Origin: Deltaproteobacteria bacterium
GTDB taxonomy: Bacteria; Desulfobacterota; Dissulfuribacteria; Dissulfuribacterales; QOAL01
Length of the DNA stretch: 37,926 nucleotides
Assembly (NCBI GenBank): GCA_015489365.1
Contig: WFZW01000176.1
Span: 1 to 37,926, forward strand
Direction of reading: 5' to 3'
Shown here: in pieces, positions 1 to 37,926 of the stretch
Layout of the letters: every line of letters starts with the position of its first letter
Numbering within the stretch: position 1 is the first letter of the stretch
The notes under the pieces: model-generated
Seen by the model: only the letters and a program-made list of their open reading frames with translations
What the model was told of the DNA's origin: nothing
The model's database searches: none
Translations under genes and position numbers: made by a program

Positions 1-30
1 ATTAAATCCTATTCAATCTATTCGAAGATG

Positions 31-171
31 CCTTTTTGATTTGGCCATGGGCACACATGGACAAAGGGCAAAAGTTTCCAGAGACGCATTTTCATGCTTC
101 GTTGCAGCTGCCTTGGAAGTAACTGTTTCCGTGAAAATACAATGCCCTTGCCTATGACCGGCCGCAAGACC
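31..171 (-). repeat. Composite A+B dispersed repeat, copy 1
   Basis: On the minus strand this reads as a module A remnant (129-171, ending in the conserved TGTATTTTCACGG) followed by module B (31-104, with the core ACGAAGCATGAAAATGC and the tail CCATGGCCAAATCAAAAA). The same two modules in the same order occur at 23124-23301 and 36869-37050 on the plus strand. It occupies nearly all of the space downstream of secG. No coding potential is seen here. Confidence 0.75.
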
Positions 172-177
172 AACCAT

Positions 178-633
178 TTATTTTGATTTGGATGCACTGC
201 CCGGCACACCACCAGTAGTCGACCGGGAGCCACCAGTCTGATTCGCTCCTACCGAGGAGGAGCGCGCCTTTTCAGGTTCGGCGCCAGTCGTGGTTTTCTC
301 CTCATTTGCCGTGGGCTCGGACACCTTTGGGCCGACCTTTTCCTTGCCAGGAACCACATTGGCGGCCGGTGCAGTAACCTCAACACCTTGCATTACTGAC
401 CCGCCAGTCCTGTGGGCTGCAAGATATGTCAGGCCAAGTGATGTTATCATGAAGATAACCGCCAGGACAGTGGTTACCTTATTGAGGAACGTGGCAGGTC
501 CGGCCCCCCCAAACACGGCCTCGCTAGAGCCAAAAACGGCCCCGATTTCAGCCCCCTTACCCTGCTGCAACAAGACGGTCAGCACCAGCAAGGCACAAAC
601 TATTATATGAACCACCACGACAAATGTATACAT
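178..633 (-). CDS. secG: SecG, protein translocase subunit
   Basis: Small integral membrane subunit of the SecYEG translocon. Two hydrophobic segments lie near residues 3-22 and 53-75. Between them is the family signature LQQGKGAEIGAVFGSSEAVFG, the cytoplasmic loop typical of SecG (seen here as LLQQGKGAEIGAVFG). At 151 residues it is longer than the usual ~75-115. The excess is a hydrophilic tail from about residue 80, rich in Thr, Ser, Gly, Glu and Lys, with no recognisable domain. It is the last gene of the gap-to-tpiA block, about 130 bp after tpiA, and the tpiA-secG adjacency is common in bacteria. The start has only a weak, distant GAGG. Identity is firm; the role of the tail is unknown. 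Confidence 0.93.
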   Translation of the reverse strand: MYTFVVVVHIIVCALLVLTVLLQQGKGAEIGAVFGSSEAVFGGAGPATFLNKVTTVLAVIFMITSLGLTYLAAHRTGGSVMQGVEVTAPAANVVPGKEKVGPKVSEPTANEEKTTTGAEPEKARSSSVGANQTGGSRSTTGGVPGSASKSK

Positions 634-689
634 CTACTGAGAATACCTCAAATCTCTATCCCTGCCCGGCCCGCTCTATAGGCGCTTCA

Positions 690-736
690 GGAAACATTTT
701 ACCTTTTGCCCATGTGTGTCCGTGGCCAAATCAAGG
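690..736 (+). repeat. Module B repeat fragment
   Basis: The segment carries GAAACATTTTACCTTTTGCCCATGTGTGTCCGTGGCCAAATCAA in pieces matching the right half of module B (compare 18205-18260 and 23246-23298). It lies in the 130-bp gap between tpiA and secG. The left half of B (ACGAAGCATGAAAATGC) is absent. Confidence 0.6.
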
Positions 737-763
737 CCAAAGCCCTGCGGCCCTGGTGATTAC

Positions 764-1540
764 TTACTGAACGCAACCCTGTACTATAGCCGAAAAACTT
801 GCAGCTTCAAGGGAAGCCCCTCCCACAAGTACACCGTCTACATCCGGCAGCATCATGAGACTTGCTATGTTGTCCGGTTTAACGGAGCCACCATACAATA
901 TTCGAATTTGGTCTGCAATACCGGAATCATATCTGGACTTAAGCCAGTTACGCATAAATTCATGTGCTTCCTGGGCCTGTTCCGGGCTTGCAGTCTTACC
1001 CGTCCCTATGGCCCATACGGGTTCATAGGCAAGGATCACCCTGGTGATCTGTTGAGGGGTTACATTGTCAAGGCCTCCGTTCAACTGAAAGTCAAGAATC
1101 CTAGTGGTCAAATCATCTTCTCTCTCCTCAAGGGTCTCACCTATACACAAGATGGGGCTCAATCCATGATCTAATGCGGATTTCATCTTCTGGGCAATCA
1201 AGGGATTGTCCTCTCCAAAGATATGCCTTCGCTCTGAATGCCCGAGAATAACATATCTTGCCCCTACCTCTTTTAACATGACAGGGGAAATCTCCCCTGT
1301 GTACGCCCCCTGCTCGGCATAGTGCATATTCTGTCCAGCTATCGATACGATATCACTTAGCTCGGCAATTGCGTCACTGGCCTCCTTCAATGCGGTAAAC
1401 GGAGGCGCTATTATTATCTCACATCCAGTGATACCATCTATTTCAGGCAGAAACCCCTTGAAGAAGTCCCTGGTTTCATCAATGGTCTTATGCATCTTCC
1501 AATTGGCAGCGCATACCGGGACACGACCTTTATCAACCAT
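764..1540 (-). CDS. tpiA: Triosephosphate isomerase
   Basis: Interconverts dihydroxyacetone phosphate and glyceraldehyde 3-phosphate. With the start at 1540 the protein has 258 residues, normal for the family. Visible signatures are NWKMHK near the N-terminus (residues 13-18), the electrophile His101 in ILGHSERR, the catalytic Glu173 in AYEPVWAIGTG, and the phosphate-binding GGSVKPDN and GVLVGGASL near the C-terminus. The reading frame is open 21 codons further upstream, to 1603, but that would overlap pgk. The ATG at 1540 has GGAGG five bases upstream and gives the family-like N-terminus, so it is preferred. It lies 34 bp after pgk and is clearly in the same operon. Confidence 0.97.
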   Translation of the reverse strand: MVDKGRVPVCAANWKMHKTIDETRDFFKGFLPEIDGITGCEIIIAPPFTALKEASDAIAELSDIVSIAGQNMHYAEQGAYTGEISPVMLKEVGARYVILGHSERRHIFGEDNPLIAQKMKSALDHGLSPILCIGETLEEREDDLTTRILDFQLNGGLDNVTPQQITRVILAYEPVWAIGTGKTASPEQAQEAHEFMRNWLKSRYDSGIADQIRILYGGSVKPDNIASLMMLPDVDGVLVGGASLEAASFSAIVQGCVQ

Positions 1541-1574
1541 AAGCGCCTCCTTTTCCCTTAAGCCATTTTTACCC

Positions 1575-2771
1575 TTAATGTATCTTGGTGCCGCATCTCT
1601 CAAGTGCCTCTATCCCAGGCAATTCCTTACCCTCCAAGAGCCTTAAGAAGGCCCCCCCACCTGTGGACATATATGAAACGTTATCCTTTTCCCCTGCCAT
1701 AGCCACTGCATGGTCAGTATCGCCGCCCCCTATGATACTCAAGGCATTGCTTTGCCCAACGGCATGTGCCAGGGCCTTTGTGCCTCCACTGAAGGCCTCT
1801 ACCTCGAAGGCCCCCATAGGACCATTCCATACAATAGTTGCCACGTCACGCAACGCCTCCTCAAACAGGGTGATGCTGGCTGGCCCGATATCAAGGGCCA
1901 TTTTGCCCTCTGGGATCTCCTGGCAGGTCACGGCCTCGACAGGAGAATTGGGTCCTAGTTCATCGGCAACAAGGCAGTCAACCGGCAGGTAAAACTTCAC
2001 GCCTCTTTTTGTCGCCAAGGCCATTATGCCCCTGGCGGTGTCCAGTAGATCATCCTCCATTAGGGACCTACCAACATCAAGCCCTGAGGCTGCAAGGAAT
2101 GTATTGGCCATGGCACCACCTATAATAAGCTTGTCTACCTTTCGTAATATGTTCTCTATTGCACCAAGCTTGCTGGAGACCTTGGCCCCCCCAAGTATCG
2201 CAACCAGAGGCCTTGCAGGGTTTTCCATGGCCTTGTTGAAGTAGGACAATTCCTTTTTAAGAAGGAGACCTGCTCCGCATTCCTTTACAAATTCGGGCAC
2301 ACCCACAACCGATGCATGGGCCCTGTGCGACACCGCAAAGGCATCATTGATATAGACATCGGCAAGGGTGGCAAGCTCCTCTGCAAATCCGGGATCATTG
2401 GCCTGTTCCTCTGGATGATACCTGAGATTCTCTAGCAGGATGCACCCACCCGGCTTCATTGTCTCCACCAATGTCCTCACCTGCTCACCCACACAATCCG
2501 GGGCAAGTGGAACATCCATGTTAAGGATTTCTCCCAGAAGGGTTGCTACCGGTCTAAGGCTGTACCTGGGATCCTTTTTTCCCTTGGGTCTACCAAGATG
2601 TGAGCACAGAATCAGCATGGCACCTGAATCCACAGCATATTTTACGCTTGGAATAGCAGCCCTCACGCGATTATCATCGGTAACGTTTCCCTTATCATCC
2701 AGAGGAACGTTGAAATCCACCCTCATCAAGACCCTTTTACCGGCCAGAGAGAGCTCGTCAATAAATCTCAT
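1575..2771 (-). CDS. pgk: Phosphoglycerate kinase
   Basis: Catalyses 1,3-bisphosphoglycerate + ADP to 3-phosphoglycerate + ATP, the substrate-level phosphorylation step after GAPDH. The protein has 398 residues, typical length. Signatures are RVDFNVPLDDKG near residues 17-28, SHLGRPKG for 3-PGA binding, ENLRYHPEE, LGGAKVSSKL at the domain hinge, WNGPMGAFE, and the C-terminal nucleotide loop GGGDTDHAVA with STGGGAFL. The ATG has an excellent AGGAGG ribosome binding site (2777-2788 region). The gene lies 180 bp downstream of the divergent GAPDH and 34 bp before tpiA. No anomalies are seen. Confidence 0.97.
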   Translation of the reverse strand: MRFIDELSLAGKRVLMRVDFNVPLDDKGNVTDDNRVRAAIPSVKYAVDSGAMLILCSHLGRPKGKKDPRYSLRPVATLLGEILNMDVPLAPDCVGEQVRTLVETMKPGGCILLENLRYHPEEQANDPGFAEELATLADVYINDAFAVSHRAHASVVGVPEFVKECGAGLLLKKELSYFNKAMENPARPLVAILGGAKVSSKLGAIENILRKVDKLIIGGAMANTFLAASGLDVGRSLMEDDLLDTARGIMALATKRGVKFYLPVDCLVADELGPNSPVEAVTCQEIPEGKMALDIGPASITLFEEALRDVATIVWNGPMGAFEVEAFSGGTKALAHAVGQSNALSIIGGGDTDHAVAMAGEKDNVSYMSTGGGAFLRLLEGKELPGIEALERCGTKIH

Positions 2772-2950
2772 ACCAACCTCCTTCCTCTTAGGCCAAGCCT
2801 TTATCCGGAAAGGATCTTAGCTAAAGGCCAAGGAGTTAACTGCAATTCATCGTAATGATCCCTTCAACCTATACAGTTGAAGCCGCTGGCTATCGGTTCA
2901 CCGTATGGAAGGACCGATCCAGGATACTTTCCGTATCTGTTTTTTTATGA

Positions 2951-4219
2951 TCAGAGCATTGAATCGGCCACAGAGACGATCCTATCCCCAAGCATATTGG
3001 TATAGCTACCCAGTTCGTTGTCATACCATCCATAGACCACCACCTGGGTGACTGGTATCTTTATCAATTCACAGGTCATATTTTCCAATGCGCCACCACC
3101 TTCTAACGTACAGGCCAGACGAGGATCCACGTTTATCACCGCTGTCCGGGTGTGGGTCTCGGTACCTTCAATGATACTGGCAGCAGCAGGCACACCTATT
3201 ATGTCGGAGGAGACGTGTTGCTCCTCTGTGAATATGAGGTGATCACTCATGGGGCCCTCTGCAGCCCTCTGATAGATGCTGTTTATCAATTGGCGATTGA
3301 CAGGCTTTTCCAGGCTTTCATCCTGGATGGTCATGACAAGAACTATCAGGGAACCGGTATTGGTGGGGATCCGCACGGATTCAGCAATGAAACCGATATT
3401 TTTCATCTCCGGGATAACCAGGCCGAGTGCCTGGGCAGCCCCTGTGGTTGTGAGGATGATGTTGTTTATTATGCTGCGGTTTTTCCGCAAATCCTTTGCC
3501 CCTGCCTTCGGAAGACGGTCTAGTACCACCTGGCTGCCGGTTGCGGCATGTACTGTCACCATGGATGCCGAAAGGATCCTATTGGCCCCAAAATGATCCA
3601 GCAAAGGCTTGACCATGTAGGCCAAACAGGTAGTAGTGCATGAAGCCGCCGATATTAAGACATGCCTTTCAGGGATATAATCGTCTTCATTGATTCCCAT
3701 TACCGTGGTGACCGCATCCTCTGGCATCCCCGCAGCCTTGTCTTTAAACTTAAAGGGGGCTGAGAGAATCACCTTCTCCGCCCCTGCCTCTATGTGCCCT
3801 CTAAGGCTTCCCTTCGGATCATCACCAGGGGCTATAGGATCCCTGAACACACCCGTTGTATCCACAACCAGCCTTACATCATGGGCAGCCCAGTCAATCC
3901 CCTTTGGATCACGGCTCTGCCTTAGTATCGTCACGGGTATCCCGTCTATCAACATCGTACCCTTGTCCTCATCCAGATTCTCAATAACCCTTGGACACCT
4001 ATGGCCATAAAGATAGGCGCCAAGTCTTCCATAGGTACTGTCCTTTTCAATCGCCGCGGCCATATCCTGAAGGCCAGAGCCCACTTGTCTTCCTATGTTG
4101 ATGACGATTTCCTTGAAGGTACGCCTACTGACATGGTGCCACAGGCTGAGCTTACCGATCCTGCCAAGGCCATTGATACCTAATTTCATTGGGCGTGGTT
4201 GTTCTCCTGCTGTTACCAT
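2951..4219 (-). CDS. Divergent glyceraldehyde-3-phosphate dehydrogenase paralogue
   Basis: This is a second GAPDH-family protein of 422 residues, longer than the usual ~335. It has the Rossmann start KLGINGLGRIGKLSL (residues 12-26), the active-site motif SAASCTTTCLA with catalytic Cys194 (canonical [11 protein letters not shown]), TVHAATGSQ, RIPTNTGS and the C-terminal YGWYDNELGSYTNML. After the second beta strand the usual acidic NDL loop is replaced by NIGRQVG. That loop sets NAD against NADP preference, so coenzyme use may differ (inference). Extra sequence follows residue 40 and flanks residues 125-140. The ATG at 4219 has GGAGG six bases upstream; an internal ATG at 4189 is weaker. It sits between the dikinase-like gene and pgk, so a triose-phosphate or related aldehyde substrate is likely, but direction and coenzyme cannot be read from sequence. 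Confidence 0.88.
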   Translation of the reverse strand: MVTAGEQPRPMKLGINGLGRIGKLSLWHHVSRRTFKEIVINIGRQVGSGLQDMAAAIEKDSTYGRLGAYLYGHRCPRVIENLDEDKGTMLIDGIPVTILRQSRDPKGIDWAAHDVRLVVDTTGVFRDPIAPGDDPKGSLRGHIEAGAEKVILSAPFKFKDKAAGMPEDAVTTVMGINEDDYIPERHVLISAASCTTTCLAYMVKPLLDHFGANRILSASMVTVHAATGSQVVLDRLPKAGAKDLRKNRSIINNIILTTTGAAQALGLVIPEMKNIGFIAESVRIPTNTGSLIVLVMTIQDESLEKPVNRQLINSIYQRAAEGPMSDHLIFTEEQHVSSDIIGVPAAASIIEGTETHTRTAVINVDPRLACTLEGGGALENMTCELIKIPVTQVVVYGWYDNELGSYTNMLGDRIVSVADSML

Positions 4220-4294
4220 TCATTTCCTCCCATTTATGCAGTGAAATATAGATGATCATATAGTTCCAAAAAACCGCACCTTATCTATCGTGTA

Positions 4295-4420
4295 CCATTT
4301 TACCGTAAAAATACAACCCCCAAATCTTGGTGCGATTCCTCACTTTAAACCTTCATGCAGCCCCAGGGGATGGACTGCATGAAGGTTTTATCCGAAAATG
4401 CCCTTTTGATTTGCCACGGG
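4295..4420 (-). repeat. Module A (and B remnant) repeat copy with strong hairpin
   Basis: Read on the minus strand, a B-like tail (GGCAAATCAAAAGGG, near 4400-4418) is followed by an A-like unit that starts with CTTCATGCAG and ends in TGTATTTTTACGGTAAAAT (4295-4315). The order B then A is the reverse of other composites. It holds a perfect 14-bp inverted repeat (4347-4360 against 4375-4388) and fills most of the 302-bp gap between the dikinase-like gene and the second GAPDH. The remaining bases of the gap, about 4421-4521 and 4220-4294, show nothing I recognise. Confidence 0.6.
4347..4388. terminator. Perfect 14-bp inverted repeat, possible terminator or processing hairpin
   Basis: AAACCTTCATGCAG at 4347-4360 is exactly complementary to CTGCATGAAGGTTT at 4375-4388, with a 14-base loop. 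No run of T follows in either direction, so it is not a textbook intrinsic terminator. It lies just downstream of the 4.3-kb dikinase-like gene and upstream of the second GAPDH, where it could stop part of the transcription or protect an mRNA 3' end (inference). Confidence 0.4.
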
Positions 4421-4521
4421 AGTACGTCCCCACTATCCCGGCCTCTAGCATTCCTTGTACCTGACACCCTATGACTAGATATGGATAGCAAATTTTCGGC
4501 ATCCCATGGATACAGATCGTT

Positions 4522-7500
4522 TCATATCAATGATGCGTTCTCCTCAACCTTTGTAGGATGACGCCCCTTGTAAACCGACCCGTTGCGCCCATCTATACTT
4601 AGAAAGTCACCGGAACGAATTATAATCCCTTGGATCTTTGCCATGTTTCTATTTTCATATACCTGTAGCTGATCGCAGCCTACCACGCAGGTCTTATCCA
4701 ACCTGAATGCCACAATGGCTGCATGGGAGGTCTGGCCACCCTTGGCGGTCAAGAGACCATCAGCAGCGGAAATTTCCCGGATATCATCGGGCACCGTGTC
4801 CGAGCGTATTAATATGAGATTTTCACCAGGCTCCTTCTTTCTCATAAGTTCGATTTCCTCAAGTGTAAAGACCGCCTTGCCGGACAGGGCCCCACCGCTT
4901 ACACCAATACCTCGGGAAAGGTAACTTGCCTCCAGTTCATGGGATGGAACAAAGACATTTATCGTCCCCCGCTTCTTCGTGGTCATATCCCTGCTCTGAA
5001 GTATAAAAAGTTTGTCTTCCTCCGGCCCTTCGAAGGTGAACTCGATCTCCTGGGGGGTCCACCTTTTTTTATATATCAAGTGCTTAGTGTACGATAAGAG
5101 CGCATTATATATGTGGGGGAACCTCTCTTCCATGCTAAGATCCGCATCAAGCCCCAATGCCTCCTTCTGCTCTATGGAAATAGGATGGGTCGAAACGAGT
5201 CCGCTTACGATATCTTCGCCCTGATTGCCAGACGTGTAATCACCCCAAAGACATACGCGATCGAGCTTCCGATATGGATTGGCCGTAAAAACCACGCCGG
5301 TACCAGATGACTCGGATAGATTACCGTAACTCATGGACTGGACTATCACTGCCGTACCCCAATTGTCTGAAATTTCCATAATTTCCCTGTAGGCCTTGGC
5401 CTTTTCTGAATTCCATGAGCCGATCACCAGACGTATGGAAACCAACAACTGCTCAAACGGATCCTCCTCTAGCGCAATGCCTTTTTCCATTACAGCATCC
5501 CGATATGCAAGTGCCAGCTCCTTCATCTGCATCCCTGTAAATTCCCTTTTTTGCTTAACCTTGTAGAGCCTCTTGTGGGAACGCATGAGTTCTGTAAAGA
5601 CATCACGACTAAGACCAAACGACATGGCCCAAGACTGGATAAACCGTCTGTAATTATCCCAGGCAAACCACTCGTTGCCGCTCTTCGTGGCAAGGCCCTT
5701 GATTGTATCCATATTACTACCCACATTGATGATGGTAGACATCATTCCAGGCATGGATATGGCTGCACCGCTTCTGACCGATAACAGGAGTGGATTGTCT
5801 GGGTTACCGAACTTTCTGCCGGTCCGGGTCTCTATCTCCCTCAAGCCCCGCCTCAACTGTCTACAAAAGTCCCTGTATGCACTGGGGAGTTTTTGAAACA
5901 GGGAATAATACCTGTACACCTCGGTTGTCACTATTATACCAGGGGGAACGGGCAAGCCTTCCTCGGCCAAAAGAACCAGGTTAAACCCCTTGTTCCCAAG
6001 CTGTATCATGTTCCTGGTCCGTTTCTTGGGCCTGTGGACAGAACACAGGTCCTGAGCTGGATCATAGCTCAACAACAGGTCCACCTCCTCGGGGTTCAAG
6101 AGTTCCTTTTGTTCCCGGAGCACCTGATAGACCCTACCAATGAAGTTGTCCAGATGCTGAAGCCCGAATGTGGAGGAGATAAGTTCCCTAAGAAAACGCT
6201 CGGTCACCTGGTGGAACAGATGGGTGTCCAAGACACGGGCATGATTCCCGGACACATATTTCGGCAACAGTTGGCCAGGCCCCAACTGGCGTATAATCTT
6301 GGCCAGATTATCCTGGTGGGGGCTCAGGTAGTAGACATAGATCATGTCCTTGACCCCCTCTGAAAGCCCCTTCACGATATCGAGATACTGGGAAAAGGAA
6401 AAACGTCTTACCCCAAGGGACTTTTCCAGCAATGTAAGATAGGTTGAAAATTTCTTCGAATATACGCCGTTAAGCTGAACGGCCCTCCAGAAGAGTTTGA
6501 GGCCCTTAAGGATATTTACAAAGGTAGTCTTTGTTATAAATGGCACCTCCGTCTCGGCGATAAGCCTTTCGAAATAGACGTTGGCAAGGTTTTCAAGGCG
6601 AAATGTCAGCCCCAGGGCATCAAATTTCCTTTCATGGTAATGCCCATACATGGAGGGAATATCTGCGGCAATATGCCGCTTGTGGTATATGTCTTCCTTG
6701 ACCTCGAAGGTTTCCTTACTGAGGATTATGTCCTTTAACTTCTCAAGTTCCTTTAGGATTACATCGAGGCAATACCCTGGCTTGTCCGTTTCAATCGCTG
6801 CAAGTACCTTTTCAAGCCCTTCAAAACCGAGTTTCTTGGCCTCCTCCAGGTGATGCCGGATCTCCTGGGTACCCAATTTGTATTTCATGGTCTCCAGGCT
6901 GTACATCTTGATCAACAACTCTAGCCGGCGTCTTTCATAGGGAGGAACATCGCTCACCTGCGCGAGTATCTGCGAAAGCTCCTCCTCTGGCATGTTCAGC
7001 AACCTATCAAGGTTATGCGCAAACGGCTCCAGCCCCAAGACCTGAGCCAAATGCCTTACTAGTTTATGGACATGATCCACATAGGGCCCTTGGATAGGTA
7101 TCTGCTCCAGTATTTCAGGGGCCAGAAACGGCCTGAGTCCTTCCTTTTGTTTGCTGTACCAGAAACACAGGATGGCCTCGATAAAATCGACTATCAGGTT
7201 GTTGCTCTCGACATGGCTTTGCTTTCTCAAAAAGTGGATGAGTATATCCCTCCTGTGGGATATCTCATCTAGTTCCGTGGATACATCCCGCAGAAGCCCC
7301 TCTGCACCTATCTCATTGTAATATACCGGAAGAACCTTGGTGAATTGTTTGACAAGGTTGTAGATTGGCCCTATATCGCAATTTAAGAGCCTGCTGATAT
7401 CCCTTTGGAACAGATCAGTATCCTTTATACATGTGCCGGCAAGCTTGAGATTTATAATCAATGCAGACAGCAAGGTGCTACAGACCTTGGGTTTCTGGCA

Positions 7501-8823
7501 TACCAGGTTCAACCACACCCTTATGTTCTGGAGATGGGCTGGGTTACACAGTATATGCCATTCGGTATCTACTCCCCTTACACCTGGTGTCTGAAAACCA
7601 AAATCCACCACCAGATCCAGGAACAACTCTATGAGCCTGGTATTGTTCCTGCTGAAGATCTCAAGCCCCAGGGTCTCTATGCACTGGAGAGCGGTCCTGG
7701 GAAAGTGTCCAACCTGCTGTTTGAGCAAAACAAAGCTTCTGGCCAACACCTCCTGGAGCTGTTCAAGATCTGCAGTCCTGATAAGGCAAACCAGATTGCG
7801 GTTGATCTGGCGAAGCACCTCTTCATGGATCTTTGCAAGCCCTTCCATTTCCACCAGATGGAAAAGAAAAAGGAGATGAAGCCCTACCTCATCCCCTGAT
7901 GTATTGGAATTTTCGGAGACCACTGCCGGGGATTTGCAGGATATCCGACCAAGCGCAAGGGCAATCTCCTTGTAACTCCTTACGATATCCAGGTAGCCTG
8001 GAAGATTCGAAATCTCGAGCGCTGTCTCTTCATCAAGGGGCCTGCCAGAAAACCTGTGCAGCTCTTCGAGGTATCCCTGCAACTGGCTATGTGAGACTGG
8101 TTTCAATAGCTCCCTTACAGCGCGCAACTCTTCCCTGGAAGTTCGAAGGGCATATTGTCCCTTTACCCTTTCCAACCATGCCAAAGGATCCTCAAGACCC
8201 AACCAATATCGGTAGGAGACCTCCCGAACGGTCATAAGGATACGACATGCTGTCTCCCAAAAACCTGAAGGCACATCGTGACCTGATAACCTGCTGGAAA
8301 CCTTCTTGATTATCCTGGCCAGCGGATGGAAGCTTGTAGCCAATGCCTGACATACGGTATCGTCAACCGTGTTGAGTTGCCTGAAGATATCCTCTATCGC
8401 AGGAAGGAGGCTTACCAGCTTTTTCGTTCCAATGGATTGAACAACCTTTTCGATAAAGGCAAGAAGACCGTCTGCTGCCTGTACCTTCTGTGCCTCCTGC
8501 GGGGCTTCATATATCACCCCTAGAAAGGTTTCCATCAAAACCTTTATGGCCTCAACCCCTGTGGGGGAACGCTGATAGGTTGCCAGGTTCTTTAGGGCAA
8601 ACGACCTGAGTTCCGGTATAACCACATCCCAGTTCCTGAATGGATGGTGTAATTCGAAGAGGAGATGATCTGCCTGTTTCAACACGCCCTGGTAGTCCGC
8701 TACCGCATTCCTTAAGACATCGAACCTGGGATCGATTTCTATCTGATCCACCGCGGTGACCGCAAGATTTACCTTGAGGGCCTTTGATTTTTCTAACATC
8801 TTTAGATCGTTATGTCTGATCAA
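4522..8823 (-). CDS. PPDK-like dikinase lacking the PEP-binding barrel, with ~930-residue N-terminal region
   Basis: This is a 1,433-residue protein. Residues about 940-1290 form a PPDK/PEP-synthase-type ATP-grasp domain, with LGNKGFNLVLLAEEGLPVP (about 942), LLLSVRSGAAISMPGMMST (about 1010-1028), SGTGVVFTANP (about 1173) and EIEFTFEG. The phosphohistidine swivelling domain follows, with catalytic His1367 in AKGGQTSHAAIVAF. The chain ends about 65 residues later, so the C-terminal PEP/pyruvate TIM barrel of PPDK is missing. Residues 1-930 are Leu-rich and probably largely helical; I recognise no known domain there. Families of this design pass phosphate from ATP via His to another acceptor (glucan dikinases, rifampicin phosphotransferase); the acceptor here is unknown. 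It lies 12 bp downstream of gap, in a glycolytic operon. The start is TTG with no good ribosome site; an ATG eight codons in is the alternative. Confidence 0.85.
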   Translation of the reverse strand: MIRHNDLKMLEKSKALKVNLAVTAVDQIEIDPRFDVLRNAVADYQGVLKQADHLLFELHHPFRNWDVVIPELRSFALKNLATYQRSPTGVEAIKVLMETFLGVIYEAPQEAQKVQAADGLLAFIEKVVQSIGTKKLVSLLPAIEDIFRQLNTVDDTVCQALATSFHPLARIIKKVSSRLSGHDVPSGFWETACRILMTVREVSYRYWLGLEDPLAWLERVKGQYALRTSREELRAVRELLKPVSHSQLQGYLEELHRFSGRPLDEETALEISNLPGYLDIVRSYKEIALALGRISCKSPAVVSENSNTSGDEVGLHLLFLFHLVEMEGLAKIHEEVLRQINRNLVCLIRTADLEQLQEVLARSFVLLKQQVGHFPRTALQCIETLGLEIFSRNNTRLIELFLDLVVDFGFQTPGVRGVDTEWHILCNPAHLQNIRVWLNLVCQKPKVCSTLLSALIINLKLAGTCIKDTDLFQRDISRLLNCDIGPIYNLVKQFTKVLPVYYNEIGAEGLLRDVSTELDEISHRRDILIHFLRKQSHVESNNLIVDFIEAILCFWYSKQKEGLRPFLAPEILEQIPIQGPYVDHVHKLVRHLAQVLGLEPFAHNLDRLLNMPEEELSQILAQVSDVPPYERRRLELLIKMYSLETMKYKLGTQEIRHHLEEAKKLGFEGLEKVLAAIETDKPGYCLDVILKELEKLKDIILSKETFEVKEDIYHKRHIAADIPSMYGHYHERKFDALGLTFRLENLANVYFERLIAETEVPFITKTTFVNILKGLKLFWRAVQLNGVYSKKFSTYLTLLEKSLGVRRFSFSQYLDIVKGLSEGVKDMIYVYYLSPHQDNLAKIIRQLGPGQLLPKYVSGNHARVLDTHLFHQVTERFLRELISSTFGLQHLDNFIGRVYQVLREQKELLNPEEVDLLLSYDPAQDLCSVHRPKKRTRNMIQLGNKGFNLVLLAEEGLPVPPGIIVTTEVYRYYSLFQKLPSAYRDFCRQLRRGLREIETRTGRKFGNPDNPLLLSVRSGAAISMPGMMSTIINVGSNMDTIKGLATKSGNEWFAWDNYRRFIQSWAMSFGLSRDVFTELMRSHKRLYKVKQKREFTGMQMKELALAYRDAVMEKGIALEEDPFEQLLVSIRLVIGSWNSEKAKAYREIMEISDNWGTAVIVQSMSYGNLSESSGTGVVFTANPYRKLDRVCLWGDYTSGNQGEDIVSGLVSTHPISIEQKEALGLDADLSMEERFPHIYNALLSYTKHLIYKKRWTPQEIEFTFEGPEEDKLFILQSRDMTTKKRGTINVFVPSHELEASYLSRGIGVSGGALSGKAVFTLEEIELMRKKEPGENLILIRSDTVPDDIREISAADGLLTAKGGQTSHAAIVAFRLDKTCVVGCDQLQVYENRNMAKIQGIIIRSGDFLSIDGRNGSVYKGRHPTKVEENASLI

Positions 8824-8835
8824 CCAGCAATGGCA

Positions 8836-9846
<1,011 letters not shown>

Positions 9847-9994
9847 TTACCTCCTGACAAAAAGCTAAAACAGATAAAAGGAAAGGGCAAAGCTCCTTGA
9901 TTGAAATACCCATGAACTTACCTGGTGAAACCCACTCCCCTCGTTCCTGAACGAATTGATCGAAGATCCCTGGGGATATTCAACCCCTTGATCA

Positions 9995-10023
9995 ATACTA
10001 TGTTGTGAAAAACGCCAAGTCAA
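9995..10023 (-). promoter_or_regulatory. Sigma-70-type promoter for gap and the glycolytic block
   Basis: On the minus strand TTGACT (10018-10023) and TAGTAT (9995-10000) are separated by exactly 17 bases. The predicted start near 9988 leaves a ~145-base leader before gap. An inverted repeat ATTGATC/GATCAAT (9955-9961 and 9990-9996), with GGGG/CCCC inside, lies over the start of that leader and could fold or act as an operator. This is the only strong promoter seen between the GNAT gene and secG. Confidence 0.6.
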
Positions 10024-10081
10024 TGAGACCAGGGTCCTTATGTCCATATAGCCTTGTTCCGCTCTAAGAAAAGGCGCAGCA

Positions 10082-10555
10082 CTAGAAATCAAGCACCATG
10101 ACCACCTGCCCCTTCATCATGGAACCAACGACAAACCTGAATCCCAAGCCTTCATAGAGGCGTATGGCTGGCTGGTTGATATCGCCTACATCGAGAACCG
10201 CCCTGCGTATTCCCTGCCTGAGTCCATACCTCAAGGCAGCCGTAAGCATGAATCTTCCGATCCCCATCCTGCGATATCTTTGGGCTACAGTAAGGTTGAG
10301 TATGTATATCTCGTCTGGCAGGAGCCGAAAACATATATAACCCGTCAAATCCTTCCTGTCCTTGGCAACCGACAACCATACGCGAGATCCCCGTGCCCTG
10401 TTGGCCATCTCGTTCAGGAAACCATTAAGGGACCATGGCGTCCCGTGGGAGAGTTTCTCTATCTCCTCCAACTTGGCCGCATGTCTAGGCCAGGCCCTCT
10501 CCAGCATACAAACGGGATGGACCCGAATCAATGGAAAGGGGATATTGCAACACAT
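10082..10555 (-). CDS. GNAT-family N-acetyltransferase, RimI-like
   Basis: A 157-residue acetyltransferase. The acetyl-CoA pyrophosphate loop is QRYRRMGIGRFML (about residues 92-104), preceded by the strand YILNLTVA. The C-terminal NQPAIRLYEGLGFRFV matches the RimI-like tail. RimI acetylates the N-terminus of ribosomal protein S18, but this architecture is shared by many GNATs, so the substrate is not certain. It starts 16 bp after the EIIA(Man) gene and is the last gene of the rpoN-ptsN-rapZ block. The start has no clear ribosome site; an internal ATG at 10507 is an alternative. Confidence 0.8.
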   Translation of the reverse strand: MCCNIPFPLIRVHPVCMLERAWPRHAAKLEEIEKLSHGTPWSLNGFLNEMANRARGSRVWLSVAKDRKDLTGYICFRLLPDEIYILNLTVAQRYRRMGIGRFMLTAALRYGLRQGIRRAVLDVGDINQPAIRLYEGLGFRFVVGSMMKGQVVMVLDF

Positions 10556-10571
10556 GAAAAGGCAGGGGAGA

Positions 10572-10973
10572 TCAACGCTTTAGTATTTCTGTGGCCTGGT
10601 TTATACTCTTTCGGCCATATGATACCACGGCGTGTGCCACCTCCTCTAGACCCTGGTCCTTATCCCTGCATTGAGACAACTTGATCAACATCGGAAGATT
10701 CATTCCAGTAATCACCTCGACCCTGTTTTCTTCGAGAAACGAAAGGGTCATGTTGGCCGGGGTCCCTCCAAACATATCGGTCAAAACCAGGACCCCTTGT
10801 CCGGAATCCACCCTTTTTATGGCCTTCTTTATATCGGCTTGGATATCCTTGATGTGGCGGGATGGATCGATCGTGAGGGCCTCTACCTGGGGCATTTCAC
10901 CCACTATGAACACAGTAGTTTGCAACAATTCCTCTGCCAGCCTTCCATGGGCTGCAAGCACCACTCCAACCAT
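10572..10973 (-). CDS. PTS mannose-family EIIA component
   Basis: A 133-residue EIIA of the mannose (ManX N-terminal) type. It has the phosphorylatable His9 in VVLAAHGRLAEEL and the conserved LVLTDMFGGTPANM and GMNLPMLIKL strands. In the family it accepts phosphate from HPr and passes it to an EIIB, or acts as a regulatory phosphocarrier. It lies three bases after rapZ. No EIIB, EIIC or EIID gene follows in this window, which favours a regulatory rather than a transport role (inference). It belongs to the same operon as ptsN and rapZ. Confidence 0.92.
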   Translation of the reverse strand: MVGVVLAAHGRLAEELLQTTVFIVGEMPQVEALTIDPSRHIKDIQADIKKAIKRVDSGQGVLVLTDMFGGTPANMTLSFLEENRVEVITGMNLPMLIKLSQCRDKDQGLEEVAHAVVSYGRKSINQATEILKR

Positions 10974-10976
10974 CGG

Positions 10977-11864
10977 TCAACCCTCCAAGTTGAGATCTCT
11001 ATGTGTAACGATAACCTCTTCACCTGCCTCGACAAATATATCCTTCAGCCACTCGATGATGGATACGCTCCTGTGTCTTCCACCTGTACATCCAACTGCA
11101 ATCACGAGATAAGACTTACCCTCCCTTTTGTATCGTGGGACCAGATATTCCAAGAGGTTTCTGGTGTGTTTCATGAACTGCCTTGAATCATCGTTGTTTA
11201 ACACGAAGCTCTTCACCTTCTCATCACATCCACTAAGTGCTTGAAGTCCTGGTTGAAAATATGGATTAGGGAGAAATCTGACATCAAGGACCAGGTTGGC
11301 ATCTGCAGGCACCCCGTATTTAAAACCAAATGACAGCAGGTGTATAACCAATTTATCCAGCCTGTTCCTAGGTGAATAGAGGTCGAAGATGGTCCTCTTC
11401 ATTTGATGGACGTTGAAATTCGAGGAATCCAACACCTTGTCCGCCACCTCCTTTAGTCCTCTCATCCTTTCTCTCTCAAGCCTTATCCCTTCCTTTATAT
11501 CACCCCTGGGTAACAAGGGGTGCTTCCTGCGTGTCTGGCTGAATCTTCTTATAATGACATCGTCTTTGGAATCGAGGAAAAGTATCTCAAGGTGGAAACC
11601 ACTTTCGGAAATCTGGGTGAAGATAGAGCGGTATTGATCCAGAAAGCTTTCCTCCCTCACATCCATGACCAAGGCCACCTTGGTTGGATTGCGGGATGCA
11701 TTTTCCGTAAGGGACAAGAATTCGGGAAGAAGGGCAATGGGCAGATTGTCCACACAAAAGTAGCCCATATCTTCAAAGGCCTTGAGGGCTGTACTCTTAC
11801 CGGAACCAGACATGCCAGTTATTATGACGGTCTGGACCTTTCTATGCCTTGAATTTCCAGACAC
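10977..11864 (-). CDS. rapZ: RapZ-type RNase adapter / P-loop nucleotide-binding protein
   Basis: A 295-residue protein of the RapZ (YvcJ) family. It has a Walker A motif GMSGSGKSTALKAFED (residues 17-32), the following GYFCVDNLP characteristic of the family, LDVRFLPNPYF, and the C-terminal GCTGGRHRSV loop. In Escherichia coli RapZ guides RNase E to GlmZ and senses glucosamine 6-phosphate. Here the RNA target is unknown, and only the nucleotide- and sugar-phosphate-binding fold can be inferred. The start codon is GTG. It lies between ptsN and the EIIA(Man) gene, the usual order in this group. Confidence 0.95.
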   Translation of the reverse strand: MSGNSRHRKVQTVIITGMSGSGKSTALKAFEDMGYFCVDNLPIALLPEFLSLTENASRNPTKVALVMDVREESFLDQYRSIFTQISESGFHLEILFLDSKDDVIIRRFSQTRRKHPLLPRGDIKEGIRLERERMRGLKEVADKVLDSSNFNVHQMKRTIFDLYSPRNRLDKLVIHLLSFGFKYGVPADANLVLDVRFLPNPYFQPGLQALSGCDEKVKSFVLNNDDSRQFMKHTRNLLEYLVPRYKREGKSYLVIAVGCTGGRHRSVSIIEWLKDIFVEAGEEVIVTHRDLNLEG

Positions 11865-11899
11865 TAGTGAACCGTAGCCTGATCCTTTAACCTGAGAAA

Positions 11900-11920
11900 G
11901 GCCCGCGCGGGCCCAATTGT
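11900..11920 (-). terminator. GC-rich palindrome between ptsN and rapZ
   Basis: GGCCCGCGCGGGCC at 11900-11913 is a perfect 14-bp palindrome. On the minus strand it is followed by TTTCTC. It lies in the 111-bp gap between ptsN and rapZ and could be a weak intrinsic terminator or attenuator lowering rapZ/EIIA expression relative to rpoN-ptsN. The T-tract is short, so read-through is expected. Confidence 0.4.
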
Positions 11921-11975
11921 TGTTTCAAGAAGATCGCCATCACCCTTGCAATTGATGCAAATTGGCAGCCTCACC

Positions 11976-12437
11976 CTACAGCCTGTCATCCAGGGTCTCT
12001 ATGATCCTGCGTACCTCTTCCTGATCCCTTGCCCCTATCAGTCTTTCCACAGCACCAGGTATCTTGAGAAACCTAGATATCCTTGCCAGCACCTTAAGAT
12101 ACAAGGTGGCCGAATCGTCCGGGGCAAGCAACAAAAAGATGACCTTGACCGGCATCTTATCCACGGCATCAAAGGAAACACCTTCCGGTGAAACGGCAAC
12201 AATTATTATCATCCGCTCAAGCCCAGGCAGTTTGCCATGTGGAATGGCAACCCCACCACCAATCCCTGTACTCCCCAGCTCTTCCCTGTCCCTCAAGACC
12301 CGGTAAACCGTCACTGCGGAAAGGGAGGAATCGACCTCTGCGGCCTTCTTTGCCAACTTCTCTAAGACATCCTCCTTGGAATCGGCCTGGACGTTGATAG
12401 ATATGCAATCTTTACAGATATAATCTAATATTCTCAA
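11976..12437 (-). CDS. ptsN: PtsN, nitrogen-PTS EIIA
   Basis: EIIA of the fructose/nitrogen PTS family, a regulatory phosphocarrier. The active site is GGGVAIPHGKLPGLE, with the phosphorylated His near residue 67, and the C-terminal half is intact. The start is not certain. A TTG at 12437, five bases after the hpf stop, gives MRILDYICKDCISINV, matching the usual PtsN N-terminus. An ATG at 12491 would add 18 residues overlapping hpf and has no better ribosome site. I chose 12437. The gene is translationally close to hpf and belongs to the rpoN operon. Confidence 0.92.
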   Translation of the reverse strand: MRILDYICKDCISINVQADSKEDVLEKLAKKAAEVDSSLSAVTVYRVLRDREELGSTGIGGGVAIPHGKLPGLERMIIIVAVSPEGVSFDAVDKMPVKVIFLLLAPDDSATLYLKVLARISRFLKIPGAVERLIGARDQEEVRRIIETLDDRL

Positions 12438-12441
12438 TTGG

Positions 12442-12960
12442 TTATGGCTCAATAAGTCCGAGGGTCCCGTCCTTGCGCCAATACAGGACATTGATCTCGT
12501 TGGTTTGGGCGTTGCGAAAAACCAGAAAGCTCCTCCCGAGTATGGTCAATTGATCTACTGCCTCATCAGGTGACATGGGCTTGGAATCCATTTTTTCCAC
12601 CCTAATCACCTGAAAGGACTCATCCACCTCCTGTCCAGGCCCTTCTGGCGCGCCTTCTTGTCCTTGTGCTCCCCTCTTGCTGCGGATTTTTTCCCGAAAT
12701 TTTCTGAGTTGCCTTTCTATCTTGTCGGAGAGCAAGTCGATGGCAGCCTTCATGTCATCCTGCTCCTCCTTGGCCGCCGCCCTTATCCCGTCACCAGTTA
12801 CCACCACTTCAGCTATATTTCTGAATTTCTCCACGGACAGCACCACATTGACCACCATAGGGCCATCACTGTACTTTTTCAGCTTTTTGAGACGGTTTTC
12901 CGCATATTCTCTAAGTTCATCCGAATGATCGGTATGCCTGAAGGTCACATTTACCCTCAT
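12442..12960 (-). CDS. hpf: Long-form ribosome hibernation promoting factor
   Basis: A 172-residue HPF/YfiA protein. The N-terminal domain (about 1-97) has VNVTFRHTDHSDELREYAENRL and the RaiA-like sheet; it binds the 30S decoding region. A charged linker (RSKRGAQGQEGAPEGP) leads to a C-terminal dimerisation domain ending in DEAVDQLTILGRSFLVFRNAQTNEINVLYWRKDGTLGLIEP, seen as DEAVDQL and FLVFRNAQT. The long form makes 100S ribosome dimers alone. The ATG has GGAGG six bases upstream. It lies 33 bp after rpoN, the usual neighbour. Confidence 0.96.
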   Translation of the reverse strand: MRVNVTFRHTDHSDELREYAENRLKKLKKYSDGPMVVNVVLSVEKFRNIAEVVVTGDGIRAAAKEEQDDMKAAIDLLSDKIERQLRKFREKIRSKRGAQGQEGAPEGPGQEVDESFQVIRVEKMDSKPMSPDEAVDQLTILGRSFLVFRNAQTNEINVLYWRKDGTLGLIEP

Positions 12961-12993
12961 AAATATCCTCCCTGGGTTATTATTGAGATATGA

Positions 12994-14472
12994 TTATTTC
13001 ATCTTGGGACGCCTACGGCGGCTTGACGGCAGGATTCCCATGACATCCCTATACTTGGCCACGGTTCTGCGTGCGATCTTGATGCTGTCCTTTGCCAGGA
13101 TCTCCATGATCTGTTTGTCGCTGTAAGGCCTTGTTGGGTCCTCTGATTCTATTAGTTTCTTTATGCGATCCTTTACACTGTGGGTGGCAACATGGGCCCC
13201 ACCATTATCACGCGGAAGACCAGAACTAAAGAAAAATTTCAATTCAAAGATTCCCTGTGGGGTATGCACATACTTGTTGGTCGTCACACGGCTGATGGTG
13301 GATTCGTGCATGCCCACATCCTCAGCCACGTCCTTTAGTATCAAGGGCTTCAAATATGCAATGCCCTTATCGAGGAACTCCCTTTGAAATTTTACGATAC
13401 TCTGGGTGACCTTGAATATGGTCTTTTTTCTCTGCTGTATACTCCGCATGAGCCACAAGGCAGACTTTAATTTGTCTTGTATGAATTCTTTTGCAGGGCC
13501 AAGCGTACCACCATTCTTTATGGCATCCCGGTAGAAAGAACTAATTTTTAGTGTAGGCATTCCTTCATCGTTCAGGGAGACCACATATTCATCATCCACC
13601 TTGTATACATATATGTCTGGTACTATGTAGTGGATATCCTCGCTACCAAAGGAACTGCCAGGCCTAGGTTCAAGATTGGTTATCACCTCAATGGCCTTCG
13701 CCACATCCTCCACGGAATAACCAGTGGCCTTCGCCATGGCCTGGTAGTTGTGAAGTTCTATCTGGTGAAGATGGTTGCTTATCAGCTCCCTTACAAGTGG
13801 TTCCTTGATCTTAAGGTGATCTACCTGGATTAGAAGGCATTCCCTCAGATCCCTGGCGGCAACACCCACCGGATCAAACTCCTGAACCCTCTTGAGCACC
13901 CTTTCCACGTCCTGTGTTCCGCACCCGGCCTCCTGGGCGATCTCTTCAACCGTGGCCTTGAGATAGCCATTATTATTGAGGTTGCCTATTATCAACGCCC
14001 CAATCTGCCTCTCCTGATCGGACAACCTAGCCATCCGAAGCTGCCACATCAGGTGATCCGTAAGATCAGAGGTCCTGGTCAATATATTCTCGTAATTAGG
14101 GGCCTCTTTCTGCTCAAATGAATAGGAGGGAAGCTGGGTCTTGTGATCATCATCCCAGAAATCCTGCCAGTTTACCTCCTGTAGCGCCTGTTTTTCCCAA
14201 GGGGTCTTTTCTTCCTCCGAGGAGGCCAGAGCAGGCATGGATTCCTCACCCCAAGGACCTTCTTCTTGAGGCTTCAGACGCTCCTCATCCCCTGTCAGGG
14301 TCTTTTCCTCAGCTGTACCTTCTTCGAGCACAGGATTGGATTCTAGTTCCTGATTTATCGTCTCTATTAATTCAATACGGGAAAGCTGGAGGAGTTTGAT
14401 GGCTTGTTGCAGCTGTGGTGTCATTACAAGCTGCTGAGCCAGTTTGAGATTTTGGCGAAGTTCTAGTGCCAT
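12994..14472 (-). CDS. rpoN: RNA polymerase sigma-54 factor
   Basis: A 492-residue sigma-54. Region I is Gln/Leu-rich (LKLAQQLVMTPQLQQAIKLL, residues 10-29) and contacts the enhancer-binding ATPases. An acidic region II spans about residues 50-110. The core-binding domain and helix-turn-helix follow, with HESTISRVTTNKY. The C-terminal RpoN box ARRTVAKYRD (from about 467) recognises the -24 element. It is followed by a very basic tail (SSRRRRPKMK). It lies 9 bp after lptB, a widely conserved adjacency. No frameshift is seen. Confidence 0.97.
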   Translation of the reverse strand: MALELRQNLKLAQQLVMTPQLQQAIKLLQLSRIELIETINQELESNPVLEEGTAEEKTLTGDEERLKPQEEGPWGEESMPALASSEEEKTPWEKQALQEVNWQDFWDDDHKTQLPSYSFEQKEAPNYENILTRTSDLTDHLMWQLRMARLSDQERQIGALIIGNLNNNGYLKATVEEIAQEAGCGTQDVERVLKRVQEFDPVGVAARDLRECLLIQVDHLKIKEPLVRELISNHLHQIELHNYQAMAKATGYSVEDVAKAIEVITNLEPRPGSSFGSEDIHYIVPDIYVYKVDDEYVVSLNDEGMPTLKISSFYRDAIKNGGTLGPAKEFIQDKLKSALWLMRSIQQRKKTIFKVTQSIVKFQREFLDKGIAYLKPLILKDVAEDVGMHESTISRVTTNKYVHTPQGIFELKFFFSSGLPRDNGGAHVATHSVKDRIKKLIESEDPTRPYSDKQIMEILAKDSIKIARRTVAKYRDVMGILPSSRRRRPKMK

Positions 14473-14481
14473 ATACTGTTA

Positions 14482-15204
14482 CTAAAGCTTAAAATCATCT
14501 CCTAGGTATATTTTTCTTGCTATGGAACTGGTTGCTATATGTTCCGGATCCCCTTGTTCAATTACCTTTCCTGAACTAACAATATATGCGCTGTCACATA
14601 CAGTCAAGGTTTCCCTAACGTTGTGATCCGATAGAAAAATTCCTATGCCTCTTTCTTTTAGCCCTGAAATAATTCCCTTCAAGTCTGCAATAGCCAAGGG
14701 ATCGACGCCTGCAAAGGGCTCATCAAGCAAGATAAAGGCCGGATCGGTTGCAAGCGCTCTCATAACCTCTACACGTCTCCTTTCACCACCCGAGAGGGAA
14801 TATGCCTTCTGATCCGCCAAGTGCCCCAGGCCCATTTCTTCCAGGAGTGTATCTGTTCCCTTTTCTATCTCAACAGGATCAAGGCCCCTTGTCTCAAGAA
14901 CTATTCTCACATTATCGGCAACCGAAAGCTTTCTGAACACTGAGGCCTCCTGGGGAAGATAGGTGATTCCCTTGCGTGCCCTTTCATGCATGGGTAGGGC
15001 GGTTACGTCCTCGGAATTAAGCATCACCTTACCACTATCAGGACGTACTAGCCCTGCAATCATGAAAAAGGTCGTGGTCTTCCCTGCGCCATTGGGGCCA
15101 AAAAGGCCCACTATTTGGGAGTCTTCAAGGGATAGACTAACCCCGTCCACTACGGGACGACCCTTGTAACTCTTCTGCAGATTCTCTGCCTTTAGTATCG
15201 CCAC
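14482..15204 (-). CDS. lptB: LptB, ATPase of the LPS export ABC transporter
   Basis: A 240-residue ABC ATPase that powers LPS extraction by LptFG and the LptC-LptA bridge. It has Walker A GPNGAGKTT (about 36-44), the Q-loop in TYLPQEASVFRKL typical of LptB, the signature LSGGERRRVEVMRAL, Walker B ILLDEPFAGVDPLA and the switch His in LSDHNVRETL. The start is GTG; an overlapping ATG eight bases upstream is out of frame. It lies between lptA and rpoN, exactly as in many Gram-negative genomes. Confidence 0.97.
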   Translation of the reverse strand: MAILKAENLQKSYKGRPVVDGVSLSLEDSQIVGLFGPNGAGKTTTFFMIAGLVRPDSGKVMLNSEDVTALPMHERARKGITYLPQEASVFRKLSVADNVRIVLETRGLDPVEIEKGTDTLLEEMGLGHLADQKAYSLSGGERRRVEVMRALATDPAFILLDEPFAGVDPLAIADLKGIISGLKERGIGIFLSDHNVRETLTVCDSAYIVSSGKVIEQGDPEHIATSSIARKIYLGDDFKL

Positions 15205-15222
15205 CCTGCCATTCTTCTCCGA

Positions 15223-15738
15223 TCATTCAGATGGATATACTATTGCCTCTACCTTTTCGTGTTTTGAGCCTTCGACAACGCTTCTATCTTCATTCAAGAA
15301 AAGTGTTATCCTATCTCCACTTACCCGGTTGGGACCCTGGGTTACCTGGGCTGAACCTAACAGTATTATCTTTTCATGTCTCTTATCATATACGGCCTTG
15401 GCCCCGGTTCCGACCCTGCCGGCCTGGACTACCTTTACATGCCCGGTTGCGACAATCCTTTGGAGCACCTTTTTTCTCTTTTTATCACCTGTTGTGGCCT
15501 TCTTCTTCTCGTAAAAGACCTCCAGTCGGTCTGCATGTATCGTTAAATCACCCTTTTTTGCCACCACGTGGCCGGTAAATACCACAGTACCTGCCTTCTC
15601 TGATGCCTCCATATGATCGCTACTGATATGAATAGCCACTGAAGCAGATTTGCCTGCCTCCCCCTTGGCAGCCAATGCACCCTGGCAGGCAGCAAGATGC
15701 ACAGTTCCCAAAAATAATAATGTGCATACCAACTTCAT
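15223..15738 (-). CDS. lptA: LptA/OstA periplasmic LPS transport protein
   Basis: Periplasmic bridge protein carrying LPS from LptC to the outer membrane. From the ATG at 15738 the product is 171 residues. It begins with a signal peptide (MKLVCTLLFLGTVHLAA, cleavage near ALA-A), followed by OstA beta-jellyroll repeats such as IHISSDHMEASEKAGTVVF, TGHVVAKKGDLTIHADRLEV and TGAKAVYDKRHEKIILLG. The frame is open upstream to a GTG at 15792, which would put 18 extra residues before the signal. AAGGG before the ATG and the signal peptide favour 15738. It lies between lptC and lptB. Confidence 0.9.
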   Translation of the reverse strand: MKLVCTLLFLGTVHLAACQGALAAKGEAGKSASVAIHISSDHMEASEKAGTVVFTGHVVAKKGDLTIHADRLEVFYEKKKATTGDKKRKKVLQRIVATGHVKVVQAGRVGTGAKAVYDKRHEKIILLGSAQVTQGPNRVSGDRITLFLNEDRSVVEGSKHEKVEAIVYPSE

Positions 15739-15822
15739 AAAGGCCCTTGGTCTACCGTATGTTCTTGGACAATAGATTCGCACTTGTGTCACCCTTACAG
15801 AGATCCCTTTTCAACATCTTCT

Positions 15823-16386
15823 TTATAGTTCAATTTCACCCTGCGGCAGGATTGATGACTGCCTGCCAACAGACAACTTACCACTTTTTAAATCATACCT
15901 CATGCCGTGCCCATTGAGTACCAATCCGTTTACGTCTTCGATGGTTACCTTGTCCCGTGTCCAGATCGACATCTTCGCCTGGCTGTAATTGAGACTGGTA
16001 GTATGGAGCACAAATCCGTCCTGGGAATGAACTACCACATGGCCATGCACCTTCAAAGAATCCTTAGATATGAAATACGTTCCATAATCGGCGGTCACAC
16101 GCACCTTTCCACCCTCTTCAGGGTAGAAGGTCATGTCAACACCTTTAAATTCTATTATATCCTTATCCTCAAACAACCGGGCCTGGGTCGATCTCAGGGA
16201 CCAAAGTCGCCTATTTCCTATATGTCGTTGATAGCTTACACCTTCAAGTACGAGGTCAGCCTTCAAATGACCCAACTCGGTACTCCAAGGATTTGATGAA
16301 GGGCCAAAGCCTCCCCAGGGTCTCCAGAAAATCAACAGGAGCAAGGTCACAACAAGACCCCATAGGATATATACCCAAACTTTCAT
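15823..16386 (-). CDS. lptC: LptC, inner-membrane LPS transport protein
   Basis: A 187-residue protein with one N-terminal transmembrane segment (about residues 5-20, VYILWGLVVTLLLLIF). The LptC/YrbK periplasmic fold follows, with LVLEGVSYQRH, LWSLRSTQARLFEDKDIIEFKGV, VTADYGTYF and a C-terminal half (NGLVLNGHGMRYDLKSGKL) resembling LptA repeats. It receives LPS from LptBFG and passes it to LptA. The start codon touches a module A repeat that occupies its leader; the ribosome site is weak (AAGGAT about 11 bases upstream). Confidence 0.92.
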   Translation of the reverse strand: MKVWVYILWGLVVTLLLLIFWRPWGGFGPSSNPWSTELGHLKADLVLEGVSYQRHIGNRRLWSLRSTQARLFEDKDIIEFKGVDMTFYPEEGGKVRVTADYGTYFISKDSLKVHGHVVVHSQDGFVLHTTSLNYSQAKMSIWTRDKVTIEDVNGLVLNGHGMRYDLKSGKLSVGRQSSILPQGEIEL

Positions 16387-16462
16387 TCAGCCCGTATCCT
16401 TCACGCTGCACCTCCCAGGGAATGAAGTACAGCCCATATGGGTACTGTATTTTCAAGATAAG
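16387..16462 (+). repeat. Module A repeat in the lptC leader
   Basis: The unit runs from the lptC start codon: a CAGCCCGTATCC left part, then GAATGAAGTACAGCCCATATGGG and a right arm CTGTATTTTCA. The right-hand hairpin pairs TGAA-GTACAG with CTGTA-TTTTCA. The orientation is antisense to lptC. The rest of this 360-bp gap (16463-16746) has no gene I can support. A stretch near 16557-16592 (CTCTTGGGAAACAACCATT) resembles one at 32442-32462 and may be a decayed repeat. Confidence 0.55.
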
Positions 16463-16746
16463 ACACCTTCAATGTTTGTGCGGGGACCCGTGTGGCATAA
16501 GCGGTAGGCCAAAAGAGGAAGACACATGGGATGTCGACAGATATCGGTGTGACGGTCTCTTGGGAAACAACCATTTTGTTCAAGACAAAGGCAAAAAAAC
16601 GATAAGGATGTGGCAATCCTGGAGGATTTGGACATTTTTTTACGATGAAAACACATTTTCTAGATAAAAGGAACGGTTTCCTATGGGACCTAGAATATGG
16701 ATCTTGACTATGATACATCTTGCCTGTCATGTACAGGTAGGAGGAA

Positions 16747-17292
16747 TTAGTGTTTCTCAAGATATGACGCCAAGGCCCCTTTCCATTCGTCCTTTGCCTT
16801 TAGAATTAACTCACAAACTTCTCGCACGGCACCGAAACCGCCAGACCTGGAGGTCACATATACCGCATAGTCGGCCAGGGGCTCCGCTGCGTTCCTCACG
16901 GCTACGGGGAATCCTACCCTTTTCAAAAGGGGTATGTCTACCCAGTCATCCCCTATGTAACCAACTTCGGAATCGTCAATCTCCATATCGGACTTCAATT
17001 TTTCATAGACCTCTATCTTGTCAGAGACCCCCTGAAAGACGCTGGCTATACCAAGCTCCCGACATCTCAACGCAAGGGCCTTGGAAGAACGCGAGCTGAT
17101 GATTGCCAGGTCAACACCACCCTTTGTCAACAGCTTGAGCCCAAGGCCGTCATGGACGTGGAAGGCCTGGACCTGCTCACCACTGGATGTATAGACAATC
17201 CTGCCATCGGTCATGACCCCATCCACATCCAGGATCAACAGACGAACAGCCCTGGCCCTTTTCAAAAGGAGCTTTTGATCAATCGATCCCAT
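16747..17292 (-). CDS. kdsC: 3-deoxy-D-manno-octulosonate 8-phosphate phosphatase
   Basis: A 181-residue HAD phosphatase of the KdsC type that removes the phosphate from Kdo-8-phosphate. Motif I is ILDVDGVMTDG (Asp22 nucleophile, Asp24), followed by the KdsC-typical FHVHDGLGLKLL, the motif II region AIISSRSSKAL, and motif IV GYIGDDWVDIPLL. The end, TSRSGGFGAVREVCELIL, is characteristic of KdsC tetramers. It overlaps the end of kdsA by 14 bases, so the two are probably translationally coupled, and the product of one is the substrate of the other. Confidence 0.96.
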   Translation of the reverse strand: MGSIDQKLLLKRARAVRLLILDVDGVMTDGRIVYTSSGEQVQAFHVHDGLGLKLLTKGGVDLAIISSRSSKALALRCRELGIASVFQGVSDKIEVYEKLKSDMEIDDSEVGYIGDDWVDIPLLKRVGFPVAVRNAAEPLADYAVYVTSRSGGFGAVREVCELILKAKDEWKGALASYLEKH

Positions 17293-18106
17293 CCTCGCTG
17301 ACCTGCCTTATCCTGGAGAGTTGTTTCAACAGCCTTGCAGCATCTTCCAACGCCAGGCTATTCGGGCCATCGCACAACGCCTTGTCAGGATCAGGATATA
17401 CCTCCATAAAAACCCCATCTACACCAGCCGCCACAGCGGCCCTTGCCAATACCGAAACAAACTCTCTCTGCCCGGATGAACAGCCCTGGCCCCCACCTGG
17501 CAACTGGACACTGTGGGTTGCATCGAATATTACTGGTACACCAAACGACCTCATGATGGGAAGAGAGCGCATATCGACCACCAAGTTGTTATAACCAAAA
17601 CACGACCCTCTCTCGGTCAGAATTACCTGTCGGCCGCCTGCCTCCTTTACCTTTGAAAGCGCATACCTCATGTCCCATGGTGCCATGAACTGGCCTTTTT
17701 TTATATTGACCGGAAGCCCGGTACGGGCCGCTGCCACGAGTAGATCCGTCTGCCTGCAAAGAAAGGCCGGAATCTGGATACAGTCGAGCACCGGGGCCAC
17801 CTCCTTGGCCTGAAGTGGATCATGGATGTCCGAAAGGACCGGGACACCAAGGCGCCTCTTGACCTCCTGGAGCATCTCCAGCCCCTTATCGATGCCAGGA
17901 CCACGGTAGGAATCTATAGAGGTTCTGTTGGCCTTGTCGTATGAGGCCTTGAAACAATAAGAAAACCCGACCGATTCCGCAGCCCTGGCCATGAATTCAC
18001 CAATTTCTAGGGCCGTCTCCAACCTGTCCAGGACACAGGGGCCTGCGATCAAAAGCATGGGCTTACCAGTGCCCACTTCGATACCAGCCTTATTTATCGT
18101 CTCCAT
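17279..18106 (-). CDS. kdsA: 3-deoxy-8-phosphooctulonate synthase
   Basis: Condenses PEP with arabinose 5-phosphate to Kdo-8-phosphate for lipid A-core assembly. Signatures are LIAGPCVLD, FKASYDKANRTSIDSYRGPG, VLSDIHDP, IPAFLCRQTDLL, NIKKGQFMAPWDM, LTERGSCFGYNNLVVDMRS and FDATHSVQLPGG. The ATG at 18106 gives 275 residues and the family N-terminus. A TTG at 18124 with GGAG seven bases upstream would add six residues. The Cys in IAGPCV and the His/Glu/Asp set could fit metal-dependent forms, but I cannot assign the class. It follows pyrG after a 190-bp gap containing a module B repeat. Confidence 0.96.
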   Translation of the reverse strand: METINKAGIEVGTGKPMLLIAGPCVLDRLETALEIGEFMARAAESVGFSYCFKASYDKANRTSIDSYRGPGIDKGLEMLQEVKRRLGVPVLSDIHDPLQAKEVAPVLDCIQIPAFLCRQTDLLVAAARTGLPVNIKKGQFMAPWDMRYALSKVKEAGGRQVILTERGSCFGYNNLVVDMRSLPIMRSFGVPVIFDATHSVQLPGGGQGCSSGQREFVSVLARAAVAAGVDGVFMEVYPDPDKALCDGPNSLALEDAARLLKQLSRIRQVSEDGID

Positions 18107-18150
18107 ATCTTGATGCCCTTTCAAGAAAGATCTCCGCTAAGGGTATAAAT

Positions 18151-18263
18151 GGCAACCGCTATTCTCGGGGCAGGATACAACGAAGCATGAAAATGCACCC
18201 CTAGAAACATCTTGCCCTTTGTCTACGTATGTACTTGTGTGTCCATGGCCAATCAAAAAAGGG
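18151..18263 (+). repeat. Module B repeat with linker
   Basis: It begins with GGCAACCG, as after module A at 23194. It continues with ACAACGAAGCATGAAAATGCACC and GAAACATCTTGCCCTTTGTC, and ends with GTGTGTCCATGGCCAATCAAAAAA. This is the cleanest B copy, lying in the pyrG-kdsA gap in antisense orientation to both genes. Two potential small hairpins are GCAT/ATGC near the start and CCATG-type arms near the end. Confidence 0.75.
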
Positions 18264-18296
18264 GTAACGCAAGAGGATACGGGTGAAGGTTTGGGA

Positions 18297-19934
18297 TCAT
18301 GTATTCAATTTTCTTTCCAAGGCCGCCTGAATGAATGCCTTGAACAGTGGATGGGGTTCAAGGGGCCTTGACTTAAATTCTGGATGAAACTGGCATCCCA
18401 AAAACCAGGGATGCTCCGGCAGCTCTACTATCTCCACCAACTCTTCATTGGGACTGAGCCCGGAAAGCATAAGTCCGGCAGCGGTCAGGACGTCCCTATA
18501 GGAATTATTGAACTCGTAGCGATGCCTATGCCGTTCAAAGATCTCTTCCTGGCCATAGGCAAGGAATGCCTTGCTTTCAGGACGCAGACGACAAGGATAG
18601 GCCCCAAGACGCATTGTGCCTCCCAACTGGCTCGATTCATCACGCCGCTGGACCTTGTCGGTCCGGTAATCATACCACTCCTTCATGAGGAATATTACCG
18701 GATCCGGGGTCGACGGTGAAAACTCGGTACTGTCTGCAAGGGGTAGGCCTGCCACGTCCCTGGCAAACTCTATCACCGCAAGCTGCATACCAAGGCATAT
18801 CCCGAAAAATGGAACATTATTGCGCCTGGCATAACTTATGGCCTCAAGTTTCCCAGGTATCCCGCGCGATCCAAAACCACCTGGAACCAATATACCGTCT
18901 GCCTTTTGAAGCCTTCTTTCCAGGGTCTCTCCCCGGATCTCTTCGGAATTGATGAAATCGATAATCACCTCGGCACGGTTGGCAACCCCACCGTGAAACA
19001 GCGCCTCGTTAAGGCTCTTGTAGGATTCCCTCAGATTTACGTATTTGCCAACCATGGCGATGTTTACCGTGTGCTGGGGCTCGTTCACCCTGGTCATGAG
19101 ATCTTCCCATGCAGTAAGTACCGGGGCACGGGTCCACATATTGAGGCACTCCACCACCCTTTCATCCAGGCCTTCCTTGTGGAACCTCAAGGGTACCTCG
19201 TAAATACAGTCGACATCCCTTGCGGTTATGACCCTGTCTTCCTTCACATCACAGAAGAGCGCTATCTTTGACTTGATGCTGGGTGAAAGGGTCATCTCGG
19301 TACGACACAAAAGTATGTCCGGATGTATGCCTATTGATCTCAGCTCCTTTACACTATGCTGGGTTGGCTTTGTCTTGAGTTCCCCTGCGGCCTTGATAAA
19401 GGGAACGTAGGTGACGTGTATGAAAAGGGAATTCTCCCTGCCAAGATCCCCCCTAAGCTGGCGGATGGCCTCTATGAAAGGCAGCCCTTCGATATCCCCT
19501 ATGGTGCCCCCAATCTCTATGATGGCGATATCCGCCTCTCCATCGAGCTGCAGGACTGCCTGTTTTATCTCGTCGGTGACGTGGGGGATAACTTGCACTG
19601 TCCCTCCAAGATAATCACCCCTTCGTTCCTTTGTTATGACGCTATGGTAGATCCTGCCCGATGTGTAATTATGCCTCTGGCCGAGCTTCGCATGGGTATA
19701 TCGTTCATAATGCCCAAGATCCAGATCAGTCTCTGCACCGTCGTCTGTCACAAAGACCTCACCGTGTTGGAAGGGGTTCATGGTTCCTGGGTCCACGTTG
19801 ATGTACGGGTCCAACTTCTGAAGGGTTATAGAAAGCCCTCTGGCCTCCAGAAGCGCGCCCAGTGCAGCCGACGCAAGGCCCTTACCCAATGATGACAAGA
19901 CCCCACCTGTAACAAAGATGAATTTAGTCCTCAT
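18297..19934 (-). CDS. pyrG: CTP synthase
   Basis: Makes CTP from UTP, ATP and glutamine. The 545 residues are standard. The synthase domain starts [19 protein letters not shown] with the P-loop, then [20 protein letters not shown] and FIHVTYVP. The class I glutaminase domain has GGFGSRG, the nucleophile Cys in [15 protein letters not shown], and the C-terminal His/Glu pair in [12 protein letters not shown]. The CMP-Kdo step needs CTP, so placement before kdsA-kdsC fits. The ATG has an AGGA about ten bases upstream. Confidence 0.98.
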
Positions 19935-19945
19935 GCTTAAAGATC

Positions 19946-20389
19946 CTAACTGTAAAAAAATAGCGGCTCTACCAGCCTTATCCCACCTTGCTCAATGGCA
20001 GACACCGCCTTTGGAAGCAGTTCCTCCGGGACCTTGAAGATCAATATGGCCTTCTTTGACTCTCCCACGAAGGCATAGGTATACTCAATATTTATATCGC
20101 TTTCTGCAAGGATCTTCACTACCCCGTAAAATCCCCCTGGCTCATCGTTTACCTCAACGGCAAAGACCTCCTGCTCCCGCAGGGTAAAGCCCCCTGATGC
20201 CAGGGCGGTTCTGGCCTTCTCAGGATTGTTTACTACAAGGCGCAAGATTCCAAACTCGGCGGATTCGGCCATGGAAAGTGCCCTTATGTTGATCCGTGCA
20301 TCCATCAAGGTCTTTGTTACCTCGAGAAGCCGCCCCTTTCTATTCTCAAGGAAGATGGACAGTTGCTTAACTGCAAATTTGTTAGCCAT
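19946..20389 (-). CDS. Tandem ACT-domain protein
   Basis: A 147-residue protein made of two ACT domains, beginning [20 protein letters not shown] and, in the second half, [23 protein letters not shown] domains bind amino acids or aromatic effectors. Paired-ACT proteins of this kind commonly sit next to phenylacetate-CoA ligases, as here. The frame is open to 20467 inside paaK, but the ATG at 20389, with GGAGGAG seven bases upstream, is the real start. It is one base after the paaK stop, so the two are surely co-translated. Its role is probably effector sensing for the ligase (inference). Confidence 0.93.
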
Positions 20390-20390
20390 A

Positions 20391-21692
20391 CTACATCTCC
20401 TCCGCCTCTCTCTTGTCGATAATGCGCTTTGCCTTACCCATGCTCCTTTCCAGGGTCTTGGGTTCAACGAGTTTTACCTTCACGTTTATATACAACTCGT
20501 TTAACATCTCATTTTGGAGCCTTCTCTTTAATTCCTCAAGGGCACCAAGACCGTCGGCAAAGATATTTTCATCCACCTCTACCCATACCTCAAGTTTATC
20601 GAGGACCCCCTTCTTATCTACTATTATCACGTAGTTGGGTGTAATACCCTCCATCTTGGTGAGCACGTGCTCTACCTGGGAAGGAAACACATTGACACCG
20701 TTAACAATTAGCATGTCATCGCTGCGGCCCTTGACTGAATCCATAAATACCATGGTCCTTCCGCATGGACATGGTCCATGGTGAAGCCTTGTGATGTCCC
20801 TGGTACGGTATCGGATGATTGGCAAGGCCTGCTTTGTCACTGTAGTAAATACCAACTCTCCCTCTTCACCATAGGGAAGCACCTCGCCTGTATCAGGATC
20901 GATCACCTCTGGTATGAAGTGATCCTCAAAGATATGAAGATTGCCATGGGGACACCCAGCAGCAACACCGGGCCCAATGATCTCAGAAAGGCCATAGGCC
21001 TCAACATAGAGTATATCCCAGGCATCGCTCAAGGCATCACGAAGCCCCTGGGATGCAGGCTCTGCACCAAAAAAACCTACCCTTAGCTTGAAATCATTCC
21101 TGGGATCATAGCCTTCCTCCCTGGCCACCTCGGCCATGTGCAGCGCAAAAGAAGGTGTAGAGCAGAGGACTGTAGCGCCGAAATCCTTCATTAGAAGCAG
21201 TTGTCTCTTGGTAAAACCACCACTTGCAGGAACCACGGCAGCTCCAACCTTTTCGGCACCATAGTGAAAGCCAAGGCCTCCAGTAAACAAACCATAGCCA
21301 TAGGCATTGTTGCATACATCACCAGGGCCGACATCGGCCATGGACATGGTCCTTGCCATCACCTCCTTCCAGACCTCCATATCATGACGTGTATAACCCA
21401 CAACCGTAGGTTTACCCGTGGTGCCTGAGGAGGAATGAATCCTCACCACCTGGTCCATGGGCACTGTAAAAAGCCCAAAGGGATAGTGCGCCCTGAGATC
21501 CTGTTTGGTAGTAAACGGCAGACGTTTTAGGTCTTCAAGTGACCTTATTCCCTCAGGTTTTATCCCAACCTCGTCGAATTTTTCCCTGTAGAAAGGCACG
21601 AGGTTGTAAACCCGCTGGGCGGTTTCCCTAAGCCTCCTCAGTTGCAGTACCTCTATTTCCTCCTTGGGTGCGCATTCAATATCATTCCACAT
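20391..21692 (-). CDS. paaK: Phenylacetate-CoA ligase family enzyme
   Basis: An ATP-dependent aryl-CoA ligase of the ANL superfamily, about 433 residues from the ATG at 21692. It has the PaaK hallmarks [19 protein letters not shown], the ATP loop [32 protein letters not shown], the adenylate motif [21 protein letters not shown], and the C-terminal swing [20 protein letters not shown]. In strict anaerobes such enzymes often serve indolepyruvate/aryl-acid metabolism. Phenylacetate is the family substrate, not proven here. GAGGG eight bases upstream favours 21692 over an ATG at 21716. The adjacent ACT protein is its usual companion. Confidence 0.93.
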
Positions 21693-21799
21693 GAATCTTT
21701 CCCTCTTCGTTTCCATGTCGGCTTTACCGGCATGAACCCTAGAAAGAAAATAATATCTTCCAGGGAAGTAACAGTTTTGTATCTATATTAAAGACCCTT

Positions 21800-21865
21800 C
21801 TTGCCATAAAAAACATACGGGAACTTATATGAACATACAGTCCATATCCTTTGCCCTGTACCTCC
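21800..21865 (+). repeat. Degenerate module A-like segment
   Basis: ATGAACATACAGTCCATAT resembles the ATGAAGATACAGCCCTTAT of module A, with nearby CATACGGGAAC on the left. The right arm is lost. It lies in the 190-bp gap between paaK and cbiC. This is a weak call based on a short match. Confidence 0.3.
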
Positions 21866-21884
21866 ATGGCATCCATATACTCCT

Positions 21885-22523
21885 CTAAGTCTGCCTAATA
21901 AGTGCGTTTACGATTGCCGCTGCCACCGGAGATCCCCCCTTCCTGCCCAGTGCTGTTATGTAGGGTATCTTGGCCTGGGAGGCCAACAATTCCTTGGATT
22001 CCTCTGCATTAACAAAGCCAACAGGAACACCTACAATCAGGTCCGGTGCAAAATCGTTCCTATCAATCAAATCCAGTACCTTTAACAGGGCAGTTGGGGC
22101 ATTGCCTATGGCCACTATGCCAGGGGACTGCCTAGCACCAATGATCATGGCTGCAGCGGCCCTGGTTATGCCCCTGTCTGCAGCCAACTTCCGGCACTCT
22201 TCGCTGCTGATAGGCGTAACTACCCTGATATCCGAGACAGAAGATGCCCTAAGGGATATGCCAGCAGCCACCATGGCCACATCCGTCAATATGGGCTTGC
22301 CAGCCCTAAGTGCCGCAATACCGGAGCTGATCGCCGATGGATGAAAACGCAGATTCTTTCCAAAATCAAAATCGGCTGTTGCATGTATTACTCTGAGGAC
22401 AATGGGCAACTGGCCGTCTTGATACGAATGTGGGCCTAGTTCCCTGGAGATGATCTCCATGCTCTTATCCTCTATCTGGGCCCCGCTAAGGCCCTGGTAA
22501 GGCAAGAAGGCGTCTCCTGTCAT
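21885..22523 (-). CDS. cbiC: Precorrin-8X / cobalt-precorrin-8 methylmutase
   Basis: Moves the C11 methyl to C12 to form hydrogenobyrinate (or the cobalt form) in corrinoid synthesis. It has 212 residues. The catalytic His47 lies in RVIHATADFDF, followed by ILTDVAMVAAGIS, AIGNAPTALLKVLDLI and the conserved VGVPVGFVNAEESKELL. The start ATG overlaps the cobO stop by four bases, so the two are coupled. Whether it works in the anaerobic (CbiC) or aerobic (CobH) branch cannot be told from this gene; the anaerobic context makes CbiC more likely. No other corrin-ring genes are in the window. Confidence 0.95.
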   Translation of the reverse strand: MTGDAFLPYQGLSGAQIEDKSMEIISRELGPHSYQDGQLPIVLRVIHATADFDFGKNLRFHPSAISSGIAALRAGKPILTDVAMVAAGISLRASSVSDIRVVTPISSEECRKLAADRGITRAAAAMIIGARQSPGIVAIGNAPTALLKVLDLIDRNDFAPDLIVGVPVGFVNAEESKELLASQAKIPYITALGRKGGSPVAAAIVNALIRQT

Positions 22524-23053
22524 CTTTCTATTCCGCGTCTCGCCCTTATACCTTTATCAAAGTAGTGACGCACCTTTCTACACTCCGTTACGAGGTCGGC
22601 CCTTTCCAATATCTCCTCGGGTGCCCCTCTACCGGTAAGCACGAGCTCCACGTCCTGAGGCCTTTTATCTATAAATGAGACAACCTCTGCCAGGGGAAGG
22701 AGCCCAAGATTTATTGCAACGTTGATTTCATCGAGGACCACCATATCATATTGACCGGACAACATCATCCCCTTCGCCGTTGCAAGACCCTCCAAGGCCC
22801 TTTTTCTATCCTCTTTCGATGGCCTTCCACGCACAAATCTACCAGAGCCGAATTGAAGAATTGTAAGGGTGCTGTCGAGCTTTTTTAGCGCCTTGATCTC
22901 ACTGAACTCACCCTTTTTTAGGAATTGTATCAAAAGCACCCGCCAGCCTGCCCCAAGTGCACGGAGGATTAAGCCCAGGGAGGCAGTGGTTTTTCCCTTT
23001 CCCTCTCCTGTGTATATCTGAATATAACGCCTTTTACCCGATGTCTCTCCCAT
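22520..23053 (-). CDS. cobO: Corrinoid adenosyltransferase (CobO/BtuR type)
   Basis: Transfers the 5'-deoxyadenosyl group of ATP to Co(I) corrinoids. It has 177 residues, with the P-loop TGEGKGKTTASLG (15-27), VLLIQFLKKGEF, YDMVVLDEINVAINLGLL and LVLTGRGAPEEILERADLVTE. It lacks the extended N-terminus of some family members. It is coupled to cbiC by an ATGA overlap. I looked for a cobalamin riboswitch upstream and found none. The 296-bp gap upstream carries an A+B repeat instead. Confidence 0.96.
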   Translation of the reverse strand: MGETSGKRRYIQIYTGEGKGKTTASLGLILRALGAGWRVLLIQFLKKGEFSEIKALKKLDSTLTILQFGSGRFVRGRPSKEDRKRALEGLATAKGMMLSGQYDMVVLDEINVAINLGLLPLAEVVSFIDKRPQDVELVLTGRGAPEEILERADLVTECRKVRHYFDKGIRARRGIER

Positions 23054-23123
23054 GAGCTACCCATATCTAGTATTCCAACCCGCCCACCCAGTGGTCTCCA
23101 TAGCATTTTGCTAACAAACCAAA

Positions 23124-23301
23124 CGCTGCAGCCCAGGCCCTTAACGTGATACCCCGGGCATGAAGATATGGCCCTATAATACAGTATCTTCACGGCAACC
23201 ATCATTCATGAAGCGGGCACAACGAAGCATGGAAATGCACTCCTTGAAACATTTTGTTTCTTGTCCATGTATGTCCTTGTGTGTCTATAGCCAAACAAAA
23301 A
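23124..23301 (+). repeat. Composite A+B dispersed repeat, best copy
   Basis: Module A spans 23124-23200: CTGCAGCCCAGG, then GCATGAAGATATGG and the right arm CAGTATCTTCACGG. Module B spans 23201-23301: ACAACGAAGCATGGAAATGC, GAAACATTTTGTTTCTTGTCC, GTATGTCCTTGTGTGTC and CCAAACAAAAAC. Here the A hairpin pairs TGAAGATA with TATCTTCA perfectly, compensating for the G-T pair in other copies. It lies between the AsmA-like gene and cobO. Confidence 0.75.
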
Positions 23302-23349
23302 CATTTTCAAAAAACCCGGGCCAATATGATAGACCCGGAATTGATAAGG

Positions 23350-26300
23350 CTATTGCTTTCTTTTAAATTTATCCGGTGTCAAAAGCTCAAAGGGGATCTT
23401 AAGCGGGTTGATGAAGACCCTTTTTAAGACCCCAGTGACGGCCTTGGCAGGCATCAAGGTAACAGACGGGTCCTGTGCCGGTCCCTTGACCTTTACAGGA
23501 ATCGCTATCAGCATCTGTTGCTTACCACCCAGCGCCCTGCCCAATAGGGGCACCATAGATACGATTTCATCGACGGTCTTAAAAGGTGCCACAAGCACCA
23601 CCAAATCCAAATCCCAATTGGCAAGGTCAACCGTTCCCACGGTATAGAGGTTTAGCCCCTGGCCCTTTATTTCACATTTTTCAATCTTCAAATGATTCGA
23701 CTCTACCTTCCCTGTCAAGGTTGCATTTGAATATTGTAACCCAGACCTGAACAGATCCGGCACTCCGTCAAGGGAGATGAGATCCGTAACATTTATAACG
23801 CTGAAGACCTTGGCAAGAAACGACATGCGCCTTATGGTACCGTCTCGTGAAACCAAGTCTATCGAGCCCCTTTGCCAATCCCCGGGCAGTCCTTCCAAGG
23901 TGGCATTACACGAAAAGGATCCCTCCAAGGCGTCTTGGTCTACATGAAGGCAGGAAAAAAGATCCTTAAATTCAAGTGTCTTCTCTGTAGGGGTGTCAAC
24001 CTGTACAGTAACCTTGCCCTTTGCCGGCCATGACTGCCAAGTTCCTGCCACATTCAACCCGCACAACATGCCACTTGACATCGTGACCTTCACCTTGCCG
24101 TCCTTGGTAACCTGCACATCCCCAGCCAGGTCACTAAAGGTATATGGAGGCAGGGATGTATTGTCCGGGGTGGAGGCCATTTTGGCCCTATGCTCCACAT
24201 TGAAGGTAGAGATCTTGAAACCCAGCGTACCTTCAATCCCAAGCGTCCGATTCCCTTGGCCATGTCCCCCTGATATTTCACCTCCAGGTGCTGCCATATC
24301 CAGGCTACTCATTCCCATATTGGACAGCAGGCCCTCCAGGTCCTTCCATGACACGCGCTTTGCCTTGGCCATTAAATGGAACCTTACTACATCGTCTTCA
24401 AAAAGAACCTTTCCTGAAAGATCGACAAAGGATTTTCCCACATAGAAGGCACCTTTTTCGATGTCCATCTGCTGCCCCCTGCCTACGACCTTCAGGTGCT
24501 TGATGGGTAGCGGCATATCGCCAGGCCCCCAAACCCAAAACAGGTCCAATACCTCCACCGCCCCGTTGAAGCTGGAATCCATGGGCCTGCAAGAATCGTA
24601 ACTCATCCCGAATGTGCCCTCGATTTCTCCGGCAAGCAAACGATTCTCAGCAAGGATCGCCCCTAGTGTCCTTTCGCTCACCCTGCCATTCCATGCCATT
24701 TGAAATCGCAGGCACCTCCCACGATGAACAACCAATGAAAGATCCGCCCTTTCGGTCCCCGATCTCACGCCTAGCCCTTGGAGAGAGAATTTTCCAGGGG
24801 ATATGTTTAATTCTATGGATACCAGGATATCTTTATAGACCTTGCCAAAACCCAGGGTACCGGCAATATGTGAACGTTTACCTCCCCATGTCACCCTAAG
24901 CCCCTTCAACCTGCACGGAGTCCTTGGAAAATATAGGTCGGGTATCCAGTGATGGGCCCTGACCCATCCAGCAAGTGCATCGTTTAATACCCCGCTGATA
25001 GTAAGACTTCCCTGCCAATCCGCCCAAAACCTGTGACTAAGGCCAGCCCCTATGGAAAGCTGAGTCCCTGCCACCTTGCACCTACACTGGGAAAGCTGTA
25101 CATGGGTCTGGGTAAATTTTATATCCCCATCATCCACATCCACAGGCCCTGGAAGGAGCGGACTGTTAAAATGTAAGCCCACAGGCCTGGCTGAAATTTC
25201 GTATTTCCAGGACGCTGGCCGCCTAGCAGGTCCATAGAGCCACGCATTGTCTACTATGATCGCCCCTTTTATCCCCTTTAAGACAGGCTCTAGGGCGTGT
25301 TTAAGGGATTTGTAGCTCATAAGCAGCGCAAGCAATTGGGCTGTATCCACCCTTGCACTCAATCCTTCTATCATCAGGGACACATCTCCGTTGCCCCACT
25401 TGACCGCCCCTTTACTGCTCCTTATCAATTGCCTCCCGATCTTTCCCTTTAGTCCATTCCAGGATACCGTATCCTGTTCCACCTTGAGTCTTCTTACCGA
25501 TTCAATCGTAACCGGGAGATTCAGCCGCTTATAGAAGGCCTCGCCCATGGCACTTGATATGTCAACACGTACAATAGGATGAATCAGCGTCTCCCCGACA
25601 TGAAGCCACCCCTTGGCCTTGCCCTGAATGGAGGTAATCTGTTCCAACTCGTTTACAAAGGTGACATTGTGATGGACAAGTCTCGTCAGTAACGGCTTTA
25701 CATCTGCAAGATCTGCATTGAGGTAGATATCCAGCAAAAATTGCCTATTTCCATGGGTCAAGCCCAGGACCAGGTTACCATCGTCTCCGTGGGATTGCTT
25801 ATAATTTGCAGACAGTCCCGATCCCCTAAGTATGCCTCCTGATATGGATATGCTGCCAGAGACATCATCAAGGTTCATCCCGATCCCAGGCACACGGATT
25901 GGGACCCCTTGCAGATCCGCGGTTATAAGCATAGAGGAAAGCCTTGAGAAATCCGCAGATTTGCCCTTGAATTTGAAGCCGAACTGGCTGGCATGCCCTC
26001 CTCTGACGATGCCACAAACCAGTGAGGCGACATGATGATCACCAAACAGATCCATTACCTTCTGCCTGATGCCGCCAAGATCGGCGTCCTTGGCCGCAAG
26101 GTCTATCGCCCAATGGTTGCCGCTTCCCTCATTACCGCGGCTATATCTCACCGAACCAGTGAGCCTGATCTTCGGATCTGTCAGGTGAAGCTTCTTAATC
26201 ATGACCATGGCCCCGGAGCCATCGGCGGTTATATCTATGTTGGCCTCCCCGCAAGCAAAAAGCATATCCTTACCACCAGGCCTTATGGACCAGCAAGGTG

Positions 26301-27054
26301 AGTCACCTTTTATAGAGGCATGGATCTTACCATGGAGCCTTCCATCCATACGTGCCGTAATGTTCACCAGTGAATCAACGGGCTTGAAAGGACTCTCCTT
26401 CAATGCAGCCAAAAGTATCTCATGGGGCTTAAAACCCTCCAGCCGAACCTGCAAGCCAAATGTCCCGGATGAGGGATCGACCTTCCCCTTGATGTAAAAC
26501 CTTCTGGCAAACGGAGGAACACACCGGGCATACCCCTTGATCCCATCCTGTCCCATAACCAAATGGGCATTTATCCCGGCAAAGGAGATTTCCTTGTCTC
26601 CGTAAAATATACGGGGGGAGATAAGGGCAGGTGTCATCATCAAATGGCCGGCCCTTATGACCACCACGTTGAACGGGGGGAGAACACCTTTGCCACCCCC
26701 TCCGCGGCTTACGAGTCCCTTTAGTCTCACCTCCGGCCGCTCGAAGATGGCCTTTTTTATTCGGGGCGTACTTGAAAAAATTGTGCCCCAATCTGGGTAG
26801 AAGGACGCCGAAGGAAGACGTACGTCCAATATCCTATTTGATATCCTGATTTCCTGTGCCTCAACGCAGGGAAATGGGAACCACTTCCACTTGATCCTCG
26901 ATATCGTAACATCACCACCAATCTTGTCGGCCAGTTCATGTGCAACAAACCTTGAAACGCCGCTCAAATGGACAAGATATGGCACGGCAGACAATGCTAT
27001 CACGCAAATTAGCAAAAAAAGGATTGTTATCTTGATATAACTGGATTTTTTCAC
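23350..27054 (-). CDS. Giant AsmA/YhdP-type envelope protein
   Basis: A 1,234-residue protein with an N-terminal signal anchor (KITILFLLICVIALSAVPYLV, about 8-28), then an AsmA-type start (ISRIKWKWFPFPCVEAQEIRI, IFERPEVRLKGL). A long beta-rich middle carries many repeated strand patterns. The C-terminal AsmA-like domain (about 1040-1215) has RRMSFLAKVFSVINVTDL, NATLTGKVESNHLKIEKCEIKG, LVVLVAPFKTVDEIVSMVPLLG and PVKVKGPAQDPSVTLMP. Proteins of this class form periplasmic bridges linked to phospholipid movement to the outer membrane. The start is a GTG overlapping the upstream kinase stop (GTGA). Family is confident; cargo is not known. Confidence 0.85.
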   Translation of the reverse strand: MKKSSYIKITILFLLICVIALSAVPYLVHLSGVSRFVAHELADKIGGDVTISRIKWKWFPFPCVEAQEIRISNRILDVRLPSASFYPDWGTIFSSTPRIKKAIFERPEVRLKGLVSRGGGGKGVLPPFNVVVIRAGHLMMTPALISPRIFYGDKEISFAGINAHLVMGQDGIKGYARCVPPFARRFYIKGKVDPSSGTFGLQVRLEGFKPHEILLAALKESPFKPVDSLVNITARMDGRLHGKIHASIKGDSPCWSIRPGGKDMLFACGEANIDITADGSGAMVMIKKLHLTDPKIRLTGSVRYSRGNEGSGNHWAIDLAAKDADLGGIRQKVMDLFGDHHVASLVCGIVRGGHASQFGFKFKGKSADFSRLSSMLITADLQGVPIRVPGIGMNLDDVSGSISISGGILRGSGLSANYKQSHGDDGNLVLGLTHGNRQFLLDIYLNADLADVKPLLTRLVHHNVTFVNELEQITSIQGKAKGWLHVGETLIHPIVRVDISSAMGEAFYKRLNLPVTIESVRRLKVEQDTVSWNGLKGKIGRQLIRSSKGAVKWGNGDVSLMIEGLSARVDTAQLLALLMSYKSLKHALEPVLKGIKGAIIVDNAWLYGPARRPASWKYEISARPVGLHFNSPLLPGPVDVDDGDIKFTQTHVQLSQCRCKVAGTQLSIGAGLSHRFWADWQGSLTISGVLNDALAGWVRAHHWIPDLYFPRTPCRLKGLRVTWGGKRSHIAGTLGFGKVYKDILVSIELNISPGKFSLQGLGVRSGTERADLSLVVHRGRCLRFQMAWNGRVSERTLGAILAENRLLAGEIEGTFGMSYDSCRPMDSSFNGAVEVLDLFWVWGPGDMPLPIKHLKVVGRGQQMDIEKGAFYVGKSFVDLSGKVLFEDDVVRFHLMAKAKRVSWKDLEGLLSNMGMSSLDMAAPGGEISGGHGQGNRTLGIEGTLGFKISTFNVEHRAKMASTPDNTSLPPYTFSDLAGDVQVTKDGKVKVTMSSGMLCGLNVAGTWQSWPAKGKVTVQVDTPTEKTLEFKDLFSCLHVDQDALEGSFSCNATLEGLPGDWQRGSIDLVSRDGTIRRMSFLAKVFSVINVTDLISLDGVPDLFRSGLQYSNATLTGKVESNHLKIEKCEIKGQGLNLYTVGTVDLANWDLDLVVLVAPFKTVDEIVSMVPLLGRALGGKQQMLIAIPVKVKGPAQDPSVTLMPAKAVTGVLKRVFINPLKIPFELLTPDKFKRKQ

Positions 27055-28094
27055 TTTAAATACTTTGCTATAGTCTTGACCAGTGATTGCAGGGCAACCA
27101 GCTCTTTAAAATCATTAAGGGCCATGAGGGAACACAGATTGGAAAAGGCCGGGTTCACGAATGCTCGGAAGAATACCCGCCCCTTCATCCTCGACAGGTA
27201 GGCATAGGCACCTAGTGCCTGCATCATCCTGAACAGACCCAGCAGCCTAAATTCACGCGAAAAATCCTCCTTGTTCCTTTCTATGCCAAGACGATTTAAT
27301 GCTGCAAGGTACGAGGGCAGAATCTCGTTTACGAATTCAATGGGCAAGCCCACGTAAGGATCCAAAAGCAATGAGGCCACGTCATAACCAAGGGGCCCAA
27401 GTCTTCCTCCTTGAAAATCGATTATCATAAACCGACCTTCGTTGACCATGATATTGCGGGATTGAAAATCCCTGTGCAGGAAGAAATCTCGACCATCGAC
27501 GCCATGCAATCTGGAAACCAGCTCATCTGCATCGCTTTCAATCGCAGATCCCACCTCCAACCCTAGCATATCCCTACAAAAGGCCTTGAAAAAATAGCCA
27601 ACTTCACGCTCCCTGACCAGCCTAACATCATAACGAGGGGTGTCACAGCACCAACCTTCGTTGAATCCCTTGACACCCTGCACCTGCATCCTTGCTAGGA
27701 CAGCCAACAGCGTCTCATAACACCGGCGGATATCATCCATATGGCCATTTCGGTACAACCCAAGGACATAGGTTTGGAGATGAAGGTTGCCTACATCCTC
27801 CACATAGACCCCCCCGCTGTCTTCATCGTATTCAAGGATTCTGGGCACGGGGATACCAGCCTCAAAAAGGTGGCTGCCTATAAGAAACAGGCTCCTTGCC
27901 TCCTCAAGATCGGGATTGGAGCTGGCTGGCAGAATAAGGATAGCAGGTCTTCCTTTCCATATTACCCTCTTGAATTCCCTATCGGAACCATCTGAACGAA
28001 TAATCTCCTTGTCCTTTCGTTCCTGAACAGCAGAATCTGTAGGGATGCTATTTACGGGCACTTCCTGGTGACTTGCGTAATATTTTGATTCCAA
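27051..28094 (-). CDS. Aminoglycoside-phosphotransferase-fold kinase, AmgK-like
   Basis: A 347-residue APH-fold small-molecule kinase. The catalytic loop is FLHRDFQSRNIMV, with His207, catalytic Asp209 and Asn214. The metal-binding Asp226 lies in MIIDFQGGRLGPLGYDVASLL, wording very close to AmgK, the anomeric kinase for N-acetylmuramate/N-acetylglucosamine recycling. No MurU-type nucleotidyltransferase gene is adjacent, so the substrate remains open. The start is TTG, five bases after GAGGGGG. The stop overlaps the AsmA-like GTG start by four bases, which ties the pair to the cell envelope. Confidence 0.82.
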   Translation of the reverse strand: MESKYYASHQEVPVNSIPTDSAVQERKDKEIIRSDGSDREFKRVIWKGRPAILILPASSNPDLEEARSLFLIGSHLFEAGIPVPRILEYDEDSGGVYVEDVGNLHLQTYVLGLYRNGHMDDIRRCYETLLAVLARMQVQGVKGFNEGWCCDTPRYDVRLVREREVGYFFKAFCRDMLGLEVGSAIESDADELVSRLHGVDGRDFFLHRDFQSRNIMVNEGRFMIIDFQGGRLGPLGYDVASLLLDPYVGLPIEFVNEILPSYLAALNRLGIERNKEDFSREFRLLGLFRMMQALGAYAYLSRMKGRVFFRAFVNPAFSNLCSLMALNDFKELVALQSLVKTIAKYLK

Positions 28095-28227
28095 AAATAC
28101 CCCCTCATGGATTATCTTTACAAGAAATACAATCGCTGTCTACATATGGCACCAATACCAAAATATAATTTGCATACTAGATGCCATTCCACATGAGAAG
28201 ACATCATCCAGCAGCAAGGGTAAATCT

Positions 28228-28305
28228 TTAGGCCCAAACCTTCACGCAGGCCGTATCCTATGTACTGTTCCCCGGACATAGAGACACTGCCCGCATAGAT
28301 TTTAC
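28228..28305 (+). repeat. Diverged module A repeat before the DUF3786 gene
   Basis: CTTCACGCAGGCCGTATCC at the left, CATAGAGACACTGCCCGCATAGATTTTACG at the right: the skeleton of module A with substitutions. It lies in the 222-bp divergent gap between the AmgK-like kinase and the DUF3786 protein, ending a dozen bases before the latter's ATG. It therefore forms much of that gene's leader. Confidence 0.45.
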
Positions 28306-28316
28306 GAAAAAGAACC

Positions 28317-29129
28317 ATGGCAACCGTAATCGATATATTGAAAAATACCCCTAAAACCAACTGTGGGAAATGCAGTTATCCTACATGCATGGCCTTTGCC
28401 GCATCTGTAGCCTCTGGATCGGCCGACATAGACAGGTGCCCCTTTATTCTTGAAAAGGACAAGAGGGATCACAAGGCCTCTATAAACCCTGATGAATCAC
28501 TTGAACCCGACATCGCCCTTTTACGGGAACTGAGGGCAAAGGTCAGAAAGCTTGATCTCCGTTCCTGTATCAAGGGCCTTGGTGGCGAACCCTCGGGAGG
28601 CAGTATGATGTTGTACTACCTCGGCCGAAGAATCGTCATATCACCCGATCAAATAAACGACCCGACTGGCAAGGAGCTTGATCCAAGGGACCAGATATTG
28701 CTTTACAACTACCTGTTTTTTGGTGGCAAGGGAGAGCTCACCGGCACCTGGGTAGGTCTTGAATCCTTTCCTAACTCGATTTCCAAGGTAGTGACCCTAA
28801 AACGATATACCGAGGAAAAACTTGCCGCTGAGTTCGAAAGGGCACCTGAAGGGCTCAAGGAGGCATGCCTAAAACTTGGTGGAACCTTTCCGAAACAGTG
28901 CCTTGCAGATCTTTGTGTGATCATCCCTGTGCTGCCAAGGGTACCGATACGGATACATTTTTGGGCTGCAGATCCGGAAGAGGGATTTCCCGCCGAGGTA
29001 AAGGTGCTCTTTGATAAGAGGGCGCTGGATTTTCTGGATATCGAATCACTGATATTTGCTGCAGAGAGAATGACAGAGACCCTGATCAGTGAGGTGTCCA
29101 GGCTAAAACAAGGGGATTCGACCGCCTAG
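28317..29129 (+). CDS. Fe-S domain protein with DUF3786
   Basis: A 270-residue protein. The first ~45 residues are a [4Fe-4S] domain of the corrinoid Fe-S protein type: Cys16, Cys19, Cys24 and Cys41 in the pattern C-x2-C-x4-C-x16-C (NCGKCSYPTCMAF then RCPF). The remainder matches what I know as DUF3786, with GRRIVISPDQINDPTGKEL, DQILLYNYLFFGG and FWAADPEEGFPAEVKVLFD. Such proteins occur in anaerobes with corrinoid or one-carbon metabolism; the function is not established. It is divergent from the AmgK-like kinase and convergent with the porin. The start ATG lacks a strong ribosome site. Confidence 0.88.
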   Translation: MATVIDILKNTPKTNCGKCSYPTCMAFAASVASGSADIDRCPFILEKDKRDHKASINPDESLEPDIALLRELRAKVRKLDLRSCIKGLGGEPSGGSMMLYYLGRRIVISPDQINDPTGKELDPRDQILLYNYLFFGGKGELTGTWVGLESFPNSISKVVTLKRYTEEKLAAEFERAPEGLKEACLKLGGTFPKQCLADLCVIIPVLPRVPIRIHFWAADPEEGFPAEVKVLFDKRALDFLDIESLIFAAERMTETLISEVSRLKQGDSTA

Positions 29130-29159
29130 AAGCGCATATACAAATGGATCTTAAGGGAA

Positions 29160-29183
29160 CAGGCGGGGATGACTCCCCGCCTG
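29160..29183. terminator. Bidirectional GC-rich hairpin between convergent genes
   Basis: CAGGCGGGG (29160-29168) and CCCCGCCTG (29175-29183) form a perfect 9-bp stem with a six-base loop. It lies midway between the stops of the DUF3786 gene and the porin gene, which converge here. Neither side carries a T-tract, so if it terminates it does so unusually or with Rho. Confidence 0.55.
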
Positions 29184-29277
29184 AATAGAGACGACTTATA
29201 ATACAAATTGCAACCATACCAAGTGGTCTCTTCATGCCCAATCTCTCATATACAAGGATTGGGGACTGGCGCAAAGG

Positions 29278-30822
29278 CTAGAAGAAATACTGGTACATCA
29301 CCCGGAAACGCCAATCATCTTGGGTCTTATCATCAAACTGATCCGGGGTCATACCAACCGCTGCAGCCTCTGATGCCGAGGCGTCATCGGTATTTCTCTG
29401 CATCAATGCCGCATCGATGGTAATGTATTGGTTAAATCCATGGAAGTAGTGGTTTATACCCACAATGAATTGTTGTAGATTTTCTTCTACGCCATATTTT
29501 CCATTGGAAAATTCGACCAGCTTCAGGCCACTTTCCATGGAATTAAGTGGATCATTGTCATACAGCCTTGCCAGGTAGGCGTACTTGAAGACCGCCTCCC
29601 ACTTCTTGGGCACAAAGAAATATCCAAGGTTCACCCTCATACCCCAACGGTCCCAGGTCTGCTCCATATTCAGTGCGTTTCCATCGGGATCTTGAATGAA
29701 TTCCTCCCATGCCCACTCCAGGTCTGCAGAAAAGCCTATATAGCGGAACAAGATCGCCACATCAAAACCATAGTTATTTATGTCGTGGATACCATTAAGC
29801 AGGCTACCGCTACTGTTATAATAGTTCTTCTCCCTGTCCTTGGTCCAAAATCCTGAAAAAACAGTGGCAAGTGCCGGTGTGGTATTGTAACCCATGTCAC
29901 CCTGCATGAAATAGTTATTGAAGGTTTTTGGGCCCATAGGACCAGTTGGATCCGAACCTGGAAGAAGGTTCAGGCCCACCCTGAAACTATATAACTTGTC
30001 ATCGCTGTTTACATCATTGTAACCCTGCGTGTCACGCCCATTGAACAGACCGAGCCAGTAACACATAAACTGCTTTTGCCCAAACATGTCCAACTCTCCG
30101 TTTACTACAATGCCCTGGGATCTGTAATTGAGCAAGCCTCCTATAGGGAAACCATTTTTAAGAAGATGGCCGCCGACCTTGAGATCAGGGGTTCCGCCCC
30201 CTGGCCAGTATTTTTCACTGTCGTCGGTAAAGATCGTACGGTCAGTTCCATTCTGCTTGAAGCCGCTTTGCCAGAACTCCAAGCCCAATCCCGGAATCTT
30301 CATGCGGCCGAATTGTACCCGGGCATACCTATATTTCTTCCAGACTACAAAGGCATCATGGACATTTACCTTGCTCTTTGGTTCAAGTTGAATCTGGATG
30401 AAGTACTTCCAATCCTTGTTTGGAGCGCTACCATCCACGAAGAGCCTGAGACGCCGCATGGTGAAACTACTGTAATTTTCATCTGCCCCAGCGATGTCAT
30501 CGTCCCTGTTAAGATAGGTATAACGCAGCTGGATACCGCTTCTTAACCGCATCTTGTACTGGTTCCCAGTTTTTGGATTCGTATATTCAAACCTGAAGCC
30601 GTTCTTCCAGTATACCTTCGACTGCTGAGGGGCCGGAGCCGCCGCCTCCTTTTTCTCCAACTGATCTATTCTTTCCATTAAGACCTGAACCTGGGCCTTT
30701 AATGCCCTGACTTCATCCTCTGTAGTGGATGCGCCAGCCGGCCTGGTAAAGACCAGGCACCATATAAACACGGCTGCCAAGCCCCACAAAAATAAGGAAC
30801 TACCCCTCGAAATGTGCCTCAT
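29278..30822 (-). CDS. Phosphate-selective-type porin (OprO/OprP family)
   Basis: An outer membrane beta-barrel of 514 residues from the ATG at 30822, chosen because GGAGG lies six bases upstream; longer frames to 30885 lack this. A signal peptide (LFLWGLAAVFIWCLVF, cleavage near AGA-S) is followed by a short coiled coil (VRALKAQVQVLMERIDQLEK) and then barrel strands such as MRLRSGIQLRYTY, RRLRLFVDGSAPN, YFIQIQLEPKS and YARVQFGRMKIPG. The chain ends in a Phe (VMYQYFF), the signal for barrel assembly. Family members in many anaerobes are not phosphate-specific, so I leave substrate open. An operator-like palindrome sits in its promoter. Confidence 0.9.
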   Translation of the reverse strand: MRHISRGSSLFLWGLAAVFIWCLVFTRPAGASTTEDEVRALKAQVQVLMERIDQLEKKEAAAPAPQQSKVYWKNGFRFEYTNPKTGNQYKMRLRSGIQLRYTYLNRDDDIAGADENYSSFTMRRLRLFVDGSAPNKDWKYFIQIQLEPKSKVNVHDAFVVWKKYRYARVQFGRMKIPGLGLEFWQSGFKQNGTDRTIFTDDSEKYWPGGGTPDLKVGGHLLKNGFPIGGLLNYRSQGIVVNGELDMFGQKQFMCYWLGLFNGRDTQGYNDVNSDDKLYSFRVGLNLLPGSDPTGPMGPKTFNNYFMQGDMGYNTTPALATVFSGFWTKDREKNYYNSSGSLLNGIHDINNYGFDVAILFRYIGFSADLEWAWEEFIQDPDGNALNMEQTWDRWGMRVNLGYFFVPKKWEAVFKYAYLARLYDNDPLNSMESGLKLVEFSNGKYGVEENLQQFIVGINHYFHGFNQYITIDAALMQRNTDDASASEAAAVGMTPDQFDDKTQDDWRFRVMYQYFF

Positions 30823-30850
30823 AAGCGCCCTCCTTTTTGGGAAAAGGTTT

Positions 30851-30864
30851 GTTAAAAAATTAAC
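30851..30864. promoter_or_regulatory. GTTAA-TTAAC inverted repeat in the porin leader
   Basis: GTTAA (30851-30855) and TTAAC (30860-30864) flank AAAA. The palindrome lies about 30 bp upstream of the porin ATG, inside the predicted leader. It could be an AT-rich operator or chance in a T/A-rich leader; short arms make it weak. Confidence 0.3.
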
Positions 30865-30898
30865 AACATACTGTAAGCACAACAAAAAACTTGAAAGT

Positions 30899-30929
30899 CT
30901 TATATATTAAGTTGACGTTTTCTGTCAAC
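30899..30929 (-). promoter_or_regulatory. Porin promoter with overlapping palindromic operator
   Basis: On the minus strand TTGACA (30923-30928) and TATAAG (30899-30904) are 18 bases apart, a good sigma-70 match; the start would be near 30892. The palindrome GTTGAC-N7-GTCAAC (30911-30916, 30924-30929) covers the -35 box and half the spacer. A regulator bound there would block polymerase. No typical Pho-box tandem repeat was found. Confidence 0.6.
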
Positions 30930-30964
30930 CCTATACGCACTAGCCTAATGCATATTATCCCTAA

Positions 30965-31046
30965 ATTTCCATGCGGCCCGCACTTGGTGCCGCACCCCCC
31001 AATACATGAAGATACAGCCCATAGACTTTGTATTTTCACGGTAAAA
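30965..31046 (+). repeat. Module A repeat, full copy
   Basis: It has the left hairpin GCGGCCCGCACTTGGTGCCGC (GCGGC against GCCGC). The right hairpin is ATACATGAAGATACA against TGTATTTTCACGG. The copy ends two bases before the stop codon of the RsmF-C-like gene, on the side opposite the porin promoter. It is a close match to 35909-35991. Confidence 0.75.
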
Positions 31047-31048
31047 TC

Positions 31049-31564
31049 TTACACGATGGCCTGCCTCATCCCCTTTGGAAACCTTGATAGGAGACGTCCT
31101 GGCAAAAGATAAAGGGAAACACCCCATATGTTTTTCCCAGAACGTACGATTACATATCCAGGATCGATATCCAGATCGACGTCTATCTCCCCATCGCTTA
31201 AAAGCCTTTTCATGCCAAGGGGTTCAAGGTCAACTACGTTTTTATCGGCCAGATCACCAAAACGCTGAACCATTACTGTAGTGGGCTTAAGGTAAAGACC
31301 TGTCCTTCTCACGAAGGGAAGGCCGCAACGCATGACCTTGAGGCCTGCATTCTCATAAACCCTCCCCTTCCTGACAAGATAGATGACCCTGGAGGACCCT
31401 AAGAGGTGGTACGGAATAAAGGCGGCAGGAGGGATACCAAAACGTCTTTCTAGATAGGCAAGGATATCACGGCGTTCAGGTAGGTCTAAGAATCTTGGCC
31501 ACGAAGAATCCCACTGAATCAATCTTGTGGGGGTAGAATCTCCGGCACAATACGCAGGATTCAT
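31049..31564 (-). CDS. Protein with RsmF C-terminal-like (PUA-adjacent) domain, overlapping the methyltransferase
   Basis: A 171-residue ORF whose residues about 35-171 resemble the C-terminal RNA-recognition part of RsmF/NOP2-type methyltransferases: YLERRFGIPPAAFIPYHLL, RVIYLVRKGRVYENAGLKV, LKPTTVMVQRFGDLA and a basic end. Its first 30 codons lie inside the methyltransferase gene in another frame, with an 89-bp overlap. The ATG at 31564 has GGGGAG eight bases upstream, so separate translation is supported. It may be a split of an originally fused protein, a frameshift, or a natural stand-alone partner of the methyltransferase. Confidence 0.75.
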   Translation of the reverse strand: MNPAYCAGDSTPTRLIQWDSSWPRFLDLPERRDILAYLERRFGIPPAAFIPYHLLGSSRVIYLVRKGRVYENAGLKVMRCGLPFVRRTGLYLKPTTVMVQRFGDLADKNVVDLEPLGMKRLLSDGEIDVDLDIDPGYVIVRSGKNIWGVSLYLLPGRLLSRFPKGMRQAIV

Positions 31565-32378
31565 GGTAATTTCTCCCCTTGAAACTTGTCAGTCCTGGTT
31601 CCCAATCGATCGGAGGAATCCAAGGCAGCAACTCCCCAGCCCTCTTCTTCAAGAGATGGCTAACCACCTCTTCGTTCTCCTGGGGATTCAAGGTACAAGT
31701 GGAATAAACCATGATACCCCCAGGTCTGAGGAGATCAAAGGCACGCTGTATCAAGGCCTTCTGGATCGCTGGCAAAAAGGTCCTACCTCTTTTGAGATGG
31801 AGCAACTCGTCGTTCTGGTCCAATCTGAATTTTCCATCGCCAGAACAGGGGGCATCCACCAAGACCTTGTCAAAGGATCCCGAAATCGGGAAATGTTCGC
31901 CCTTGTAACAGGTTATAACTGTATTGGTGATACCAAGCCTCTTAACGTTGGCCATAAGTGCGGTCAGCCGGCCAAATTTCCTATCATTCGCAATGATTAT
32001 TCCCGAATCACCCATAAGCTGGGCCATGTGGGTGGATTTTCCACCGGGTGCCGCGCAGAGATCGAGCACCATATCACCTGCTCTTGGTGCAAGTGCGAGG
32101 ACAGGTAAACCAGAGGATAGGGCCTGGGGATATATATAACCAAGGTGATAGCCTATGGTCGCCTTGGTTTGTCCGGCAGCGCCCAACCTGAAAAAATCCT
32201 TTACAGCAGTAGCCTCCAACCTGACCCCCTCACTATTCAGGGTAGAAAACACCACGTCACTGGATGCCTTAAGCGTATTTATTCTAAGATAAGCGGGCAA
32301 CGGCCGTCTAAGGTGGGAGATGTAGGCCTCCCAATCCGGGATAAACTCCATATAATCAGCCAAGGGATTGGGTATCAT
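31476..32378 (-). CDS. RsmB/NOP2-family RNA cytosine-C5 methyltransferase
   Basis: A 300-residue SAM-dependent RNA m5C methyltransferase. The SAM loop is VLDLCAAPGGKSTHMAQL, motif IV is VLVDAPCSGDGKFR, and the catalytic Cys lies in MVYSTCTLNPQENEEVV. The protein ends with RRFYPHKIDSVGFFVAKIL, the usual last strand of the catalytic domain, so the core is complete. Family members may modify rRNA or tRNA; the target is not decidable. The C-terminal RNA-binding domain seen in longer relatives is encoded in the next overlapping ORF. Confidence 0.9.
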   Translation of the reverse strand: MIPNPLADYMEFIPDWEAYISHLRRPLPAYLRINTLKASSDVVFSTLNSEGVRLEATAVKDFFRLGAAGQTKATIGYHLGYIYPQALSSGLPVLALAPRAGDMVLDLCAAPGGKSTHMAQLMGDSGIIIANDRKFGRLTALMANVKRLGITNTVITCYKGEHFPISGSFDKVLVDAPCSGDGKFRLDQNDELLHLKRGRTFLPAIQKALIQRAFDLLRPGGIMVYSTCTLNPQENEEVVSHLLKKRAGELLPWIPPIDWEPGLTSFKGRNYHESCVLCRRFYPHKIDSVGFFVAKILRPT

Positions 32379-32544
32379 AATTGGGGTAGCTTTGGTAGAT
32401 GATATAGATAGGCCTAGGACGACAAGAATCTGCTATTTAGGGCCTCTTGAAAAAACAACCACTTTGTCAAAAATATGGCCCAGGGACATGGTGGATGTGG
32501 TACAGTAGTTTGGCATAAGGTCGGCATCAAGATCGATTGGAGGA

Positions 32545-33201
32545 TCAACCTGCATTCACTCCCTTGGCCGGACGACCCTTGCGTTTCCTTTGGACAGGCG
32601 GACCATCTGCCCTGGCATCCTCGGTCAGGATACCATGAAGGAAATAATCGCTTATTTGTGCAGCAGCAGTCGCAACGCTGTATTTCTTCCTACCTGATAG
32701 AACCCAGAACCTCGACATCTCGTCTAGCGCACCAAAAAAGGAACGTTTAAATATACCGGGCATCACCTCTTCCCTGAATATCCCCTGTTTTTGCCCCTTT
32801 CGGATGATCTGGGATACGATATTGAGATATTCGGCAAATTTTCTGTTACGATACTCCTTCATGAACTTGCTACTTTGTCGCAGCTCTACCTGTATCACCT
32901 CTGCCAGATCCCTATTCTTTTCCACAAGTCCCAGATGCAACCTGGCAAAACGTTGTAACTGTTGCCTTGGATCGTCATACCTTGAGATTTCCTGCTTTAT
33001 GTTGGCAATAATCTTGCCCATCTCCTCTTCAAAAATGGTGATGAGGATATCGTACTTATTGTTAAAATAGAGATATATTGTGCCATCAGCCACCTTTGCC
33101 TCCTTGGCTATTTCCGATATCCTAGAGTTGAAAAAGCCGTTTCTGGCAAATACCCGGATGGCAGCTTGCACGATCTTATCGTGCTTGTCTGCTACTTTCA
33201 T
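32545..33201 (-). CDS. TetR/AcrR-family repressor, FadR(YsiA)-like
   Basis: A 218-residue regulator. The N-terminal helix-turn-helix (about 8-55) contains IVQAAIRVFARNGFFNSRIS and VADGTIYLYFNNKYDIL, the classic TetR recognition helix. The ligand domain follows. The C-terminus QRKRKGRPAKG resembles an AT-hook, an unusual tail. The ATG at 33201 has GGTGAG upstream; a TTG at 33225 is an alternative. A near-perfect TGAATG-N6-CATTCA operator lies on its own start site, matching FadR-type operators for fatty-acid genes. Fatty-acyl-CoA is therefore a plausible ligand (inference). No target gene is adjacent. Confidence 0.92.
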   Translation of the reverse strand: MKVADKHDKIVQAAIRVFARNGFFNSRISEIAKEAKVADGTIYLYFNNKYDILITIFEEEMGKIIANIKQEISRYDDPRQQLQRFARLHLGLVEKNRDLAEVIQVELRQSSKFMKEYRNRKFAEYLNIVSQIIRKGQKQGIFREEVMPGIFKRSFFGALDEMSRFWVLSGRKKYSVATAAAQISDYFLHGILTEDARADGPPVQRKRKGRPAKGVNAG

Positions 33202-33236
33202 TTCTAATCTCACCAGGACATGCAAGGGGAATTTTA

Positions 33237-33282
33237 TGAATGTACGTTCATTCAGATATTACATTTTGAAAGCAATTGTCAA
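33237..33282 (-). promoter_or_regulatory. Autoregulatory TetR promoter and operator
   Basis: On the minus strand TTGACA (33277-33282) and TAATAT (33256-33261) form a promoter with a 15-base spacer. The palindrome TGAATG-N6-CATTCA occupies 33237-33254, directly after the -10 box and over the expected start. This is the standard layout for TetR self-repression. I saw no second copy of the operator in the window. Confidence 0.7.
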
Positions 33283-33505
33283 GAGAAAATGGGCACAAAT
33301 TGATCTATTGCCTGTCAAAAAAATTGAACACGAATATTGCAACTTAACAAAAAAACGATATTTTTACAGCCAATTATCTATCAAGTACATGTAACTGCCA
33401 CATTGTTTCATGCAGGCGTACCAGCCGACATTCCAGTTAATCTAACGATCCTGCTAGGGCAAAGATCGGGGAAATCTATCAAGGGGCTTCGATTTGTTCA
33501 ATATT

Positions 33506-33583
33506 TCACGCGGCCTTTATCCTCCACGCATCAGCCACGGGCATGAAGTATACAGCCCACATATGCCCATAATTTTTACAATG
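33506..33583 (+). repeat. Diverged module A repeat; rest of the 500-bp gap
   Basis: TTTCACGCGGCCTTTATCC on the left and GGCATGAAGTATACAGCCCACAT with ATAATTTTTACAATGG on the right. A left-end fragment (TTTCATGCAGGCGTACC, about 33407-33423) lies upstream. Apart from these, the TetR promoter and the tRNA promoter, the region 33283-33660 holds nothing I recognise. Confidence 0.5.
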
Positions 33584-33664
33584 GCCAGCATATAGATCCC
33601 TCATAAGGGCAATGATATCACGTCATTTTACAAGCCTGCTTTTTAGGCCACCTCCTATTTTGTA

Positions 33665-33693
33665 TTGACAACACAAATTTCCTATGCTAGCAA
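33665..33693 (+). promoter_or_regulatory. Promoter of the tRNA pair
   Basis: A perfect TTGACA (33665-33670), a 17-base spacer and TAGCAA (33688-33693) lie about 40 bp before tRNA-Lys. The -10 box is weak, but the consensus -35 and exact spacing are convincing. Confidence 0.6.
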
Positions 33694-33729
33694 TAGCTGC
33701 CTGAACGAAAAAGGCCAGGCCCGATGAAA

Positions 33730-33805
33730 GGGCCGTTAACTCAGTCGGTAGAGTATCTGCCTTTTAAGCAGAGAGTCGCTGGTTCGAGTCCAGCACGGCC
33801 CACCA
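33730..33805 (+). tRNA. tRNA-Lys (anticodon TTT)
   Basis: A 76-base cloverleaf. The acceptor GGGCCGT pairs with ACGGCCC, the anticodon arm TCTGC-CTTTTAA-GCAGA gives anticodon TTT, and the T arm GCTGG-TTCGAGT-CCAGC is intact. CCA is encoded. It is one base upstream of tRNA-Glu. Confidence 0.97.
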
Positions 33806-33806
33806 T

Positions 33807-33884
33807 GTCCCCGTCGTCTAGCCCGGTCCAGGACACCGGCCTTTCACGCCGGCAACACCGGTTCAAATCCGGTCGGGGACGCCA
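33807..33884 (+). tRNA. tRNA-Glu (anticodon TTC)
   Basis: A 78-base cloverleaf. The acceptor GTCCCCG pairs with CGGGGAC, the anticodon arm CCGGC-CTTTCAC-GCCGG gives anticodon TTC, and the T arm ACCGG-TTCAAAT-CCGGT is intact, with CCA encoded. It shares the promoter and terminator with tRNA-Lys. Confidence 0.97.
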
Positions 33885-33897
33885 ATTGAAATCAAGA

Positions 33898-33931
33898 GGG
33901 GATTGGGTTTTTAAACCTAATCCCCCTTTTT
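33898..33931 (+). terminator. Intrinsic terminator of the tRNA pair
   Basis: GGGGATTGGGTTT (33898-33910) pairs with AAACCTAATCCCC (33913-33925), one G-T pair, with a two-base loop that would open to a larger one. It is followed by a five-T tract. This is the clearest intrinsic terminator in the window. Confidence 0.9.
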
Positions 33932-34083
33932 GAAGGATCTTGGTACATTATCCTGTCACAAGGCCGCATGGGAAAACATAGGGAAGATGATTTCGCCCCT
34001 GATGCCCTGGGGAGAACATATCCCATGAATATCACCGTCTCCGATATCGTGGCAACGAATACCGTCACTGCCTTTCACCTATC

Positions 34084-34689
34084 ATGCAAAACAAAGCAGG
34101 GATGCCCCCAAAACCTTCCATTCAAAACGATCTCCTTGGAGGTAAGCACCTCCATGACCCGGTTCCTTCCGGGGATGAACTTCCCATTCATGTCAAGATA
34201 GAAAGTGCATATCGCCTCTTTAACCGGATTGAACAAGAATTGCGATCTGACAAGGAGTTTTCAAGACTCCTTAAAGACTATGAAAGATCCATTGAGCTGA
34301 GTCAAAGGATCATGAGAGAACTGAAATTGGACCGGGATTGCGCATTTTGTGCAACACAAGTACCTGGCGGAGGCTGTTGCGGCAGGGGTATAGAGGATTG
34401 GTACGATATCTATACATTGCTATTAAACCTGTTTCTAGGTACTGCTATCCCCACGAAACGTCTTGACCCCAATGACTGCCTCTTTCTCGGGCCTAGTGGC
34501 TGCAAGCTCAGGGCACGATTTCATTTCTGTGTAAACTACCTGTGTCCCAGGATAACAAAACGCCTCAATCCCCAGGAGTTGCTAGAACTGACAACCCAAT
34601 CCGGGGCGGAACTCTTTTTGGCATGGCGACTAGAAAGCATATTGAGGATAAAAACGGATACCTCTACCCTTAAGACTTGCCTCGAATAG
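34084..34689 (+). CDS. Nine-cysteine protein of unknown function
   Basis: A 201-residue protein I cannot name. Residues 40-85 look like a helix (IESAYRLFNRIEQELRSD). Then come Cys86 and Cys89 (DCAFCATQ), Cys98 and Cys99 (GGGCCGRGIEDWYD), Cys132 (NDCLFLG), Cys140 (SGCKLRARF), Cys149 (FCVNYLC) and Cys154, and a last Cys199. The spaced Cys set, with conserved-looking FLGPSGCKLRARFHFC, suggests a metal- or Fe-S-binding site related in style to YkgJ-type clusters, but I cannot prove it. The start is uncertain: an ATG at 34084 or 34102, neither with a good ribosome site. The preceding 200 bp hold no gene I support. Confidence 0.7.
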   Translation: MQNKAGMPPKPSIQNDLLGGKHLHDPVPSGDELPIHVKIESAYRLFNRIEQELRSDKEFSRLLKDYERSIELSQRIMRELKLDRDCAFCATQVPGGGCCGRGIEDWYDIYTLLLNLFLGTAIPTKRLDPNDCLFLGPSGCKLRARFHFCVNYLCPRITKRLNPQELLELTTQSGAELFLAWRLESILRIKTDTSTLKTCLE

Positions 34690-34715
34690 AGAATTCCTTC
34701 TACAGGCTGTATTTG

Positions 34716-34744
34716 CCATGTGCATTTTCATGCTTAGTTGTGCA
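34716..34744 (-). repeat. Module B core fragment
   Basis: Reverse-complement reading gives GCACAACTAAGCATGAAAATGCA, the left core of module B (ACGAAGCATGAAAATGC). The remainder of B is missing. It lies just after the nine-cysteine gene. Confidence 0.5.
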
Positions 34745-34904
34745 CGCCTCAGATAAAAGGCCTCAGGGGTTTTAACCCAGATTATGCACTTCAAATGCCA
34801 ACCAAATGATTTCTTTTATAATTTCAGTAGATTAGCGTTAATATAATGCCAAAAAATATTCACCTAAATAGTAACAGGTTCCAACAGAAAAAAACGTTCG
34901 GCAT

Positions 34905-35040
34905 TTGAAGCCGCAAGGGGCTCGCAATTTTACCGAATTTACTGCGTTGTCGGGCGATTGAAGTACCATAGTACGTCTGCATGCCCTCCGCCTTGCACCT
35001 TCGGCAAACTTACGAGCTGTATAATCCGGGTTTAAAGGAC
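34905..35040. repeat. Palindrome-rich intergenic element
   Basis: The stretch contains several imperfect inverted arms, including GGGC-N7-GTAC with the partner GTAC-N8-GCCC around 34955-34986, and CGGCAAACTTACGAGC near its right end. It looks like an interspersed palindromic element of a kind I associate with intergenic DNA of several Proteobacteria and Desulfobacterota, but that match is from memory and needs a search. It makes up most of the 413-bp gap before the permease gene. Confidence 0.45.
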
Positions 35041-35102
35041 AGCCCAATCGATTTCGGTATAAAGTTGCTAAAACGAGATCTTGTGATTACACACAAAAGG
35101 AC

Positions 35103-35900
35103 ATGGACTTCCTGACAATACTATCTTATGGCTTCATGAGAAGGGCACTCATTGCAGGATGCCTGGTCTCTGTAAGCTGCGCGATCCTTGGCATATTTCT
35201 AGTGCTCAGGCGGGAGTCGATGATCGGCCACGGGCTAGCACATGTAACCTTTGGTGGAGTGGCATTGGCCCTGATGTTAAATATGGCCCCTCTGCCGGTC
35301 ACCCTTTTCACTGCCTTGTTGGCAGGATGGTGGATTACGCATCTCAAGGAAAAGGCAAGGCTTGGCGGGGACACCGGGATAGGCATTGTCAGCAGCCTTG
35401 GTATGGCAGCCGGTGTACTGCTGGCTTCCCTTGCCGGTGACTTCAATGCCGATCTGCTCTCTTACCTGTTTGGGACGATATTGGCCATAGGCCCTGAGGA
35501 GGTCTGGATAGCAGGAGGCCTTGCCATTGCCGTAATCGCATGCCTTTGCCTATTCTACAACGAGCTGATATACACCACATTCGATACAGAGACGGCCTTT
35601 ACAGCAGGGATCCCGGTAAAGAGGCTGGATCTACTCATCATAGGCCTTACCGCAGTAACAGTAGTTATAGGGATGAAGGTAGTAGGTCTGCTCCTGGTGG
35701 CCTCCCTGATGATAATACCCGCTGCTACGGGCCTTATTCTGGCAAATACCTTTAAATCAGCGGTTTTAAAGGCAGTGGGGTTTGCCCTGTTTTCTATATT
35801 GGCAGGCCTGACGCTATCTTTTTATGCTGATTTTCCACCATCTGGTGCAATAGTGCTCCTAAACGGATTTTTTCTTGGAATCGCCTTGTTGATCAAGTAA
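35103..35900 (+). CDS. ZnuB/TroC-family metal ABC transporter permease
   Basis: A 265-residue integral membrane permease of the ABC-3 family (zinc, manganese or iron import). It has the family start FLTILSYGFMRRALIAGCLVSVSCAILGIFLVLRR (seen as ALIAGCLVSVSCAILGIFLV). MIGHGLAHVTFGGVALAL follows, with GIVSSLGMAAGVLLASLAGDFNADLLSYLFG and VKVVGLLLVASLMIIPAATG-type closing helices. About eight hydrophobic segments are seen. Neither the ATPase nor the solute-binding protein is adjacent on either side, so it is an orphan here. AAGGA lies one base before the ATG, an unusually short spacing. The metal cannot be told. Confidence 0.93.
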   Translation: MDFLTILSYGFMRRALIAGCLVSVSCAILGIFLVLRRESMIGHGLAHVTFGGVALALMLNMAPLPVTLFTALLAGWWITHLKEKARLGGDTGIGIVSSLGMAAGVLLASLAGDFNADLLSYLFGTILAIGPEEVWIAGGLAIAVIACLCLFYNELIYTTFDTETAFTAGIPVKRLDLLIIGLTAVTVVIGMKVVGLLLVASLMIIPAATGLILANTFKSAVLKAVGFALFSILAGLTLSFYADFPPSGAIVLLNGFFLGIALLIK

Positions 35901-35908
35901 TTGATCAA
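35889..35908. repeat. Twin TTGATCAA palindromes at the permease stop
   Basis: TTGATCAA at 35889-35896 and again at 35901-35908, separated by GTAA, with the stop codon TAA between. The two self-complementary octamers can pair with each other into a stem. Module A begins one base later. Confidence 0.5.
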
Positions 35909-35991
35909 ACTTTCATACGGCCCGTACCTTGGTGCCGCACCCTCAATACATGAAGATACAGCCCTTATATAGAATGTATTTTCATGGTAAA
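35909..35991 (+). repeat. Module A repeat, full copy
   Basis: Near-identical to 30965-31046. Left hairpin CGGCCCGTACC-TTGGTGCCG, and right hairpin TACATGAAGATACA (35947-35960) with TGTATTTTCATGGTA (35975-35989). It directly follows the permease stop and is joined to a shortened second copy. Confidence 0.8.
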
Positions 35992-36042
35992 CTTCCATGC
36001 GGCCCGTACCTTGGTGCCGCACCCTGTATTTTCACGGTAAAT
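35992..36042 (+). repeat. Module A repeat, internally deleted copy
   Basis: It carries the complete left hairpin (GCGGCCCGTACC-TTGGTGCCGC) and then runs straight into TGTATTTTCACGGTAAA. The left arm and loop of the second hairpin, about 32 bases present in the adjacent copy, are missing. It sits in direct tandem with the full copy. The remaining ~140 bp up to mqnB hold no other feature. Confidence 0.75.
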
Positions 36043-36180
36043 AAAGAAAAAAACGCCTACTAAGCTACTATTTCTAGGCAACATCCTATGGTGCAAGGAT
36101 GCGGTCAAATGATGACTGTGCATAATTTTAAATTGAGGCTTGGTCGATGATCCTGCACCGGAGAGATTAGGACGACATTC

Positions 36181-36849
36181 ATGGTCAAAGATTGTCCTAT
36201 ATTACTTGTCACTCCAACCCAGCTTGAGGCACAGGCCTTTTCCCGCTTCTGCACTATACACGGGGTGCCGATATTCATCTGTGGTGTAGGACCAGGTGCC
36301 TGTGCCATGAACATGACCCGATTTCTCGAACAAAAGGGTATACATATGGTAATATTGGCAGGGATCGCAGGCGGATACAGATGGTCTGGAATCAGGATTG
36401 GAGAGACCGTTCTGGCCACCATGGAATCATATGGGGACCTGGGCCGCTGCCTTGGTAATGCCGTTGAGGAAATTCGGATACCCGGTGAACCAATCCCCTT
36501 ATCCTTTGATCTATCAGACATACTTACACAAATCCCAACCGCTTTCCGTCTGATGGATTCCAGGGTAAAATCTGGTCCCATGGTTACATTATCCTGCACT
36601 AGCACCACTATGGACAGGGCGAAATATATGTATCGTCGCTTCAACGCATTGGCGGAAAACATGGAAGGCGCGGCTATAGCACAAACTTGTAAACACTATG
36701 GTGCCCCAATGGTGGAAATCCGAGGCGTAAGCAATTGGGCAGGAGATGGCAATTTCAACAATTGGATGATAGACAGGGCGCTTCATAACGTGGCAAACAT
36801 AGTGGGTGATCTACTAAACGCCTTGACGTGGAAATGGACAAAAACATAG
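36181..36849 (+). CDS. mqnB: Futalosine hydrolase
   Basis: A 222-residue protein of the MTA/SAH nucleosidase fold. It releases hypoxanthine from futalosine in the alternative menaquinone pathway. Signatures are VCGVGPGA-like (FICGVGPGACAM), VILAGIAGGY and ENMEGAAIAQTCKHYGAPMVEIRGVSNWAGDG, the last holding the catalytic Glu and Asp region. The close presence of mqnD downstream separates it from generic MTA/SAH nucleosidases. AGGA lies eight bases before the ATG. It has ~260 bp with an A+B repeat between it and mqnD, so co-transcription is possible but not certain. Confidence 0.88.
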   Translation: MVKDCPILLVTPTQLEAQAFSRFCTIHGVPIFICGVGPGACAMNMTRFLEQKGIHMVILAGIAGGYRWSGIRIGETVLATMESYGDLGRCLGNAVEEIRIPGEPIPLSFDLSDILTQIPTAFRLMDSRVKSGPMVTLSCTSTTMDRAKYMYRRFNALAENMEGAAIAQTCKHYGAPMVEIRGVSNWAGDGNFNNWMIDRALHNVANIVGDLLNALTWKWTKT

Positions 36850-36868
36850 CAGATAAAGGCTTGCCCAA

Positions 36869-37050
36869 CATCCTGCAGCCCGTACCTTGGCGCCCTATTC
36901 CCAGGCATAAAAAACAACCCTTATATATGATGGATTTTCACGGTCACTGCCATCTCCAGGACAGGCATAACTAGGTATGAAAATAAACCGCTGGAAATAT
37001 CCGGCCTTTTATCCATGCATGTCCTTGTGTGTCCATGGCCAATCAAAAAA
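36869..37050 (+). repeat. Composite A+B dispersed repeat, copy 3
   Basis: Module A (36869-36943) has CCTGCAGCCCGTACCTTGGCGCC and GGATTTTCACGG, with a more degraded right hairpin. Module B (36944-37050) has AGGTATGAAAATAAACC as a weak left core and the well-preserved right half CCATGCATGTCCTTGTGTG with CCATGGCCAATCAAAAAA. It lies between mqnB and mqnD, in their sense orientation. Confidence 0.7.
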
Positions 37051-37110
37051 TATATTTTCAGACAAAACGATACACTTCCGCTACCGAAAGGAGGGTTTAA
37101 AAAATAGCCG

Positions 37111-37926
37111 ATGAACAACGAAGAGTACAGGATCTCATTGGGTCTTTCTCCCTGTCCAAACGACACCTTCGCCTTCCATCATCTTTTGAAGGAGGCCGAT
37201 GCACTGCCCTTTACCATGAGGCCTGTAATAATAGAGGATGTTGAAACCCTCAATCAGATGGCCCTTAGGCGGGAACTTGATGTGACAAAGGTTTCCTTTC
37301 ATACCTTCGGCCTCGTAATGGATGATTACATCCTCCTTAGATCAGGAAGTGCCCTCGGATGGGGATGTGGCCCAATGCTCCTTGCAAAGAAACCCATAGG
37401 GCAAGAACAATTATCCGAGTCAAGAATAGCCATTCCAGGTCGATACACCACAGCAGCCCTATTACTAAAACTGTTTCTTCAAGGGGCCCCTCAACTCGTC
37501 ACAATGAATTTTGCCGATATACCCCAGGCGATCTTGAACGGGGCAGTAGATGCAGGGGTAATCATACATGAAACCCGTTTCACCTATAGTGAAAAGGGCC
37601 TTATCTGCCTCCAGGACCTCGGACAATGGTGGGAAGAAGAAACAGGGCTTCCCATACCACTTGGAGGGATAATTGCAAAGCGAAGTCTTGGCATTGAAAG
37701 GCTAAGGGAAGTGAACTCGGCAATAAAAACCAGTATATTGGCTGCCTGGGAGAATCCCAAGGGGGCCTATCCCTTCATAAAAGGTCTTGCCCAGGAGCTA
37801 GATGAACGGGTAATCAAAAGCCATATCGACCTTTATGTAACCGATTATACGTTGGACATTGGGAAAGAAGGCGAAGGGGCGGTAAGGTTTCTCATGGCAA
37901 TTGGACAACAAAAAGATGTCTTCCCC
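37111..37926 (+). CDS. mqnD: 1,4-dihydroxy-6-naphthoate synthase, 3' end cut by the window
   Basis: The reading frame from the ATG at 37111 stays open to the window end: 272 codons with no stop. The family is usually ~270-290 residues, so only a few are missing. The N-terminus ISLGLSPCPNDTFAFHHLL is the MqnD hallmark. The conserved His lies in VDAGVIIHETRFTYSEKGL. QAILNGAVDAGV and WWEEETGLPIPLGGI also fit. It turns cyclic dehypoxanthine futalosine into 1,4-dihydroxy-6-naphthoate. A TAG two codons upstream fixes the start; AAAGGAGGG is 16 bases away, a wide gap. It pairs with mqnB. Confidence 0.93.
   Translation, partial: MNNEEYRISLGLSPCPNDTFAFHHLLKEADALPFTMRPVIIEDVETLNQMALRRELDVTKVSFHTFGLVMDDYILLRSGSALGWGCGPMLLAKKPIGQEQLSESRIAIPGRYTTAALLLKLFLQGAPQLVTMNFADIPQAILNGAVDAGVIIHETRFTYSEKGLICLQDLGQWWEEETGLPIPLGGIIAKRSLGIERLREVNSAIKTSILAAWENPKGAYPFIKGLAQELDERVIKSHIDLYVTDYTLDIGKEGEGAVRFLMAIGQQKDVFP

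Follow-up and report, generated by a model that had tools for sequence, protein, structure and literature searches.

A pyruvate phosphate dikinase-like protein that lacks the PEP/pyruvate barrel and is paired with a divergent GAPDH in Desulfobacterota

The locus and the gene model

The window (the whole stretch of 37,926 nucleotides that we analyzed, from contig WFZW01000176.1 of a Deltaproteobacteria bacterium) contains a GAP1-PPDKL-GAP2-PGK-TIM cluster. PPDKL is our name for a protein that resembles pyruvate phosphate dikinase (PPDK) but lacks its barrel. The initial annotation placed this gene between two GAPDH genes, as is indeed the case (8836-9843 and 2951-4219). The features are:

764..1603 (-), triosephosphate isomerase (TIM), at the end of the cluster
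1575..2771 (-), PGK, after GAP2
2951..4219 (-), GAP2, a divergent GAPDH of 422 amino acids and the constant partner of PPDKL; Cys194 and His224 are kept, the beta2 Asp is replaced by Gly-Arg, and there are insertions
4522..8799 (-), PPDKL, a barrel-less PPDK-like dikinase of 1425 amino acids, with its ATG at 8799
4579..4824 (-), phosphohistidine swivel domain (PEP-utilizers), residues 1334-1415, E = 1.1e-17, with His1367 in TSHAA
5134..6000 (-), PPDK_N ATP-grasp domain, Pfam match at residues 942-1230, E = 1e-29
5974..8799 (-), N-terminal region, a predicted alpha-solenoid, residues 9-950
6529..6711 (-), conserved block 2, candidate acceptor site, residues about 705-765, a predicted beta-hairpin with KRHIA.DIPSMYG.Y.E.KFDALGL.FRLE
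7165..7611 (-), conserved block 1, candidate acceptor site, residues about 405-553, with GFQ.P..GVD.EWH..NPAH.QN...HFLRKQSHVESN
8836..9843 (-), GAP1, an ordinary type I GAPDH upstream of PPDKL; a neighbor within the order, not a constant partner

Within the order, PPDKL follows rpoN-hpf-ptsN-rapZ-EIIAman.

The frame at 4522-8823 (-) has 1433 open codons when read from a TTG, which the initial annotation took as the start. The frame itself holds up, but alignment with homologues makes the ATG at 8799 (MLEKSKAL...), 8 codons inside the TTG, the likelier start; in our numbering this ATG is residue 9 and the TTG at 8823 lies upstream of it.

The absence of the barrel is the sole point in favor of a truncated or decaying PPDK, whether by sequencing error or as a pseudogene. 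However, more than 100 Desulfobacterota genomes have homologues of the same architecture, and those that we aligned end 58-88 residues past the catalytic histidine (66 residues in PPDKL, close to the 65 or so first estimated), so PPDKL is not truncated. Orthologues within the same order have identical length and end. The differences from a 92%-identical congener number 101, 56, and 452 at the first, second, and third codon positions; by this measure, PPDKL is under clear purifying selection. No lost barrel was found; GAP2 is the next downstream gene. The homologues refute the truncation explanation, whose probability we consider negligible.

A PPDK-type donor half without the barrel

Pfam and the homologues confirmed that PPDKL combines an ATP-grasp domain and a phosphohistidine domain, as first described, while the PEP/pyruvate barrel (PF02896) was absent both from PPDKL in a Pfam search and from the whole family. 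The ATP-grasp domain conserves K945, R1017, R1060, Q1162, G1176, and D1204; E1261, Q1276, and R1278, just C-terminal of the PPDK_N match, are also conserved. The donor-site positions that we checked vary in few homologues, if any, and His1367 is kept in all 56 that cover the site. PPDKL matches PPDK with E = 1.3e-79, and superposition of its predicted model (residues 398-1433) on PPDK (PDB 1kbl) gives an rmsd of 3.0 Å over 547 columns, with 32% identity in the structural alignment. PPDK has the same ATP-grasp and swivel histidine domains, in the same order and with the same donor residues; PPDKL differs in lacking PF02896 and in having a solenoid of about 930 residues. Conservation at these sites supports an intact PPDK-type phosphoryl donor half in PPDKL. 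As judged from its sequence, PPDKL is a large enzyme that keeps the ATP-driven half of PPDK, with the pyruvate half swapped for a helical domain.

An N-terminal region without known relatives

The N-terminal region (about 933 residues from the ATG) is predicted to be an all-helical alpha-solenoid. Residues 1-935 had no Pfam matches, and the N-terminus had no significant sequence match in PDB, Pfam, or plasmids. Foldseek returned only generic HEAT-like or karyopherin matches (TM of 0.1-0.17), with no specific fold. Thus, neither sequence nor specific fold ties this region to a known acceptor-binding domain, and its description as a region of about 930 residues without known relatives stands. 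Since the donor half appears intact, the barrel is absent across the family, and the N-terminus is unmatched, a changed acceptor, as originally proposed, is the natural reading. Blocks 1 and 2 are as conserved as the ATP-grasp and catalytic domains and are rich in invariant Arg, Lys, and His. Conservation suggests that the acceptor site may be built from these two blocks. Whatever its substrate, PPDKL appears to be a widespread dikinase with a putative acceptor domain that has no known relatives.

PPDKL and GAP2 occur together

GAP2 retains the catalytic Cys and His and the phosphate-site residues of GAPDH, and its catalytic residues and GAPDH domains are those of a type I GAPDH. It scores 328.4 bits against TIGR01534, below the curated cut-off of 367.2, as a divergent member would, and it carries family-specific insertions.

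Our homologue searches covered Desulfobacterota and plasmids; PPDKL is present in about 30% of the sampled Desulfobacterota. PPDKL and GAP2 occur together in 114 of 395 Desulfobacterota genomes, neither is found in 278, and one occurs alone in just 3 (1 + 2), all of which are incomplete assemblies; these counts are inflated by shared ancestry. The two genes are adjacent in 89 of the 114 genomes with both, and in two single-contig genomes the pair is kept even though the genes are more than 2 Mb apart. In family f2, PPDKL2 and GAP2 arrived together by horizontal transfer from a Desulfobacterales-like source. When GAP2 is unlinked from PPDKL, it usually lies within GAP2-PGK-TIM, an arrangement that is kept in most of the families of this kind that we inspected. 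The PPDKL-GAP2 partnership is well supported. GAP1 is missing from some genomes that retain the pair (such as L137).

The initial annotation had taken the GAPDH context as a clue to the acceptor. Of the two flanking GAPDH genes, only the downstream one is a constant companion across the 395 genomes. That GAP2 and not GAP1 is constant points to the triose-phosphate level. The pair also remains where no other GAPDH is left: in three genomes (G073, G109, and G265), GAP2 is the sole PF02800 GAPDH and type II GAPDH is also absent, so GAP2 probably performs the GAPDH step. PPDKL is found almost only with one unusual GAPDH, which suggests that a central step of metabolism involves a reaction not yet described. 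Lower glycolysis and gluconeogenesis are generally considered well mapped, and PPDKL appears linked to a variant GAPDH on which some complete genomes rely as their sole GAPDH.

Candidate functions

Separate PF02896 barrel enzymes are present in 53 of the 54 carrier genomes tested, mostly including one of the size of PEP synthase or PPDK, and the window's genome encodes two separate PEP synthase-like proteins. PEP formation is therefore covered otherwise, and we rejected a replacement of PEP synthase. All 80 carrier genomes that we tested encode PGK; a replacement of PGK was rejected for lack of any PGK-less carrier, and no genome forces PPDKL to make 1,3-bisphosphoglycerate.

We infer the acceptor from the association with GAP2. 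The likeliest one would be the carboxylate of 3-phosphoglycerate, giving 1,3-bisphosphoglycerate, which GAP2 would reduce to glyceraldehyde-3-phosphate. ATP in the ATP-grasp domain would phosphorylate His1367, with release of AMP, and the swivel domain would carry the phosphoryl group to the acceptor site in the solenoid, not to a PEP/pyruvate barrel. Given the domain similarity to PPDK and the conserved residues, Pi is a probable co-substrate and PPi a probable product, as in PPDK. PPDKL and GAP2 would be an obligate pair, and the net reaction would be an AMP-forming gluconeogenic counterpart of PGK and GAPDH. We propose, tentatively, that PPDKL is a distinct dikinase subfamily that acts with GAP2 at the 3-phosphoglycerate/1,3-bisphosphoglycerate/glyceraldehyde-3-phosphate node, with 3-phosphoglycerate as the acceptor. 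That the pair, so far undescribed, converts 3-phosphoglycerate to glyceraldehyde-3-phosphate with AMP release in many anaerobic Desulfobacterota is a somewhat more doubtful proposal; if true, this would be a new enzyme type at a node normally given to PGK and GAPDH.

At 930 residues, the alpha-solenoid is large for an acceptor of three carbons, and a protein partner would suit it too. PPDKL might act on GAP2 itself: the solenoid would dock GAP2, perhaps at its family-specific insertions, and the phosphohistidine domain would modify or regulate it, much as a protein kinase might, so that ATP/AMP/Pi status controls the GAPDH step. The solenoid does resemble HEAT-type protein-binding scaffolds, and co-occurrence with GAP2 is near perfect whatever the linkage. 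However, blocks 1 and 2 hold many invariant charged residues in two compact stretches, a pattern closer to that of an active site than to a wide docking surface. Also, family f2 has, besides the transferred PPDKL2, the native PPDKL copy, which remains beside GAP1 and PGK, without a second GAP2. We consider regulation of GAP2 unlikely.

The reaction could also run in reverse, since PPDK reactions are reversible: 1,3-bisphosphoglycerate from GAP2 would phosphorylate the histidine, and AMP and PPi from sulfate activation would be salvaged as ATP. The AMP-releasing enzyme AprA is overrepresented in PPDKL carriers (84 of 115), but 31 of the 115 had no match at the cut-off used, so PPDKL is not tied to sulfate activation. 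With only this partial overlap, we rejected a link to sulfate respiration, and salvage seems quite improbable.

Another proposal is that PPDKL takes the place of enzyme I, whose histidine domain is related, and uses ATP to supply phosphoryl groups to EIIA-man and PtsN of the regulatory PTS; the position of PPDKL after the ptsN and EIIA-man genes would fit. However, both HPr and enzyme I are encoded in the window's genome (a barrel protein of enzyme I size adjoins HPr elsewhere), so we rejected a replacement of enzyme I. Furthermore, some genomes of family f39 keep PPDKL-GAP2 with a single PF02896 protein left, of PEP synthase size, and the PPDKL locus there no longer contains EIIA-man and PtsN (L137). 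A PTS role is very unlikely.

Finally, the link to GAP2 would also fit other metabolites, and PPDKL might phosphorylate another small acceptor nearby, such as glycerate, glyceraldehyde, dihydroxyacetone, or a tetrose derivative. There is precedent in rifampin phosphotransferase (RPH), which changed substrate via replacement of its acceptor domain (PMC4844700). But GAP2 is the sole GAPDH in some genomes and sits with PGK and TIM, which favors the triose node; another small acceptor is possible but less probable than 3-phosphoglycerate.

Comparison with known dikinases

PPDKL falls below the curated cut-offs for PPDK (TIGR01828; 391.7 bits versus 843.45), for PEP synthase (TIGR01418; 78.6 versus 739.75), which has related ATP-grasp and histidine domains and the barrel that PPDKL lacks, and for RPH (30.1 versus 999). 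The glucan, water dikinases GWD and PWD use the same donor chemistry but have starch-binding domains and the opposite domain order, with the histidine domain ahead of the nucleotide domain; PPDKL has no carbohydrate-binding Pfam match. The initial annotation was correct about the donor half, the missing barrel, and the changed acceptor, but we found nothing that points to the glucan or carbon-storage acceptor that it suggested. As for PTS enzyme I, its HPr-binding N-terminal domain and PEP barrel are absent from PPDKL (by Pfam).

RPH is also a dikinase in which a new acceptor domain replaces the barrel, and its histidine domain is C-terminal (PMC4844700). However, the RPH acceptor domain is unrelated and lies between the ATP-grasp and histidine domains, whereas the candidate domain of PPDKL precedes the ATP-grasp domain. 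The hydroxyphenylethanone kinase HpeHI (PMC12167813) is a related kinase with a non-pyruvate acceptor, in two separate components; PPDKL had a weak Foldseek match to HpeI (PDB 9goj, E = 4e-4), and no solenoid was found in HpeHI.

Literature searches found no study of PPDKL. The Dissulfurimicrobium hydrothermale orthologue appears, by gene order rather than a sequence record, to be LGS26_08520, which is listed as PEP synthase (PMC8780430). PPDKL is thus annotated as PEP synthase in at least one genome, and models in which it makes PEP are probably in error. The PPDK-like gene of Desulfovibrio (DVU0246/Dde_0604; PMC4001038) lies in another gene context than PPDKL.

A conserved PPDK-like protein without the PEP/pyruvate barrel

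The genes at issue are as follows:
2951-4219, minus strand: GAP2, a divergent GAPDH of 422 amino acids
4522-8799, minus strand: PPDKL, a PPDK-like dikinase
8836-9843, minus strand: GAP1, an ordinary type I GAPDH

The frame of PPDKL (4522-8823, minus strand) has 1,433 open codons counted from a TTG, which is residue 1 in the initial annotation's numbering, used here. Because homologs align from residue 9, an ATG at 8799 (MLEKSKALKVNL; relatives start M.ESKAL..NL), translation likely starts there, giving 1,425 amino acids. Pfam assigns residues 942-1230 to PPDK_N and 1334-1415 to the phosphohistidine domain (His1367, within TSHAA), with no PF02896 barrel and no match before residue 935. Homologs that reach the C-terminus in the alignment end 58-88 residues past the histidine, and the gene downstream is a GAPDH. 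Judging from the alignment, the barrel that the initial annotation found missing is absent across the whole family.

The initial annotation also raised the prospect of a sequencing error at 4522. PPDKL is not an artefact: most genomes of the order Dissulfuribacterales have a full-length copy (>50% identity), and in a set of 60 relatives, each of the 45 good genomes yielded a match. Of 395 Desulfobacterota genomes, 115 carry a copy recognized by the N-terminal profile, whether full-length, split, or cut by a contig end; two genomes (G345 and G415) are set apart as distant. Relative to the congener, codon changes at positions 1, 2, and 3 number 101, 56, and 452. In one single-contig genome (G109:C1:682941-685647), the N-terminus is split into two frames near residue 610, between the two conserved blocks described below, which may be a real fission or a frameshift.

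Donor and acceptor halves

As initially proposed, the ATP-grasp and phosphohistidine domains are close to PPDK: among solved structures, PPDKs match best (E = 1.3e-79), and a model of residues 398-1433 (pLDDT 85.6) has an rmsd of 3.0 Å to 1kbl over 547 columns. PPDKL scores below the NCBIfam cut-offs for both PPDK and PEP synthase. We transferred PPDK numbering by the structure-match alignment, with the D321-R337 register set by hand from motifs; the mapped positions (K22, R92, R135, etc.) have donor-site roles in PPDK. K22, R92, R135, G254, D280, E323, Q335, and R337 are invariant among the homologs; Q240, D321 (as Glu), and E279 (Glu/Asp) are nearly so, and T253 is Thr, Ser, or Ala. The donor half is intact.

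The N-terminal domain is conserved and novel. Residues 9-950 are modeled (pLDDT 83) as an alpha-solenoid with one long beta-hairpin. The roughly 930 residues initially called unknown have no match among PDB and Pfam sequences, and Foldseek returned only generic HEAT-type folds (TM 0.1-0.17). Conservation in two blocks, at about 405-553 and 705-765, equals that of the ATP-grasp domain, and the invariant positions there include Arg, Lys, His, Glu, and Tyr; together the blocks are a candidate acceptor site.

GAP2 is the constant partner

In the order, the cluster reads GAP1-PPDKL-GAP2-PGK-TIM, downstream of rpoN-hpf-ptsN-rapZ-EIIAman, with PPDKL between two GAPDH genes as initially noted. In most Desulfobacterales relatives (40-43% identical), GAP2 is the sole neighbor still adjoining PPDKL. 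Both genes occur in 114 of the 395 genomes and neither in 278; PPDKL lacks GAP2 in one genome (76% complete), and GAP2 lacks PPDKL in two (79% and 62% complete). The two lie within 9 kb in 89 of the 114 pairs. A Fisher test on this co-occurrence ignores shared ancestry, and its value is not a probability. Stronger arguments come from two single-contig genomes that retain both genes >2 Mb apart, and from co-transfer in one family (f2). There, a second PPDKL and its GAP2 both branch with Desulfobacterales while the native copy remains between GAP1 and PGK, so by their phylogeny the pair was acquired jointly. At the f2 loci L078-L085 and L015-L026, the native copy lacks GAP2, and the other was acquired with it.

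GAP2 retains the catalytic Cys194 and His224, the phosphate-site Ser/Thr, and the RIPT Arg. Its score of 328 bits falls short of the type I GAPDH cut-off, 367. Gly-Arg replaces the usual Asp after beta2, which suggests a preference for NADP. In three genomes (G073, G109, and G265) GAP2 is the only PF02800 protein and we found no type II GAPDH, so GAP2 probably catalyzes the GAPDH reaction. Where it is unlinked to PPDKL, most families inspected have GAP2-PGK-TIM. A second GAP2-PGK copy in D. hydrothermale (G023:C1:505467-507924) has the same profile scores as the first and appears to be a recent duplicate. The window's genome has a third GAPDH (contig C162, 2843-3313) adjoining a PEP synthase-like gene.

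What PPDKL might phosphorylate

ATP bound in the donor half would phosphorylate His1367 in an AMP-forming reaction, and the phosphoryl group would be transferred within the N-terminal domain to an acceptor that may be at the triose level. The intact donor half, the absent barrel, and the unmatched N-terminus fit the initial suggestion of a changed acceptor; its identity can be put forward only tentatively. The likeliest choice would be 3-phosphoglycerate, because the substrate of GAP2 is its acyl phosphate. This reading is far from proven, because PGK is present in every carrier genome examined for it. Another small acceptor is a somewhat less likely possibility, and a main rival, that PPDKL modifies GAP2 itself, is slightly less likely again. 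One single-contig carrier (G059) lacks PF02896 proteins entirely: judged by that model, it has neither a PEP synthase nor a PPDK nor an enzyme I.

Rifampin phosphotransferase follows the same logic, joining the PPDK donor half, which PPDKL shares, to a new acceptor half (PMC4844700). In the literature searched, which covered few subscription journals, we did not find the acceptor domain of PPDKL, its place before the ATP-grasp domain, or the GAPDH partnership. In D. hydrothermale, a gene listed as PEP synthase, LGS26_08520, separates the two GAPDH genes (PMC8780430); by gene order it appears to be the PPDKL gene, and the label is probably a misannotation.

Other observations

Three other long frames in the window have no significant Pfam match:
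29278-30885, minus strand: one weak, sub-threshold match
31049-31564, minus strand
34084-34689, plus strand

The distant homologs of G345 and G415 (26-27% identity; L120:6861-11327 and L121:5737-10383, frames of 1,489 and 1,549 amino acids) share the PPDKL architecture of solenoid, ATP-grasp, and His. They lie in genomes without GAP2, beside a GAF-type sigma-54 activator, and form a second subfamily, probably with another role.
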